A stretch of 54,679 nucleotides of DNA from Gammaproteobacteria bacterium (GTDB lineage Bacteria; Pseudomonadota; Gammaproteobacteria; Tenderiales; Tenderiaceae). The position numbers were made by a program, and so were the translations under genes. This document shows, in pieces, positions 1 to 54,679 of this stretch (its first letter is position 1; each line of letters starts with the position of its first letter). The stretch spans positions 1 through 54,679 of the forward strand of contig JAKFXL010000072.1 in the NCBI GenBank assembly GCA_021731365.1, given 5' to 3'. A model generated the notes under the pieces. It had not been told where the DNA came from and searched no databases. It worked only from the letters and a program-made list of their open reading frames with translations.

Positions 1-964
1 GCAGACCACGGGCAAAGGTCATCTCCACCTTATTATTGACGGCGGTCTGGCTGATGCCGTCGATGTAGTATTCGATCGGATCCTCCACCGTCATGATGTT
101 GCGTTTGAAGTCGTTGAGCCGTGCCAGAGAGGCGTAGAGGGTGGTGGTTTTACCGGAACCGGTGGGTCCGGTCACGAGTAAAATTCCGTGCGGGCGTTTA
201 ATCAGATCGTCGAGCATCGCCATCGACTTGGGCTCCATGCCCAGATGTTCGAGGTTAAGTCGCCCCGCCTGTTTGTCGAGTAGGCGCAAGACAACCCGTT
301 CACCACCGTGGCCCACCGGCAGGGTCGAGACCCGCACGTCAACCGGGCGACCGGCGATCCGCAACGAGATACGGCCATCCTGAGGCAGCCGCTTTTCGGC
401 GATGTCGAGTTTGGCCATCACCTTGATGCGCGATACCAGCAGCGGTGCCAACGCCTTGTGTGGCTGCAGTACTTCACGCAACACACCGTCGACACGCAGC
501 CGCACCACCATCCGTCCCTCAAAGGTATCAAGGTGGATATCGGAGGCGTTCTCCTTGATCGCCTGGGTCAGCAGGGCGTTGAGCAGGCGGATGATGGGGG
601 CGTCATCTTCACTCTCCAGCAGGTCCTCCGGCTCCTGCAACTCGGCGGCGATCTTCGATAGATCGTTATCTTCGCCAAGGGTGCCCATCATCTCGTAGGC
701 CTCGCTGGAACCGGTCTCGTACCCCTGCTGCAACAGCCGGTCAAACGCCTCTTTGGTGAGCATCTCCAGCGTCAGCGGCACCCCAAAGTAGCGCCGCAGC
801 TCGGTCAGGCTCTGGGTCGATATCCCGGCACGGCACTGTAATACCACCGCCTGCTCGTTAATGGTGCTGAGCAGTACGCCATGGCGTTTGGCAAAACCAA
901 AACCGAGGCGTTTGGGTAGCGTGACCGGGCTCTCCGTGGCTAGCGGATCACTGCTTGGCGTCAT
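1..964 (-). CDS. gspE: Type II secretion ATPase GspE (3' end missing)
   Basis: This is the cytoplasmic AAA-type ATPase that powers the type II secretion pseudopilus. About 321 residues are present, and the C-terminal part lies beyond the window edge. The N-terminal domain is followed by the conserved stretch ASDIHLD, then EKRLPQDGRI, a Walker A GPTGSGKTT with its lysine near residue 272, and an Asp-box VEDPIEY. Two ATG codons (970 and 964) are possible. The one at 964 is preferred because AAGGAG lies 6 bases upstream of it. The gene overlaps the end of gspD by 17 bases, which suggests translational coupling. A GspE/PilB relative is the only alternative, and the neighbouring gspC and gspD make GspE the clear choice. 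Confidence 0.95.
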   Translation of the reverse strand, partial: MTPSSDPLATESPVTLPKRLGFGFAKRHGVLLSTINEQAVVLQCRAGISTQSLTELRRYFGVPLTLEMLTKEAFDRLLQQGYETGSSEAYEMMGTLGEDNDLSKIAAELQEPEDLLESEDDAPIIRLLNALLTQAIKENASDIHLDTFEGRMVVRLRVDGVLREVLQPHKALAPLLVSRIKVMAKLDIAEKRLPQDGRISLRIAGRPVDVRVSTLPVGHGGERVVLRLLDKQAGRLNLEHLGMEPKSMAMLDDLIKRPHGILLVTGPTGSGKTTTLYASLARLNDFKRNIMTVEDPIEYYIDGISQTAVNNKVEMTFARGL

Positions 965-3050
965 TACCATCTCCTTGGAGAATGACGTTGGGTTCAAGCG
1001 CCTGGTCCGGCGGATTGACGGCGGAGGCGGTGGGCTGTTTGTTGTCAGAGCGGGACTTGATCTCCTCAAACGATGGTGGGAGCGCTATAAACTCCGGCAG
1101 TATCGGAATCTCCTCCTTATTCACAAGCAGGATCTTCTTCTTCTGGAAGCCAAGCTGTTCGGCACGAATATAGTCATATTTGCCACTGGTGATACGGGTA
1201 GCGATGGCCGCATCACGAATGATTGTGGGTTTTAGGAAGACCATCAGGTTGGTCTTGACCTTGGTACTGCTCTTGTTACGGAACAGCGCACCAATGAAGG
1301 GGATATCCCCGAGCAGTGGCACTTTCTGTACTGATTCGGTGACGTCATCCTTGATCAGCCCCCCCAGCACGATGGTGCCGCCATCATCCACCAGCACGGA
1401 AGTCTTGATGGAACGGGTGTTGGTGATCAAATCGGCAGCGCTGGCGTTTGAGGGGGCCACACTCTCAACCTTCTGTTCGATGTCGAGTCGCACCGCATCA
1501 CCCTCATTGATCTGTGGTTTGACCTTGAGGGTGATACCGATGTTTTCACGTTTTATAGTGGTAAACGGTGAGGTGACTGAGGCGGTATCACCGCTGCCGG
1601 TACTGGTATAGCTGCCAGTGCGGAACGGCACGGTCTGGCCGACGATGATCTCCGCCTCTTCATTATCCAGGGTCATGATAGTCGGGCGTGAGAGCACATT
1701 GGCACGGCTGTCACCCTGAATGGCGTTGAGCAGGCCGACAAAGTCGGTTTTGCCACTGTTAAAACGGCCAAAACCGAGGAAGCTCAGTGGGTTGGGAAGG
1801 GTAGGGACAGTATTGTTTTTGAAGCTGTCGGCGGCAGCCGCGGCGTTGAAACTCTTAAAAGCGGTCCCGGCAATGGGTCCCTTGTTGTCCGGCGAGCCAT
1901 CAATAAACCAGCTCACCCCCAGTTCGGCACTCTTGTCGTCTGTCACTTCAGCGATGATCGCCTCCACCTGCACCTGGGCGCGACGGATATCGAGCTGGCT
2001 GATCACGCTTTTCAGCGAACGCAGCAGATCGGGTGGTGCGGTAATGACTAGTGAATTGGTATCTTCGTGGGCCTGAATGGTGATGGGTGAACGCCCCGCC
2101 TGTGGCACCGGTGCTTTGGCGGCACCGCCCTGCTGCTCCTTCTCCAGGCTTTCGCTCAGCCCGGTCAGCACCGGCACCAGCTCTTTGGCCTTGGCGTAAC
2201 GCAGATAGGCAACGTGGGTATTGCCACCGGTCTCCAGGGGGGTGTCGAGATGGGTGATGATGGCGCGGATACCCAGGCGTTCAGACTTATCACCACTGAT
2301 CAGGATGCTGTTGGTCCGCTCATCCGCCACCAGTACCGGGGCACCGGCCCCCATCGCCTGTGGGTCGGCCTGTTTTTCGCGCTGCCGCAGTGCTTCCATA
2401 ATGCGGACCACCTCAGCGGCGGCGGCATGTTTGAGGGTATAGACCTCAATGTCAGTGGCGCTGGATACATCAATCCGTTCGATGATTTTAATCAACCGCT
2501 GCACGTTGGCGGCGCGGTCAGAGACGATCAGTACATTGGTCGGTGCATAGGCGGCCATATGCCCCTCTTGCGGGACCAGCGGTCGCAGGATCGGCACCAG
2601 CTGGCTGGCGGAGACATTTTTCACCTCCAGCACCTGGGTGATGATTTCGTCATTGAAACGTGAACTGTCGCCACTGCTGCCGATCTGTTTGGCGTTAACG
2701 GAGGGGATAATCTTGATGACGTTGCCCATGCGTACGGCGGCAAAGTTGTGCACCTCCAGCAGCGACAGGAAGGTTTGATAGACCTCGTCAGGGGTCATTG
2801 GCTTGGCGGAGATGACGGTGACTTTGCCCTTAACACGGGGGTCGATAATAAAATTTTTGCCGGTAAACTCGGCCACCGTGGCGACCACCGTCTCCAGCTC
2901 CGCCTCCTTGAGGCTGAAGGTGATATTCGCCGCCTCCCTGGCGCTGGCGGGTATGGTCACGGCTGCCAGCGTGGTGAATGCCAGCACCAGGGCCAACTGT
3001 TTTGTCCGTGTTTTCAACACAACTGTTTTGCTCTTTTTTTCGTTACACAT
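948..3050 (-). CDS. gspD: Type II secretion secretin GspD
   Basis: This protein forms the outer-membrane secretin channel of type II secretion. Its 700 residues are a typical length. The first ~37 residues form a signal peptide (basic start, hydrophobic core, Ala-Ser-Ala cleavage region). An N0 domain follows (FTGKNFIIDP), then N1-N3 repeats (VLEVKNVSASQLVPILRPL and related), then the C-terminal secretin domain with the signature VPLLGDIPFIGALFR. The ~60-residue tail is hydrophilic and could bind a pilotin. It sits between gspC (24 bases upstream) and gspE (overlapping), in the standard order C-D-E. No strong ribosome-binding site precedes the ATG, so translation may be coupled to gspC. Confidence 0.96.
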   Translation of the reverse strand: MCNEKKSKTVVLKTRTKQLALVLAFTTLAAVTIPASAREAANITFSLKEAELETVVATVAEFTGKNFIIDPRVKGKVTVISAKPMTPDEVYQTFLSLLEVHNFAAVRMGNVIKIIPSVNAKQIGSSGDSSRFNDEIITQVLEVKNVSASQLVPILRPLVPQEGHMAAYAPTNVLIVSDRAANVQRLIKIIERIDVSSATDIEVYTLKHAAAAEVVRIMEALRQREKQADPQAMGAGAPVLVADERTNSILISGDKSERLGIRAIITHLDTPLETGGNTHVAYLRYAKAKELVPVLTGLSESLEKEQQGGAAKAPVPQAGRSPITIQAHEDTNSLVITAPPDLLRSLKSVISQLDIRRAQVQVEAIIAEVTDDKSAELGVSWFIDGSPDNKGPIAGTAFKSFNAAAAADSFKNNTVPTLPNPLSFLGFGRFNSGKTDFVGLLNAIQGDSRANVLSRPTIMTLDNEEAEIIVGQTVPFRTGSYTSTGSGDTASVTSPFTTIKRENIGITLKVKPQINEGDAVRLDIEQKVESVAPSNASAADLITNTRSIKTSVLVDDGGTIVLGGLIKDDVTESVQKVPLLGDIPFIGALFRNKSSTKVKTNLMVFLKPTIIRDAAIATRITSGKYDYIRAEQLGFQKKKILLVNKEEIPILPEFIALPPSFEEIKSRSDNKQPTASAVNPPDQALEPNVILQGDGNDAKQ

Positions 3051-3074
3051 TATGCGTTTTGTTCCCGGTCAGCA

Positions 3075-3932
3075 CTAATTAATAGGCAGGCTAAACCGCT
3101 GCCGTATGCCATTACGATCAATTTCGAGGTCGAGACTATCGACATTGGCCAGATCCCTCATCGCCTGCATCCCTTTGACGGGGCTATCCAGCGCCATGCC
3201 GTTGACGGCTGTTACCACATCCCCGGCCATCAAGCCGTAACGGGCCATCAGTTGCGGGTCACGTCCCGGCTGTAACTGGTAGCCACGAAACTGCCCACCT
3301 TCGTTTTTTGGGGTGATGCGGACCAGATCCATCACTTCGTTAGGGTTGTTCAACAGGGCAGTGCGATATTCACGCAGACTATAGCCGCCCTGGGACGCCC
3401 GGCTGTTCTGGGGCGCTACTGGCAGGCCACCCATGTCGAGCGACGCCTTGGGCAGGGTTAATGTTTCGTAACGGCCACCACGCTGGATGATAATCCGGTC
3501 ACTATGAATTTCACTCAGGGTTGCGTTGCCTGGCAGGGTATCCCCCACCTTATAGAAGTCATCTTTGCCCGCCGGGTCTGCCACGATGGCCCGTGCGATA
3601 GCCATATCCGGGGCGGCAATTACGCCACGCAAGGTGAGTTGCAGACTGGTCTCCGGTAGCTCTTCGGGGATGTCGTTAACCACTTCAGCCTCGGCCTGGC
3701 CAAAGAGATGCCACTGTGGGATCTGCTGCCCGGCGCTGTTGGGGGTGGCGCGGGCCAGCATCGAGGAGAGTCCGGGGGTGGGGATGTTGGCCTCTTCAAT
3801 GGGTGGCAAAAAGCGCCAGCTTATCTGTGCCAGGCTGTAGGCCAGTGCTAATACAAGCACTACCTGCACCCCGCCGACCAGACGTGGTCCCGGATTGGCG
3901 GCTAATTCCGTCGTTTTTTTCCAGTTAAGCAT
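3075..3932 (-). CDS. gspC: Type II secretion inner-membrane protein GspC
   Basis: GspC is the bitopic inner-membrane protein that links the assembly platform to the GspD secretin. The 285 residues show a short cytoplasmic start, one membrane helix (about residues 25-43), a homology region with the repeated pattern LTLRGVIAA...AIARAIVADP, and a C-terminal PDZ-like domain (about residues 195-285, with YGLMAGDVVTAVNG). It is the first gene of the gspC-gspD-gspE operon. A TTG lies directly before the chosen ATG and is less likely as the start. No good Shine-Dalgarno is visible. The leader upstream holds a candidate promoter and a hairpin. Confidence 0.92.
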   Translation of the reverse strand: MLNWKKTTELAANPGPRLVGGVQVVLVLALAYSLAQISWRFLPPIEEANIPTPGLSSMLARATPNSAGQQIPQWHLFGQAEAEVVNDIPEELPETSLQLTLRGVIAAPDMAIARAIVADPAGKDDFYKVGDTLPGNATLSEIHSDRIIIQRGGRYETLTLPKASLDMGGLPVAPQNSRASQGGYSLREYRTALLNNPNEVMDLVRITPKNEGGQFRGYQLQPGRDPQLMARYGLMAGDVVTAVNGMALDSPVKGMQAMRDLANVDSLDLEIDRNGIRQRFSLPIN

Positions 3933-3978
3933 CAACGTTACTGTGCCAGCGGCTGCTGGCTATTCCCCCAAATTTTCA

Positions 3979-4002
3979 ACGCCCCGGATGGTCATGGGGC
4001 GT
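3979..4002 (-). other. GC-rich hairpin in the gspC leader
   Basis: A perfect 7-bp stem (ACGCCCC with GGGGCGT) closes a 10-base loop. It lies about 47 bases upstream of the gspC start and just downstream of the candidate gspC promoter, so it would fall in the 5' untranslated region of the gsp operon. There is no T-run beside it, so it is not an intrinsic terminator. It may be an RNA element or an operator, or it may have no role. Confidence 0.4.
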
Positions 4003-4016
4003 AGCCATTAATATAA

Positions 4017-4045
4017 ATTATTCAATCTAGTGTGGTGAGGTGCAA
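4017..4045 (-). promoter_or_regulatory. Candidate sigma-70 promoter of the gsp operon
   Basis: Reading the minus strand, TTGCAC (-35) and AATAAT (-10) are separated by exactly 17 bases. They lie about 85 bases upstream of the gspC start, in a ~330-base gap between the end of the DUF2782 gene and gspC. The -10 matches the consensus at 5 of 6 positions, while the -35 is weak. Nothing else recognisable is seen in this gap apart from the hairpin downstream. Confidence 0.35.
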
Positions 4046-4262
4046 TGTGCACCATCAGGTTGACCTGTCTGTGGCCGGATTGTTGCGTTTACATCCTTGT
4101 AAAAGTGCCTGTGGTGGTCAGGTTGTTCCAGTGTTGTTGGATAGTATCAGGAGCGTGGCCCATATTTATCACAAATTTTTTACAATCATGGCGTAACGCG
4201 ACATGACCGGGCAACACCAGTGTATATATTAGGTGTGAGCGGCTGGATTTCGCTGTGACAAA

Positions 4263-4550
4263 TTACCACTCCAGCAGGGTCCATCGTGGAATCTCCACAC
4301 CAAGCAGAGGGCCGCTCTGGCGATGCTCTAAGGTGCCATCACCATCACTATCGACCAGGAAGTAACGTGGTCCTTTAGCGGGGGTGATTTCGATCATGTA
4401 GAGCCGACCATTGACGCGGTACTCTTTAACCTGGCTGTTGTCCCGCGGGGTAATCACAATCTCGGGACTCATCGTGCCCGCAGTCTCTGCTGCCATTAGC
4501 GCACTTTGTGCCAGTAATAGCGCTGCAAATGCCATCACATATCGTCTCAT
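4263..4550 (-). CDS. DUF2782 family small secreted protein
   Basis: The 95-residue protein has a signal peptide (MRRYVMAFAALLLAQSALMAAE) and a compact beta-rich remainder ending in IPRWTLLEW. That ending is typical of DUF2782, a gammaproteobacterial family often found beside polA. The exported location is inferred from the signal peptide, and the function is unknown. It starts 4 bases after the LOG-family gene on the same strand, so the two are probably one transcript. A segment VDSDGDGTLEHRQ resembles an acidic calcium-binding loop, but this is only a resemblance. Confidence 0.85.
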   Translation of the reverse strand: MRRYVMAFAALLLAQSALMAAETAGTMSPEIVITPRDNSQVKEYRVNGRLYMIEITPAKGPRYFLVDSDGDGTLEHRQSGPLLGVEIPRWTLLEW

Positions 4551-4553
4551 CGG

Positions 4554-5279
4554 TCACAGATCCATTAGCCTTTCCTGTTCTTCGGCAGAGGCTTCAAACC
4601 CCCGTTTTTCATAATGGCTAAAGATAGCATCTACCACCTCTTTAGGCGAATCAACCAGTTGTATCAGTTGCATATCGTCGGCACTGATGGTGCCCTGTTC
4701 AACCATGACCTCTTCAAACCAATGCAGCAGCCCTTGCCAGAAGGGTGTATGTACCAAAATGATGGGGATGCGACTGGTTTTGCCTGTCTGCACCAAAGTC
4801 AAAATCTCTGCCAGCTCATCCAGCGTACCAAAGCCCCCTGGCAGCACCACATAGGCGGAGGCGTATTTCACAAACATCACTTTGCGTGAAAAAAAGTGGC
4901 GAAAGTGGAGCGAAATATCCTGATACGGGTTGCTTCGTTGCTCATGTGGCAGGACGATGTTCAGCCCTACGCTGGGCGATTTGCCAGCAAATGCCCCCTT
5001 GTTGGCCGCCTCCATGATGCCGGGGCCGCCGCCGCTGACGACGCTGAAACCGGAGTCGGAGAGCTGTCGGGCGATCTGTTCCGCCAGTTGATAATAGGGG
5101 TGTTCCGGCGCTGTTCGGGCAGAACCAAAGATGCTGACAGAGGGTTTGATCTTGGCCAGTCGCTCAAACCCTTCAACAAATTCCGCCATGATCTGAAAGA
5201 CCTTCCATGACTCCTGGGTCAGGCTGGCGTTCTCCTGGCGCTGCATGCTGGGGTGGTGGTGGCGCTGCTCACTATCCAT
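4554..5279 (-). CDS. LOG family nucleotide 5'-monophosphate phosphoribohydrolase
   Basis: This is a Rossmann-fold protein of the TIGR00730/LOG group, whose members cleave the N-glycosidic bond of nucleoside monophosphates. The 241 residues include the two diagnostic motifs, SGGGPGIMEAANKGA (about 100-115) and PGGFGTLDE (about 168-176). The N-terminal ~25 residues are rich in His and Gln and are probably unstructured. It is divergent from polA across a ~108-base gap and lies upstream of the DUF2782 gene. The substrate (AMP or a cytokinin-type nucleotide) cannot be decided from sequence. Confidence 0.92.
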   Translation of the reverse strand: MDSEQRHHHPSMQRQENASLTQESWKVFQIMAEFVEGFERLAKIKPSVSIFGSARTAPEHPYYQLAEQIARQLSDSGFSVVSGGGPGIMEAANKGAFAGKSPSVGLNIVLPHEQRSNPYQDISLHFRHFFSRKVMFVKYASAYVVLPGGFGTLDELAEILTLVQTGKTSRIPIILVHTPFWQGLLHWFEEVMVEQGTISADDMQLIQLVDSPKEVVDAIFSHYEKRGFEASAEEQERLMDL

Positions 5280-5387
5280 TGTTAACGACCTCTTGAGTAC
5301 TGCTGATCAACCGTTTTGTCGGCACGATGGTACCGAAGTGCTGCATAATAACCGGCTTCCACTCTCAATTCCGGCTGATATAACGTT

Positions 5388-8108
5388 ATGTCCGATCAAA
5401 CAGAAAAACCGCTTATCCTGGTGGATGGTTCATCCTATCTCTACCGCGCCTTCTTTGCCATGCCACCACTCACCACTGCGCAAGGTCTACCCAGTGGCGC
5501 GGTATACGGGGTGGTAAATATGCTTAAGCGACTGATTAAAGATTATGAGCCAACATTGATGGCCGTGGTCTTTGACGCTAAGGGTAAAACCTTCCGCGAC
5601 GAGCTGTTTGAACAGTACAAATCCCACCGCCCCCCCATGCCCGATGAGATGCGTAGTCAGATTGAGCCGCTGCACAATCTGGTTCGGGCCTTGGGGATCC
5701 CAATGTTGATCATTGATGGTGTGGAGGCGGACGATGTGATCGGCACCCTGGCGGTTCAGGCGCGGGCAGCGGGCATCAATACCATTATCTCAACCGGGGA
5801 TAAGGATATGGCGCAGCTGGTGGGTGAGCGGGTTACCCTGATCAATACCATGACCAATACCTCGATGGACCATGCCGGTGTTATCGAGAAGTTTGGTATC
5901 CCACCGGCGCGTATTGTTGATTACCTGGCACTGGTGGGCGACAGCTCCGACAACATTCCCGGCGTGCCCAAGGTGGGTCCGAAGACCGCGGTGAAGTGGC
6001 TGCTGGAGTTTGGCTCTGTCGATGAGATCGTCACCCGCGCCGCCGAGATTGGTGGCAAGGTCGGCGAAAACCTGCGTGGCAATCTGGAACAGCTGGCGCT
6101 GTCGCGACTGCTGGCCACCATCAAATGTGACGTGGAACTGGCGCTGCGTCCGGATGAACTCAAGTTGCACGCCCCCGACATCAGCGCCCTGCGTGACCTG
6201 TATACCCAGCTTGAGTTTAAAACCTGGCTTAATCAGTTGCGCGATAGTGACGCCGCAATACCGGATATTGAAGCAGATACGTCAAAATCCGCTGCCATTG
6301 CTACAGAGTACGAAACTGTTCTTACCCAGGAGCGCTTTGACCACTGGCTGGATCAACTGAAAAAGGCCGAACTCTTCGCCTTTGATACCGAAACCACCAG
6401 TCTCGACTACATGCAGGCGCAGATCGTTGGCGTCTCGTTTGCGGTAGAGGCGGGCAAGGCCGCCTATGTGCCGCTGGCCCACGATTACATGGGTGCCCCG
6501 GCGCAACTCAATCGTGAACACGTATTGAATAGCCTCAAACCACTGCTGGAAGATGCCAACAAGGCCAAGCTCGGCCAAAACCTCAAATATGACATGAGCG
6601 TGCTTGCCAACCACGGCATCACCATGGCCGGCATCCGCTTCGACACCATGCTCGAATCCTACGTGCTCAACAGCACCGCCTCACGCCACGACATGGATAC
6701 CCTGGCGCTGGCACACCTCGGTCATCAGACCATCCATTTCGAAGATATTGCCGGCAAAGGGGCGAAGCAGCTCACCTTCAACCAGATCGACATCGAACAG
6801 GCCGGCCCCTATGCCGCCGAGGATGCCGACATCACCCTGCGACTGCACCAAACCCTCTGGCCCAAGCTGGAGGCCGACGCCGGGCTGAAAAAACTCTTTG
6901 ATGAGATCGAGATGCCGCTGGTACCGGTGCTGTCGCGCATCGAGCGGACCGGCGTGCTCATCGACCGCGATATGTTGCATAAACAGAGTCACTTCCTGGC
7001 GCAGCGCATGGAGGAGATCACCTTGGCAGCGTATGAAGAGGCGGGTGAGGAGTTCAACCTCAGCTCGCCAAAACAGATCCAGGCGATCCTCTTCGACAAA
7101 CTCGGCCTGCCGACGCTCGAGAAGACCCCCACCGGCCAGCCCTCCACTGCTGAACCGGTGCTGCAGGAGCTGGCGCTCGATTACCCGCTGCCCAAACTGA
7201 TTCTGGAGCACCGATCCCTGAGCAAACTCAAGTCGACCTATACCGACAAACTGCCGGGGCAGATCGACCCGAGTAGCGGCCGTGTCCACACCAGCTATCA
7301 TCAGGCGGTGGCCGCCACCGGGCGACTCTCCTCCTCAGACCCAAATCTGCAAAACATCCCCATCCGTAGCGAAGAGGGACGGCGCATCCGCCAGGCCTTC
7401 ATCGCCGCGCCGGGTTACATCATGCTGGCCGCCGACTACTCCCAGATCGAACTGCGCATCATGGCCCACCTCTCCGGCGATGCCGGCCTGCTGCACGCCT
7501 TCAAAGAGGGGCAGGATATCCACAGCGCCACCGCCGCCGAGATCTTTGGTGTGCCGCTGGAACAGGTAGAGACCAACCAACGCCGCAGTGCCAAAGCCAT
7601 CAACTTCGGGCTTATCTACGGCATGTCCGCCTTTGGCCTGGCCAAACAGCTCGGTATCGCCCGCGGTGCCGCCCAGGAATATGTCGATCTCTACTTCGCC
7701 CGTTATCCGGGTGTAAAGGAGTTCATGGAACGGATGCGTCAGGAGGCCCACGACCAGGGCTATGTTGAGACGCTTTTTGGTCGCCGCCTCTATCTGCCGG
7801 ATATCAACAACCGCAACGCCCAACGCCGCCAGTACGCTGAGCGTGCCGCTATCAACGCGCCAATGCAGGGCACCGCTGCCGACATCATCAAACGCGCCAT
7901 GATCAGCACTGACAACTGGCTTGAAACAAGCGGCATCAACGCCCGCATCATCATGCAGGTCCACGATGAACTGGTATTCGAAATTGGTGCAGAGTGTTTG
8001 GATCAGGCCAGGATAGAGATTGAAAAATGTATGACCGGTGCCGCTGAACTGGCTGTACCGCTAGTGGTTGATATAGGTGTTGGCCCTAACTGGGATGAGG
8101 CGCATTAG
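5388..8108 (+). CDS. polA: DNA polymerase I
   Basis: This is the repair and Okazaki-fragment-processing polymerase. Its 906 residues carry all three activities in order. The N-terminal 5'-3' exonuclease has [13 protein letters not shown] and GDSSDNIPG. The 3'-5' exonuclease keeps its catalytic acidic pair in [11 protein letters not shown] (D333, E335), so proofreading should be intact. The polymerase domain has motif A DYSQIELR (D683), motif [15 protein letters not shown] and motif C VHDELVFE (D860). No clear Shine-Dalgarno precedes the ATG. The gene is followed by two small-RNA genes on the same strand, with no obvious terminator between polA and the first, so read-through is possible. Confidence 0.99.
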
Positions 8109-8163
8109 GGGTTACCCGAAAGCCCACCCATCCCGGTTAGAAAAAAATTTTCCTTTAGCCCTT

Positions 8164-8190
8164 GAACTTTCGAGAACAGGGCCGATCTAC
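8164..8190 (+). promoter_or_regulatory. Sigma-E-like promoter of small RNA 1
   Basis: GAACTT is followed after 16 bases by TCTAC. This fits the extracytoplasmic sigma factor pattern of the RpoE/AlgU group (GAACTT, 16-17 bases, TC-rich -10). Transcription would start about 6 bases downstream, near A8196, which is where the first hairpin of the RNA begins. A sigma-70 reading (TTGAAC, 18 bases, TCTACT) is possible but weaker. Confidence 0.6.
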
Positions 8191-8195
8191 TAGGT

Positions 8196-8321
8196 AAGCG
8201 CACCCCTTGCGCTTACCCGCTCTCCCTCCCTTGAGCGGGAACCCCTCTAACCCGGTTTCCCCAAGCCGGGAAGGAAATTTTGGCCCCGGTTGCCCTCCAA
8301 TGTGAAGCCGGGGTTTTTTTT
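8196..8321 (+). ncRNA. Candidate small RNA 1 in the polA-engB gap (C-rich loops)
   Basis: This ~126-base transcript is predicted from its promoter, structure and terminator. Hairpin 1 pairs 8196-8202 with 8208-8214 (loop CCCCT; the DNA repeat extends to 8193-8217). Hairpin 2 pairs CCCGCTC 8216-8222 with 8233-8239 (loop TCCCTCCCTT). Hairpin 3 pairs 8251-8258 with 8263-8270 (loop CCCC). The terminator stem 8284-8291/8305-8313 is followed by eight T. Every loop holds a C-run able to pair with Shine-Dalgarno GGAGG/GGGG sequences. The polA-engB gap hosts Spot 42 in enterobacteria and vibrios, and ErsA in Pseudomonas. The position therefore supports an sRNA of that locus, although the sequence itself is not recognised as Spot 42. 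Confidence 0.75.
8284..8321 (+). terminator. Intrinsic terminator of small RNA 1
   Basis: CCCCGGTT pairs with AAGCCGGGG (one G-T pair), leaving a 13-base loop that itself contains CCCTCC. An uninterrupted run of eight T follows. This is a classical Rho-independent terminator pointing to the right. Confidence 0.9.
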
Positions 8322-8326
8322 ATTTT

Positions 8327-8361
8327 AAAAACAGGGTGATAGCATTTACCCCACTGTTTTT
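8327..8361. terminator. Second hairpin after small RNA 1, possible backup terminator
   Basis: AAAAACAG pairs with CTGTTTTT (8 bp) around an 19-base interior with a short GGT/ACC inner pairing. The A-run and T-run inside the arms would let it work weakly in either direction. It lies 5 bases after the main terminator. Confidence 0.4.
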
Positions 8362-8443
8362 CAGGCCGGTCAAGTTCTGCTAATTACTCTGCCACCGCTT
8401 TGGCCCACAGGCAAAATAACTTTTTAATTACCCGACCCGCATT

Positions 8444-8471
8444 GAACTTTAGTTGTGATGTGGTTGTCAAT
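8444..8471 (+). promoter_or_regulatory. Sigma-E-like promoter of small RNA 2
   Basis: GAACTT is followed after 17 bases by TCAAT, again matching the RpoE/AlgU pattern. The upstream context TTGAACTTT is identical to that of the first small RNA. The predicted start near 8477 coincides with the first stem of the second RNA. Confidence 0.58.
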
Positions 8472-8476
8472 CAGTT

Positions 8477-8596
8477 TGAGTGTCTTGCTCCTCAATACCT
8501 GCGGGTTTCCCTCTTTCCTCGCAGGATCCCAACCTCCCCGGGTTGGGGTCGACTTGATTGCCCCGGGTCTCTCCTGATTCCCCGGGGCTTTTTTTT
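8477..8596 (+). ncRNA. Candidate small RNA 2 in the polA-engB gap (C/U-rich loops)
   Basis: This ~120-base candidate sits in tandem with the first and has the same architecture. A 5' stem TTGAG/CTCAA (8476-8480/8491-8495) comes first. Hairpin B pairs CCTGCG 8498-8503 with 8520-8525 (16-base loop containing TTTCCCTCTTTCC). Hairpin C pairs 8526-8534 with 8541-8549 (loop TCCCCG). The terminator pairs GCCCCGGG with CCCGGGGC. The stems differ from those of RNA 1, but the layout, C/U-rich loops and promoter type are shared, as expected for diverged duplicates or two regulators with overlapping targets. It ends 10 bases before the end of convergent engB. Confidence 0.72.
8560..8596 (+). terminator. 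Intrinsic terminator of small RNA 2
   Basis: An 8-bp all-GC stem (GCCCCGGG/CCCGGGGC) closes a 13-base loop and is followed by eight T. It points to the right. On the other strand there is no T-run after the stem, so it would not stop engB transcription efficiently. Confidence 0.9.
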
Positions 8597-8605
8597 GCCC
8601 CGTTG

Positions 8606-9262
8606 TCACCGGTTTTTAGGGGGTTCTGCCGTTTGAACAGGCTCAAAGCCAAACCATTCATCCAGTAGCGCCTGGGCATCTTCAACCCCCGTCCCTTTAA
8701 GGGCGGAGAATAGCTGTACGGTAGCCCATGGCTGGTCGCGCTCGACGCTAAACTCCTTGTTTAGGGTTTGCCGGACTTGCATTAAGGTATTCCCTGCGGC
8801 ACCACGCCCCAGTTTGTCGGCTTTGGTCAGCAAAATGTGGACCGGCATGCCGGTAACCTGGCACCACTCGAGCATTTGTGAATCGAAGTCAGTAAATGGG
8901 TGGCGGATATCCATCATCATGATCAGCCCCCGGAGACATTCACGCTGGCGCAGGTAGAGTTCGAGTGTATGTCGCCAGTGGCGTTTGACTTGATCGGATA
9001 CCTTGGCGTAGCCATAGCCCGGCAGGTCAACGATGTAGCGCTGCTCATCGAGTTGAAAGTAGTTGATCTGTTGTGTTCGCCCGGGTGTTTTGCTGATGCG
9101 TGCCAGTGCTTTTTGGCCAGTAATGCGATTGATGGCGCTGGATTTGCCGGAGTTGGAGCGCCCGGCAAAGGCGATTTCGATCAGGTTGTCTGAGTTGGGC
9201 AGCTGCGTCAGATTGTGTGCGCCCATCGTAAAGGTGGCGCGTTGATAGGTAGGATTTGTCAT
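8606..9262 (-). CDS. engB: Ribosome biogenesis GTPase EngB (YihA/YsxC)
   Basis: This is a small TRAFAC-class GTPase needed for large-subunit ribosome assembly. The 218 residues have G1 GRSNSGKSS (about 34-42), G3 DLPGYGYAKV and G4 LTKADKL, which are all typical of EngB. It is convergent with polA, with the two small-RNA genes between them. This is the same polA-engB synteny seen across gammaproteobacteria. Its start lies downstream of the cyclic-nucleotide-binding gene on the same strand, only 9 bases away, so they may be co-transcribed. Confidence 0.97.
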   Translation of the reverse strand: MTNPTYQRATFTMGAHNLTQLPNSDNLIEIAFAGRSNSGKSSAINRITGQKALARISKTPGRTQQINYFQLDEQRYIVDLPGYGYAKVSDQVKRHWRHTLELYLRQRECLRGLIMMMDIRHPFTDFDSQMLEWCQVTGMPVHILLTKADKLGRGAAGNTLMQVRQTLNKEFSVERDQPWATVQLFSALKGTGVEDAQALLDEWFGFEPVQTAEPPKNR

Positions 9263-9271
9263 TAAGATGGC

Positions 9272-9760
9272 TTAGCGCTTGCCGGGGCCGTAGATGTAAC
9301 GGGAGAGATTGATCTCTTCGGTACTCAGGCGGCGGACCAGATGATCGAGGCTGATGATGGCGTGTTCCAGCAGGTTGACAGCGATGTAGGGGTGTTCGAC
9401 ACGGAGACGTTGATATCTGGCGCGGGTTAGTTTGAGCAGCTGTGTGTCGTTGGCGGTGGCGCGCATCTGTAACATGCGTGGTTGCCGGTCGAAAAAGGAC
9501 ATTTCACCCATCAGCTCGCCCTCTTTCATGACGCCAACCACCATTTCGCGGCCGTGATCATCAAACAGCAGGCCTGCTTCCCCTTTGACGACAAAGTAGA
9601 GTGCTTCACCAACTTCGCCGGCCTCTGCGATAATTTCATCTTTGGAGTAGCCCGCCAGCTCGGTATACTCGAGCAGTGTTTCGACCTCTTTCAGGGTCAG
9701 TGATTCACACAGGTACTGCTGATTCATGAATGCTTTTAAGTCGATGCCTTTGGCGGACAT
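9272..9760 (-). CDS. Stand-alone cyclic nucleotide-binding domain protein
   Basis: The 162-residue protein is essentially one cNMP-binding beta-roll, with VGEALYFVVKGEAGLLFDD and GELMGEMSFFDRQPR marking the phosphate-binding cassette region. The C-terminus is a short helix (HLVRRLSTEEINLSRYI) with no winged-helix DNA-binding domain, so it is not a Crp-type regulator. The chosen ATG follows AAGGAG by 8 bases. A longer reading upstream exists but has no good ribosome-binding site and an unlikely N-terminus. Whether it binds a nucleotide at all cannot be told. It lies just upstream of engB and divergent from dsbA. Confidence 0.85.
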   Translation of the reverse strand: MSAKGIDLKAFMNQQYLCESLTLKEVETLLEYTELAGYSKDEIIAEAGEVGEALYFVVKGEAGLLFDDHGREMVVGVMKEGELMGEMSFFDRQPRMLQMRATANDTQLLKLTRARYQRLRVEHPYIAVNLLEHAIISLDHLVRRLSTEEINLSRYIYGPGKR

Positions 9761-9939
9761 GGATGTAACTCCTTGACGAAAACAGGGGGAAATTTTGCGA
9801 ACGATAATAGCAGTAAAAGGGTCCAACGCTCCAGTGACCGGCGGCGCGATTTTGAAATGATGAGGTGATTTCGTTCGGTGGTCGGTGATAAAGTGATGGG
9901 TAATCCCCCTAAACATCAACATGTATGAGGATCCAAATA

Positions 9940-10569
9940 ATGCGTTTTATCAAAATCGCAACGCTGTTCCTGCTCTCTGCGTTTGTTCTCGCCCCTGCTT
10001 TTGCTCAGTTGGCGCCGCCTGCACCTTATAAAAATATTGTGCCGCCCCAGCCGACTTCAACAGGTGACAAGATTGAGGTGGTTGAGATTTTCTCCTATGG
10101 TTGCTCTCATTGTCACCGTTTTGAGGCAACGCTGGAGCGTTGGCTCAAAAACAAGCCCGATAATGTTGAGTTTGTACGCCTGCCCGCTATTTTCAGCCCA
10201 CAGTTGGCGCTGTTTGCCCGTGCCTACTATGCGGCTGAGGCGTTGAATGTGGTTGATAAGGTCCATAAACCGTTGTTTGATGCGGTGCATATGCAAAAAC
10301 GCCGCCTTGGCAGTGAAGATGAAATTGCTGAGGTGTTTGTGGAGAATGGTGTCAGTAAGGATGACTTTCATAAGGCTTTCCGCTCCTTTTCAGTTGAAGC
10401 AAAGGTGCGTCGTGCGGCTGAGCTTGGCAAGCGTTATGGTGTTGAAGCAACCCCTTCTATGGTAATCAACGGTAAGTACATTACCAATCCAGGCATGGAT
10501 AACATCGGTTTTGATGGCATGATTGAGCAGATTAACAAGTTGGTCGCTAAAGAGAGCAAAGGCGGGTAA
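9940..10569 (+). CDS. dsbA: Periplasmic thiol:disulfide interchange protein DsbA
   Basis: DsbA is the oxidoreductase that introduces disulfides into exported proteins. The 209-residue precursor has a signal peptide ending at AFA (about residue 22), a thioredoxin-fold active site GCSHCHRFE (C55, C58) and the cis-proline motif EATPSMV. The dipeptide between the cysteines is Ser-His, not the Pro-His of E. coli DsbA, which could shift its redox potential. The ATG at 9940 is chosen over one 15 bases upstream because GAGGA precedes it by 8 bases and the signal peptide then starts normally (MRFIK). It is followed by the acetolactate-synthase-like gene after 61 bases. Confidence 0.93.
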   Translation: MRFIKIATLFLLSAFVLAPAFAQLAPPAPYKNIVPPQPTSTGDKIEVVEIFSYGCSHCHRFEATLERWLKNKPDNVEFVRLPAIFSPQLALFARAYYAAEALNVVDKVHKPLFDAVHMQKRRLGSEDEIAEVFVENGVSKDDFHKAFRSFSVEAKVRRAAELGKRYGVEATPSMVINGKYITNPGMDNIGFDGMIEQINKLVAKESKGG

Positions 10570-10630
10570 ATTCAGCGCCGTGCTGGCCGTTAACCCCCAA
10601 TAACAACTATAAAGGCACCATCAACGGCCC

Positions 10631-12271
10631 ATGAAAGCAGTAGAACTTTTTGTCCGTTGCCTCGAAAACGAAGGCGTGGAGTATATTTTTGGCATTCCTG
10701 GTGAGGAGAATCTCGCCATGATGGATGCGTTGCTGGACTCCAGTATCAAATTTGTCACTGTGCGTCACGAACAGGGCGCTGCTTTTATGGCCGATGTTTA
10801 TGGCCGTCTTACTGGTCGGGCCGGTGTCTGTCTGTCGACACTCGGTCCTGGTGCCACTAATCTGATCACTGGTGTTGCGGATGCCAATATGGATCATGCG
10901 CCGCTGGTGGCTATTTCGGGTCAGGCGGGTACCCATCGACTTCATAAAGAGTCACATCAAGTGCTTGATCTGGAGGAGATGTTTCGCCCTATCACCAAAT
11001 ATTCAGCACGGTTGTTGATGCCGGAAATTATTCCCGAGGTGGTGCGTAAGGCGTTTAAACAGGCGCAGATGGAGAAGAGTGGCGCAAGTTTTATCGAATT
11101 CCCAGAAAACATCGCTGATATGGAGTTGGCTGATGATAGCCTGCCACTCTGGTCAAAAAACCCGGTGCTTCCTGCGCCCGCTCAGGACCGTATTGACGCG
11201 GCTGTTGAGGCAATTTCTGCCGCTAAAAATCCGATTATTCTCGCGGGCCATGGCGTAGTACGTGCCCAGGCAGCCCAGCAGCTGGCTGATTTTGCTGCCC
11301 AGCTTAATATTCCAGTGACCAATACGTTTATGGCTAAAGGGATTGTCCCTTTTAAACACCCCACTGCACTTGGCAGTGCCGGTTTGCAGGCCAAGGATTA
11401 TGTAGGGATTGGTTTCGATAAAGCGGATGTCATTATCTGTGTGGGTTACGATTTGGTGGAGTACCACCCCTATCTCTGGCACCCCACCAAGGACCGTTTT
11501 ATCATCCATATCGATTTCCAGCCCGCCGAGGTGGATGCTCATTACGGTGTCAAGATTGGCGTGGTGGGTGATATCAAGGAGTCGTTACAGCGCATTGCAG
11601 GGCTGGCTACGCCGCAACCAGGGGTTCAAAAACTACGACCATTGCGCGATGCATTGATTAAAGATATGAACGAACACGCCCAAAGTACGGCGTGGCCAGT
11701 ACAGCCACAAAAACTGATTTGGGATCTGCGTACCGCCATGGGTCTGGAAGATATCGCCATCTGTGATGTTGGTGCCCACAAGATGTGGATGGCGCGTATG
11801 TTCCGCTGTGAGGTGCCCAACACCTGCATCATCTCCAACGGCTTTGCCAGTATGGGCATCGCTGTGCCGGGTGCTATTGCTGCCAAACTTGCCTACCCGG
11901 ACAAGAAGGTGGTGGCGGTGACGGGAGATGCCGGTTTCTTGATGAATAGCCAGGAGATTGAGACGGCGATGCGACTCAAGACTCCTATCGTTATCCTTAT
12001 CTGGAATGATGGTGGTTACGGATTGATCAAGTGGAAGCAGATGCACCACTATGGCCGTCCGAGTCACGTTGATTTTAATAACCCTGATTTTGTTAAATAT
12101 GCGGAGGCATTTGGGGCCAAAGGCTACCGCATTAATAAAACCGAGGAGTTGTTGCCGGTACTACAACAGGCCCTGGCCGATGAGACCGTGTCGATCATTG
12201 ACTGTCCGGTAGATTATGCTGAGAACCTCAAGTTGACAGCTAAGTTGGGTGAGACAATTATCCAGCTATGA
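10631..12271 (+). CDS. Acetolactate synthase-like ThDP enzyme, large subunit
   Basis: This thiamine-diphosphate enzyme belongs to the IlvB/AlsS group, which condenses two pyruvates to 2-acetolactate. The 546 residues show the ThDP-activating glutamate in RHEQGAAFMA (E47), the central FAD/cofactor-like domain, and the ThDP-Mg motif beginning GDAGFLMNSQE and continuing to WNDGGYG. No small regulatory subunit (ilvN/ilvH) lies beside it, so a catabolic or single-subunit type is plausible. The exact reaction is not proven, and other ThDP decarboxylases share the fold. Its stop overlaps the start of the next gene by 4 bases, so the two are translationally coupled. Confidence 0.88.
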   Translation: MKAVELFVRCLENEGVEYIFGIPGEENLAMMDALLDSSIKFVTVRHEQGAAFMADVYGRLTGRAGVCLSTLGPGATNLITGVADANMDHAPLVAISGQAGTHRLHKESHQVLDLEEMFRPITKYSARLLMPEIIPEVVRKAFKQAQMEKSGASFIEFPENIADMELADDSLPLWSKNPVLPAPAQDRIDAAVEAISAAKNPIILAGHGVVRAQAAQQLADFAAQLNIPVTNTFMAKGIVPFKHPTALGSAGLQAKDYVGIGFDKADVIICVGYDLVEYHPYLWHPTKDRFIIHIDFQPAEVDAHYGVKIGVVGDIKESLQRIAGLATPQPGVQKLRPLRDALIKDMNEHAQSTAWPVQPQKLIWDLRTAMGLEDIAICDVGAHKMWMARMFRCEVPNTCIISNGFASMGIAVPGAIAAKLAYPDKKVVAVTGDAGFLMNSQEIETAMRLKTPIVILIWNDGGYGLIKWKQMHHYGRPSHVDFNNPDFVKYAEAFGAKGYRINKTEELLPVLQQALADETVSIIDCPVDYAENLKLTAKLGETIIQL

Positions 12272-13059
12272 GTGCGCTCCCCAGCCATTCGCTTGAGCAC
12301 GGTCGAAAAATTAAGCTGCTAAGCTTCAATATTCAGGTAGCCATTGCCTCAACCCGTACACGCCACTATCTGACTCAGAGTTGGAAGCATGTATTGCCGC
12401 ATGCCAACCACTTTGACAATCTTGACCGTATTGCCCATCTGGTGAGTGATTACGATATTGTCGGTTTGCAGGAGGTGGATGGTGGCAGTTTGCGTAGTTA
12501 CTTTGTCAATCAGGTCGAGTACCTGGCGGAGCGCAGTCGTCACCCGTTTTGGCATCAGCAGACCAATCGTAATATTGGCAGAATTGCCAAGCATAGCAAC
12601 GGACTGTTGAGCCGTTTTCAGCCGAGTGAAATTGTTGAGTATAAGCTGCCGGGTGTCATGCCGGGTCGTGGCACACTGATGGTGCGTTATGGCCAAGCTG
12701 ACAACCCATTAGTACTGATGTTAGTCCATCTTGCCCTCGGTAAACGGACGCGGCTCTATCAACTGGATTTTGTGGCTGAGCTGGTGCGCGATTACCAGCA
12801 TGTCTGTGTGATGGGGGATTTTAACTGTACGCCGGATAGTGAAGAGATGGTGCATCTCTTTAATAAGACAGACCTCTGCCTACCGGAGGAGCGGCACCTT
12901 ACCTTTCCTGCGTGGCGGCCAGCGCGTAATATTGACCACATACTCACCAGCTCATCCATAAAGGTAGAGCAGATGAAGGTGCTGAATGAGGCGCTCTCTG
13001 ACCATCTTCCTATTGCCATAGAGATCAGTTTGCCAGCGGGACTCCATTTGGGCCATTAA
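12268..13059 (+). CDS. Endonuclease/exonuclease/phosphatase family protein
   Basis: This is a 263-residue metal-dependent hydrolase of the DNase I/exonuclease III fold. Recognisable motifs are LSFNIQVA (first Asn), GLQEVDGG (metal-binding Glu), GDFNCTPDSEE (Asp and Asn) and SDHLPIAIEI (catalytic Asp-His pair). There is no signal peptide. It overlaps the upstream gene by ATGA. The substrate (nucleic acid, phospholipid or sugar phosphate) cannot be told. Members of this family commonly follow dsbA in related genomes, from general knowledge of this neighbourhood. Confidence 0.88.
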   Translation: MSALPSHSLEHGRKIKLLSFNIQVAIASTRTRHYLTQSWKHVLPHANHFDNLDRIAHLVSDYDIVGLQEVDGGSLRSYFVNQVEYLAERSRHPFWHQQTNRNIGRIAKHSNGLLSRFQPSEIVEYKLPGVMPGRGTLMVRYGQADNPLVLMLVHLALGKRTRLYQLDFVAELVRDYQHVCVMGDFNCTPDSEEMVHLFNKTDLCLPEERHLTFPAWRPARNIDHILTSSSIKVEQMKVLNEALSDHLPIAIEISLPAGLHLGH

Positions 13060-13062
13060 TTA

Positions 13063-13221
13063 TTAATCAGTGTGTTGATCTGTTTTTGGCGGTGTCTGCA
13101 GTGCCTTGATGCGATCCTCTTCGGCCCGAATGCGTCTGTTTTTGCGATCATCCATGGCCAGGAAAGTCAGAAAGCCCACAACCAGAAAAATGGCAACTAA
13201 CCACACTATAATGATAGTCAT
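13063..13221 (-). CDS. Small single-pass membrane protein
   Basis: The 52-residue protein begins MTIIIVWLVAIFLV, has one membrane helix (about residues 2-21) and a basic, charged tail (RKNRRIRAEEDRI). AAGG lies about 8 bases before this ATG. A longer start 36 bases upstream is possible but gives an unusual N-terminus. It converges on the preceding gene with a 3-base gap. No family is recognised. Confidence 0.55.
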   Translation of the reverse strand: MTIIIVWLVAIFLVVGFLTFLAMDDRKNRRIRAEEDRIKALQTPPKTDQHTD

Positions 13222-13371
13222 GTTGATACCTTTTAAAACGGCAAAAAGAGTAGGCACCTTAGCATTTTATGGCAGGAATACAACCATAATTGTGCTGCAC
13301 GGTGGTGTTGAAGGAAGGTATTATTGCCGATTATCAATGAGCCAATAATGAATTATGCGAGAAGAGTTGCA

Positions 13372-14556
13372 ATGAATAGAGATGTTTTAACTGTCCCCAA
13401 CCGTGCCCGTTATGTCGCGGGGCCAGAGAGTGATTATGCTTTCGCCCAGGGCAATGCAAGAGAGCAGGGGTTGGGTGAGGCTGTGTTGTTACGGCGGCGT
13501 GGGACAACACTGGGGTGGATTGCCGTTACACCTCCGTCTGATGTTGCAGATCACTTTGGTGTGGTGAGTGATCGTTGGAGCAACGCGCGCCCATATGTGC
13601 TGCCGGGATACTGCTGTGCTGCAATCCCCGATTATCAGAATCAGATAGAGCAATCTAACGCATTGATGCTGGGTATTGCAGCGGGATCAAGCCCGGCCGA
13701 TCTGTTAGAGCAGTCTTGTTATAGCGAACGGTTACACCCCCGTTTTGAAATGCTGGCAGCATGTTCCGATGAAGGCGATCCACAGGAGATCGAAACCATT
13801 GAATTTGATGTGATGGATGGTGATGAAGTTATCGCCGAAAATCTCTGGTGCAAATGTTCATGGCTCTCGTATGAAAACGATGACGCATCACTTCGTTTTC
13901 GCTTCTCTTTTGGCATGGTTGGTTATGAAGATGTTGCTGCTGATGTTGAGCGACAACTTTATGCGGGTGAGTTGACCGAAGCGCTGTTTCCCGAATCAGC
14001 CATTATTAGCAATGACACAAAACTGGAGCAGCAGCTCTGCACAGTATTTGGTGTTAATAAACTGGCGTATGTTGAGAGAATCATCTATTTCAACGCCCCA
14101 AATGGCGGAGCCCATTTTCATCAGGATGTCGAGCGCGGTCATCTGGGTGTTATTTTTGCTCAGCTTTATGGCCGTACCTGTTGGGCGGCCTGTTCAAAAA
14201 ATGATCTGATGGATGAGGTGGAGAAGTTTGTTCGCAATCGGGAGAATCATGTCGCGTTACAAGCGTTATTGATGGACGAGGCAGCATTTAAAACGATGGT
14301 GTGTATTGCAGAAGATCGTTCACAGCTTAGTGAAGTGTTGGATGAGAATGATAACAATCTGTTTGATCTGTTACTTAACCGCTGCCCACAGTTTTATCAA
14401 CAACTCAGTGATAATGGCCATGTCTACATACTTACCCCTGGCGATGTTATGTTGCTGCCACAAAAAAATAGTGACGAATGTTGTTGGCACACGGTCTGTT
14501 GTCTTGATGATTTTGCCGGTCAAGCATTGTCATTTGCGATGAGAGGCATCGTCTAG
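13372..14556 (+). CDS. Putative JmjC/cupin-type Fe(II) oxygenase, uncharacterised
   Basis: No named family was recognised for this 394-residue protein. The C-terminal half looks like a JmjC/cupin core. HFHQD supplies an HxD pair (H250, D252), followed by GVIFAQLYGRTCW, which resembles the QxxGxKxW strand. Then come TPGDVMLLP and CWHTVCCLDD, giving a distal histidine (H373). This is the arrangement of a 2-oxoglutarate/Fe(II) facial triad. The N-terminal ~200 residues match nothing I know. The ATG at 13372 is preferred (AAGAG 5 bases upstream), with others at 13348 and 13324 in frame. It is a monocistronic gene followed by a terminator. Function is inferred from motifs only. Confidence 0.75.
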   Translation: MNRDVLTVPNRARYVAGPESDYAFAQGNAREQGLGEAVLLRRRGTTLGWIAVTPPSDVADHFGVVSDRWSNARPYVLPGYCCAAIPDYQNQIEQSNALMLGIAAGSSPADLLEQSCYSERLHPRFEMLAACSDEGDPQEIETIEFDVMDGDEVIAENLWCKCSWLSYENDDASLRFRFSFGMVGYEDVAADVERQLYAGELTEALFPESAIISNDTKLEQQLCTVFGVNKLAYVERIIYFNAPNGGAHFHQDVERGHLGVIFAQLYGRTCWAACSKNDLMDEVEKFVRNRENHVALQALLMDEAAFKTMVCIAEDRSQLSEVLDENDNNLFDLLLNRCPQFYQQLSDNGHVYILTPGDVMLLPQKNSDECCWHTVCCLDDFAGQALSFAMRGIV

Positions 14557-14638
14557 TACTGAATGAATTTCTGACAATTACGTCGGTAGTGATTTTTTAT
14601 TGGAAGGAAGATATAACCGAAAGGAAAAGTGGATATTT

Positions 14639-14675
14639 AAGCGGCCATTGTTGTGTTGAGTCGGGCCGCTTTTAT
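14639..14675 (+). terminator. Probable intrinsic terminator after the putative oxygenase gene
   Basis: AAGCGGCC pairs with GGCCGCTT (8 bp) around a 17-base loop, followed by TTTATAAAAA. It lies in the 158-base gap between two convergent genes. The short, mixed T-run makes it weaker than a classical terminator. Confidence 0.55.
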
Positions 14676-14714
14676 AAAAAATTATGAGGCACTAAATTTT
14701 TACATGATTTAAAA

Positions 14715-15515
14715 TTATATCCACTTTAAAATGTCATGCAGTAAAAAGCCCATCGCTTCAAAGGCAATTAGCCAGATGACAATCCACTCCAGCAGCGATG
14801 AGTGTTTATGCTTCTGTTCATCGGCCATCATCTGGAAAAGTTCGTGAATGGTTTCGAGCCGTTTATTGAGTACATCTAAGCGTTGACGGATTTCGAGGTA
14901 GGTGGCTATCTTTTGATAGTCCGGCTCATATTCTGGATACTCCCAAAAAAAGTCAGGTACATCCAATAAATCATAATGGAGCATGATGTCGCTTTTTGCC
15001 AAAAAGAGCTGGCCACGCATTTTGGCGATACTGCTGCTGCTTAATTGTGAGCTGCCGGTGTTGGCAAGGTTAAGAGGGATGTGGCGGGTTTCACTGATGG
15101 TTTTTTGAGTGCGTAATTCAAATTGTCCGAGTTTAACCGACTGAGCAATGGCGTGTGATAGTGCCAGGCGCGACAGACGCTCATTGTTGTATAGTTGAAT
15201 GTGGTCGTTTTTTATGTTGGTAGTCGTGGCGTTGAGCTCATATGTAAACTCATCTTCATGCAGCACCGTACTGGGTGTGACGGTGAAACGTTGCAGGCGC
15301 TGCAACATGTTTTGCCGTTGGTTATGCCCAACCTGCCAGAATATGGCCACGCCGTAGTTGAATATAAACAGGTCGCCACTACCCATTTCCACATGTAGTA
15401 CATCCCGTAACAAGGTGCAACGAAAGGCATTTAAGAAATCCTGTTGCAGGAGTGCGAAGTCAAATTTATCGGCCAGGCACTGGGCGTAAATGTCGCTGTT
15501 CTGTATCGTTGTCAT
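14715..15515 (-). CDS. RMND1/Rmd1 family (DUF155) membrane protein
   Basis: The 266-residue protein has the DUF155 hallmarks: LFIFNYGVAIFW, SHAIAQSVKLGQFE, DVPDFFWEYPEYE, YLEIRQRLDVLNKRL, and a C-terminal membrane anchor (LEWIVIWLIAFEAMG). Eukaryotic relatives (RMND1, Sif2/Sif3) act at the mitochondrial inner membrane. The bacterial role is unknown. The ATG at 15515 is preferred over an in-frame TTG 51 bases upstream. The yqcC gene lies upstream on the same strand after a ~110-base gap. Confidence 0.88.
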   Translation of the reverse strand: MTTIQNSDIYAQCLADKFDFALLQQDFLNAFRCTLLRDVLHVEMGSGDLFIFNYGVAIFWQVGHNQRQNMLQRLQRFTVTPSTVLHEDEFTYELNATTTNIKNDHIQLYNNERLSRLALSHAIAQSVKLGQFELRTQKTISETRHIPLNLANTGSSQLSSSSIAKMRGQLFLAKSDIMLHYDLLDVPDFFWEYPEYEPDYQKIATYLEIRQRLDVLNKRLETIHELFQMMADEQKHKHSSLLEWIVIWLIAFEAMGFLLHDILKWI

Positions 15516-15626
15516 GATTGGCGGATTCACTTCTAATAGTGGGTAGTGACTGAATGTATCGAGCAAGATACCAATTTCAGTAATTGAATATTGTGATTAT
15601 GTTGTTTTCTCTCGATCGAGGAGGCA

Positions 15627-15977
15627 TCAGTGGTGTTGACCTGACGTGCTGTTTGTAGTGATTGTCTGGTCAAATTTACGCAGCAAGTGTAACAAAATAG
15701 TGACGTCAGATGGGGTTATACGTTGTATGGTCTCTTCTGCGTAGGCGTGAATGTCGCACTGCTGTGGCAAGGGAAGCCCCTGTTCCAGAATCTGTATCAT
15801 GCGCGGGATAAAGATCCACTGTAACCATTGTGCAACGTTTAGAGTGTCAGCGCAAAATGGGGTGGGGTTGTGTAGTAGCGCCTGTTCAGGCGGTTGGCTT
15901 TCCCACAGCTGAAGCTGCCGCATCTCCGCCTCTATCTGTAAAAGCAGATCGGCGAGTGAATGTGTGATGTTGGACAT
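15627..15977 (-). CDS. yqcC: YqcC family protein
   Basis: The 116-residue protein matches the DUF446/YqcC family through LQLWESQPP, PFCADTLNVAQWLQWIFIPRM and the LPLPQQCDIHAYAEE segment. It is all-helical by appearance and has no signal peptide. In E. coli yqcC lies beside the tRNA pseudouridine synthase gene truC, but no truC is seen here. The function is unknown. It is divergent from greB. Confidence 0.88.
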   Translation of the reverse strand: MSNITHSLADLLLQIEAEMRQLQLWESQPPEQALLHNPTPFCADTLNVAQWLQWIFIPRMIQILEQGLPLPQQCDIHAYAEETIQRITPSDVTILLHLLRKFDQTITTNSTSGQHH

Positions 15978-16068
15978 AATTAAAGGGTGGTCACCTAATA
16001 TTTGGCCGTTAAGCGGTGGCCTGTGTTTATAATCACAGGCGAAACATTTTAGAACAATTTCAGGAATT

Positions 16069-16572
16069 ATGGCTCACTATCGTCCTCCCCAATCTAAATC
16101 TTCCCCCTATATTACCCCCGAAGGCTATCTTGCACTGCAAGCTGAGCTTGATGGACTATGGAAACGACGCCATGACGTCACAAAACATCTGACGGCAGCA
16201 GCGGCGGAGGGGGACCGCTCGGAGAACGCCGAGTACATCTATCGTAAAAAAGAGCTGCGTGAAATTGATCGCCGTGTCCGCTATCTGCAAAAACGGCTGC
16301 CTGATTTGAAGGTGGTGCGTGACAGACCCAGTGATCCCAGTAAGGTTTTTTTTGCCGCCTGGGTGCGGATCGAAGATGATGATGGCAACGAAAAAATCTA
16401 CCGCATCGTTGGCCCTGATGAGTTTGATCTGAGCCGTGGTTTTATCAGCATGGATGCGCCGATGGCTCAGGCGTTGATGAAAAAGGGGCTGGATGATGAG
16501 GTGGTGGTGCAGACGCCGGAAGGCTCACGGCACTATTACATCAGTGAGGTGAGTTACAGTTTGATCGAGTGA
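16069..16572 (+). CDS. greB: Transcription elongation factor GreB
   Basis: GreB rescues backtracked RNA polymerase by stimulating transcript cleavage. The 167 residues include the N-terminal coiled coil with the catalytic acidic tip (AAAEGDRSENAEY) and the C-terminal FKBP-like domain. The basic stretch YRKKELREIDRRVRYL and the length assign it to GreB and not GreA. AGGA precedes the ATG by a few bases. It converges with tmcA across a 24-base gap. Confidence 0.95.
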   Translation: MAHYRPPQSKSSPYITPEGYLALQAELDGLWKRRHDVTKHLTAAAAEGDRSENAEYIYRKKELREIDRRVRYLQKRLPDLKVVRDRPSDPSKVFFAAWVRIEDDDGNEKIYRIVGPDEFDLSRGFISMDAPMAQALMKKGLDDEVVVQTPEGSRHYYISEVSYSLIE

Positions 16573-16596
16573 TCCGTTGTATAAACAGCCCCATCC

Positions 16597-18747
16597 TTAC
16601 TTCTGGTAGAGGTCGATCAATTGCCCCACAACCTGTCGCAACGCCTTGAGTGCTTCGTTTTTGCCGGTGTAACCGGTATCGCGGCAGAGCTCAGCCCAAC
16701 TGTTTTTCTGTAACATTTTTTTTACCAGCAACGGTTGATATTCTAACGGCAACTTGGCGGCAATAAGGTGATGACGGGTTAGCTGCCATAGCGGCACAAT
16801 CACGGTCTCCAGACCCAGATTGGCGTGGGCAAAGGTGTGCAGGTCACGCCAATCATCAGTACTGAGTTGTAGTGGTGGTGAAGGCTCATGACGTTGCATC
16901 AAGGCTACGGCCAGTGTGGCATCAAGATCAGACAGCGGCTCTGCCAGTAGCGAGGGCAAGCGTAGATGGAAACGTTCGTGTGCCTGTTGGTGTAGCTGCT
17001 CTCCTGCCACGCTCAGTGGACGTACTACCAGCAGTGAGTGGCTGCCACTGCTCTGTTCGCGCTGTAGTCCGATGCGGATGGGAGTAAAGGCCAGCCGTTG
17101 CCAGAAGTGCAGCAGTTCGGGTGTGATGCCAAAGCTGGCACCAATAGCATCCAGGCCGTGGTGGTGTGCATCGGCAACGATCTTGCTGATCAGTGCTGAA
17201 CCAAAACCACAACGTTGCCGTTGCGGATGGATGGCGATACGCATGATACGGCGGTAGCTGAGTGTGGCCGCATCGGGTAAACCCACGTGGGCAGCCAGTG
17301 ACTGGGGTAACAGGTGGCCGTGCAGACGGCGGCTCCCTTCGTAGATCGCCTGGCTCAACGCCGCATCAAGCCCACCTTCATCAGCGACCAGTGCAGTCCC
17401 TACAATTAGCTCGCCGTGGCGTATGACGTAGACCGTTAAACCTGGGCTGTCGAGCAGTTGGCGCAGATCATTGGGGCGGGTACGGTAGTGGGCCAATACC
17501 AGCAGGCCAAAGAGTTGTGAGAGTATTGCCTCATCGTGCATTAACTGATCACGGTCGATGGTTTCAACCACACACTGTTCTGCTATCAAGCTGGCAAGTT
17601 GCGCATCACTGGCGATGGTGGCATTGAGCAGCAGGGCATCAAATATGGCGGCCTCAACTGGATCATCGATGGCCCAACGGATCGGTTGCTCCAACCGTAA
17701 TTGCTGGCCGCCGGGCATGGTGCGATGTAATGTTTCGCTGAAGCGTAATAAAAACCCACGGCCACTGCCTTCATATCCGTGCACTGTGGTGGCAAAGACG
17801 ATGCGGTTGTAGTGCTGCACGAGCGCGTTGAGCATCGGCGTGGGAATAGCGGCAGCCTCGTCGATCAGCAGCAGGTCGGTGGTGGGATGGGTCTGAAGCA
17901 ACTCATCGGGGGCGATGAACGTGAGTGTCGCACCACCATAGTTGAGTTGGCCGCGACTCAACTGTGCATCTGGCAATAGCCGCGCCGCCTGCTCAAACAG
18001 TGCGGCCGTGGCATCCAGACGTGGTGCGGTGACAGTAATACGACACATCCCCTCCCGCAGGAGCTGCGCCGCTGCAATACCAAGGGCAGCAGACTTGCCA
18101 CGACCACGATCAGAGAGCAGCACCGTCGGCCGTTTGCGATGGCCACGGGCAGTTTTAATAATGGCGGCAACGGCCAGTTGCTGATCAATTGTGCGGCAGG
18201 GCGGATCGATAAACCCCTCTGCTGGGAGTGGCCTCACTACCTCAACAGAGGGTAGCTCGCCCCCCTCCTTCACAATGTAGAGGCCTTGGGCCTGTTGTAG
18301 CCGTGTTATTAACCGCGTAATAAACCGACTGTTATCGATGGATGTCATCAAGCGGTGCGACTCTGGGTCAGGGGTGGTGGGCCAATGGGTCAATGGGGGG
18401 GTTAAAAGCAGCAACAGGCCACCACTTTTCACCACGCCCGAGACCGCCCCCAGGGCATCGGCATCAAGGCCAGCATGGGCATCATAGACTGCCATTGAAC
18501 ACTCGCTGCCCAGCACCTGCCTGCATTCGCTATTTTTAATCTGTCGCTGCCCTCTATTCATCGCCAGATTAGATACCCAGAGCTGATCTTCGGGTAATAC
18601 ATCCGCTGTCGCCGTCTCAGCCAACCGATGACACCAAGTCGCCGAGCCGCTCAGCCAGAGCAGTCGGCGATGTTGTGTAGCGCGGGCCACTGCACACAGT
18701 TGTGCGATGAAGTCTTCAAAGGAGTGCAAGGAGGGGGATTCAGACAT
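16597..18747 (-). CDS. tmcA: tRNA(Met) cytidine acetyltransferase TmcA
   Basis: TmcA makes N4-acetylcytidine at the wobble position of elongator tRNA-Met, using acetyl-CoA and ATP or GTP hydrolysis. The 716 residues comprise an N-terminal DUF1726 region, an RNA-helicase-like ATPase with Walker A LSDRGRGKSAALG and Walker [11 protein letters not shown], a GNAT acetyltransferase domain (RIAIHPQRQRCGFGSAL), and a C-terminal helical tRNA-binding part. Length and order are normal. It is divergent from the radical SAM gene across about 82 bases. Confidence 0.96.
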   Translation of the reverse strand: MSESPSLHSFEDFIAQLCAVARATQHRRLLWLSGSATWCHRLAETATADVLPEDQLWVSNLAMNRGQRQIKNSECRQVLGSECSMAVYDAHAGLDADALGAVSGVVKSGGLLLLLTPPLTHWPTTPDPESHRLMTSIDNSRFITRLITRLQQAQGLYIVKEGGELPSVEVVRPLPAEGFIDPPCRTIDQQLAVAAIIKTARGHRKRPTVLLSDRGRGKSAALGIAAAQLLREGMCRITVTAPRLDATAALFEQAARLLPDAQLSRGQLNYGGATLTFIAPDELLQTHPTTDLLLIDEAAAIPTPMLNALVQHYNRIVFATTVHGYEGSGRGFLLRFSETLHRTMPGGQQLRLEQPIRWAIDDPVEAAIFDALLLNATIASDAQLASLIAEQCVVETIDRDQLMHDEAILSQLFGLLVLAHYRTRPNDLRQLLDSPGLTVYVIRHGELIVGTALVADEGGLDAALSQAIYEGSRRLHGHLLPQSLAAHVGLPDAATLSYRRIMRIAIHPQRQRCGFGSALISKIVADAHHHGLDAIGASFGITPELLHFWQRLAFTPIRIGLQREQSSGSHSLLVVRPLSVAGEQLHQQAHERFHLRLPSLLAEPLSDLDATLAVALMQRHEPSPPLQLSTDDWRDLHTFAHANLGLETVIVPLWQLTRHHLIAAKLPLEYQPLLVKKMLQKNSWAELCRDTGYTGKNEALKALRQVVGQLIDLYQK

Positions 18748-18829
18748 GGCGAGAGATTAACAGCTGTTATAACGGCTTTAAACCACCAAAACCGGGTAAA
18801 ATGGCCTTTTCAGCGCAGACACCCCCGCC

Positions 18830-20338
18830 ATGTCCAATATTATTCTCAGCACACTCAATGCGCGTTACATCCATAGTGCCTTTGGTTTGCGCTACCTCAA
18901 GGCCAACATGGCGGAGCTGGCAGACGCCACCACGATCATTGAGTTCACCATTCATGAGCGCCCTATCGACGTTGTTGAGCGGCTACTACAGAGCCAACCA
19001 CGGATTATCGGATTGGGGGTATATATATGGAATATCGTCGAGCTCACCCAGGTGGTGGCGTTACTTAAGGAGGTCAGCCCAGAGACGCTGCTGGTACTGG
19101 GCGGCCCGGAAGTGAGTTTTGAACATGCGGCCCAGCCGATTGTAGGCATGGCCGATTATGTGATCTGCGGCCAGGGAGAGCAGGAGTGGGTGGAGCTCTG
19201 TCGTCTGCTGCTGGCGGGTGAGCGGCCCCGGCAGAAGATTATTAACGCCATTCCCCCCAGATTAGAGCAGCTCCAGATGCCCTACCACCTCTATAGCGAC
19301 GAGGATGTTGCCCACCGCATCCTCTATGTTGAGGCATCACGGGGCTGCCCGTTTAAGTGTGAGTTCTGCCTCTCGGCCCTTGATAAAACCGCCAAGCCGT
19401 TTGATCTGGAGCTATTTTTGGGCGAGATGGACAAGCTTTACCAGCGTGGTGCGCGGCACTTCAAATTTGTTGACCGCACGTTTAATCTCAAAATCGACTT
19501 CAGCATTCGCATCCTAGATTTTTTCCTGCAACGTCTTGATGACAAGCTATTCTTACATTTTGAGATCATTCCCGACCATCTGCCAGAGGCGCTAAAAACC
19601 GCCATTCAACGCTTTCCAGAGGGGACGCTGCAGTTTGAAATTGGTGTCCAGACCTTCAACCCCGAGGTGCAGGCGCTCATCAGCCGCAAACAGGACAACA
19701 ACAAAACCGCCGACAATCTGCGCTGGATTGCCGAACATACCCACGCCCACATCCATGCCGATCTGATCATCGGCCTGCCGGGCGAGGATATGGCCAGTTT
19801 TGCCCGTAGTTTCAACCGACTGGCGCAACTGGCACCCCACGAGATACAGGTCGGTATCCTCAAACGACTGCGTGGTTCCCCCATCATCCGCCACACCCCC
19901 GCGTTTGATATGCGCTACAACCCCAATCCACCCTACAACATCCTTAGCAACAATCTGATTGACTTTGCCACCTTGCAGCGACTCAACCGTTTTGCCCGTT
20001 ACTGGGACATGATCGCCAACTCCGGCCGTTTTCGGCAAACACTCCCCCTGTTACTGGCCGATGACCCGTTTGAATCTTTTATGGTGCTGAGTGATTGGCT
20101 TTTTAGTACCACCACCCAGACCCACCAGATTGCCCTCAAGCGGCTCTTTTTAATCCTTTACCAAGGGGGCGTAGAGGCGTTGAACATTACTGCCAGCACG
20201 CTTGAGGAGATGCTGATGATTGACTACGCCACCTCCGGCCTTAAGGGGATGCTGGTGCTCGATCCCGAACAGGCGGCGCGCCAAACGGAGGCAAATGCCA
20301 GTACGCGTCAGCAGCGCCATCGCCAAGTGGCTCTGTAA
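18830..20338 (+). CDS. B12-binding domain radical SAM protein (DUF4080 type)
   Basis: The 502 residues hold an N-terminal cobalamin-binding Rossmann domain (about 1-130, with GLGVYIWN and LGGPEVSFE). A radical SAM core follows with the cluster motif GCPFKCEFCLSA (CxxxCxxC). The C-terminal extension is of the DUF4080 type. Such enzymes use S-adenosylmethionine and B12 chemistry, often for methylation or rearrangement, but the substrate of this subgroup is unknown. It is followed by a ~160-base gap and the 58-codon gene. No RiPP biosynthesis partners are recognised nearby, so a link to that peptide is speculative. Confidence 0.92.
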   Translation: MSNIILSTLNARYIHSAFGLRYLKANMAELADATTIIEFTIHERPIDVVERLLQSQPRIIGLGVYIWNIVELTQVVALLKEVSPETLLVLGGPEVSFEHAAQPIVGMADYVICGQGEQEWVELCRLLLAGERPRQKIINAIPPRLEQLQMPYHLYSDEDVAHRILYVEASRGCPFKCEFCLSALDKTAKPFDLELFLGEMDKLYQRGARHFKFVDRTFNLKIDFSIRILDFFLQRLDDKLFLHFEIIPDHLPEALKTAIQRFPEGTLQFEIGVQTFNPEVQALISRKQDNNKTADNLRWIAEHTHAHIHADLIIGLPGEDMASFARSFNRLAQLAPHEIQVGILKRLRGSPIIRHTPAFDMRYNPNPPYNILSNNLIDFATLQRLNRFARYWDMIANSGRFRQTLPLLLADDPFESFMVLSDWLFSTTTQTHQIALKRLFLILYQGGVEALNITASTLEEMLMIDYATSGLKGMLVLDPEQAARQTEANASTRQQRHRQVAL

Positions 20339-20399
20339 TCCCATGTAATATAAAGAAAAATTTAAAATATTGGTGACCTCAAACTTGTCCCAACATTGT

Positions 20400-20421
20400 T
20401 ATAGTCAGCCTCTTAAAGAGG
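20400..20421 (+). promoter_or_regulatory. Possible promoter -10 and overlapping palindrome before the 58-codon gene
   Basis: A TATAGT hexamer at 20400-20405 is followed at 20409-20421 by the palindrome CCTCTT-A-AAGAGG, which is where transcription would begin. No good -35 is found at the right spacing. The rest of the ~160-base gap after the radical SAM gene shows nothing recognisable. Confidence 0.25.
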
Positions 20422-20501
20422 TGCTAAGGTATTACTCCCTTGGCCGGGGCGTGGTGTAGTTGGCCCAGATCCATCAACATCTACCCTAGGAAGCGATATA
20501 A

Positions 20502-20678
20502 ATGAAAAACAGCTACAACTATTCAGGTTTTTGCAAAAGCAGTTACTCTTTCACCGGCAAAAAAAATAGCGCTGGTGTGGTGGGCTCCTTTGAGAGTGCA
20601 CCGGTTGATAACTCAGCTTCACGGATCCCCCCTTACCTCGCTCAGACACCTGTCAGTCGTCAGATGAAGGGTAGCTAG
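20502..20678 (+). CDS. Small 58-residue protein of unknown function
   Basis: This short gene opens with MKNSYNYSGFCKSS, has a clear Shine-Dalgarno (AGGAAG, 8 bases before the ATG) and ends in RQMKGS. It is immediately followed by a perfect 15-bp hairpin, so it looks like a self-contained transcription unit. The peptide is rich in Ser, Tyr, Gly and Lys. An imperfect internal repeat (SYNYSG near residue 4, SYSFTG near residue 14) is visible. There is one Cys and no signal peptide or membrane segment. No family is recognised. It could be a real peptide or part of a regulatory RNA. Confidence 0.55.
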   Translation: MKNSYNYSGFCKSSYSFTGKKNSAGVVGSFESAPVDNSASRIPPYLAQTPVSRQMKGS

Positions 20679-20685
20679 CTGTTAT

Positions 20686-20720
20686 GGGTAAAACCTGCCC
20701 GGTCTGGGCAGGTTTTACCC
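20686..20720. terminator. Perfect 15-bp hairpin after the 58-codon gene
   Basis: GGGTAAAACCTGCCC and GGGCAGGTTTTACCC pair without mismatch around the 5-base loop GGTCT. The stem starts 7 bases after the stop codon. There is no T-run after it, but TTTT lies inside the descending arm, so it may be a terminator or an RNA-stabilising 3' structure. Confidence 0.6.
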
Positions 20721-20829
20721 AATATTGCAAAATTATCCCTGTTATTACAGACATTTCACCCCTCCCCGCTTGAATTTCAGTTTTTTACTATCACTTAAGG
20801 GTTGTTGTTACACCATATAAGGAAGCTTC

Positions 20830-21390
20830 ATGCAGCCGTCACGCCCATCGCTGGATATCGTCATCAGCCAATCAATTGCCATACTGGTTGATGGTAATAA
20901 TCTTGAGCGCAGCATTCATGACGAGGCGGGTGATACACAGACCATGCTCAATTTTGATACCTTGATCCCGCGGCTGCTGGGGAATCGCGGACTCAACCGG
21001 TTGATCTACTTTCGTGAAGGAAAACACATCTCCGCAAAACTTCAGGAGCGGCTGCACAATAACTTTCATGGCTCAGTACGCCCCTGCCACAAGTCGGCAG
21101 ATATCCCCCTGACCATCAATGCCACCCAGCTGGCGAGCAAGGTGGATACCATCATCATCATGTCAGGCGACTCCGACTATGTTGAGCTGGTGCGCCACCT
21201 GAAATCAGAAGGGGTGAGGGTCGAGATTGCCGCTGTGCCGCGCACCACCTCACGACTGCTGGTGGATGAGGCGGACTATTTTCATGAAATTACCCGAGAG
21301 GATTGGTTCAGCCTGCCCCAGAAAAAGGGTGGTCCCCGTGGTCCCTCCCGGCACTTTATTGCCCCTGTCGAGGTTAGCGAGCCAGAGTGA
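20830..21390 (+). CDS. NYN domain (LabA/DUF88-like) protein
   Basis: The 186-residue protein has a PIN-like NYN nuclease fold. It shows ILVDGNNLE (first acidic residue), KSADIPLTINA (DUF88/LabA hallmark with Asp) and MSGDSDYVELVRHLKSEG (the GDSD acidic pair). Related proteins are thought to be RNases, and LabA in cyanobacteria affects circadian gene expression. The substrate here is unknown. AAGGAAG precedes the ATG by 4 bases. It starts 109 bases after the hairpin of the 58-codon gene, so it is probably a separate transcript. Confidence 0.88.
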   Translation: MQPSRPSLDIVISQSIAILVDGNNLERSIHDEAGDTQTMLNFDTLIPRLLGNRGLNRLIYFREGKHISAKLQERLHNNFHGSVRPCHKSADIPLTINATQLASKVDTIIIMSGDSDYVELVRHLKSEGVRVEIAAVPRTTSRLLVDEADYFHEITREDWFSLPQKKGGPRGPSRHFIAPVEVSEPE

Positions 21391-21588
21391 TGTTCCGGAC
21401 CGGGTCTAATCTCCAGCCACTCAAAAAAGCTAATTGGTTTCTGTTGTGGCTAGAAAAATTATATTATTTATCAATAGGTAATATTTTTTTCTGGATTCGG
21501 TTTGGCGCTGGCCAACCGGGCCGGGAAAAAATGTCAATCTAGTGTAAAATGTGCCACGGATTTAATTGAAATGGATCGGGGAAAGTAG

Positions 21589-22494
21589 ATGAAATCAGTT
21601 TTAACGTTGTTAATCGCCATGACCGCAGCTATCGGGTTATTTGTCACGGGCATGGATGTCGCCGAGGCAAAACGGATGGGCGGAGGCAAATCCTTTGGTG
21701 GCAAATTCAATCAGAGCCAAAGTGTTAATCGTAACGCCACCGCTAATCAATCCCAAAAAGCGACCGCCGCACAGCAGAAAAACTCAAATCTCAAAGAGTC
21801 GTTTGCTAAAAAAGGGGGGCTGATGGGCATCCTGGGTGGCCTCGCCTTGGGTGGACTATTGGGCGCACTCTTTTTTGGGGGCGCGTTTGATGGCATCAAC
21901 TTCATGGATGTACTGCTGTTTGGGTTGGTTGCGTTCCTGATCTATAAATTTATGGCCAGTCGCGCCCGCCAGCAGCCCCAGCCCGCTGCGGCAACGGCCA
22001 ACAATCACTACAGTGCCCACAATGAGCAGGAGATCCCTCATCAGTCTGAGCAGGTCAGTGAGCAGCGTTATAACAATAGCAACGAAAGTGTCAGTGACGG
22101 CCCAAGCCTTGATGGTTTGCGCAGTGCGGTGCCAAAGGGGTTTGATCAGGCCGCGTTTATTGATGGCGCCAAAAACTGTTTTGTGCGGCTGCAAAAGTCG
22201 TGGGATGAGGGGGATCTGGCTGACATCCGCCAGTTCACTACTGACCATGTGTTTGGTGAAATCCAGGACCAGTTCCGTAGCCGCAATGGTAGTTCAGAGA
22301 CAGAAGTGGTTGATCTGAATGCTGAACTGCTCAGCGCCAATGACCTTGGCTCCAAGCAGGAGGCGATTGTACTGTTTAAGGCCGAGCTGCGTGAGGATGG
22401 CAATAATATTCACGTGGACGAGGTGTGGCATTTTGTTAAGGCACGCAACAGCGCTAACTGGCAGCTGGAGGGGATCCAGCAGGTTGCGGGATAA
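21589..22494 (+). CDS. Tim44-like domain membrane protein
   Basis: The 301-residue protein has a signal-like N-terminus ending near AEAKRMGGGKSFGG and a Gln/Asn/Ser-rich linker. A glycine-rich membrane segment pair follows (about residues 78-125, with GGLALGGLLGALFFGG). The C-terminal Tim44-like domain spans about residues 180-300 (FLDGAKNCFVRLQ-like, WDEGDLADIRQFTT, VWHFVK). The Tim44 fold in mitochondria tethers Hsp70 to the translocon. Bacterial homologues are membrane proteins of unclear role. A strong terminator follows. Confidence 0.9.
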   Translation: MKSVLTLLIAMTAAIGLFVTGMDVAEAKRMGGGKSFGGKFNQSQSVNRNATANQSQKATAAQQKNSNLKESFAKKGGLMGILGGLALGGLLGALFFGGAFDGINFMDVLLFGLVAFLIYKFMASRARQQPQPAAATANNHYSAHNEQEIPHQSEQVSEQRYNNSNESVSDGPSLDGLRSAVPKGFDQAAFIDGAKNCFVRLQKSWDEGDLADIRQFTTDHVFGEIQDQFRSRNGSSETEVVDLNAELLSANDLGSKQEAIVLFKAELREDGNNIHVDEVWHFVKARNSANWQLEGIQQVAG

Positions 22495-22542
22495 TCGACT
22501 GAGCTAACAGAGATGGTGACTCTGTCACTGTGGCGAATATGG

Positions 22543-22579
22543 AAAACCCGGCAGCCTGAAACAGGCTTCCGGGTTTTTT
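22543..22579. terminator. Bidirectional intrinsic terminator
   Basis: AACCCGG-c-AGCCTG pairs with CAGGCT-t-CCGGGTT (13 pairs with one mismatch) around an AAA loop. It has TTTTTT on the right and AAAA on the left. It lies between the convergent Tim44-like and flavodoxin genes and probably serves both. Confidence 0.88.
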
Positions 22580-22605
22580 GTTGTTACATGGGTTTGGTTG
22601 GCTGT

Positions 22606-23199
22606 TTACGAGTGGCTGGTGGCGTTGGTGCTCCAGCGCTTTGTAACCTCGGCAATGCGCTTGCCAAACAGTCGTGCAGTATCAAGGTCGCCCGGCAGCG
22701 GCCCTTCGGTGGTGCTGGCGTCGGAGGGTGACTGGGCCATCAAGCCACTGGATGACCCTAGAAAGTTGATGTCGTTGCGTTGTGCTGCCTTGTTGTTGGA
22801 GGGCAGCATGCCGGTGCCTGCCCAGACCATGCCGTGTTGCATCGCCAGGGTGAAGAGATAATGCAGGGCGAGCTCTTTGTCGCCATTCATGGAGGCTGAA
22901 TTGGTAAATCCGGCCCCTATTTTGTCCTTCCATGTTTGCTTGATCCAGTCCTTGCTGCTGGCGTCGGCAAACTTTTTAAACTGCCAGGAGACGCTGCCCA
23001 TGTAGGTGGGGGAGCCAAAGATCACACCATTGGCGGTGGCCAGGGTGTTCCAATCGGCCGCTGTTAATTCACCTTCACTGTTGATGGCCAGCAGGTTAGC
23101 GCTGATATCGGCAACAGCGGCTGCACCGGCGTGAATGGCTTCGGCCTGTTTTTGGGTATGGCCGTAGCCGCTATGGTAAACAATGGCAATGCTGGTCAT
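22606..23199 (-). CDS. Flavodoxin-family NAD(P)H:quinone oxidoreductase (WrbA-like)
   Basis: The 197-residue flavodoxin fold has the FMN phosphate loop VYHSGYGHTQKQAE at the N-terminus, and GSPTYMGSVSWQFKKFAD around residues 62-79, which are typical of the WrbA/flavodoxin_2 group. Such enzymes make two-electron reductions of quinones. GGAG lies 8 bases before the ATG. It is the last gene of a minus-strand cluster with pirin, CDGSH and DoxX genes, each starting shortly after the previous one. That suggests a redox or electrophile-response operon. Confidence 0.88.
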   Translation of the reverse strand: MTSIAIVYHSGYGHTQKQAEAIHAGAAAVADISANLLAINSEGELTAADWNTLATANGVIFGSPTYMGSVSWQFKKFADASSKDWIKQTWKDKIGAGFTNSASMNGDKELALHYLFTLAMQHGMVWAGTGMLPSNNKAAQRNDINFLGSSSGLMAQSPSDASTTEGPLPGDLDTARLFGKRIAEVTKRWSTNATSHS

Positions 23200-23231
23200 G
23201 TGATACTCCTTTTGGTGGGTTGAACATCCGT

Positions 23232-23957
23232 TTAATCGACAAAGGGTCCGTGCTGGAAAATAGGTTCGCCGTGTGGCACACCAAGGCAGAGCATTAGCTG
23301 ACTGGCCATCTCTGCCTGGATATGGACCACTGTTTCACTATCGATGAAGGCGGCGTCGGCCTGGGCATAACGTATACCGTTAATATCAATGACCCCTTCC
23401 ACAACATAGAGCAATCCACGCATCTGCGGGGCGATGGTCTCGCTGTAGTGGGCGTTGGCATCCATCTGGATATGGGCATAACGCACGGCTGTTAACAGCT
23501 GTAGCGGTGAGCCGGCTCCAACGATGGTTTTGACCCGTCCCCCCTCAAACATCTGAACCGGGAAGTCACCGTGGTTCACCTGCTGATAGCTGGGGTCGCT
23601 CTGTTTAAGTCGTTTGGGCAGATTGATCCAGAGCTGAATGCCACGGGTGGCAGCGCTATCGTTTGGCATCTCTGAGTGGGTTATTCCGCGTCCGGCGGTA
23701 AACCGTTGTGCGCCCCCCACTTCAACGGTGGAGCTGTTGCCAAGATTATCGCTATGTTTGACAGAGCCGCTGAAGAGATAAGTCAGCCCCTCAAAGCCGC
23801 GGTGTGGGTGTTCAGGAAAGCCGTTGCCAGGGGTGATGGTGAAATCATCCCACAAAACAATGGGGTCATAGTTACGAAAACTGGCGATGGGCATCAGGCG
23901 CGCGATGGCGACACCTGCCCCCTCCTCCATTTGCTGTGCGGGGTATTTGCTGATCAT
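23232..23957 (-). CDS. Pirin family protein
   Basis: The 241-residue bicupin has the pirin metal ligands in HPHRGFE (two His) and ITHSEM (His and Glu), and the usual FTAGRGITHSEM context. Bacterial pirins include quercetin dioxygenases and redox-sensing proteins. The enzymatic activity of this one is not determined. A purine-rich GGAGAGG lies just before the start. It sits upstream of the flavodoxin gene with a 32-base gap, in the same probable operon. Confidence 0.92.
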   Translation of the reverse strand: MISKYPAQQMEEGAGVAIARLMPIASFRNYDPIVLWDDFTITPGNGFPEHPHRGFEGLTYLFSGSVKHSDNLGNSSTVEVGGAQRFTAGRGITHSEMPNDSAATRGIQLWINLPKRLKQSDPSYQQVNHGDFPVQMFEGGRVKTIVGAGSPLQLLTAVRYAHIQMDANAHYSETIAPQMRGLLYVVEGVIDINGIRYAQADAAFIDSETVVHIQAEMASQLMLCLGVPHGEPIFQHGPFVD

Positions 23958-24030
23958 GAAGAGCCTCTCCTTTTATCTCTCCCTCCCATGCCCCCTCTGC
24001 CTGATGGCGGGAGGGGGGCTGCAAAAGGGG

Positions 24031-24267
24031 TTAATCGTTGTGGCTGCCGTCACAATACGGCAGGTTTTTGCTCTTGCCACAGCCGCATACCCGCAGGGTG
24101 GTATCCTCTTTTGCCTCATACTTCATCGGCTGGATAGGCGGGCTGCTGTTGAAGTGGGAGCCGTCACAAAAGGGTTCACGACCGGTTTTGCCACACATGC
24201 AGAGGCGGGCGCTGTCACCAGCGTTGAGTGTGACCTTGTGGGGAGTGCCTTTGTCGTAAAGTGCCAT
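24031..24267 (-). CDS. CDGSH iron-sulfur domain protein (two CDGSH motifs)
   Basis: The 78-residue protein has two CDGSH zinc-finger-like cassettes, CMCGKTGREPFCDGSH and CGCGKSKNLPYCDGSH. Each can hold a 2Fe-2S cluster with Cys3-His ligation. Such MitoNEET-like proteins are redox or cluster-transfer proteins. It is soluble, with no signal or membrane segment. It lies between the DoxX and pirin genes on the same strand. Confidence 0.94.
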   Translation of the reverse strand: MALYDKGTPHKVTLNAGDSARLCMCGKTGREPFCDGSHFNSSPPIQPMKYEAKEDTTLRVCGCGKSKNLPYCDGSHND

Positions 24268-24302
24268 TTGTGGTTTTTCCTTGGTGATAAAAAGGTAAAA
24301 GT

Positions 24303-24719
24303 TTAGACCAAGGAGGCGCTGCGTGTGTGGTTATCTTGCGGCTGTGGTTGGCGGCGGGCATCAATGCTCAGCCTCCCCGCGCCGTGGGCCGTGATAAACA
24401 GCAGGCCACCGGCGATGGCGAGATTTTTCATGAACATCAGCGACTGTATCTGGTCAGCAAGGTTGTTGTGAAAAATAGCCGCCGCCACAATCGTGAATCC
24501 AGCCAGCAACCCGGCGGCTGTCCGTGCCTGCCAGCCAAATAGCAGTGCCAGCCCGCCGCCAAGCTCCAGCAGGATGACCGCTGGCAGGAGTATGCCGGGC
24601 ACCCCCATGGCTTCCATCCACCCTTGCGTGGCGGTGTAGCCACCAATCTTACCGATGGCGGCGATGATAAATATGGGCGCTATTAACAGGCGGCCGAGTA
24701 GTGTTGTGTATCTATCCAT
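24303..24719 (-). CDS. DoxX family membrane protein
   Basis: The 138-residue protein has four predicted membrane helices and DoxX hallmarks (LIAPIFIIAAIGKIGG near the N-terminus, MKNLAIAGGLL near residue 105). Relatives are linked to thiosulfate:quinone oxidoreductase or to membrane oxidoreductase complexes. The chosen ATG follows AGGAG by 7 bases, and a longer in-frame reading of 16 residues lacks such a site. It is the first gene of the minus-strand redox cluster and is divergent from the LysR regulator. Confidence 0.88.
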   Translation of the reverse strand: MDRYTTLLGRLLIAPIFIIAAIGKIGGYTATQGWMEAMGVPGILLPAVILLELGGGLALLFGWQARTAAGLLAGFTIVAAAIFHNNLADQIQSLMFMKNLAIAGGLLFITAHGAGRLSIDARRQPQPQDNHTRSASLV

Positions 24720-24757
24720 CTGTGTTCTCCTGATCTGTTGGTTAAGTGTGTAGCTAT

Positions 24758-24768
24758 TATGAGTCATA
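24758..24768. promoter_or_regulatory. Palindrome in the DoxX/LysR divergent region
   Basis: TATGA-G-TCATA is a perfect 5-1-5 palindrome in the 95-base gap between two divergent genes. LysR regulators usually bind partly palindromic T-N11-A sites in such gaps, so it is a candidate operator for the adjacent LysR protein. The A/T-rich surroundings make chance occurrence easy. Confidence 0.3.
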
Positions 24769-24814
24769 TTTTCTGATATAAAAGCGCAAAAAATAGTGTA
24801 TATTAATCTAAATT

Positions 24815-25723
24815 ATGAATAGATCAGCCATCAAAGCCCCCCGTACTACCCTCGACCAATGGCGGATTCTGCAGGCCGTGGTGGATGCGGGTGGATATGC
24901 CCAGGCGGCAGAGCGGCTCCACCGTAGCCAGTCCGCCGTCAGTTATGCCGTGGCCAAACTCCAGGCGCAGCTGGGGGTGCCACTGCTGGAGATTCATGGG
25001 CGCAAGGCGGAGCTGACCAAAATGGGGGAGACGCTGTTGCGCCGCTCACGGCAACTACTGGGGGATGCGGCGGAGCTGGAGCAGCTGGCCCATAGCCTGG
25101 AACAGGGGTGGGAGGCGGAGGTGGTATTGGTGGTGGATGCTGCCTACCCCAGTAGCACCTTGATGCAGGTACTCAAACAGTTTGCCTCCGATTGCCCCAA
25201 TACCCATGTGCGGCTGGAGGAGGTGGTGCTCTCGGGGGCCGATGAGGCGCTACTGGAGGGGCGGGCAGATCTGGTGGTGGCCTCGCAAGTGCCGCAAGGA
25301 TTTCTCGGAGACCCACTGCTGGAGGTGGAGTTTATCGCCGTTGCCCACCGTGACCACCCGTTGCATCGTAGTGTAGAGCCGCTCACCACCGAACTGCTGA
25401 GACGGGAGCTACAGGTGGTGATCCGCGACTCGGGGCTTTATCTCAACCGCAGCAGCGGCTGGCTCGGGTCAGAGTACCGCTGGACAGTCAGCAGTATCGA
25501 AACGGCGGTAGTGGCCGTGAGCAGCGGTCTGGGGTTTAGCTGGTTGCCACAGCATCAGATAGAGACAGAGCTGGCGCAAGGCATACTCGTACCGCTGCCC
25601 CTGCGTGAAGGGGGGCGAAAGTTAGGGTTGATGCATCTGGTGTTTGGGCGGAGTGAGGCGACGGGGCCCGCCACGCAGCGGTTGGCACAACTGTTTAAAG
25701 AGGTGGCAAACCATGGTCGTTGA
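24815..25723 (+). CDS. LysR-type transcriptional regulator
   Basis: The 302 residues have an N-terminal winged helix (about 15-75, with [25 protein letters not shown]) and a two-lobe substrate-binding domain (about 100-295). It is divergent from the DoxX/CDGSH/pirin/flavodoxin cluster, which makes it the likely regulator of that cluster. The effector is unknown. Its stop codon overlaps the next gene, so the two are translationally linked. Confidence 0.92.
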
Positions 25724-26207
25724 GTGGATGGACGACGCGGCCTGCCCGTGTGGTCTGGGGCTATCCTACGGCAACTGCTGTGGCGCGCTGCATAGTGGCC
25801 GTGCCATGGCAACAACGCCGGAACAGCTGATGCGTTCGCGCTACAGTGCCTATGTACTGCTGAACGATCACTATCTTTGTCAGAGCTGGCACGTCAGCAC
25901 ACGGCCCACCGAGCTTGATCTGACACCTGCAATGCAGTGGCTGGGGTTAACAATTACGGATGCGCCCGCCCCTGACCCTGCATCGATCAGGGGCGAAGGT
26001 TGGGTGGAGTTCAGTGCCCGTTTTTCGCTGTCCGGGCGTATTGAACAGCTGCGTGAACGCAGCCGCTTCGTCTATGAGCAGGGGCGCTGGTTTTATGTCG
26101 ATGGCCAGCGCCAAACAGAGACAAAGCCTGTTAAGATTCGTCGTAATGACCCTTGTCCCTGTGGTAGTGGCCGCAAACATAAGCAGTGTTGCGGATCTGC
26201 GCACTAA
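25713..26207 (+). CDS. YchJ family (UPF0225) protein with SEC-C motifs
   Basis: The 164-residue protein has a SEC-C-type zinc motif at each end ([13 protein letters not shown] and [13 protein letters not shown]) around a NTF2-like core ([16 protein letters not shown]). This is the normal YchJ arrangement. GAGG lies 9 bases before the chosen ATG, which sits 11 bases inside the LysR gene. A later ATG five codons in is also possible. The function is unknown, and SEC-C motifs bind zinc and often contact proteins or SecA. Confidence 0.9.
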
Positions 26208-26247
26208 GGCATAAGGTATCTTCAGTTCAACGTTGTGGCAGGTGACC

Positions 26248-26451
26248 ATGTGTGAAGAGATTGAAGCCATTAAAGCACGCATCGTAGCGATGAAGCTGGA
26301 GCATCGGGACCTTGATATAGCCATTCAAAAGCTTGTAGAGGACCCCGGTTACGACCAGTTGCGACTGCGGCGTTTGAAAAAACGCAAGTTGCAACTTAAA
26401 GACAGCATTGCCAAACTGAAAAGCCTGCTGATTCCCGATATGCCAGCCTGA
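26248..26451 (+). CDS. DUF465 (YdcH-like) small coiled-coil protein
   Basis: The 67-residue, highly charged helical protein shows the YdcH/DUF465 pattern [13 protein letters not shown] and [18 protein letters not shown]. It is probably a coiled coil of unknown function. An in-frame TTG 15 bases upstream is less likely than the ATG. It precedes msrB by 26 bases on the same strand. Confidence 0.85.
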
Positions 26452-26477
26452 ATCTTGGCCAGACCCAGAGGGTAGTT

Positions 26478-26873
26478 ATGAGTGATAAAACCGTTAAAAC
26501 CGATGCCGAGTGGCGCACACTGCTAACCCCCGACCAGTACCGCATCACCCGCCAGGCGGGGACCGAGATGGCGTTTACCGGTGAATATACCGACAGTAAA
26601 AGCGTCGGCAGCTACCACTGCCTCTGTTGTGGTGCGCCACTCTTTGACTCGGACCACAAGTTTGACTCAGGCAGCGGCTGGCCCAGCTTTTGGCAGCCAG
26701 CGGCAGTGTCGGAGATTGCCGAGCTGTTTGATGAGAGCCACGGCATGCGTCGCACCGAGGTCCGCTGTGCCGCCTGTGAGGCGCATCTGGGACACCTGTT
26801 TAACGATGGGCCTGATCCTACCGGGCAGCGTTACTGCATCAACTCCGCCGCACTTAAATTCAAGGCGCGTTAA
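26478..26873 (+). CDS. msrB: Peptide-methionine (R)-S-oxide reductase MsrB
   Basis: MsrB reduces methionine-R-sulfoxide in proteins, using thioredoxin. The 131 residues have two zinc CxxC motifs (CLCCGAPLF and [10 protein letters not shown]), the GSGWPSF motif and the catalytic cysteine in RYCINSAAL near the C-terminus. Length is typical. The last 4 bases overlap the end of folK on the other strand. Confidence 0.97.
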
Positions 26874-27379
26874 GAGCGACGTGTATCGCCGTGCCACTCA
26901 AATTCAATGGGCCAGAGCTGCTGACGCTGTTTATCAAAGGTCTGCCATAACTCACCCATTGTCTGTTGCAGCAGTGGATGGATCACGCTGCCCGCTACCT
27001 CAGCCAGCGGTTGCAATACAAAAGCGTTTTCGATGATCTCGTCACGGGGCACGTTCAGGCCGTTGCTGTTATCCACCACGTTGTCATAAAGCAGCAGATC
27101 AAGATCGATGGTGCGGGCACTGAAACGAGGCCCTTGACGGTCGCGGGCATGTTCATCTTCGATCTGGCGAAGCATGGCAGCCACTTGTGGCAGCGTATTG
27201 TTGCTGTCAAACCCCACCACCAGATTGTAAAAATTGTCACCGCTGAAGCCGACTGCCTCGCTTTCAAAGACCCTCGATAGGATCAGCTCACCATAATGTT
27301 GCCGCAGGGCGGTGATGGCAGAGCGTATGTTAAGTGCAGCCTCAATATTGCTGCCAACGCTGATGTAGATACGTGCCAT
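26870..27379 (-). CDS. folK: HPPK, 2-amino-4-hydroxy-6-hydroxymethyldihydropteridine pyrophosphokinase
   Basis: FolK transfers pyrophosphate from ATP to the pterin in folate synthesis. The 169 residues start [10 protein letters not shown] and contain the signature region [16 protein letters not shown]. The start overlaps the stop of folB (ATGA), so the two folate genes are translationally coupled. It converges on msrB with a 4-base overlap. Confidence 0.95.
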
Positions 27380-27735
27380 CAGTAACGGTTGCCACGTTCA
27401 ATGATGATGCCGACATCGCGGGCACCCCGCACCGCCCCCTGTTTGTTGAGGCGCAGTTTGACCCACGGCACGTTGAACTCATTTAATACAATCTCGGTGA
27501 TACGCTCCGCCAGGGTCTCCACCAGCTCATAGTCACTTTGGCCAACAAAATCGATGAGTCGTTTGGCCACCGCCTTGTAGTTGAGTGTATCGTCAAGTTT
27601 GTCACTGGCGGCGGCCTTACGGATATCCGTGGCCATCTCCAGATCGATAATGATCTTCTGTTTAACACGCCGCTCCCAGTCGTAGACGCCAATTACCGTG
27701 TCGATGCAGAGGTCATTGAGGTAGATAATATCCAT
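27379..27735 (-). CDS. folB: Dihydroneopterin aldolase FolB
   Basis: FolB cleaves dihydroneopterin to the hydroxymethyl-pterin used by FolK. The 118 residues have CIDTVIGVYDWERRVKQ near the start, the YELVETLAERI segment and the catalytic Lys region WVKLRLNKQGAV. It forms a two-gene unit with folK and is divergent from plsY, an arrangement common in gammaproteobacteria. Confidence 0.95.
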   Translation of the reverse strand: MDIIYLNDLCIDTVIGVYDWERRVKQKIIIDLEMATDIRKAAASDKLDDTLNYKAVAKRLIDFVGQSDYELVETLAERITEIVLNEFNVPWVKLRLNKQGAVRGARDVGIIIERGNRY

Positions 27736-27831
27736 ACGTTTTTCATGTTTCCGAAGGGTTAGGGTGGCGCACGGACAGCCAAATTGCCGTATGATTACGC
27801 CCCGTTATGGTCCAAATTGTTGAAGATTATT

Positions 27832-28422
27832 ATGCTTGATATCGCCCTGGTTGTATTTGCCTATCTGCTTGGTTCGCTCTCTGCCGCCATTATTACCTGT
27901 AAATTGATGGGGTTGCCAGACCCCCGCTCTGAAGGGTCACGCAATCCTGGTGCGACCAATGTATTGCGTTTTGGTGGCAAAAAGGCGGCGGCGATTACAC
28001 TGCTGGGGGACTCCTTAAAAGGGTTGATCCCGGTGCTGGTGGCGCGTCTTGCCGGTGTTGATGATACCGTGCTGGCGGCCACCGCCATGGCGGCGTTTCT
28101 GGGCCATCTCTACCCGATATTTTTTGGTTTTCATGGGGGTAAGGGGGTGGCAACGGCAATGGGGGTGCTGCTCGGTATCTCCTGGCCGGTGGCGCTGGCG
28201 GCGGCGGCCACCTGGCTGGTGGTGGCCAAAGGGCTGAAAATCTCTTCATTGGCGGCGTTAATTGCCGCTGTGCTTGCGCCACTCTACATGTGGCTGCTGG
28301 AGTCGGAGCCGGGTTCAGCCTTTTTAAGTATGACGGTGGCGCTGGCTATTTTGCTGGTGTGGCGTCATCGCAGTAACATCCAGCGCCTGCTGAGTGGCGC
28401 TGAAGGGACAATCAAGAGTTGA
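27832..28422 (+). CDS. plsY: Acyl-phosphate:glycerol-3-phosphate acyltransferase PlsY
   Basis: PlsY makes lysophosphatidic acid from acyl-phosphate in the inner membrane. The 196-residue polytopic protein has GSLSAAIITCKL, the motif GSRNPGATNVLR, and GHLYPIFFGFHGGKGVAT, which are the three PlsY motifs. The ATG at 27832 fits the family's short N-terminus better than an in-frame TTG 48 bases upstream. Its 3' end overlaps the nfeD-like gene on the other strand by 11 bases. Confidence 0.95.
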   Translation: MLDIALVVFAYLLGSLSAAIITCKLMGLPDPRSEGSRNPGATNVLRFGGKKAAAITLLGDSLKGLIPVLVARLAGVDDTVLAATAMAAFLGHLYPIFFGFHGGKGVATAMGVLLGISWPVALAAAATWLVVAKGLKISSLAALIAAVLAPLYMWLLESEPGSAFLSMTVALAILLVWRHRSNIQRLLSGAEGTIKS

Positions 28423-28867
28423 TTTTTGCCACCTCAAGAAACCCGTCGCCGACAGATACAACGGACATCTTTGTGCCTGCGGGGGCGTCATCACCACGCA
28501 GTTGCCAGATAATGCCGTCTATATTCAAGCTGCTGAGCCCTTTGTGGATCGGGTCCATCAGGGCAAATTGGCGACCAAGATAGTGCTGGTTGATGGCGCT
28601 GCGCTGTAGTTCGCGGTTTTTCTCCTGGCGTGCTTCAACCCAGGTGCTGGTGAAATAGAGGGTGGCGCTGGCGAGCAGCATAAAAAAGAGTAGTAGTATG
28701 GGAAATCCGAACTGGGGGTAGAAGTGGCTGATGCCACCAATGGCCAACGCAGCCACGCTGGTGGCCAGAAACATAAAACCACCAAAGGCGGCTTCCAGCG
28801 CCAGTAGCAGCGTTGCTATGCCAAACCAGAACCAGTAGCTTGATACCCAGAATTCGATTGTGTCCAT
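28412..28867 (-). CDS. NfeD-like membrane protein
   Basis: The 151-residue protein has two to three membrane helices in the first 75 residues (WFWFGIATLLLALEAAFGG, PILLLFFMLLASATLYF) and a C-terminal OB-fold-like NfeD domain (GIIWQLRGDDAPAG, VVSVGDGFLEV). NfeD proteins usually accompany a stomatin-like membrane protein. No such partner gene is adjacent here. It is divergent from the acyltransferase gene. Confidence 0.82.
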   Translation of the reverse strand: MDTIEFWVSSYWFWFGIATLLLALEAAFGGFMFLATSVAALAIGGISHFYPQFGFPILLLFFMLLASATLYFTSTWVEARQEKNRELQRSAINQHYLGRQFALMDPIHKGLSSLNIDGIIWQLRGDDAPAGTKMSVVSVGDGFLEVAKINS

Positions 28868-28994
28868 TGTTTGTGACCGCTGTAGTAGATGAGTGGGCCG
28901 ATTATAGCGTTGGTAGTCGCCAAACCGTTCAAGTTAAGCGAAAATATTGTTATGAAGTCTATTCACTCACCGCATCGTTGGTTCTATCCATAAT

Positions 28995-29876
28995 ATGAAA
29001 GCAGTCTGGTTTAAACGATTGTTGCGCCTGAGCGCCCATCTGCCCCTTTGGCTTAACCACGCGATGGGTGGGTTTAGCGGGCGTCGGGCGTTGCGTGGTG
29101 ACCGTACGGAGCTGCGTACTGCCCGTACCAATTTGACGCTCTGTTTTCCGGAGCGGTCGGAGAGTCAACGGCAACAACTACTACAACAGACCATGGTTGA
29201 GCTGGGCAAAACCTTCAGTGAGGCGGGCACGCTCTGGTATGGTAGCCAGCAGCAGGTTGAGAAGCTGGTGTATGAGGTTCAGGGTGAGGCGCTGCTTAAA
29301 GCGGGGCTGGAGCGAGGCAAAGGGGTGATTCTGGCCGCCCCTCATCTCGGTAATTGGGAGTTGATTGGCGCGTACTGCTCACAACGTTATCCTATGACCA
29401 ACCTCTATCGCCCGCCACGTCAGGCAGGGATGGATGAAGTATTGCGCGACTCCCGGGAGCGTTTTGGCTCCAAACTCGCCCCAACCAATGCAAAAGGGGT
29501 GAGGGCGCTCTATCAGGCACTTAAAAACAATGAGTTGGTCGGCATCCTGCCCGATCAGGATCCGGGGGAGAACGGTGGCCAGTTTGCCCCCTTTTTTGGT
29601 GTTCAGACCAATACCATGACGCTATTGTCACGTCTGGCGCAGAAAAGCGGGGCGACAGTGCTCTGTGTCTGGGCCGAGCGGCTTTCCGGAAGCCGTGGTT
29701 TTGTACTGCACTTCAGCCCGGTGGCGGATGATATTTACAGTGATGACATGCTCACCTCCGTCACGGCCCTGAATCAGGCGGTTGAGGCGGCGATATCCCA
29801 GATTCCGGCCCAGTACCAGTGGGGTTATAAACGTTTTCGAACACGGCCAGTGGGCGCGGCCCCACTATATGGTTAA
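28995..29876 (+). CDS. Lysophospholipid/lipid A acyltransferase (LpxL/HtrB family)
   Basis: The 293-residue protein has the acyltransferase HxxxxE site in APHLGNWE (about residues 115-122) and the LPDQDP motif. An N-terminal hydrophobic anchor is seen near residues 8-25. LpxL-type enzymes add secondary acyl chains to lipid A, and short relatives acylate other lipids. Which chain it adds cannot be told. It lies upstream of the YebC-family gene with a 52-base gap. Confidence 0.9.
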   Translation: MKAVWFKRLLRLSAHLPLWLNHAMGGFSGRRALRGDRTELRTARTNLTLCFPERSESQRQQLLQQTMVELGKTFSEAGTLWYGSQQQVEKLVYEVQGEALLKAGLERGKGVILAAPHLGNWELIGAYCSQRYPMTNLYRPPRQAGMDEVLRDSRERFGSKLAPTNAKGVRALYQALKNNELVGILPDQDPGENGGQFAPFFGVQTNTMTLLSRLAQKSGATVLCVWAERLSGSRGFVLHFSPVADDIYSDDMLTSVTALNQAVEAAISQIPAQYQWGYKRFRTRPVGAAPLYG

Positions 29877-29928
29877 GGCGTTGTCACAACGGCAGCGGTC
29901 ATCAGGATAGACACAGAGGAGTTTTGGC

Positions 29929-30630
29929 ATGGGTGCACAGTGGAAAGTAAAACATAAAGAGATTGCGGCAAATGCCAAGGGGCGGATCTTTGGCAAGTTG
30001 GCCAAGGAGATCATCGTTGCTGCACGTAATGGTGCCGATCCCGACATGAACCCGCGCCTGCGTCTGGCAGTTGAGCAGGCCAAGAAGGCCTCCATGCCCA
30101 AAGAGACACTCGATCGCGCTATCAAAAAAGGGGCCGGGTTACTGGATGCCGGCGTCAATTATGAAAAGGTCACCTATGAAGGGTTTGCCCCCCACCAAGT
30201 GCCGGTGATTGTTGAGTGCCTCACTGACAACGTCAACCGCACCATCTCCAGCATGCGGGTGCTGTTCCGCAAAGGCCAGCTTGGTGCGGCTGGGTCAGTC
30301 TCCTGGGATTTCGACCACCTGGGCATGATCGAAGCCACACCCGATGTGGTTGGCTGCGACCCGGAAGAGGTTGCCATTGAAGTGGGTGCCCAGGATCTGG
30401 AGCCGGGAGAGGAGGGTGCCACACTTTTCTATACCGATCTGACGGATCTGGATGCGGTTTCGCGGGCACTGCCCGCTCACGGCTTCACCGTGCAGTCCGC
30501 ACAGCTGGGTTACCGGCCGAAAAACCCCGTTGCCATTGGTGAGGCAGAGCGGGCCGAGGTGGAGGCGTTTCTGGATTCCATCGATGCCGATGACGATGTG
30601 CAGCATGTCTTTGCCGGACTGGCGGAGTAG
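29929..30630 (+). CDS. YebC/PmpR/TACO1 family protein (YeeN type)
   Basis: The 233 residues begin [11 protein letters not shown] and contain [22 protein letters not shown], then GGxxS-like [10 protein letters not shown], all marking the YebC family. The MGxQWK start is that of the YeeN branch and not of true YebC (MAGHSKW). Family members act as transcriptional regulators or, more recently, as translation factors helping ribosomes on proline-rich stretches. GAGGAG lies 7 bases before the ATG. Confidence 0.92.
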
Positions 30631-30686
30631 TGTTGCCAAATAGTTATTTGACAGTAATGGCTTTTTACCCGTTGAGCTTCTGTTTT

Positions 30687-30716
30687 TTGACATGGCGTGG
30701 TTTGAATCACCATATA
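30687..30716 (+). promoter_or_regulatory. Candidate promoter of the broken LamG gene
   Basis: A perfect TTGACA lies 18 bases before CATATA (or 20 before TATAAA), followed by AAGGAG and an ATG. It suggests that the upstream end of the disrupted gene was once expressed. A second TTGACA occurs about 35 bases upstream without a good -10. Confidence 0.35.
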
Positions 30717-30730
30717 AAAAGGAGATTGCT

Positions 30731-31190
30731 ATGGATGGCAAAGGGGGGGGCTTAGGGGGCTGTGCCCACCTTGCTTATAGCCACTTTGCCAACATTTCGT
30801 AGGTTTCCCAGCCCGTAGGTCCACTACGGACCTGCGGGTTGGTGTCTGTATATCAATAGTACGGGGACCGGCAGTCGACAGGTTGTTTTTGAAACGGGCA
30901 ATGGTACGAGTACTAACTTTGCTAACTCTGTGAATATTACGGAGCTGGAGGGGTGGCGGTTGGTGGCGGTGGTGGTTGACCGGAGCAGTGGCCGTGCGGA
31001 GCTTTACTGGAATGGCAAACGGGTTGCTGCGGATCAAACAATTTTAACCAACTTTATCAATAGCAACAGAATGTTGCGTATTGGCAGTACGTTGAATAAT
31101 CAGCGGTTTTTTAAAGGCAAGGTGGATAACGTGCGTCTGTACGGTGTTGCTTTAACCCTCGTTGAGGTGGCAACACTGGCGAATCAATAG
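30731..31190 (+). pseudogene. Broken LamG/concanavalin-like domain gene
   Basis: A start with a good ribosome-binding site (AAGGAG, 6 bases) opens a 23-codon reading frame with a run of eight G that ends at 30802. A different frame, open without a start codon from about 30819 to the stop at 31190, encodes LamG-type sequence (GWRLVAVVVDRSSGRAELYWNGKRV, then FFKGKVDNVRLYGVALT). This looks like the C-terminal end of a laminin-G/pentraxin-like domain. The 5' and 3' parts are out of frame and the body of the domain is missing. No intact homologue was seen in the window. A palindrome lies between the two parts. Confidence 0.6.
30810..30840. repeat. 13-bp palindrome, REP/MITE-like
   Basis: AGCCCGTAGGTCC pairs with GGACCTGCGGGTT (13 pairs, including G-T pairs) around the loop ACTAC. 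Compact palindromes of this kind are often dispersed repeats in gammaproteobacteria. It occurs once in this window, so whether it is a repeat elsewhere cannot be decided here. Confidence 0.45.
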
Positions 31191-31197
31191 TGGCTGT

Positions 31198-31791
31198 TTA
31201 GTTGATTGCCTTTTGTGCCACCAGTAGCGCTTCATTACGCAGCCCGGTGCTGGTATCCCCGGTCAGCCCCTCTTCGCGGTAGACCAGTGGTCTTAACGTT
31301 GCAAACAGGGTGAGCAGCTCACCATCGGCGAGACGCCAGTCATTGGTTTTGGGGCCACTTTCGGCCACACGGGTCTGGGTGAAGGTCTGGTAGAAGAGCA
31401 GACCACCGGGTTTGAGGGCGGCGATGATGGCAGGGACGATGGTGCGATCCAGGAAGTGGCTGATAACCACCACGTCATACTCATCCGCAGCAGGGGGGTT
31501 AATAACCACATCACGGGCGCTGGCAGTGACCCTGGCAGCGGTTTGTGCGGCACGCTGATTGACCCGTTCAGCGGCGATAGGTGAGATATCCCACGCCTCC
31601 ATGGAGATGCCTTGGGCAGCAAGGGCAAAGCTGTTGTTGGCCAGGCCGCAGGCGAGCTCCAGCCCTTTTCCTGAGCTGGGCAGCAGATGCCGGTTCTCCT
31701 CAACAACACGGGCTGCTGTGCCCTGATTGCCACCCGATTCGCTGTAGATCTGGTCCCATTTGTTGCGGGTTGCATCGCTGGTTTCGCTCAT
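31198..31791 (-). CDS. Class I SAM-dependent methyltransferase
   Basis: The 197-residue Rossmann-fold protein has motif I GLELACGLANNSFALA, an acidic motif II (MEAWDISP) and YDVVVISHFLDR (motif IV region). The substrate is unknown. It resembles small TehB/UbiG-like methyltransferases. It follows trkH on the same strand with an 11-base gap, so it is the last gene of the ntrYX-trkAH operon. A purine-rich AGAGGA lies a few bases before the ATG. Confidence 0.85.
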   Translation of the reverse strand: MSETSDATRNKWDQIYSESGGNQGTAARVVEENRHLLPSSGKGLELACGLANNSFALAAQGISMEAWDISPIAAERVNQRAAQTAARVTASARDVVINPPAADEYDVVVISHFLDRTIVPAIIAALKPGGLLFYQTFTQTRVAESGPKTNDWRLADGELLTLFATLRPLVYREEGLTGDTSTGLRNEALLVAQKAIN

Positions 31792-31802
31792 CAAGCCATC
31801 CT

Positions 31803-33257
31803 CTATTTACGCCAGAAGGCGGGTGTCAGCAGTATTAGCAGGGTGAAGATTTCCAGTCGTCCCAATAACATGGCAAAACAGAGAATCCATTTGGCGGGAT
31901 CGTTGATGCTGGTGTAGTTGGCACCCACGTCACCCAGGCCGGGGCCGAGGTTGTTCATGCAGGCGGCGACGGCGGAGAAGGCGGTGACAAAGTCGAGTCC
32001 GGTGGCCACCAGCAGTAACCCCATGATGCAGAGGCAGATAATGTAGAGGGAGAAGAACCCCCATACTGCCTCGATAACACGGTCAGGGACCGCTTTTTGG
32101 CCCACCTTGATGGGGATCTGGGCGCTGGGGTGCACAAGTCGTAACATCTCCCGTGCCCCCTGTTTGAAGAGCATGACAACCCGAATCACCTTCATGCCGC
32201 CGCCGGTGGAGCCGGCACAGCCACCAATGAAACTCATCATCAGCAGCATCATCGGCAGAAAACCGGGCCAGTAGTGGTATTCAGCGGTGGTAAAGCCGGT
32301 GGTGGTGCCGATGGAGACCGCCTGGAAGATGCCGCTCAATAGTGCCCCGCTGAAGCTGTTGAAGGTGCCGACCCAATAAAGATAGGCGACAGTGATGGTA
32401 CAGGCACCCAGCAGGATGTAGCTGTAGACCTTAAATTCGGTATCGCCGAGGTAGGGTTTGATACCGACCGAGCGCCAGGCCAGAAAGTGCAGTGAAAAGT
32501 TGATGCCAGCCAGGAACATGAAGATGATGGCGATCACCTCGATCAGCGGCTGATTGTTGAAGTGGCCCATGCTCAGGTCGTGGGTGGAGAAACCGCCGAT
32601 GGATACGGTAGAGAAACTGTGGGCAATGGCATCAAACAGGGTCATGCCCGCCGCCCAGTAGGCCAGGGCACAGCTTACCGTCAGGGTCAGGTAGATGTAC
32701 CAGAGTGCCTTGGCGGTTTCGGTGATACGGGGGGTGAGTTTGTTGTCCTTCATGGGGCCGGGGGTTTCGGCACGATAGAGCTGCATGCCACCGATGCCAA
32801 GAATGGGCATGACCGCCACTGCCAGAACGATGATCCCCATCCCTCCCAGCCACTGCAGCTGCTGGCGGTAGTAGAGAATGGCCTTGGGCAGATGTTCTAG
32901 CCCGGCGATCACCGTGGCACCCGTGGTGGTCAGGCCAGACATCGATTCAAATAGCGCATCGGTGAAGCTCAGCTGTGGCCTATCTGTTAAAAACAGGGGC
33001 AGGGCACCAAAGAGCGCCAGTACCGACCAGAACATGACAACGATGACAAAACCATCCCGCAGCCGTAGTTCGCTGCGGAAGCGCCGTACCGGCAGCCAGC
33101 AGAGCAGGCCGGTACTGAAGGTGAGTGCAAAACCGGCGATGAAGGGGGCGGTGCCACCATCGGCATACCAGTGGGAGACTGCCACCGGTGGCAGCATGGT
33201 GATGCTGAAGAGCATCAAAAAAAGGCCGAGGATACGTTGGATGGCTGAGCGTTGCAT
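31803..33257 (-). CDS. trkH: Trk system potassium uptake protein TrkH
   Basis: TrkH is the K+-translocating membrane subunit. The 484 residues contain the four pore loops with their conserved glycines (SGLTTTGATVI, STVSIGGFS, VSIGTTTGFTT, NNLGPGLGDVG). The ATG beginning MQRSAIQRILG is preferred, because the longer reading adds a non-hydrophobic stretch unlike the family. It begins 4 bases after the end of trkA, and together they form the channel with its regulatory ring. Confidence 0.94.
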   Translation of the reverse strand: MQRSAIQRILGLFLMLFSITMLPPVAVSHWYADGGTAPFIAGFALTFSTGLLCWLPVRRFRSELRLRDGFVIVVMFWSVLALFGALPLFLTDRPQLSFTDALFESMSGLTTTGATVIAGLEHLPKAILYYRQQLQWLGGMGIIVLAVAVMPILGIGGMQLYRAETPGPMKDNKLTPRITETAKALWYIYLTLTVSCALAYWAAGMTLFDAIAHSFSTVSIGGFSTHDLSMGHFNNQPLIEVIAIIFMFLAGINFSLHFLAWRSVGIKPYLGDTEFKVYSYILLGACTITVAYLYWVGTFNSFSGALLSGIFQAVSIGTTTGFTTAEYHYWPGFLPMMLLMMSFIGGCAGSTGGGMKVIRVVMLFKQGAREMLRLVHPSAQIPIKVGQKAVPDRVIEAVWGFFSLYIICLCIMGLLLVATGLDFVTAFSAVAACMNNLGPGLGDVGANYTSINDPAKWILCFAMLLGRLEIFTLLILLTPAFWRK

Positions 33258-33261
33258 AGGC

Positions 33262-34635
33262 TTAGAGGAAGGTGACTCCGACCTGGAACAGTTTCTCCAC
33301 ATCACGGACACGCCGTTTGTCGACCAGGAAGAGGATGACGTGGTCCTCCTCTTCAATGACCGTATTGTGGTGGGCGATGATCACCTCGCCGTTGCGGACG
33401 ATGGCACCGATGTTGGTGCCGGGCGGTAGTTTGATATCGTCGATGGCCCGCCCTACCACCTTGGAGGAGCGTTTGTCACCGTGGGCAATTGCCTCAATCG
33501 CCTCAGCGGCACCGTGGCGCAGTGAATGGACAACCGCCACATCGCCGCGGCGAACGTGGGCCAGCAGGCTGCCGATCATCGCCTGATGGGGCGAGATGGC
33601 GATATCGATATCCCCCGACTCCACCAGATTGACGTAAGAGGCACGGTTAATCAACGACATCACCTTGCGTGCGCCGAGCCGTTTGGCCAGCATCGCCGAG
33701 AGGATGTTGGCCTCGTCATCATTGGTGACGGCACAGAAGACATCGGTACTGGCGATGTTCTCCTCCAGCAGCAGCTCCTCATCGGCGGCGTCGCCGTGCA
33801 GGACGATAGTTCGCGCCAGCTCTTCCGATATCCGGCGTGAATTATTCAGATTGTGGTCGATCAGTTTGACCTGATAGTTATTCTCCAGCGCACGCGCCAG
33901 CCCTTTACCGATGTTGCCACCACCCGCGATGATGATACGTTTGTAGGGTTTGTCGAGGTTGCGTAGCTCGCCGATCACCTTGCGGATATCTTTGCGGGCG
34001 ACGATGAAGAAGACCTCATCGTCGGCCTCGATCACGGTCTCGCCTTCGGGGATGATCGGGGTGCCCTTGCGGAAAATGGCCGCCACACGGGTCTCAACGT
34101 TAGGCATGTGGTCGCGCAACTTACATATCGCCTGACCTACCAGTGGTCCGCCGTGGTAGGCCTTGACCGCCACCAGCTGTACCAGGCCGTCGGCAAAGTC
34201 GAGGACCTGCAGGGCACCGGGGTGGTCAATAAGGCGGACCATGTAGTCGATCACCATCTGTTCCGGGCTGAGCATGACATCGACAGGAATGGCGTCGCTG
34301 CCAAAGAGCTGTGGATAGGTGAGGTATTCACGGGCGCGGACACGGGCAATTTTGGTGGGGGTGCGGAAGAGGTGCTGGGCGATCTGGCAGGCAAGCATGT
34401 TGGTCTCGTCGCTGTTGGTGACGGCCAGAATCATGTCGGCATCCTCCGCCCCGGCCCGCCTCAGTACATCGGGGTGGGAGCCCTGGCCATGAACGGTGCG
34501 GATATCGAGGCGATCCTGGAGATCCTGCAACAGGGTGATGTCAACATCAACCACCGTAATGTCGTTGGCCTCTCTGGCGAGATTGGCGGCGACGGAGGAG
34601 CCAACCTGACCTGCACCCAGAATTATAATCTTCAT
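33262..34635 (-). CDS. trkA: Trk system NAD-binding regulatory protein TrkA
   Basis: TrkA gates TrkH through NAD(H)/ATP binding. The 457 residues hold two RCK modules: [16 protein letters not shown] at residue 5 and [16 protein letters not shown] near residue 236, each followed by a TrkA-C domain. It lies between ntrX and trkH, with a 55-base gap to ntrX. Confidence 0.96.
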
Positions 34636-34690
34636 ATCTGACCGTTACCCATCGGAATCGGGAGCGCGCACTCTACTATATTAATGGCCA

Positions 34691-36076
34691 CTAATTCAGA
34701 TCTTCTTTTGGATTAATGCCCAGTGACTTCATTTTGCGGTAAAGATGAGTGCGTTCAATGCCCGACCGCTTTGCCACCTGCGAGACGTTGCCATCAGTGA
34801 CCTGGAGCTGGTACTCAAAATAGGCCTTCTCAAACAGCTCGCGGGCCTGGCGTAACGGCAGATCAAAATCCAGCTCCAGCACCTGCTCTGAGGCAGTGGG
34901 TAGATGGGTCGCCCCGAGGGCCTGTTCAACCTCGGCGCTCTCCACAATGCCACTCTCCCCCAGGGTTAAAAAGCGGTGCACCAGGTTGATAAACTCGCGG
35001 ACGTTGCCGGGCCAGTTATGGTGTCGCAGCCGGTTTTGGGCGGCGACCGAGAATGAGCGGTAGGTGAGCCCTTCACGCTCGACAAAGTAGTCGACGTAGT
35101 AGGCCAGCAGCTCGAGTAGATCATCGCGATGGTCACGTAGCGGCGGCACGGTGATGGGGACAACGCTGAGCTGGTAGAAGAGTCGGGCGTTAAAGCGCCC
35201 CTGCTGCACCTCGGTGGCCAGCGGACGGCTACTGCTGGCGATTATCCTCAGGTTCAGCTTGACCGTAGCAATGCCGCCGCTACGGCGAAAGTGGCCAACA
35301 TCCAGGGCCTGGGCCAGCTGGGTCTGTAGTGGGGACTCCATGCTCCACACCTCATGCAGAAACAGGGTGCCGCCGTTGGCCTGCTCCAGCAGTCCGGCAA
35401 CCATCGGCTGGCCACTACGCTCCTCGCCAAAGAGTCGTGCCGCCCCGTCAGCACCGCTCAAGGTGGCCATGCCAACCTCAATAAACGGACCGCTGCGACG
35501 GCTGCTGCGACTGTGGATAAACTGGGCTAAGAGACGTTTGCCAGCACCCGACTCGCCACTCAGCAGGAGGGTGGCATCACTGCCGGCGGCCTGCACGGCT
35601 TGATCCCGCAGACGGCTCATCCCTTCGCTTTTGCCCAGCGGCTGGCTCAGGGGCTGGAGCTGGCGGCGCTGGGCGCTGGCCTCACGACGCAGATTCTGGT
35701 CATCCAGCGCATGGCGCAGGGTGATGAGCAGTTTGGCCATGGAGAGTGGTTTTTCGAGGAAATCATAGGCCCCCAGTCGTGTCGCTTCAACCGCCGTCTC
35801 AACAGTGCCATGGCCCGACATGATCACCACCGGAGGCATGGGATTGTTGTCAGACTGGGCGCTGGTTTGCCACTCTTTGAGCAGCGTAATGCCGTCTATG
35901 TCGGGCATCCAGACGTCAAGCAGGATCAGGTCGGGGCGGCGCTCCTGATAGGCGCGGCGTGCGGTAGCACCATCGGCAGCGCTGGTGACGCTGTAGTGCT
36001 CATCTTCGAGAATCTCTTTGACCAGTTCGCGAATATCGGTTTCGTCATCCACGACCAGAATATGGGGCGCTGTCAT
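34691..36076 (-). CDS. ntrX: NtrX-like response regulator with degraded sigma-54 ATPase motifs
   Basis: The 461 residues are a receiver (phospho-acceptor D54 in LILLDVWMPD), a central AAA+ domain and a Fis-type helix-turn-helix (about 428-455). The central domain keeps Walker A GESGAGKR (174-181). The GAFTGA loop that contacts sigma-54 is replaced by SGQPMVA (around 221-227), and the Walker B DE is HE (H241, LFLHEV). It is therefore unlikely to activate sigma-54 and probably acts as an ordinary DNA-binding regulator, as suggested for some NtrX proteins. It overlaps ntrY by 4 bases. The NtrX name is inferred from this pairing. Confidence 0.88.
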   Translation of the reverse strand: MTAPHILVVDDETDIRELVKEILEDEHYSVTSAADGATARRAYQERRPDLILLDVWMPDIDGITLLKEWQTSAQSDNNPMPPVVIMSGHGTVETAVEATRLGAYDFLEKPLSMAKLLITLRHALDDQNLRREASAQRRQLQPLSQPLGKSEGMSRLRDQAVQAAGSDATLLLSGESGAGKRLLAQFIHSRSSRRSGPFIEVGMATLSGADGAARLFGEERSGQPMVAGLLEQANGGTLFLHEVWSMESPLQTQLAQALDVGHFRRSGGIATVKLNLRIIASSSRPLATEVQQGRFNARLFYQLSVVPITVPPLRDHRDDLLELLAYYVDYFVEREGLTYRSFSVAAQNRLRHHNWPGNVREFINLVHRFLTLGESGIVESAEVEQALGATHLPTASEQVLELDFDLPLRQARELFEKAYFEYQLQVTDGNVSQVAKRSGIERTHLYRKMKSLGINPKEDLN

Positions 36077-38334
36077 CCAATTACCTCATGGTTGTCGTCC
36101 TGTTGCGGGCTTGGCGGGCGCGCCAGCTGCAGTGGCAGACGGATGTTAAAACGGGCACCGTCGCCGTCACTCAGGTTCTCGGCCCAGAGGGTACCATTAT
36201 GCTCTTCGACGATCTTTTTGACGATTGCCAGCCCCAGGCCGTCCCCTTTGGGTTTGGTGCTGATGTAGGGTTCAAATATCTTGTCGAGCAGGGGCTCCGG
36301 AATACCGGGGCCGCTGTCGGTCACACTCAGCTCCACCTGTGGGGTTTCACCCTCAATCTGGCGTGTCTCAACCTTGATATGGATATCGTTTTCGCCATCG
36401 GTGGCCTCGATCGCGTTTTTAATCAGGTTGTGGATCAGCTGACGGATCCGGCCACTGTCGGCGTGGATCTGACGGGACTGGCCGATCTGCGGGTCAAGGT
36501 TGACCTCCAGTATCAGTGAGCGGGGTGAGCTGCGGTAGAGCTCCAGCACCTCGTTGATCAGGGCGTTCAGGTCGATGGGCAGCAGCTCCAGCTGTGGGGC
36601 GCGGGCGTAGTCGGCAAAGGCCTTGACCAGCTCTTTCATATTCTCCACCTGCTGCACGATGGTATGGGTGGCGCGGTCGAGCAGTTGCGACTCCTCCTCA
36701 TTCATGGTTGGTAGGTATTTGTGACGTAACCGTTCGGCAGAGAGACGGATCGGTGTCAGTGGATTTTTGATCTCATGGGCGATGCGTCGCGCCACCTCAC
36801 CCCAGGCCGCATCGCGCTGAGCCTGGAGCAGGGTGGTGACATCATCAAAGACCACCACGTAACCGCTATCCTGCTGCTGCTCAACCAGACGGGCAGGCAG
36901 ATGTACACCCCGACACATCAAGACCTGACGGCCATTGGCACCGTAGAGCACCACCTGCTCCTGCCACCCCTCCTGTGCCGCGCCAATTTGCGCCAGCTGT
37001 ACCTCAACAAAGGCCTGGGTATGTTCATGGCGCTGGCCGATGTTAGCCAGTGTGGTATTGGTCGCACTGATCAGTTCCACCCCCAGAATCTGTTCGGCAG
37101 CGGTATTGGCGGTGAGCAGCAGCCCTTCACTGTTAAAGGTGATAACACCGGAGGAGAGATGGCCGAGTACGGTTTCGAGATAGCGTTTCTGACTCTCCAG
37201 CCGCAGGCGGCTACGCTCCGCCTCCTCCCGCGTCAGTGCGATGCGTAACATCATGGTATTAAACGATTTGACCAAAAATCCAAGCTCGTCGTCGGTGGCA
37301 ACGGTGGTGGGCAGCTGGCGGTGGTAGTCCCCCTCCGCCACCGAGCGGGTACCGATGGCCAGGATGCGGATCGGTGCCACCAGTCGCTGTGCCAGATAAA
37401 AGGCGACCCAGATGGCGGTGAACATGCTGAGTAGCAGGACCAGTGAGAGGGTCAGGGTGAAGCTGAATTTGAGTGGACCGCTGAAAAAGGCGAGCTGTTC
37501 ATACTGGCTGGAGGCGTGGCGGACCCGCTCCATCAGGGTATCGATACCGGCTGGGACTGGAAAGATTGCCTGTAGCAGACGGGGGGTCACGTTGTCGCTG
37601 GAGGCGGGAATACTCACCACCAGCCGTGCAAAAAGCTCCTTGTCCACCCCTTTGCCAAGTTCGAGGGCAACGTAGGCCAGGCCACCTTTCAGCTGCGATA
37701 GCACCACAGCATCGATAGCGGTGGGGGTGAGCTGACGGGGGTTGGCATTGCTGAAACCGGTGATGGTGCCATTGATCTGGCTGATCGCCAGCTCCCGTGC
37801 CCCCTGCTGCGAGCGCAAGGTGTTTAACAAATACAGCTGCTGTTCTGGCGCAACATCGCTGATAGTGCGCGCCATCTGTTCGGTCTGGCGCATCAGATCG
37901 CGCAGCCGCCAGTCGAGGGTGGTGCGGCTCAGCTCCAGGGCGTCACTCATCACCCGTTCGACACGTACGTCAAACCAGCTGTCGATGCCGTGGCGGATAA
38001 AACCGAGGGAAAAGTAGTAGAGCACCGAGACCGGCGTGACCGCCAGGGCCACAAACATCACCACGAGCCGTAATGTCAGCCGTGAACCCGTGGCGCGACT
38101 GCGGTACTGCCGGATCAGGCGTCCGATATTGATGGCAATAAGCCCCAACAACAGCAACAAAATCAATCCATTAATAACAAGAAGTGGCATATAGATGCGA
38201 CTGAACTGCTCGGAGTTTTCGGTGGCCCCCCCCATTAGATAGAGTGAGCCGAGCAGCAGCCCCAGCAGCAGTATGATGGGGCCCCTGCCAGAGAAACGGC
38301 GTTTTAACGCACTTTTAATGGCCACTGGTACCAC
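36073..38334 (-). CDS. ntrY: NtrY-like sensor histidine kinase
   Basis: The 753-residue membrane kinase has N-terminal membrane helices and a periplasmic stretch, a HAMP domain after the last helix (about 300-360), and a PAS-like domain (about 375-490). A HisKA domain follows with RIAHEIKNPLTP (H520), then HATPase motifs DSGPGIPEPLLD and GDGLGLAIVKKIVEEH. It is paired with ntrX. The start is a GTG and is uncertain, since another GTG 9 bases later is possible. It overlaps the end of the DUF4390 gene by 31 bases. The signal is unknown, and NtrY is often linked to nitrogen or redox sensing. Confidence 0.9.
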   Translation of the reverse strand: MVPVAIKSALKRRFSGRGPIILLLGLLLGSLYLMGGATENSEQFSRIYMPLLVINGLILLLLLGLIAINIGRLIRQYRSRATGSRLTLRLVVMFVALAVTPVSVLYYFSLGFIRHGIDSWFDVRVERVMSDALELSRTTLDWRLRDLMRQTEQMARTISDVAPEQQLYLLNTLRSQQGARELAISQINGTITGFSNANPRQLTPTAIDAVVLSQLKGGLAYVALELGKGVDKELFARLVVSIPASSDNVTPRLLQAIFPVPAGIDTLMERVRHASSQYEQLAFFSGPLKFSFTLTLSLVLLLSMFTAIWVAFYLAQRLVAPIRILAIGTRSVAEGDYHRQLPTTVATDDELGFLVKSFNTMMLRIALTREEAERSRLRLESQKRYLETVLGHLSSGVITFNSEGLLLTANTAAEQILGVELISATNTTLANIGQRHEHTQAFVEVQLAQIGAAQEGWQEQVVLYGANGRQVLMCRGVHLPARLVEQQQDSGYVVVFDDVTTLLQAQRDAAWGEVARRIAHEIKNPLTPIRLSAERLRHKYLPTMNEEESQLLDRATHTIVQQVENMKELVKAFADYARAPQLELLPIDLNALINEVLELYRSSPRSLILEVNLDPQIGQSRQIHADSGRIRQLIHNLIKNAIEATDGENDIHIKVETRQIEGETPQVELSVTDSGPGIPEPLLDKIFEPYISTKPKGDGLGLAIVKKIVEEHNGTLWAENLSDGDGARFNIRLPLQLARPPSPQQDDNHEVIG

Positions 38335-38903
38335 TCACTCTGTATGTCCCAATCGGATGTGACATAGCTCATTAACCGTAGTGGTACCGGCAGCTGGTCA
38401 CTGGCGACGGTGATCCGCAGCCGGGCCAGATATTGCCTGGCCTCTTTAAGTTGGGTGCGGCTCATCAACGGAAACTTATTCAGATTGCCCAGTACCGCCC
38501 TGACGGCACTGAGGTTGGGCAGACGCTGCTGGGTATCGGTATTGCGGTTGTGCAGCAGATATTGCCCGGTGACGGCGTTGAATGAGAGCAGGTAACCCTG
38601 CTCAACATGGGCGACGGTTTTGGGCCAGAGGTATTCACGCTGTTGCAATACCTCAATCTCCACCAATAGTGGCAGTACCACGCCGCTGTGCAGTGCCTCC
38701 TCTAACGTTGTGCCAAAGCGCAGGGCAAAGGTGGCGTCAAGATGAACCATTCCCTCAATATTCTGGGCGGTGGCCGAGAGCACAACAAACCCGGGGGGCT
38801 GTTGATCGGTGATATTTTCCGCATCGCCATAGGCCCAAGGGGTGGCAAACCAGAGCAGCAGGGCAAGGCTAAGACGGGTGATGGTCGATCTTGTAGCCAT
38901 CAT
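38304..38903 (-). CDS. DUF4390 family exported protein
   Basis: The 199-residue protein has a signal peptide (ITRLSLALLLWFATPWAYG) and a DUF4390 body (ATFALRFGTTLEEALHSGVVLPLLVEIEV-like). It overlaps the end of rsmB by 4 bases (ATGA) and the start of ntrY. DUF4390 genes regularly sit between rsmB and ntrY in this lineage, so a role with the NtrY sensor is a reasonable guess but unproven. Confidence 0.88.
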   Translation of the reverse strand: MMATRSTITRLSLALLLWFATPWAYGDAENITDQQPPGFVVLSATAQNIEGMVHLDATFALRFGTTLEEALHSGVVLPLLVEIEVLQQREYLWPKTVAHVEQGYLLSFNAVTGQYLLHNRNTDTQQRLPNLSAVRAVLGNLNKFPLMSRTQLKEARQYLARLRITVASDQLPVPLRLMSYVTSDWDIQSEWYQWPLKVR

Positions 38904-40207
38904 GGCGTGGGGGCCGCCTCTTTTTGCAGGCAGGCGTAGTAAAAGCCATCCATGTCGCTCTCTCCAGGTAAGATCTGCCGGCCGATGGTTTGGGCCTCTC
39001 CCCACGGGGCTGAGATCAACAGCTCTTGGGCATCACCCTGCTCACGGCAAAAGGCGTTGAGCTGGCGTACATTCTCTTGTGGCAGCACTGAACAGGTGAT
39101 GTAGAGCAGTCGGCCGCCCGGTTTTAACAGCGGCCAGAGTGCCCGCAAAATCTTCCCCTGCAGTGTTGCCAGCACGGCAATGTCATCAGCACGGCGCAGG
39201 AGTTTGATATCGGGGTGGCGGCGGATCACCCCGGTGGCGGAGCAGGGGGCGTCGAGCATAATGCGATCAAAGAGACGGCCATCCCACCACAATTCGGGCG
39301 CGGCGGCATCGGCGGTAACCACCGTCGCCTGGAGCTGCAACCGTTGCAGATTGTTGTGTAGCCGTTCCAGCCGACCACCATCCTGATCCAGCGCCACCAT
39401 CTCCACCGTCGGCTGACACTCCAGCACATGGGCGGTTTTGCCGCCGGGGGCAGCGCATGCGTCCAGGATGTAGTCGCCGGGTTCTGCCGCCAGCAGCCCG
39501 GCGGCCAGCTGTGCTGCGGAATCCTGCACCGATACCTCACCATCAACAAACCCTGGCAGCGTCTCCACATCTACCGCCCGTGTCAGGATCAGCCCCTCTT
39601 TGCAGTGAGGCGTAGGTTTAGATTCGATACCGACGGCCAGCAGCTGTTGTTGATAGTCGTCACGACTTATCTTAGCCCGGTTAACCCGCAGCACCAGCGG
39701 CGGATATTGGTTGTTGGCGGCCAGCACGGTCTGCCACTGCTCAGGGTAGGCGTGGCGTAGTTTTTCGATAAACCAGTGGGGGTGGGCCCAGCGTGAGACC
39801 GGGGATTCATCAAGGGTTGCCAACAGGGATTCGCTTTGACGCTGAAAGTTACGCAGTACCCCATTCACCAAACCACGCGCCCACTGCTTTTTCAGCGCTG
39901 TGGTCACGGCCACGGTGGCGGAGACCGCAGCGTGGTCTGGCACACGCAGGTAGATCATCTGATAAAACCCCAGCAGGACCAGGGCGTGAACATCCATATC
40001 TTTGGTTTTAAAGGGTTTTTTCAACAACTGCGATGCCAGCGCATCAAGCCGTGGCTGCCAGCGCAGCACACCGTAACAGAGCTCCTGCAGGAGCGGGCGA
40101 TCCTTGGCTGAGAGCTGTGTCTGCCAGCGGGGCAGTACCGAGGTGAGTGAGTGGCCCTGGCGAAACACCTCACTCAGGGCCATGGCTGCCACTGCACGTA
40201 CATCCAT
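38900..40207 (-). CDS. rsmB: 16S rRNA m5C967 methyltransferase RsmB
   Basis: RsmB methylates C967 of 16S rRNA. The 435 residues have a NusB-like N-terminal RNA-binding domain (about 1-140), a SAM-binding site (DACAAPGGKTAH), and the two family cysteines in LDAPCSATGVI and YITCSVLPQEN. The ATG two bases after the fmt stop gives the usual family start, while a GTG 36 bases upstream, inside fmt, is less likely. It is tightly packed between fmt and the DUF4390 gene. Confidence 0.95.
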   Translation of the reverse strand: MDVRAVAAMALSEVFRQGHSLTSVLPRWQTQLSAKDRPLLQELCYGVLRWQPRLDALASQLLKKPFKTKDMDVHALVLLGFYQMIYLRVPDHAAVSATVAVTTALKKQWARGLVNGVLRNFQRQSESLLATLDESPVSRWAHPHWFIEKLRHAYPEQWQTVLAANNQYPPLVLRVNRAKISRDDYQQQLLAVGIESKPTPHCKEGLILTRAVDVETLPGFVDGEVSVQDSAAQLAAGLLAAEPGDYILDACAAPGGKTAHVLECQPTVEMVALDQDGGRLERLHNNLQRLQLQATVVTADAAAPELWWDGRLFDRIMLDAPCSATGVIRRHPDIKLLRRADDIAVLATLQGKILRALWPLLKPGGRLLYITCSVLPQENVRQLNAFCREQGDAQELLISAPWGEAQTIGRQILPGESDMDGFYYACLQKEAAPTP

Positions 40208-40208
40208 C

Positions 40209-41183
40209 TCAGGCAGTGACTGCGGGGGTGTTAAAACAGGCACCGGCCTGCTTCAGGGATTTACGGGCGTTGAGCAGATCCACCGCCGCCAGCGGTCGCC
40301 CCCCCGGCAGTTGCGCCTGCTCCAGTCGCAGCAGACCCTTGCCGGTGGCGATATCGATACCGGCCTTGGTGGCGGCCACTACACTGCCGGGGGCCAGACC
40401 ATGGTTATCTTCACCCTCCAGGGCACGGGCCTGCCAGATTCGCACCACCTCCCCTTCGTAGTGGCTTTGGGCTACTGGCCAGGGGTTGAAGGCACGTACC
40501 TGCCGTTCAAGCTCGATGGCGGGGCGCTCCCACGCCAGCAACGCCTCCTCCTTTGAGAGCTTTTGGGCGTAACAGGTCTCCGCCTCATTCTGGATGACCG
40601 GCGTAGCGGTACCGTGCTGGAGTTGCGCCAGTGCGGTGAGCACGGTACGTGCGCCGATCTCGGACAGACGATCATGGAGGGTGCTGGCGCTATCATCACG
40701 ACCAATGGGGGTGGTTTCGATGACCAGCATGGCACCGGTATCAAGCCCAACATCCATCTGCATAATGGTGACGCCGCTCATCTCATCACCGGCAAGAATG
40801 GCGCGCTGGATCGGTGCGGCACCACGCCAGCGTGGCAGGAGTGAGGCGTGAATGTTAATACACCCCAAGCGTGGGATATCAAGGACGGCCTTGGGCAGAA
40901 TCAAACCGTACGCCACGACGACCATAACGTCGGCCCCCAGTTCGCGCAGCTGCTGCTGTTCCGCCTCTCCCTTGAGCCGTTCCGGTTGGTAGACCGGGAT
41001 TCCGTGGGTCTGGGCCAGTAGCTTAACCGGGCTGGCGGTCAGTTTGCGGCCGCGCCCGGCGGGACGATCCGGTTGGGTATAGGCCGCTACCACCTGATGA
41101 GGTGAGTCGATCAATGCCTGTAGTGCCTCGGCGGCAAATTCGGGGGTTCCGGCAAAAATTACGTTCAAACCTGCTGCTGTCAT
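40209..41183 (-). CDS. fmt: Methionyl-tRNA formyltransferase
   Basis: Fmt formylates initiator Met-tRNA. The 324 residues have FAGTPEFAAEAL, QPDRPAGRGRKL, the catalytic HASLLPRWRGAAPI and the C-terminal OB-fold domain. It is located after def with a 42-base gap, as usual. Confidence 0.97.
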   Translation of the reverse strand: MTAAGLNVIFAGTPEFAAEALQALIDSPHQVVAAYTQPDRPAGRGRKLTASPVKLLAQTHGIPVYQPERLKGEAEQQQLRELGADVMVVVAYGLILPKAVLDIPRLGCINIHASLLPRWRGAAPIQRAILAGDEMSGVTIMQMDVGLDTGAMLVIETTPIGRDDSASTLHDRLSEIGARTVLTALAQLQHGTATPVIQNEAETCYAQKLSKEEALLAWERPAIELERQVRAFNPWPVAQSHYEGEVVRIWQARALEGEDNHGLAPGSVVAATKAGIDIATGKGLLRLEQAQLPGGRPLAAVDLLNARKSLKQAGACFNTPAVTA

Positions 41184-41225
41184 GGTGCCTTTATAGTGTG
41201 ATGAAGGGCGTGGTAATTCAGTGGG

Positions 41226-41729
41226 TCAGAGTGTCTGGCGACGCTGTTTTTCCATCTTCTTGCGGATGCGGTTGCGCTTCATATCAGAGAGGTAGTCAAC
41301 AAACAGTTTACCGTCGAGATGGTCAATCTCATGCTGGATACAGACCGCCTCCAGACCGCTGGCCTCCATCTCAAACGGTTGGCCGTTGCGATCCAGTGCC
41401 CGCACCCGGATCCACTCTGCACGCTCTACCGGTTCAAAAATCCCTGGCACCGAGAGACACCCCTCATCCATCTCCTCCATGCCTCGGCACTCCAGCAGTT
41501 CCGGATTCACCAGCACCAGCGGGGTGCTGCGGTCTTCAGAGGTATCCACTACAATCACCCGCTGGAACGCCGCCACCTGGGGGGCGGCCAGGCCGATGCC
41601 CGGCGCTTCGTACATGGTTTCGAGCATATCGTCGATCAATGTGCGAATATTGTCGTCGACCTCCACCACCGGAATGGATGCTGTTCTCAGTTTGGGGTCG
41701 GGAAAGTGTAATATCGGTCTGATGGCCAT
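41226..41729 (-). CDS. def: Peptide deformylase
   Basis: Def removes the formyl group from new proteins. The 167 residues contain all three metal-enzyme motifs: [17 protein letters not shown] and QHEIDH, with the Cys and two His that hold the metal. It starts the minus-strand def-fmt-rsmB block and is divergent from the LysM-protein gene. Confidence 0.98.
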
Positions 41730-41772
41730 ATAATAGTCATTAATTAAAAATGTCGTCTGCCGATTATACTGC

Positions 41773-41785
41773 TGAACTCAGTTCA
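41773..41785. promoter_or_regulatory. Palindrome in the def/tsaP divergent region
   Basis: TGAACT-C-AGTTCA is a perfect 6-1-6 palindrome in the 156-base gap between two divergent genes. It could be an operator, but the regulator is unknown. The GAAC-N3-GTTC core differs by one base of spacing from the Gram-positive LexA box, so that reading was not adopted. Confidence 0.25.
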
Positions 41786-41885
41786 TCGCAGCTTGTTGTC
41801 GCCATTAGTTACAATTAGTCTTAAAGTTGGTGTACTTTGGCAGAATCACTAGCTTCGTACGGAAACGATTTTATAAGGATGCTCC

Positions 41886-42947
41886 ATGTTTATCAGGAAA
41901 GCTCTGTTGGCTGTTGCAGTCACACTCTATTTCAACGGCACTCTGTTAGCGGACACTCTGGCGCTCAAGCCTGACCACCCAAGCCGCCATGTGGTGGTGA
42001 CGGGGGATACATTGTGGGATATCTCCAGCAAGTTTTTGCGCGATCCATGGCGCTGGCCCGAAATCTGGAACCTGAATCCCGAGATTAAAAACCCTCACCT
42101 GATCTACCCTGGGGATATCCTCTCCCTGGTCTATGTGGACGGCAAGCCGGTATTGCAGCTGGAGCGTGGTGGGTCGGGGGCGCAGAATACAGTCAAACTG
42201 TCACCACAGGCACGCCCCACCCAGCTGGGGGGGGCGATTCGGACTGTGCCAGCCACTGCCATCAGCCAGTTTCTGTTTCAGCCACGGATTCTTACCCAGG
42301 AGCAGCTGGATCAGGCCGGCTCTATTGTAGCCGCGCAGGACTCCCGTCTGGTGAGTGGTGCCGGGAATATTGTCTATGTCCAGCAGCTTGCCCAGACACC
42401 GGGCATCAAGGGTTACAGTATTTACCGCATCAACCAGACGTATCGTAATCCTGAAAACGAGGATGATATTCTCGGCTACGAAGCAATCCACGTTTCCGAT
42501 GCCCAGCTCACCCGTGAAGGTGACCCTGCGACGCTGCGCATTAGTAAAAGCTACCGTGAGACCCTGATTGGCGACAAGGTGCTGGTGAGTGATAAGGCCG
42601 AACTGGACCAGAGCTTTTTGCCGCACTCCCCTGAACAGAAGGTTAATGGGCAGATTATTTCACTGATCGATGGCATGTCCAGCGCCGGCCAGCACCAGAC
42701 GGTGGTGATTGATCTTGGCAAGCAGGATGGCATTGAGGTTGGCCATGTGTTGGCGGTGAACCAGGGCGGCGATATTGTGAAAGGCACGGGGTTGGCAAGT
42801 TACTTTACCTCCAAGGAAGAGGTGCGACTCCCGGATGAACGAGCGGGCCTGCTGATGGTGGTGCGCAGCTTTGACCGTATCAGTTATGCCATGGTAATGA
42901 ACGCCACCCGTAATATTCGTGCAGCTGACATGGTCGGCAACCCATAA
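41886..42947 (+). CDS. tsaP: LysM-domain protein, TsaP-like
   Basis: The 353-residue protein has a signal peptide (first ~22 residues), a LysM peptidoglycan-binding domain (about 35-85, with GDTLWDISSKFL and IYPGDILSL) and a long C-terminal region. In Pseudomonas the gene divergent from def encodes TsaP, which anchors the type IV pilus secretin to peptidoglycan. The symbol rests on this synteny and domain layout and is not proven. AAGGAT lies a few bases before the ATG. No pilus genes are in this window, but the gsp secretin is. Confidence 0.85.
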   Translation: MFIRKALLAVAVTLYFNGTLLADTLALKPDHPSRHVVVTGDTLWDISSKFLRDPWRWPEIWNLNPEIKNPHLIYPGDILSLVYVDGKPVLQLERGGSGAQNTVKLSPQARPTQLGGAIRTVPATAISQFLFQPRILTQEQLDQAGSIVAAQDSRLVSGAGNIVYVQQLAQTPGIKGYSIYRINQTYRNPENEDDILGYEAIHVSDAQLTREGDPATLRISKSYRETLIGDKVLVSDKAELDQSFLPHSPEQKVNGQIISLIDGMSSAGQHQTVVIDLGKQDGIEVGHVLAVNQGGDIVKGTGLASYFTSKEEVRLPDERAGLLMVVRSFDRISYAMVMNATRNIRAADMVGNP

Positions 42948-42999
42948 CCGTGTTTAAAGTGATACGCTGGCGGCACCTCTGTCGCCAGTGGCTCACCCT

Positions 43000-44124
43000 A
43001 TGATTGAAACTCCTGCTACTCGTTCCCCGCTTAGTGACTGGCTTGCCCTGTTGCACTGTCCTGGCATTGGTGCCAAACGGTTTGCTGAGCTGCTGTTACG
43101 TTATGGTGAACCGGCCGCTGTCTTCAGCTACGGTGTCAGGGAGCTGGCAGGCAGTGGTTTGCCACGAGCGACCCTGGAGTGGCTTGGTGACCCTGATTGG
43201 CAGGTGGTTGATAAGGATCTGGTGTGGCTGGCGGCGAGTGATCGTCACCATATCATCACCTTGGCCGATGCAGCCTACCCAGCGCTGTTGCTGGAGGCTG
43301 CCGATCCGCCACCACTGCTGTTTGTTAATGGTGACCCCGCTGTGCTCAATCTTCCTCAGCTGGGGGTTGTGGGGAGCCGTAACCCCTCCGCCGGTGGGGA
43401 GGAGAATGCCCGCCACTTTGCCAGGAGTCTGGCCCAGGCTGGACTGGCGATTACCAGTGGTTTGGCGCTGGGGATTGATGCGGCGGCCCATGAAGGGGCG
43501 CTGGCGGGGGGTGGCGTAACCATCGCGGTGACCGGTACCGGACTGGATAGAGTCTACCCGGCTCGCCACCGTGAGTTGGCGCACCAGATTGCCGCGACGG
43601 GGGCCCTGATTTCGGAATTTCCCATCGGCACCCCGCCACTGGCAGACCACTTTCCACGCCGCAACCGTATCATCAGTGGTTTGAGTTTAGGGACGCTGGT
43701 GGTGGAGGCAGCCCCGCGCAGCGGGTCGTTGATCACGGCGCGGTTGGCGGCCGAACAGGGGCGTGAGGTGTTTGCCATCCCCGGTTCTATCCATAATCCG
43801 CTGGCACGTGGCTGCCACGCCCTGATCCGCCAGGGGGCCAAACTGGTTGAAACGGTTGAGGATATCCTTGAAGAGCTGGGTTCGCACATCTCCAGTGGCC
43901 TCGTTTCCAGCCATGTGGATGGGGGCCAGGTTGCCACTTTGGTGCTGGATGCCGATCAGCAGCAGGTGTTTGAAAATATGGGGCATGACCCAATCTCGGT
44001 GGATGCTCTGGTGGAGCGCACCCATTTGACGACGGAGGTGGTTTCGGCCATTCTGCTGGTCTTGGAGCTGCAGGGAGTGGTATCCTCCGCCGCCGGAGGG
44101 CGCTATTCCCGGATAGGAAAATAG
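43000..44124 (+). CDS. dprA: DNA processing protein DprA
   Basis: DprA loads RecA onto incoming single-stranded DNA during transformation. The 374 residues have an N-terminal SAM-like domain, a Rossmann core with VGSRNPSAGGEENAR, SGLALGIDAAAH, TGLDRVYP and FPRRNRIISGLS, and a C-terminal winged helix (about 310-374). The ATG is preferred over an in-frame GTG 12 bases upstream. It is followed after 19 bases by smg. Confidence 0.96.
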   Translation: MIETPATRSPLSDWLALLHCPGIGAKRFAELLLRYGEPAAVFSYGVRELAGSGLPRATLEWLGDPDWQVVDKDLVWLAASDRHHIITLADAAYPALLLEAADPPPLLFVNGDPAVLNLPQLGVVGSRNPSAGGEENARHFARSLAQAGLAITSGLALGIDAAAHEGALAGGGVTIAVTGTGLDRVYPARHRELAHQIAATGALISEFPIGTPPLADHFPRRNRIISGLSLGTLVVEAAPRSGSLITARLAAEQGREVFAIPGSIHNPLARGCHALIRQGAKLVETVEDILEELGSHISSGLVSSHVDGGQVATLVLDADQQQVFENMGHDPISVDALVERTHLTTEVVSAILLVLELQGVVSSAAGGRYSRIGK

Positions 44125-44143
44125 GCCTGACGATTTTAATAAA

Positions 44144-44626
44144 GTGATTAAAGAGAAGATGTTAGACATCCTGATGTATCTATTTGAACATTGTCTGGAC
44201 AGCGAAACCGGGGTGATGCCTGAGGAGTCGATTTTACGCGGCCACCTCGATGAAGCTGGTTTTCAGCACCAGGAGATCGAAAAGGCCTTTGCCTGGCTCG
44301 AAGCGCTGGCCAATGCCCGTGAGCACGAGTTTGATGACCGGTTTGAGGCCAATCGTTCCATTCGTATCTATGCTGCCCAGGAGCAGGTCCGTCTTGATCG
44401 GGAGTGCCGGGGATTTATGCAGTTTCTGGAGCAGACCGGTGTGTTGGATCCGGTAAACCGTGAACTGGTAATTGACCGCGCCATGGCACTGGAGTCGGAT
44501 GAGATTGACCTGCCACAACTGAAATGGGTCATCCTGATGGTACTGTTTAACCAGCCGGGACAGGAAGCGGCACTGGCCTGGATGGAAGATCTGCTGTTTG
44601 ACGGCATGTCGGCACACCTCCATTAA
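44144..44626 (+). CDS. smg: Smg family protein (DUF494)
   Basis: The 160-residue acidic helical protein matches the Smg family (MLDILMYLFEH near the start, FLEQTGVLDPVNRELVIDRAMAL, LPQLKWVILMVLFNQPG). Smg commonly lies between dprA and topA, as here, and its function is unknown. The start may be the GTG at 44144, which gives a MKE-like N-terminus, or the ATG five codons later. Confidence 0.9.
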   Translation: MIKEKMLDILMYLFEHCLDSETGVMPEESILRGHLDEAGFQHQEIEKAFAWLEALANAREHEFDDRFEANRSIRIYAAQEQVRLDRECRGFMQFLEQTGVLDPVNRELVIDRAMALESDEIDLPQLKWVILMVLFNQPGQEAALAWMEDLLFDGMSAHLH

Positions 44627-44744
44627 GCGTAGTGGGCATAACGCCTTGAGATAAAACCACCGTTGATGGTTGGTCGCCTAAACTCTGTAACGCTGCGACC
44701 GCTATCACCACAACCAATACCACGGACGACTGACGCAGAACTCC

Positions 44745-47039
44745 ATGAGCAAAAACCTAGTCATCGTAGAATCCCCAGCCAAGTGCAAGACGATTAAAAA
44801 GTATCTTGGTGCTGGTTTTGAAGTGTTGGCCTCCTATGGCCACGTGCGCGATCTGCTGCCTAAAGAGGGGGCGGTTGATACTGAGAATGGCTTTGCCATG
44901 AAGTATCAGGTGATCGACAAAAATCAGAAACATATCGACGCGATTGCCAAGGCCATTGCCAAGGCTGATGCCCTCTATCTGGCCACTGACCCTGATAGAG
45001 AGGGTGAGGCGATCTCTTGGCACATCTGTGAATACCTGAAAGAAAAAGGGTTGTTGAAAGGCAAGAGTGTTCAGCGTGTTGTCTTTCACGAGATCACCCA
45101 GAAGGCGATCCTGGATGCGATGGAAAATCCTCGTGAGCTTGCTACGGAGCTGGTGAACGCCCAGCAGGCGCGCCGTGCCCTTGATTATCTGGTCGGTTTT
45201 AATCTCTCACCGCTGTTGTGGAAAAAAATCCGCCGTGGCCTCTCCGCCGGGCGGGTACAGAGTCCGGCGCTACGTATGATTGTGGAACGCGAACTCGATA
45301 TTGAAAAGTTCGTCGCCCAAGAGTACTGGAGCATCGAGGCGGATCTGAATAAAGGGGCCGACTTCAAGGCCAAACTGATCCAGTACAGCAATGAAAAACT
45401 GAGTCAGTTCAGTGTCACCAATGGTGACCAGGCCGCTAACATTGAGCAGGTCTTGAATCAGGCGGCAGCCGGTGTTTTGAACGTCATTAAGGTTGATAAA
45501 AAGAAGCGCAAGCGCAATCCGGCCCCGCCTTTTATCACCTCCACCCTGCAACAGGAGGCGTCACGCAAACTTGGTTTTACCGCCCAGCGCACCATGCGTA
45601 TCGCCCAGCAGCTCTATGAAGGGATCGATACCGGCAGTGGTGCCACCGGTCTGATCAGCTACATGCGTACCGACTCGGTCAACCTGGCCAAAGAGGCGGT
45701 GGAGGAGATTCGCCACTACATCGGCGAACGTTTTGGGGCGGACAACGTGCCGCAAGAGCCAAACGTCTACAAGACCAAATCGAAAAATGCCCAGGAGGCC
45801 CATGAGGCGATTCGCCCCACCTCCGTTGAGCGTGACCCCGCCAGCCTTAAGGATGCATTGAATAAAGATCAGCTCAAGCTCTATGAGCTGATCTGGAAAC
45901 GGACCGTGGCCTGTCAGATGATTCACGCCACCATTAATACCATGGCGGTGGATATGACCGCTGGCAGCGCCGATCATATCTTCCGTGCCAACGGCTCTTC
46001 CGTGGAGACAGCAGGTTTCATGGCGGTCTACCTGGAAGATGTGGATGATGCCAAGGCGGCTGACGAAGAGAAGATGCTGCCCGCCATTGCCGAGGGCGAT
46101 ACCATCAAGCTCTTGAAGATCCGCCCTGAACAGCACTTCACTGAGCCGCCACCACGTTTCAGCGAGGCGAGTCTGGTGAAGGCGCTGGAAGAGCACGGCA
46201 TTGGCCGTCCTTCCACCTACGCCGCCATTATCTCCACGCTGCAGCAGCGTGAATATGTGACCCTCGACAAAAAACGGTTCCAGCCGACCGATGTCGGGCG
46301 CATCGTTAACAAGTTTCTGGCCGAGTACTTTTTTAAGTATGTGGACTATGAATTTACCGCCAAACTTGAGGATGAGTTGGATGCCGTCTCCCGTGGTGAG
46401 GGGGAGTGGACGCCGCTGCTGGAGAAGTTTTGGACCCCGTTTAAGGACAAAATCGACGAGATTGATGCCAACGTCAGCCGTCAGGATGTAACCCATGAGG
46501 CGCTGGATGAGGCGTGCCCAAAATGTGCCAAACCGCTCTCCATCCGCCTGGGACGCCGTGGCCGTTTTATCGGTTGCACCGGATTCCCTGAATGTGACTA
46601 TACCCGTGGTCTGGAGGGGGACGGTGAAGAGGGCTCCTCAGAGCCGGAAGTGGTTGAAGGGCGCAGCTGCCCCAAGTGTGAATCGCCGCTGATCATTCGT
46701 AGTGGTCGTTACGGCAAGTTTATCGGCTGTTCCAGTTACCCCAAGTGCAAACATATTGAACCGTTGGAGCAGCCTGCCGATACGGGGGTGAAGTGTCCTG
46801 AGTGTAACAAGGGGACCCTGGTCTCCCGTAAGTCCCGTTACGGCAAGATGTTTTTCTCCTGCTCCAGTTATCCCGACTGTAAATATGCGGTCTGGAATCC
46901 ACCCCTGAATGAGGTGTGCCCCAACTGTGCCTGGCCGATCCTGACCTTAAAGACCACCAAGCGCAATGGTACGGAGAAGGTCTGTCCACAGAAGGAGTGT
47001 GGTTACAGCGCCCCGGCTGAGGATGAGGCAGAGGAGTAG
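44745..47039 (+). CDS. topA: DNA topoisomerase I
   Basis: TopA relaxes negative supercoils. The 764 residues have a Toprim domain (IVESPAKCKTIKKYL at residue 6, DPDREGE near 82), the catalytic tyrosine in SYMRTDSVNL (Y306) and a zinc-ribbon tail. That tail shows three full Cys4 fingers of the CPKC...GCTGFPEC type and a fourth CPNC...CPQKEC pair. It ends exactly one base before the end of convergent cysB. Confidence 0.98.
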   Translation: MSKNLVIVESPAKCKTIKKYLGAGFEVLASYGHVRDLLPKEGAVDTENGFAMKYQVIDKNQKHIDAIAKAIAKADALYLATDPDREGEAISWHICEYLKEKGLLKGKSVQRVVFHEITQKAILDAMENPRELATELVNAQQARRALDYLVGFNLSPLLWKKIRRGLSAGRVQSPALRMIVERELDIEKFVAQEYWSIEADLNKGADFKAKLIQYSNEKLSQFSVTNGDQAANIEQVLNQAAAGVLNVIKVDKKKRKRNPAPPFITSTLQQEASRKLGFTAQRTMRIAQQLYEGIDTGSGATGLISYMRTDSVNLAKEAVEEIRHYIGERFGADNVPQEPNVYKTKSKNAQEAHEAIRPTSVERDPASLKDALNKDQLKLYELIWKRTVACQMIHATINTMAVDMTAGSADHIFRANGSSVETAGFMAVYLEDVDDAKAADEEKMLPAIAEGDTIKLLKIRPEQHFTEPPPRFSEASLVKALEEHGIGRPSTYAAIISTLQQREYVTLDKKRFQPTDVGRIVNKFLAEYFFKYVDYEFTAKLEDELDAVSRGEGEWTPLLEKFWTPFKDKIDEIDANVSRQDVTHEALDEACPKCAKPLSIRLGRRGRFIGCTGFPECDYTRGLEGDGEEGSSEPEVVEGRSCPKCESPLIIRSGRYGKFIGCSSYPKCKHIEPLEQPADTGVKCPECNKGTLVSRKSRYGKMFFSCSSYPDCKYAVWNPPLNEVCPNCAWPILTLKTTKRNGTEKVCPQKECGYSAPAEDEAEE

Positions 47040-47993
47040 TTAACCTTCGTCAGCAATGTCGTCCCCGAGACGGTGTCCCGCCATGGCCGCTTCCACTGTG
47101 TTGCGGTCAAGGTGTGGGGCAAACAGTTCAATAAAATCATAAAGATAACGTCGTAGGTAGGCCCCCTTGCGGATGCCGATGCGGGTGATGCTCGGTTCAA
47201 ACAGGTGTGCCGCATCAATCGCCGTCAGCGCCGTGTCGCGCTTCGGATCAAAGGCCATCTTCGCCAGAATCCCCACCCCCAGCCCCAGTTCCACGTAAGT
47301 TTTGATGACATCGGAGTCGATGGCAGTTAATACCACGTTAGGGGTAAGCCCTTTGGCCTCAAAGGCTTGATTGATCTTGGTGCGTCCCGCCACCGCAAAA
47401 TCATAGGTAACAATAGGGTGCTGAGCCAGCGCCTCCAGTGTTAATGATTTGAGTTTAGTCAGGGGGTGGTCCGGTGGGCAGACCACGCAGCGGTTCCACT
47501 CATGGCAGGGCAGCATCACCAGGTCGGGAAAATTTTCGATGGCTTCGGTAGCGATGGCGATATCGGCATGCCCCTTGGCGGCCAGTTCAGCCACATGGGC
47601 GGGGCTGCCCTGGTGTAGCTCGAGCCGTACGTCAGGGTAACGTTTTTTGAATTTTGCGATGGCGGGTGGCAGGGCGTAGCGGGCCTGGGTATGGGTGGTG
47701 GCGATGGAGAGGCGGCCGTTGCCCTCGTTGGTATATTCGCCACTGACCTTTTTGATATTGCTAACCTCCTGCAGTATCCGTTCTGTGATGGCCAGTATGG
47801 CTAGCCCCGGCTCGGTGATGCCCACCAGCCGTTTACCGTTGCGTTCAAAAATCTGTACATTCAGCTCATCTTCCAGCAGGCGGATCTGGCTGCTGACCCC
47901 CGGTTGGGCGGTATAGAGGGCGTCGGCAGCGGCCGAGACGTTGAGGTTGCGGCGGGCGACTTCACGGATGTAGACGAGCTGTTGTAGTTTCAT
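47040..47993 (-). CDS. cysB: CysB-like LysR transcriptional regulator
   Basis: CysB controls sulfur assimilation and responds to N-acetylserine. The 317 residues begin MKLQQLVYIREVARRNLNVS, with the CysB-type helix-turn-helix (AAADALYTAQPGVSSQIRLLE) and a typical sensor domain. The adjacency to topA is the same as in several gammaproteobacteria. A Cbl-like paralogue is possible, but the N-terminal sequence and synteny favour CysB. The 245-base gap upstream shows no obvious RNA element. Confidence 0.92.
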   Translation of the reverse strand: MKLQQLVYIREVARRNLNVSAAADALYTAQPGVSSQIRLLEDELNVQIFERNGKRLVGITEPGLAILAITERILQEVSNIKKVSGEYTNEGNGRLSIATTHTQARYALPPAIAKFKKRYPDVRLELHQGSPAHVAELAAKGHADIAIATEAIENFPDLVMLPCHEWNRCVVCPPDHPLTKLKSLTLEALAQHPIVTYDFAVAGRTKINQAFEAKGLTPNVVLTAIDSDVIKTYVELGLGVGILAKMAFDPKRDTALTAIDAAHLFEPSITRIGIRKGAYLRRYLYDFIELFAPHLDRNTVEAAMAGHRLGDDIADEG

Positions 47994-48130
47994 ACGGGTT
48001 CTTTATATGATTTGAGGATAAGAATAGATCATCATATTCCTAATATCAATAAAGCTTGGGAATATGGTTTTAGTGCATCAAGTGTGGGGTCGGACAAGTG
48101 GACCGCTGGGTATTGCGAAGGCTGATCCCT

Positions 48131-48152
48131 AATCTGTCTGGAATCTGTCTGG
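48131..48152. repeat. Tandem 11-bp direct repeat upstream of the receiver gene
   Basis: AATCTGTCTGG occurs twice without a gap, so the copies are 11 bases apart, close to one helical turn. It lies about 87-108 bases upstream of the receiver-domain gene and could be a regulator binding site. Chance or a small duplication is also possible. Confidence 0.4.
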
Positions 48153-48238
48153 ATTAAAGTCGCCTCTGCTGGACCCGATATCTTGGAAAGAGTCTGCGTC
48201 ACTCACGGCGTAGAGATGGGCCTTAATCAGGAGCGCCG

Positions 48239-48643
48239 ATGTTACAGGAGTTTGATTTTGCGACTGGAAAGACGGTAAACCCCAAGCGCCGTCAGGTGAT
48301 CATCCTGCTTGAGGATGCCGCCCAGGCTGATGAGTTGCAGCAGATCTTGCGCCAGAAAGCCTACCCGGTGATCGGCAAAACCACGGAGCTGCGTGAAGCG
48401 CTGGAGATGGTGGGCAAACACAAAGTTGGCATTCTCTTTCTTGACGCGGATAGTGCGGGTGGAAATGCGATGGGGCTGTTGACCACTATCCGAACTAAGT
48501 TTCCTGAGTTTAACGTGGTACTGACCAGCGCTACCGTTACCAAGGAGCTGCTGACGGAGTCGATAGCCAATGGGGCGGCAGGTTTTTTGGTCAGGCCGAT
48601 TGGGCAGGAGTCGTTACAAAAGGTGCTGGATAAAATTAAGTAG
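48239..48643 (+). CDS. Stand-alone receiver-like domain protein
   Basis: The 134 residues form one CheY-like fold without an output domain. The acidic pair is in LLEDA (25-26), the phospho-acceptor is D69 in LFLDADSAGG, and the Thr/Ser switch is in LTSA (96-97). The invariant lysine is replaced by arginine in LVRPIG (R119). That change usually weakens the phosphorylation response, so it may be a partner-binding protein. AGGAG lies 5 bases before the ATG. The first ~17 residues are an extra N-terminal extension. No histidine kinase gene is adjacent. Confidence 0.85.
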   Translation: MLQEFDFATGKTVNPKRRQVIILLEDAAQADELQQILRQKAYPVIGKTTELREALEMVGKHKVGILFLDADSAGGNAMGLLTTIRTKFPEFNVVLTSATVTKELLTESIANGAAGFLVRPIGQESLQKVLDKIK

Positions 48644-48657
48644 TTAGGCAGCGCCGT

Positions 48658-49428
48658 TCATAGGCTTTGCAACTGAGCCAGCTCCGCTTTCATCCCCCTA
48701 ACCTCTTTAAGTGCCCGTTTGAAAAAGGGGCGCACAGTGCTCTTCAGGTGCGGTAGCGCCTGGTTATCAGGGATCTCCTTCAGTACACAAAACAGCGCCA
48801 GGGCGTAGGCCATCTGTCCTTCGGTCAGCTCCCCCAGCAGCTGGACCCCTTTGGGTTTGCAGCTGCCGCAGCTACCAATATGGTAGTTAAAGGCGTTGTT
48901 GGTGAGAAAAAGTCCAAATCCCATGAAGATAGCCAGAAGGTCAGTGGCGTGGCCACGATTTTCGTTACCGCCTGGCGGAGATTCAGGGGTGAGCTGCGCC
49001 AGCGGGCTGGCGAGGTTTTGGGCCATGATGGTGATCAGTAGGTCGGGTTGGCGGAGCAGGATGGGGTCGTAGGGAATTGGCAGTTGTTGCCCATCTTCGA
49101 CCAGAATAAGCGCTTGATCACCACGGGTGGGGCCGTTGATCTCAATGGCCGGGGCAACCAGCGCCGCCATCTCCTCGTTGATCGGGATGAGCTGAGTGGG
49201 CCACTTTTGCAGCGCCATATACCCCTTGATCCGCTCCAGAATCAGGAGGGCCAAGGTATGGCCGTCGTCGGACTGATCATAAAAATGGGTTTTGGTGGGG
49301 GTGATCAGCTCCGTATGGGTGTAGAACAGGTCGCGGTCAAAGTTGCGTAGCGCCCAGGCGTAACTCTCCCACAACCATTCGGTGGTCCCTTCGTCGAGCA
49401 GTGGTTTGTTGCGAAACAGCGAAAACAT
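48658..49428 (-). CDS. Uncharacterised conserved-looking protein, 256 residues
   Basis: No family was recognised. The 256 residues are mixed helical and acidic near the N-terminus (FSLFRNKPLLDEGT). A central region has HATDLLAIFMGFGLFL and then GSCGSCKPKG, a CxxC pair. The C-terminal helical part ends MKAELAQLQSL. The CxxC pair could bind metal or form a disulfide. There is no signal peptide. It converges with the receiver gene (14-base gap) and has the cyclic-nucleotide-binding gene upstream on the same strand, ~100 bases away across a terminator. Confidence 0.8.
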   Translation of the reverse strand: MFSLFRNKPLLDEGTTEWLWESYAWALRNFDRDLFYTHTELITPTKTHFYDQSDDGHTLALLILERIKGYMALQKWPTQLIPINEEMAALVAPAIEINGPTRGDQALILVEDGQQLPIPYDPILLRQPDLLITIMAQNLASPLAQLTPESPPGGNENRGHATDLLAIFMGFGLFLTNNAFNYHIGSCGSCKPKGVQLLGELTEGQMAYALALFCVLKEIPDNQALPHLKSTVRPFFKRALKEVRGMKAELAQLQSL

Positions 49429-49474
49429 GGGATGACAACACTCGTAGTGGTGGGCGCATATTCTGCCAGCTAAT

Positions 49475-49497
49475 AAAAAAGGCGCAAGTATGCGCCT
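49475..49497 (-). terminator. Intrinsic terminator after the second cyclic-nucleotide-binding gene
   Basis: On the minus strand AGGCGC pairs with GCGCCT around the loop ATACTT, followed by a run of six T. It lies about 30 bases past the end of the cNMP-binding gene and separates it from the 256-residue gene. Confidence 0.85.
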
Positions 49498-49526
49498 CTG
49501 TGGTGTGGTATATCAGATTGTTGCCA

Positions 49527-50009
49527 TCAGTACCGACCGTAGGACTTGTTGATGTAGTTGGTCAGCTGCTGTGTCTCCTGGTTCATACGCATCAGGTTGG
49601 TGTGGGTATTGCGGAACAGGGCGCACATTACCTTGTAGGTGATACGTGGGTGGTCATCGAGCAGGGACTCAAAGGCGTCTGGCTCCAGGGTGTAGACCGT
49701 GGCACTGCCGTTAGCGCGCAGTGTGGCCTTGCGGGGAGAGCGGTCGACAAATGCGCGGGTACCGGCGCACTCCCCCTGGCTCATGGTGTAGACCACACTC
49801 TGCTCGCCCTCATTGTCGCTGATCACGTCGAGCTTGCCATCAATGAGGATGAAGAGGGTGCTGGCAGTACCCCCTTCGCTGGAGAGCAGCTCACCGTCGT
49901 TGAGTTCTCGTGAACCCATGACGGCGCTGAGAATGCTACTCTCGGCGACAGTCAGCTCGTTGCCTATGGAACTGTTACACAGCTTTTCAACATCTGCTTT
50001 ATTGCTCAT
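49527..50009 (-). CDS. Stand-alone cyclic nucleotide-binding domain protein (second)
   Basis: The 160-residue protein is a cNMP-binding beta-roll (STLFILIDGKLDVISD, GECAGTRAFVDRSPRKATLRA with the Arg of a phosphate-binding cassette) with a C-terminal helix and no DNA-binding domain. It is similar in size and layout to the protein at 9272-9760, but clearly a different sequence. A terminator follows it. It is divergent from yeaD, and the gap between them holds two palindromes. Ligand and partner are unknown. Confidence 0.85.
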   Translation of the reverse strand: MSNKADVEKLCNSSIGNELTVAESSILSAVMGSRELNDGELLSSEGGTASTLFILIDGKLDVISDNEGEQSVVYTMSQGECAGTRAFVDRSPRKATLRANGSATVYTLEPDAFESLLDDHPRITYKVMCALFRNTHTNLMRMNQETQQLTNYINKSYGRY

Positions 50010-50113
50010 CGTGCAAGCCTCCTTAATACGGGTTCATATCCATTGTCGGCCCCTGGCCGGTAAATTAAATCTAACATTCAGTGTGGCTAATACTGTGGTT
50101 CTTGCAGTGGTCA

Positions 50114-50157
50114 CGCTATCATAGCGCGTACAGAACAACTTGCTGGCCATTATGGCC
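50114..50157. promoter_or_regulatory. Two 6-1-6 palindromes in the cNMP-gene/yeaD divergent region
   Basis: CGCTAT-C-ATAGCG (50114-50126) and GGCCAT-T-ATGGCC (50145-50157) are perfect palindromes 31 bases apart in a 184-base gap. Their sequences differ, so two different regulators or chance are possible. The regulator is unknown. Confidence 0.25.
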
Positions 50158-50193
50158 GAGTTTGGTTGCAAAAATATATCATAAGGAATTTTA

Positions 50194-51108
50194 ATGATGA
50201 CACCCTCTCCAGAACAGTTAAACAGTCAGTTGGGCATTAAGGGCCAGATAGTCTTCACAGAAGGAGCGGGGGGGCTGACCATGATTGAGGTCAATAACGC
50301 CCAGGCAACAGCCACCATCGCCCTGCAGGGGGCTCATCTACTGACCTGGACACCCCAGGGCCAACAGCCGGTGATCTGGCTCTCCACTGCCGCCAAATTT
50401 GCCCCGGGCAAGTCAGTGCGCGGCGGTATTCCCATCTGCTGGCCCTGGTTTGGTCCACATGAGAGTGAAGCAGGATACCCCGCCCACGGTTATGCCCGTA
50501 CTGTGGAGTGGCAGGTTGTGGAGACAGAGGCGCTGGCCAGCGGAGCGACCCGCCTGCTGTTCCGTTTTAGTGGTGATGAAGCCAGTGCAAAAATGTGGCC
50601 CCATACAACCCCGTGCGACTATCAGATCACCGTTGGTACGGCGCTGGAGCTGGAGCTGCTGACCCGTAATCAGGGCACAACCCCGGTTACCATCGGTCAG
50701 GCGCTACACACCTACTTTGCTATTAGTGATATCCGTGATGTGACGGTGGCGGGGCTGGATGGTTGCCCATACCTCGATAAGGTCGATGGTTTTAAACGTA
50801 AACAGCAGGATGGGGCGGTTGATTTTAGTGGTGAAACTGACCGTATCTACCTGGAATCAACAGCTGACTGCATCATTGACGATGCTGCCCTGGAGCGTCG
50901 TATCCGCATTAGCAAACGTAACAGTGGCTCCACTATCGTCTGGAACCCCTGGGTTGAAAAGGCGACACAGATGGGCGATCTGGGCGAGCGCAGCTATCTG
51001 GGCATGGTCTGTGTTGAGAGCGCCAACGCCGCTGATGATGTGGTGACGATCCCTGCAGGCGGCGAACATAATCTGTACGTCCGTTATGACGTTGAGCCGC
51101 GTGGCTGA
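50194..51108 (+). CDS. yeaD: Glucose-6-phosphate 1-epimerase / hexose-6-phosphate mutarotase (YeaD-like)
   Basis: YeaD-type aldose-1-epimerases interconvert alpha and beta forms of hexose-6-phosphates. The 304 residues have ATIALQGAHLLTW, GKSVRGGIPICWPWFG, HGYART and NPWVEKA, all typical of the family. AAGGAA precedes the paired ATG codons. It opens a small plus-strand set, because the HIT-like gene overlaps its end by 23 bases. Confidence 0.93.
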   Translation: MMTPSPEQLNSQLGIKGQIVFTEGAGGLTMIEVNNAQATATIALQGAHLLTWTPQGQQPVIWLSTAAKFAPGKSVRGGIPICWPWFGPHESEAGYPAHGYARTVEWQVVETEALASGATRLLFRFSGDEASAKMWPHTTPCDYQITVGTALELELLTRNQGTTPVTIGQALHTYFAISDIRDVTVAGLDGCPYLDKVDGFKRKQQDGAVDFSGETDRIYLESTADCIIDDAALERRIRISKRNSGSTIVWNPWVEKATQMGDLGERSYLGMVCVESANAADDVVTIPAGGEHNLYVRYDVEPRG

Positions 51109-51526
51109 TTTACATCCCCAGCTGCAAAAGGATTGTCTGGTGGTGGGGCGTTTCCCGCTCTGCCAGCTGCTGCTGTTGCGGGATGCCCACTACCCCTGGT
51201 TTGTGCTGGTCCCGGATCGTGACGGGATCAGCGAGATCTACCAGTTGAGCGATGTCGATCAACAGCAGCTGATGCGCGAGTCAACGATGTTGTCTCGGGC
51301 GCTGGTCGCCGCGTTTGTTCCGGATAAACTCAACATTGCAGCACTGGGCAATGTGGTGCCTCAGCTCCATGTGCACCATGTGGTGCGCTACACCGATGAT
51401 GCCGCATGGCCGGCACCGGTGTGGGGTAAAGTGGCCGCCAAGGGTTACACAACAGAGGGGTTAGCCGCCGTGGTTGAAAAACTCCGGCACGCGTTAACTA
51501 TTAACGATTTTGAATATTGGGTGTAA
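51086..51526 (+). CDS. HIT domain family hydrolase
   Basis: The 146-residue protein has the histidine triad as QLHVHHVV and an N-terminal Ap4A-hydrolase-like core (YPWFVLVPDR). HIT proteins hydrolyse nucleotide conjugates. The start is uncertain: the ATG at 51086 has no ribosome-binding site, and a GTG at 51101 (giving MADLHPQL, a common start in this family) is equally likely. Overlap with yeaD suggests coupled translation. Confidence 0.88.
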   Translation: MTLSRVADLHPQLQKDCLVVGRFPLCQLLLLRDAHYPWFVLVPDRDGISEIYQLSDVDQQQLMRESTMLSRALVAAFVPDKLNIAALGNVVPQLHVHHVVRYTDDAAWPAPVWGKVAAKGYTTEGLAAVVEKLRHALTINDFEYWV

Positions 51527-51538
51527 GGACGTTTGTAT

Positions 51539-51892
51539 ATGTCAGAACAGCAGTTAGAGGCGATCCGCCGGATTAAAAAGAGCCACGAAAACCTGGTGGT
51601 CACACTTGGCATCACCATTGGTGTGGTGCTGGGGATCTACTTTTTTACCTTTGCCGCCCTGATCGATAGCGCCCGGCCATATGTCATCCAGTTTATGATG
51701 GTGACCACGGTGCTGCTGGTTGTAGCGTTGTTCTATGTAAAACAGATAGCCTTCTTTTTTACCCGGCGACTGCTTGGGCGCAAGGCGGAGTGCAAGGCGC
51801 TGCTGGCGTTGCTGGTGGTGGCAGATCTGGCCAAGGATGAGCAGCAGCTGGAACAACAGCTGGGACTAAAGTTAGGAGCAACGCTAGAGTAA
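51539..51892 (+). CDS. Two-helix membrane protein, uncharacterised
   Basis: The 117-residue protein has two membrane helices (about 22-42 and 50-70) and a cytoplasmic Leu/Glu-rich tail (ALLALLVVADLAKDEQQLEQQ) likely to form a helix or coiled coil. GGAC precedes this ATG by 7 bases. An in-frame TTG lies 6 bases upstream. It follows the HIT-like gene after 12 bases, so it is probably the third gene of the operon. No family is recognised. Confidence 0.7.
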   Translation: MSEQQLEAIRRIKKSHENLVVTLGITIGVVLGIYFFTFAALIDSARPYVIQFMMVTTVLLVVALFYVKQIAFFFTRRLLGRKAECKALLALLVVADLAKDEQQLEQQLGLKLGATLE

Positions 51893-51898
51893 GTCCCC

Positions 51899-52438
51899 TT
51901 ACTCTTTCCAGCGCTCCATATCCACCTGTACGTTCTGCTTGTTGTTACTGATCCAGCAGTCACCGTCCTGGATGGTGCACTGTAGCCGCATGGAGCGCTC
52001 CACCATGGTGGCCAGTGATTCGGCGACCCCTTCAGCAAGTTTGACCACTTTGAGGTTATCAAACCGCTGTACGAGCGTGCGGTTCTGCTCCCACCACACC
52101 TGTGCACTACGATGGCCGTAGCAGTAGATGATCACCTGACGGCTGCGGCCACACGCTTTACGAATCCGCTTTTCGTCCGGTTGGCCCAGCTCTATCCATA
52201 ACTCAATCTCATCGCTGTAGTTTTTGTTCCAGAGTTCAGGCTCATCATCGGCACTTAACCCTTTGGTAAACTCCAACCGCTCGTCAGCGTTCAGGGCAAA
52301 GGCGAGTAGCCGTACCATCATTCGCTCGTTGGTTTCCGACGGGTGTTGGGCAATGGTGAGTGGATGCTCTTGATAGTAGTGGCGATCCATGTCGCTGATG
52401 GATATCTCAGCCTTAAAGATGGTGGCTTTGAGCGCCAT
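51899..52438 (-). CDS. yaeQ: YaeQ family protein
   Basis: The 179 residues start MALKATIFKAEISISDMDR and contain HPSETNERMMVRLLAFAL, DEPELW and IELGQPDEKRIRKACGR, all typical of YaeQ, which has a PD-(D/E)XK nuclease-like fold. In E. coli a link to transcription or RfaH suppression was proposed, but the function is unclear. It follows the lipoprotein gene on the same strand with a 1-base overlap. Confidence 0.93.
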   Translation of the reverse strand: MALKATIFKAEISISDMDRHYYQEHPLTIAQHPSETNERMMVRLLAFALNADERLEFTKGLSADDEPELWNKNYSDEIELWIELGQPDEKRIRKACGRSRQVIIYCYGHRSAQVWWEQNRTLVQRFDNLKVVKLAEGVAESLATMVERSMRLQCTIQDGDCWISNNKQNVQVDMERWKE

Positions 52439-52722
52439 TATTTCACCTCTTCGATATAGGTGCGCGCTATCGGGGTCTGGACGTAGATTTTTTTGCCTTT
52501 TTTGAGTGCCCAGAAGTAGTAGTACCCTTTTTCTGGCTCACTGGTGATTTTGCTGTTTTTTACAATCCAGGTTTTAACGTGGTTGCCCTCAACAAAAGTT
52601 ACCTGATAGTCGCCCTCCATCCAGGTAACACCGATGCGGCTAAGGCGGTTTTGCTGCTCTTCCGAACAGCCTGTCAGCAGGATGGCGGTGAGTAGTGCGA
52701 CAAGTAACACAGTTTTAGACAC
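52438..52722 (-). CDS. Small lipoprotein
   Basis: The 94-residue precursor begins with a GTG (MSKTVLLVALLTAILLTGC), giving a lipobox LLTGC with the modified Cys at about residue 19. AGGA lies 9 bases upstream. A longer reading to 52779 has no lipoprotein-like start. The mature part is a small beta-rich domain. No family name is recognised. Its stop overlaps the start of yaeQ by 1 base, so they form one transcript. Confidence 0.75.
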   Translation of the reverse strand: MSKTVLLVALLTAILLTGCSEEQQNRLSRIGVTWMEGDYQVTFVEGNHVKTWIVKNSKITSEPEKGYYYFWALKKGKKIYVQTPIARTYIEEVK

Positions 52723-52876
52723 GTTATAGTTTCCTTGAATGCAACAGACAGAGTGGTAACAGTTTCCACCCGGCAGCAATGGCAGCGTATTCTAGCTCAA
52801 GTTGGCCGATCATTTTGCAGAAGTAAAGGTAGTGCGGCAAGAAGATGGCCGCCCGACACTATACATAGGGATCGAC

Positions 52877-53485
52877 ATGTATACCCCGAACCATTTTAAA
52901 GAAGAGGATCTGGAGAGCATGTTCCGCCTGATGGAGCAGCAGCCCTTTGCCACGTTGATCACCACGCCAGACAGTGTGCCGTTTGTTAGCCACCTGCCGC
53001 TGATGGTCGAGCGGCGGGGTGATAAAACCGTGCTGATTGGCCATGTGGCCAAGGCTAATGAGCAGTGGCAGCACTTTGAACAGTGCAACCAGACGCTGGT
53101 GATATTCCACGGACCAAGTGTTTATATCTCCCCTTCGTTATACCAAACGCCAGGGGTGCCAACCTGGAATTATGTAGCGGTTCACGCCTACGGACGGCCA
53201 ACACTCATTACAGATGCCGCACGACTGCACGGTATTATTGAACAGCTTACTTCACATCATGAACAGCAGAGGGCCACACCATGGCAGCCAGACTACCCCC
53301 CCAGATTATTGGATGTGATTGTCGGGTTTGAGATGGAGATTGAGCGCATTGAAGGGAAGTACAAACTCAGCCAGAATCGCCCTGAGGTCGATCGACGGAA
53401 TATTATTCAGGCGCTCTCTGTCGCCGAGACAGACGCCGCACGTGCAGTCGCCGCGCTGATGCAACAACGGCTGGATCCAGCGTGA
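52877..53485 (+). CDS. PaiB family FMN-binding protein
   Basis: The 202-residue protein starts MYTPNHFKEED, a typical PaiB N-terminus, followed by the split-barrel flavin-binding core (FATLITTPDSVPFVSHLPL, VIFHGPSVYISPSLY, VPTWNYVAVHAYG). PaiB is a putative regulator of protease and sporulation genes in Bacillus, and Gram-negative homologues have unknown roles. The ATG at 52877 is preferred over one 75 bases upstream because it gives the family N-terminus. Confidence 0.88.
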   Translation: MYTPNHFKEEDLESMFRLMEQQPFATLITTPDSVPFVSHLPLMVERRGDKTVLIGHVAKANEQWQHFEQCNQTLVIFHGPSVYISPSLYQTPGVPTWNYVAVHAYGRPTLITDAARLHGIIEQLTSHHEQQRATPWQPDYPPRLLDVIVGFEMEIERIEGKYKLSQNRPEVDRRNIIQALSVAETDAARAVAALMQQRLDPA

Positions 53486-53513
53486 CATCAGGCGCAACAG
53501 GTGCAGTGAAGTG

Positions 53514-53909
53514 ATGGCGGGCTATTGGGCGGCGTTGAAGCGTTGGGTCGGCAAGCTCAAGGGCGAAATTTTTGCCCTCTATTACGCAGCACGTGATCCG
53601 GGCACGCCGTGGCAGGCAAAGCTGTTTGTAGCCACTGTTGTTGCGTATGCGTTTAGTCCGATCGACCTGATCCCCGACTTTATCCCCCTGATTGGCTATC
53701 TGGATGATCTTATTCTGTTGCCACTCGGGATTGCATTGGCGATTCGGTGGGTCCCTGCACAGGTGATGGCGGTGTGTCGTCTCCGGGCTGCACAAACGTT
53801 GCAGAATAGCCGCCCCGTGAGCTGGGTTGCGGGGACGGTGGTGGTGGTGATCTGGCTGACATTGGCGCTGGCAGGTGGCACCTGGTTGTATCAAATGTAC
53901 AGAGTGTAA
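53514..53909 (+). CDS. YkvA family (DUF1232) membrane protein
   Basis: The 131-residue protein has the DUF1232 motif AYAFSPIDLIPDFIPLIGYLDDL (about residues 45-67), with membrane helices there and at the C-terminus (VAGTVVVVIWLTLALAGG). The function is unknown. A GTG lies directly before the chosen ATG. It follows the PaiB-like gene by about 28 bases on the same strand. Confidence 0.88.
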   Translation: MAGYWAALKRWVGKLKGEIFALYYAARDPGTPWQAKLFVATVVAYAFSPIDLIPDFIPLIGYLDDLILLPLGIALAIRWVPAQVMAVCRLRAAQTLQNSRPVSWVAGTVVVVIWLTLALAGGTWLYQMYRV

Positions 53910-53979
53910 ATATTTTTATGGGTGCAGTGGTGCGGGTGTTTGATCGCTGCCAGGGGGTTTTTCAGCTCAGGGGGTGTCG

Positions 53980-54645
53980 ATGAAGGCCAAAATAGTCTGT
54001 CTGCATGGCTACTCCATGAACAGCGATTGGCTGCGGCAGTGGTGTCTGCCGCTGGAGCAGGCGTTGGTGGAGGAGGCGGTTTTTCTCTATCCGCAGGGGC
54101 CGATTGTCTGTCCAGAGGCTGAGGTGCGTGCCACTACGGCGCTGTTTAATATGCCCATGCCGGAGTCGCGTATCGGTCCTGGGTTGAACTGGTGCTGGTA
54201 TCGCGCCAGCGAGGAGCGACCACCCCGCTATCATGGGATTGAGGAGACACTGGTATGGTTGGCGGATCTGTTTCAGCGCGAAGGGCCGATTGCGGGGCTA
54301 TTGGGCTGGAGCCAGGGGACGGTGATGGCGGCGCTGCTGGCGGCATTGATGCAGAACAAGCCAGACTCCCCCTTTCAGTTTGACTGGGCAGTGCTGTGTG
54401 GCGGTTTTTTGCCCGGCGACCAGCGCTATCGCCCCTATTTTGATGTCCCGTTATCGTTGCCAAGCCTGCATGTGCTGGGTGAAAAAGAGTCGGATTTTAT
54501 GCGGCAGCAGGGGGCTAAGTTACAGCAGGCCTTTGTCAATAGTGAGCGTCTTGATACCCCGGTAGGCCATATGTTACCGATCCGTCACCCGGACTCCATG
54601 GCGCAGATCGCCACATGGATGCAGTGGCAGCTGAGCCAGGATTAG
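53980..54645 (+). CDS. Serine hydrolase of the FSH/alpha-beta hydrolase type
   Basis: The 221-residue protein begins KAKIVCLHGYSMNSDWLRQW and has the nucleophile elbow LLGWSQGTVMAALLAAL (Ser in GWSQG) and a likely catalytic His in PVGHMLPIRH. The pattern matches FSH1-type serine hydrolases and carboxylesterases. The substrate is unknown. GGGGGT lies a few bases before the chosen ATG, and an in-frame GTG lies 6 bases upstream. The gene is complete within the window. Confidence 0.88.
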   Translation: MKAKIVCLHGYSMNSDWLRQWCLPLEQALVEEAVFLYPQGPIVCPEAEVRATTALFNMPMPESRIGPGLNWCWYRASEERPPRYHGIEETLVWLADLFQREGPIAGLLGWSQGTVMAALLAALMQNKPDSPFQFDWAVLCGGFLPGDQRYRPYFDVPLSLPSLHVLGEKESDFMRQQGAKLQQAFVNSERLDTPVGHMLPIRHPDSMAQIATWMQWQLSQD

Positions 54646-54679
54646 GCCGTTTGTGGGTAGGGGGTGGGTAGTTCGGGTG

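Follow-up and report, generated by a model that had tools for sequence, protein, structure and literature searches.

Two small RNA genes between polA and engB

The window, the whole stretch of 54,679 nucleotides analysed here, carries polA and engB as convergent genes, and the 497-base gap between them (8109–8605) holds two consecutive small RNA (sRNA) genes on the plus strand, which we call unit 1 and unit 2 (Table 1). The sequence-only reading of this DNA had proposed two plus-strand sRNA genes in tandem in the polA–engB gap, and folding, conservation and model matches bear this out. The span that it gave starts precisely at the first promoter element (GAACTT, 8164) and stops at the final T of the second terminator (8596), and the GC-rich terminator with eight T that it described for each unit is present, both T-runs being 8 long.

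Table 1 Positions in the window of the two sRNA units, their promoters and hairpins, and the flanking genes
Feature	Position	Strand	Details and evidence
polA (DNA polymerase I, 906 aa)	5388..8108	+	Upstream flank; open reading frame; flank homologous in relatives
Promoter of unit 1, sigmaE/AlgU type by motif	8164..8189	+	GAACTT (8164-8169)-N16-TCTA (8186-8189); sequence; kept in relatives
Unit 1 sRNA gene, predicted transcript ~8193-8321	8193..8321	+	Fold, covariation, model R1, Rfam RF02837
Unit 1 5' hairpin	8193-8217	+	
Unit 1 second hairpin	~8216-8239	+	Loop UCCCUCCCUU at 8223-8232
Unit 1 third hairpin	8251-8270	+	Loop CCCC
Unit 1 terminator	8282-8315	+	T8 at 8314-8321
Promoter of unit 2, sigmaE/AlgU type by motif	8444..8470	+	GAACTT (8444-8449)-N17-TCAA (8467-8470); sequence; same-family genomes
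Unit 2 sRNA gene, predicted transcript ~8476-8596	8476..8596	+	Fold, model R1, RF02837, similarity to unit 1
Unit 2 weak 5' hairpin	8476-8495	+	
Unit 2 hairpin	8499-8524	+	Loop UUUCCCUCUUUC
Unit 2 hairpin	8525-8550	+	Loop CCCC
Unit 2 terminator	8560-8588	+	GC-rich hairpin; T8 at 8589-8596
engB/yihA (218 aa)	8606..9262	-	Convergent downstream flank; open reading frame; homologues in 35/37 relatives

Folding and covariation

Unit 1 folds at -54.8 kcal/mol (z -3.97) and unit 2 at -49.8 kcal/mol (z -4.10), and in neither case was any of 200 dinucleotide shuffles as good. The fold of the spacer between the two units is unremarkable (z -0.38). A simple terminator scan returned 2 terminator-like sites where 2.1 are expected and is uninformative here, partly because the terminator loop of unit 1 is longer than the scan allows.

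The structure of unit 1 is conserved. When it is aligned with its counterparts from distant Gammaproteobacteria, the stems covary (93.8% of cells are paired) while the loops CCUCCC and CCCC are invariant across the alignment. The sequence-only reading had named hairpins without compensating changes as the result that would speak against it; for unit 1 the opposite was found, as 16 of 21 pairs are changed on both sides. None of 500 shuffles scored as high; since kinship among the sequences inflates this figure, it should not be read as a probability. Both the slid controls (28-52% paired) and the number of pair types agree with the covariation. For unit 2, stem changes such as CUGCC/GGCAG versus CCCGC/GCGGG are seen by eye only, in a ragged hairpin alignment.

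We built a covariance model (R1) from 15 units, unit 2 not among them. It matches at the same site in 11 of the 11 genomes of the family, with unit 1 scoring 115.4 bits. The compensating changes and these same-site matches in all 11 family genomes are the stronger proof against chance.

Sibling copies and their spread across the class

In a search of the whole genome, R1 recovers unit 2 with 40.9 bits (E 1.6e-8), and the pairwise similarity of unit 2 to unit 1 has a z of 7.4 against shuffles. The two units share ancestry, and unit 2 appears to be an old, diverged duplicate or sibling of unit 1 with a putative sigmaE-type promoter of its own. Being far more diverged (40.9 versus 115.4 bits) and having loops and stems that vary between species, unit 2 could instead be a decaying duplicate, or mainly a terminator region between convergent genes, that has no regulatory role beside a functional unit 1. 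We regard this as unlikely, given that the engB-proximal unit retains its GAACTT element and three-hairpin plan throughout the genera of the family and that the copy in the window folds better than all of its shuffles.

A third copy is present in the window's genome (G000:C1:241270-241394). Over 153 aligned bases that take in the promoter, its identity to unit 1 is 82%, and the copy keeps a sigmaE-type promoter motif. A candidate fourth copy (G000:C6:6444-6554, 25.7 bits with R1) was rejected, as it is a terminator hairpin that ends a neighbouring reading frame and has no GAAC promoter motif.

Beyond this genome, relatives of the RNA were detected in 162 of 369 genomes of the Gammaproteobacteria in the GTDB sense (R1, E <= 1e-5). 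Many of the best R1 matches adjoin engB, often with polA beyond it, and some copies in other genomes sit away from polA. A Nitrosomonas MAG and a Burkholderiales MAG each have one unit convergent with engB. In relatives from the same family, including MAGs labelled 'uncultured Chromatiaceae', between one and three units can be recognised in the gap, usually two or three, and one genome (G007) shows a recent duplication of unit 1 (L009). Several families have tandem units that each carry a sigmaE-type promoter, as pairs (L220, L223, and L224) and, in one locus (L219, G180:C33:13150-13905), as four tandem copies, each with a GGAACT...GGTCTGAC sigmaE-like promoter. The sequence-only reading stands on the tandem arrangement and the site shared with Spot 42 and ErsA, and it overlooked the sigmaE-type promoters, the third copy and the class-wide spread.

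Several loci depart from the arrangement in the window. Two of them (L220 and L221; G031:C49 and G285:C1) have a tandem pair of units at a site with neither polA nor engB; sigmaE-like promoters are present in at least L220, and the genera concerned also have a single copy beside engB. In L002, L005, L006, L007, and L008 a third, CU-rich sRNA-like unit, missing from the window, lies in the middle between two sigmaE-type units. This middle unit, which belongs to the gaps of the closest same-family relatives, carries a promoter of sigma70-like form, such as TTGACT...TATAAT in L005. In L014 (2282-2383, G024:C26) the unit in the polA–engB gap is reversed and runs along the engB strand, with the AAAAGTTCA/GAACTTTT element kept in front.

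Matches to known RNA families

The covariance-model search of Rfam proposed in the sequence-only reading matched both units to anti-hemB (RF02837), unit 1 with 43.9 bits (E 2.8e-08) and unit 2 with 29.5 bits. Both align over model positions 1-81 and both are below the cut-off of 49.5. The third copy is also below it (41.5 bits, G000:C1:241270-241373), and a sister locus (L003) reaches it with 49.8 bits. The double-hairpin, or Betaproteobacteria toxic sRNA, family (RF02278) gave 18.0 bits (E 2.4) against a cut-off of 50. Between 7000 and 10000 in the window there is no Rfam match to Spot 42 (RF00021) at E up to 5. The units are therefore rejected as Spot 42, in agreement with the earlier remark that the sequence is not Spot 42-like.

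The Pseudomonadaceae were sampled via a genome with an AlgU that shares 93% identity with its P. aeruginosa counterpart; the AlgU query was used only to choose a genome. The first genome of this family (G171) has no polA beside engB, and other members were sampled instead. Their polA–engB gaps contain GAACTT...GTCAGA promoters together with an RNA that resembles ErsA and has CCCUCCCC in its terminator loop; its locus, promoter and size suggest that it is ErsA. R1 matches the gap in all 14 Pseudomonadaceae loci searched (E 5e-8 to 1e-3), and the correspondence with the Pseudomonadaceae RNA is good in the 3' half and poor in the 5' half.

In the open-access literature, a search combining this locus with sRNA and sigma factors brought up Spot 42, ErsA and otherwise only unrelated papers, which is no proof of novelty. 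The suggestion that the two units are an undescribed pair of regulators holds for this lineage. As a kind of regulator they are not new, given the sub-cut-off matches to RF02837 and the locus, promoter type and part of the architecture shared with ErsA. The units are a tandem version of a regulator type already known, and the results are evidence that this type extends well beyond what is catalogued.

Promoters of the sigmaE/AlgU type

Promoters of sigmaE in E. coli and of AlgU in P. aeruginosa have the form GAACTT-N16/17-TC. The sequence-only reading had noted a promoter-like sequence before each unit; both are present, and judged by the motif their type is sigmaE/AlgU, not sigma70. The GAACTT-N16-TC arrangement precedes unit 1 in distant genomes too, and GAACTT with TC[AC] is equally placed at the engB-proximal unit of same-family genomes. 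Loci outside the family were checked for GAACTTN15-17TC in a 58-base stretch surrounding the predicted start: 18 of the 24 contain it, with L175 as a doubtful fit among them, compared with 0.08% of random windows from the same loci; the other six lack the strict motif. Genome-wide, the pattern GAACTTN{15,17}TCTA occurs at 5 sites, that of unit 1 included, whereas the reversed pattern occurs at 21; two of these 5 sites lie immediately in front of sRNA units.

The rpoE-rseA-rseB operon is intact in the window's genome, and hfq is present. The strict GAACTT pattern has no match upstream of rpoE, where the element is GAACC or GAACT followed by other bases. In the rpoE upstream regions of seven family loci it takes the form GAACnn-N16-TCTAT or TCTAC at an equivalent place, the window's own genome excepted at the -10, and the unit 1 promoter shares its form and spacing with this element. 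Across the sampled genomes, a close RpoE/AlgU homologue is found in 157 of the 162 that have the RNA versus 122 of the 207 others, a comparison that ignores kinship and in which reduced genomes lack both.

Upstream of rpoE in the window's genome (L114, G000:C7) the sequence reads GAACCT...GTCCAT where all relatives read GAAC...TCTA(T/C). This may represent a weaker or changed autoregulatory promoter.

The promoter evidence also bears on whether the units could be real sRNAs of a metabolic type, transcribed by sigma70 and tuned to carbon or amino acids, with GAACTT being the site of another factor. Spot 42, at the same locus, is repressed by cAMP-CRP (PMC3295665), the tandem CU-rich siblings NmsRA and NmsRB of Neisseria control the TCA cycle under RelA (PMC5362039), and the middle unit of relatives has its sigma70-like promoter. 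However, a simple promoter scan found no sigma70-like site on the plus strand of the window, the Spot 42 model has no match there, and GAACTT-N16/17-TC is kept across families at a fixed distance, in a form common to the rpoE upstream region. We consider this explanation slightly less likely again than decay of unit 2. It is very improbable that both units are products of the polA mRNA, that is, a structured 3' UTR with terminators, processed or inert and without promoters of its own: read-through from polA could occur, as no further terminator was seen from its stop (8108) to unit 1, but a promoter motif stands at a fixed spacing before each unit, the third copy has the same promoter far from polA, and other genomes have copies away from polA.

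A proposed role in the envelope-stress response

The explanation that we favour, and consider likely to be correct, is that the gap holds a tandem pair of trans-acting sRNA genes, units 1 and 2, that are transcribed separately, belong to an ErsA/anti-hemB-like group and are both controlled by sigmaE (RpoE/AlgU). Envelope stress would free RpoE, leading to transcription of both units and of the third copy. The resulting RNAs would be highly structured, with U8 tails suited to Hfq binding, and their CU-rich loops (UCCCUCCCU, CCCC, and CCCUCC) could pair, with the help of Hfq, with purine-rich ribosome-binding sites. Such pairing would lower the translation of a set of mRNAs. Since the third copy keeps a sigmaE-type promoter motif, the three genes together may constitute a small multi-copy sRNA arm of the envelope-stress response.

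Six sites in the genome match AGGGAGGGA, which is perfectly complementary to the unit 1 loop; one is the gene itself and another is at a ribosome-binding site. The latter (G000:C40:10617-10625, L234) is the only ribosome-binding site in the genome with this 9-mer and lies upstream of the gene for a cytochrome c7-like protein. Relatives do not strictly conserve the 9-mer there, so no target is claimed.

We give about equal weight for and against a broader proposal, in which ErsA, anti-hemB and many unannotated units would be branches of one ancient sigmaE-controlled sRNA family. This family would be anchored next to engB across the Gammaproteobacteria (GTDB sense, including the former Betaproteobacteria), and would have grown repeatedly into tandem arrays, in which two to four siblings with separate promoters divide the envelope-stress targets among themselves. 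If true, ErsA would be no Pseudomonas speciality, being one branch of an envelope-stress sRNA lineage that is present in 162 of the 369 sampled genomes of the class and most of which the Rfam anti-hemB model has apparently missed. Two sRNAs known from separate groups would be linked, with sigmaE control as a testable ancestral trait. With one to four tandem copies, and in some cases a middle copy under a different type of promoter, the lineage would also be a natural series in which to study why regulatory RNAs are duplicated in bacteria.

Comparison with known sRNAs

Spot 42 resembles the window units in location, as its gene, spf, lies in the polA–engB/yihA gap, but it is controlled by cAMP-CRP whereas the window units carry sigmaE-type promoter motifs. 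In Aliivibrio the gap contains both Spot 42 and a second sRNA of ~60 nt, VSsrna24 (PMC3295665), so two sRNAs at this site are not without precedent. Unlike the window pair, VSsrna24 is not described as a sibling of Spot 42.

The NmsRA and NmsRB RNAs are likewise tandem homologous sRNAs with CU-rich anti-Shine-Dalgarno loops, a resemblance in plan only. The NmsRs, Bordetella S17 and the RF02278 RNAs are all, like the window units, short and CU-rich with the anti-Shine-Dalgarno sequence exposed (PMC5362039, PMC11722255), but their loci and their control are different.

Anti-hemB, also known as Burkholderia RNA 7 (ncS04 of B. cenocepacia), shares with the window units the order of its elements, which comprise a hairpin with a CUCCCUCCCU loop, a middle hairpin and a CCCCGG terminator with a U-run. 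The curated RF02837 model has 81 positions and is without the 5' hairpin of the window units. Anti-hemB is not known to be under envelope-stress control. In B. cenocepacia, ncS04 is reported to bind Hfq and is not reported as induced by a 20-minute exposure to SDS (PMC5688073); therefore, not every relative need respond to envelope stress.

ErsA of Pseudomonas aeruginosa also lies between convergent polA and engB, has a GAACTT-type AlgU promoter with a spacing of ~16 bases, and is similar in size (132 nt reported). Its 3' half, with a C-rich-loop hairpin and the terminator loop CCCUCC(CC), is like that of the window units. In its published description ErsA folds into three stem-loops, with a U-rich seed domain that stays unstructured between SL1 and SL2 (PMC8575079). 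At this place unit 1 has its covarying CCUCCC-loop hairpin, and the 5' halves therefore do not correspond. The window's genome also differs in having two tandem units and a third copy. ErsA is known for Hfq-assisted regulation of algC, oprD, amrZ or anr, and hfq is present in the window's genome too. Expression of ErsA depends on AlgU, and its repression of algC is aided by Hfq (PMC8395346). The window units, which are probably distant relatives of ErsA and which we do not class as ErsA itself, probably work in the same way.
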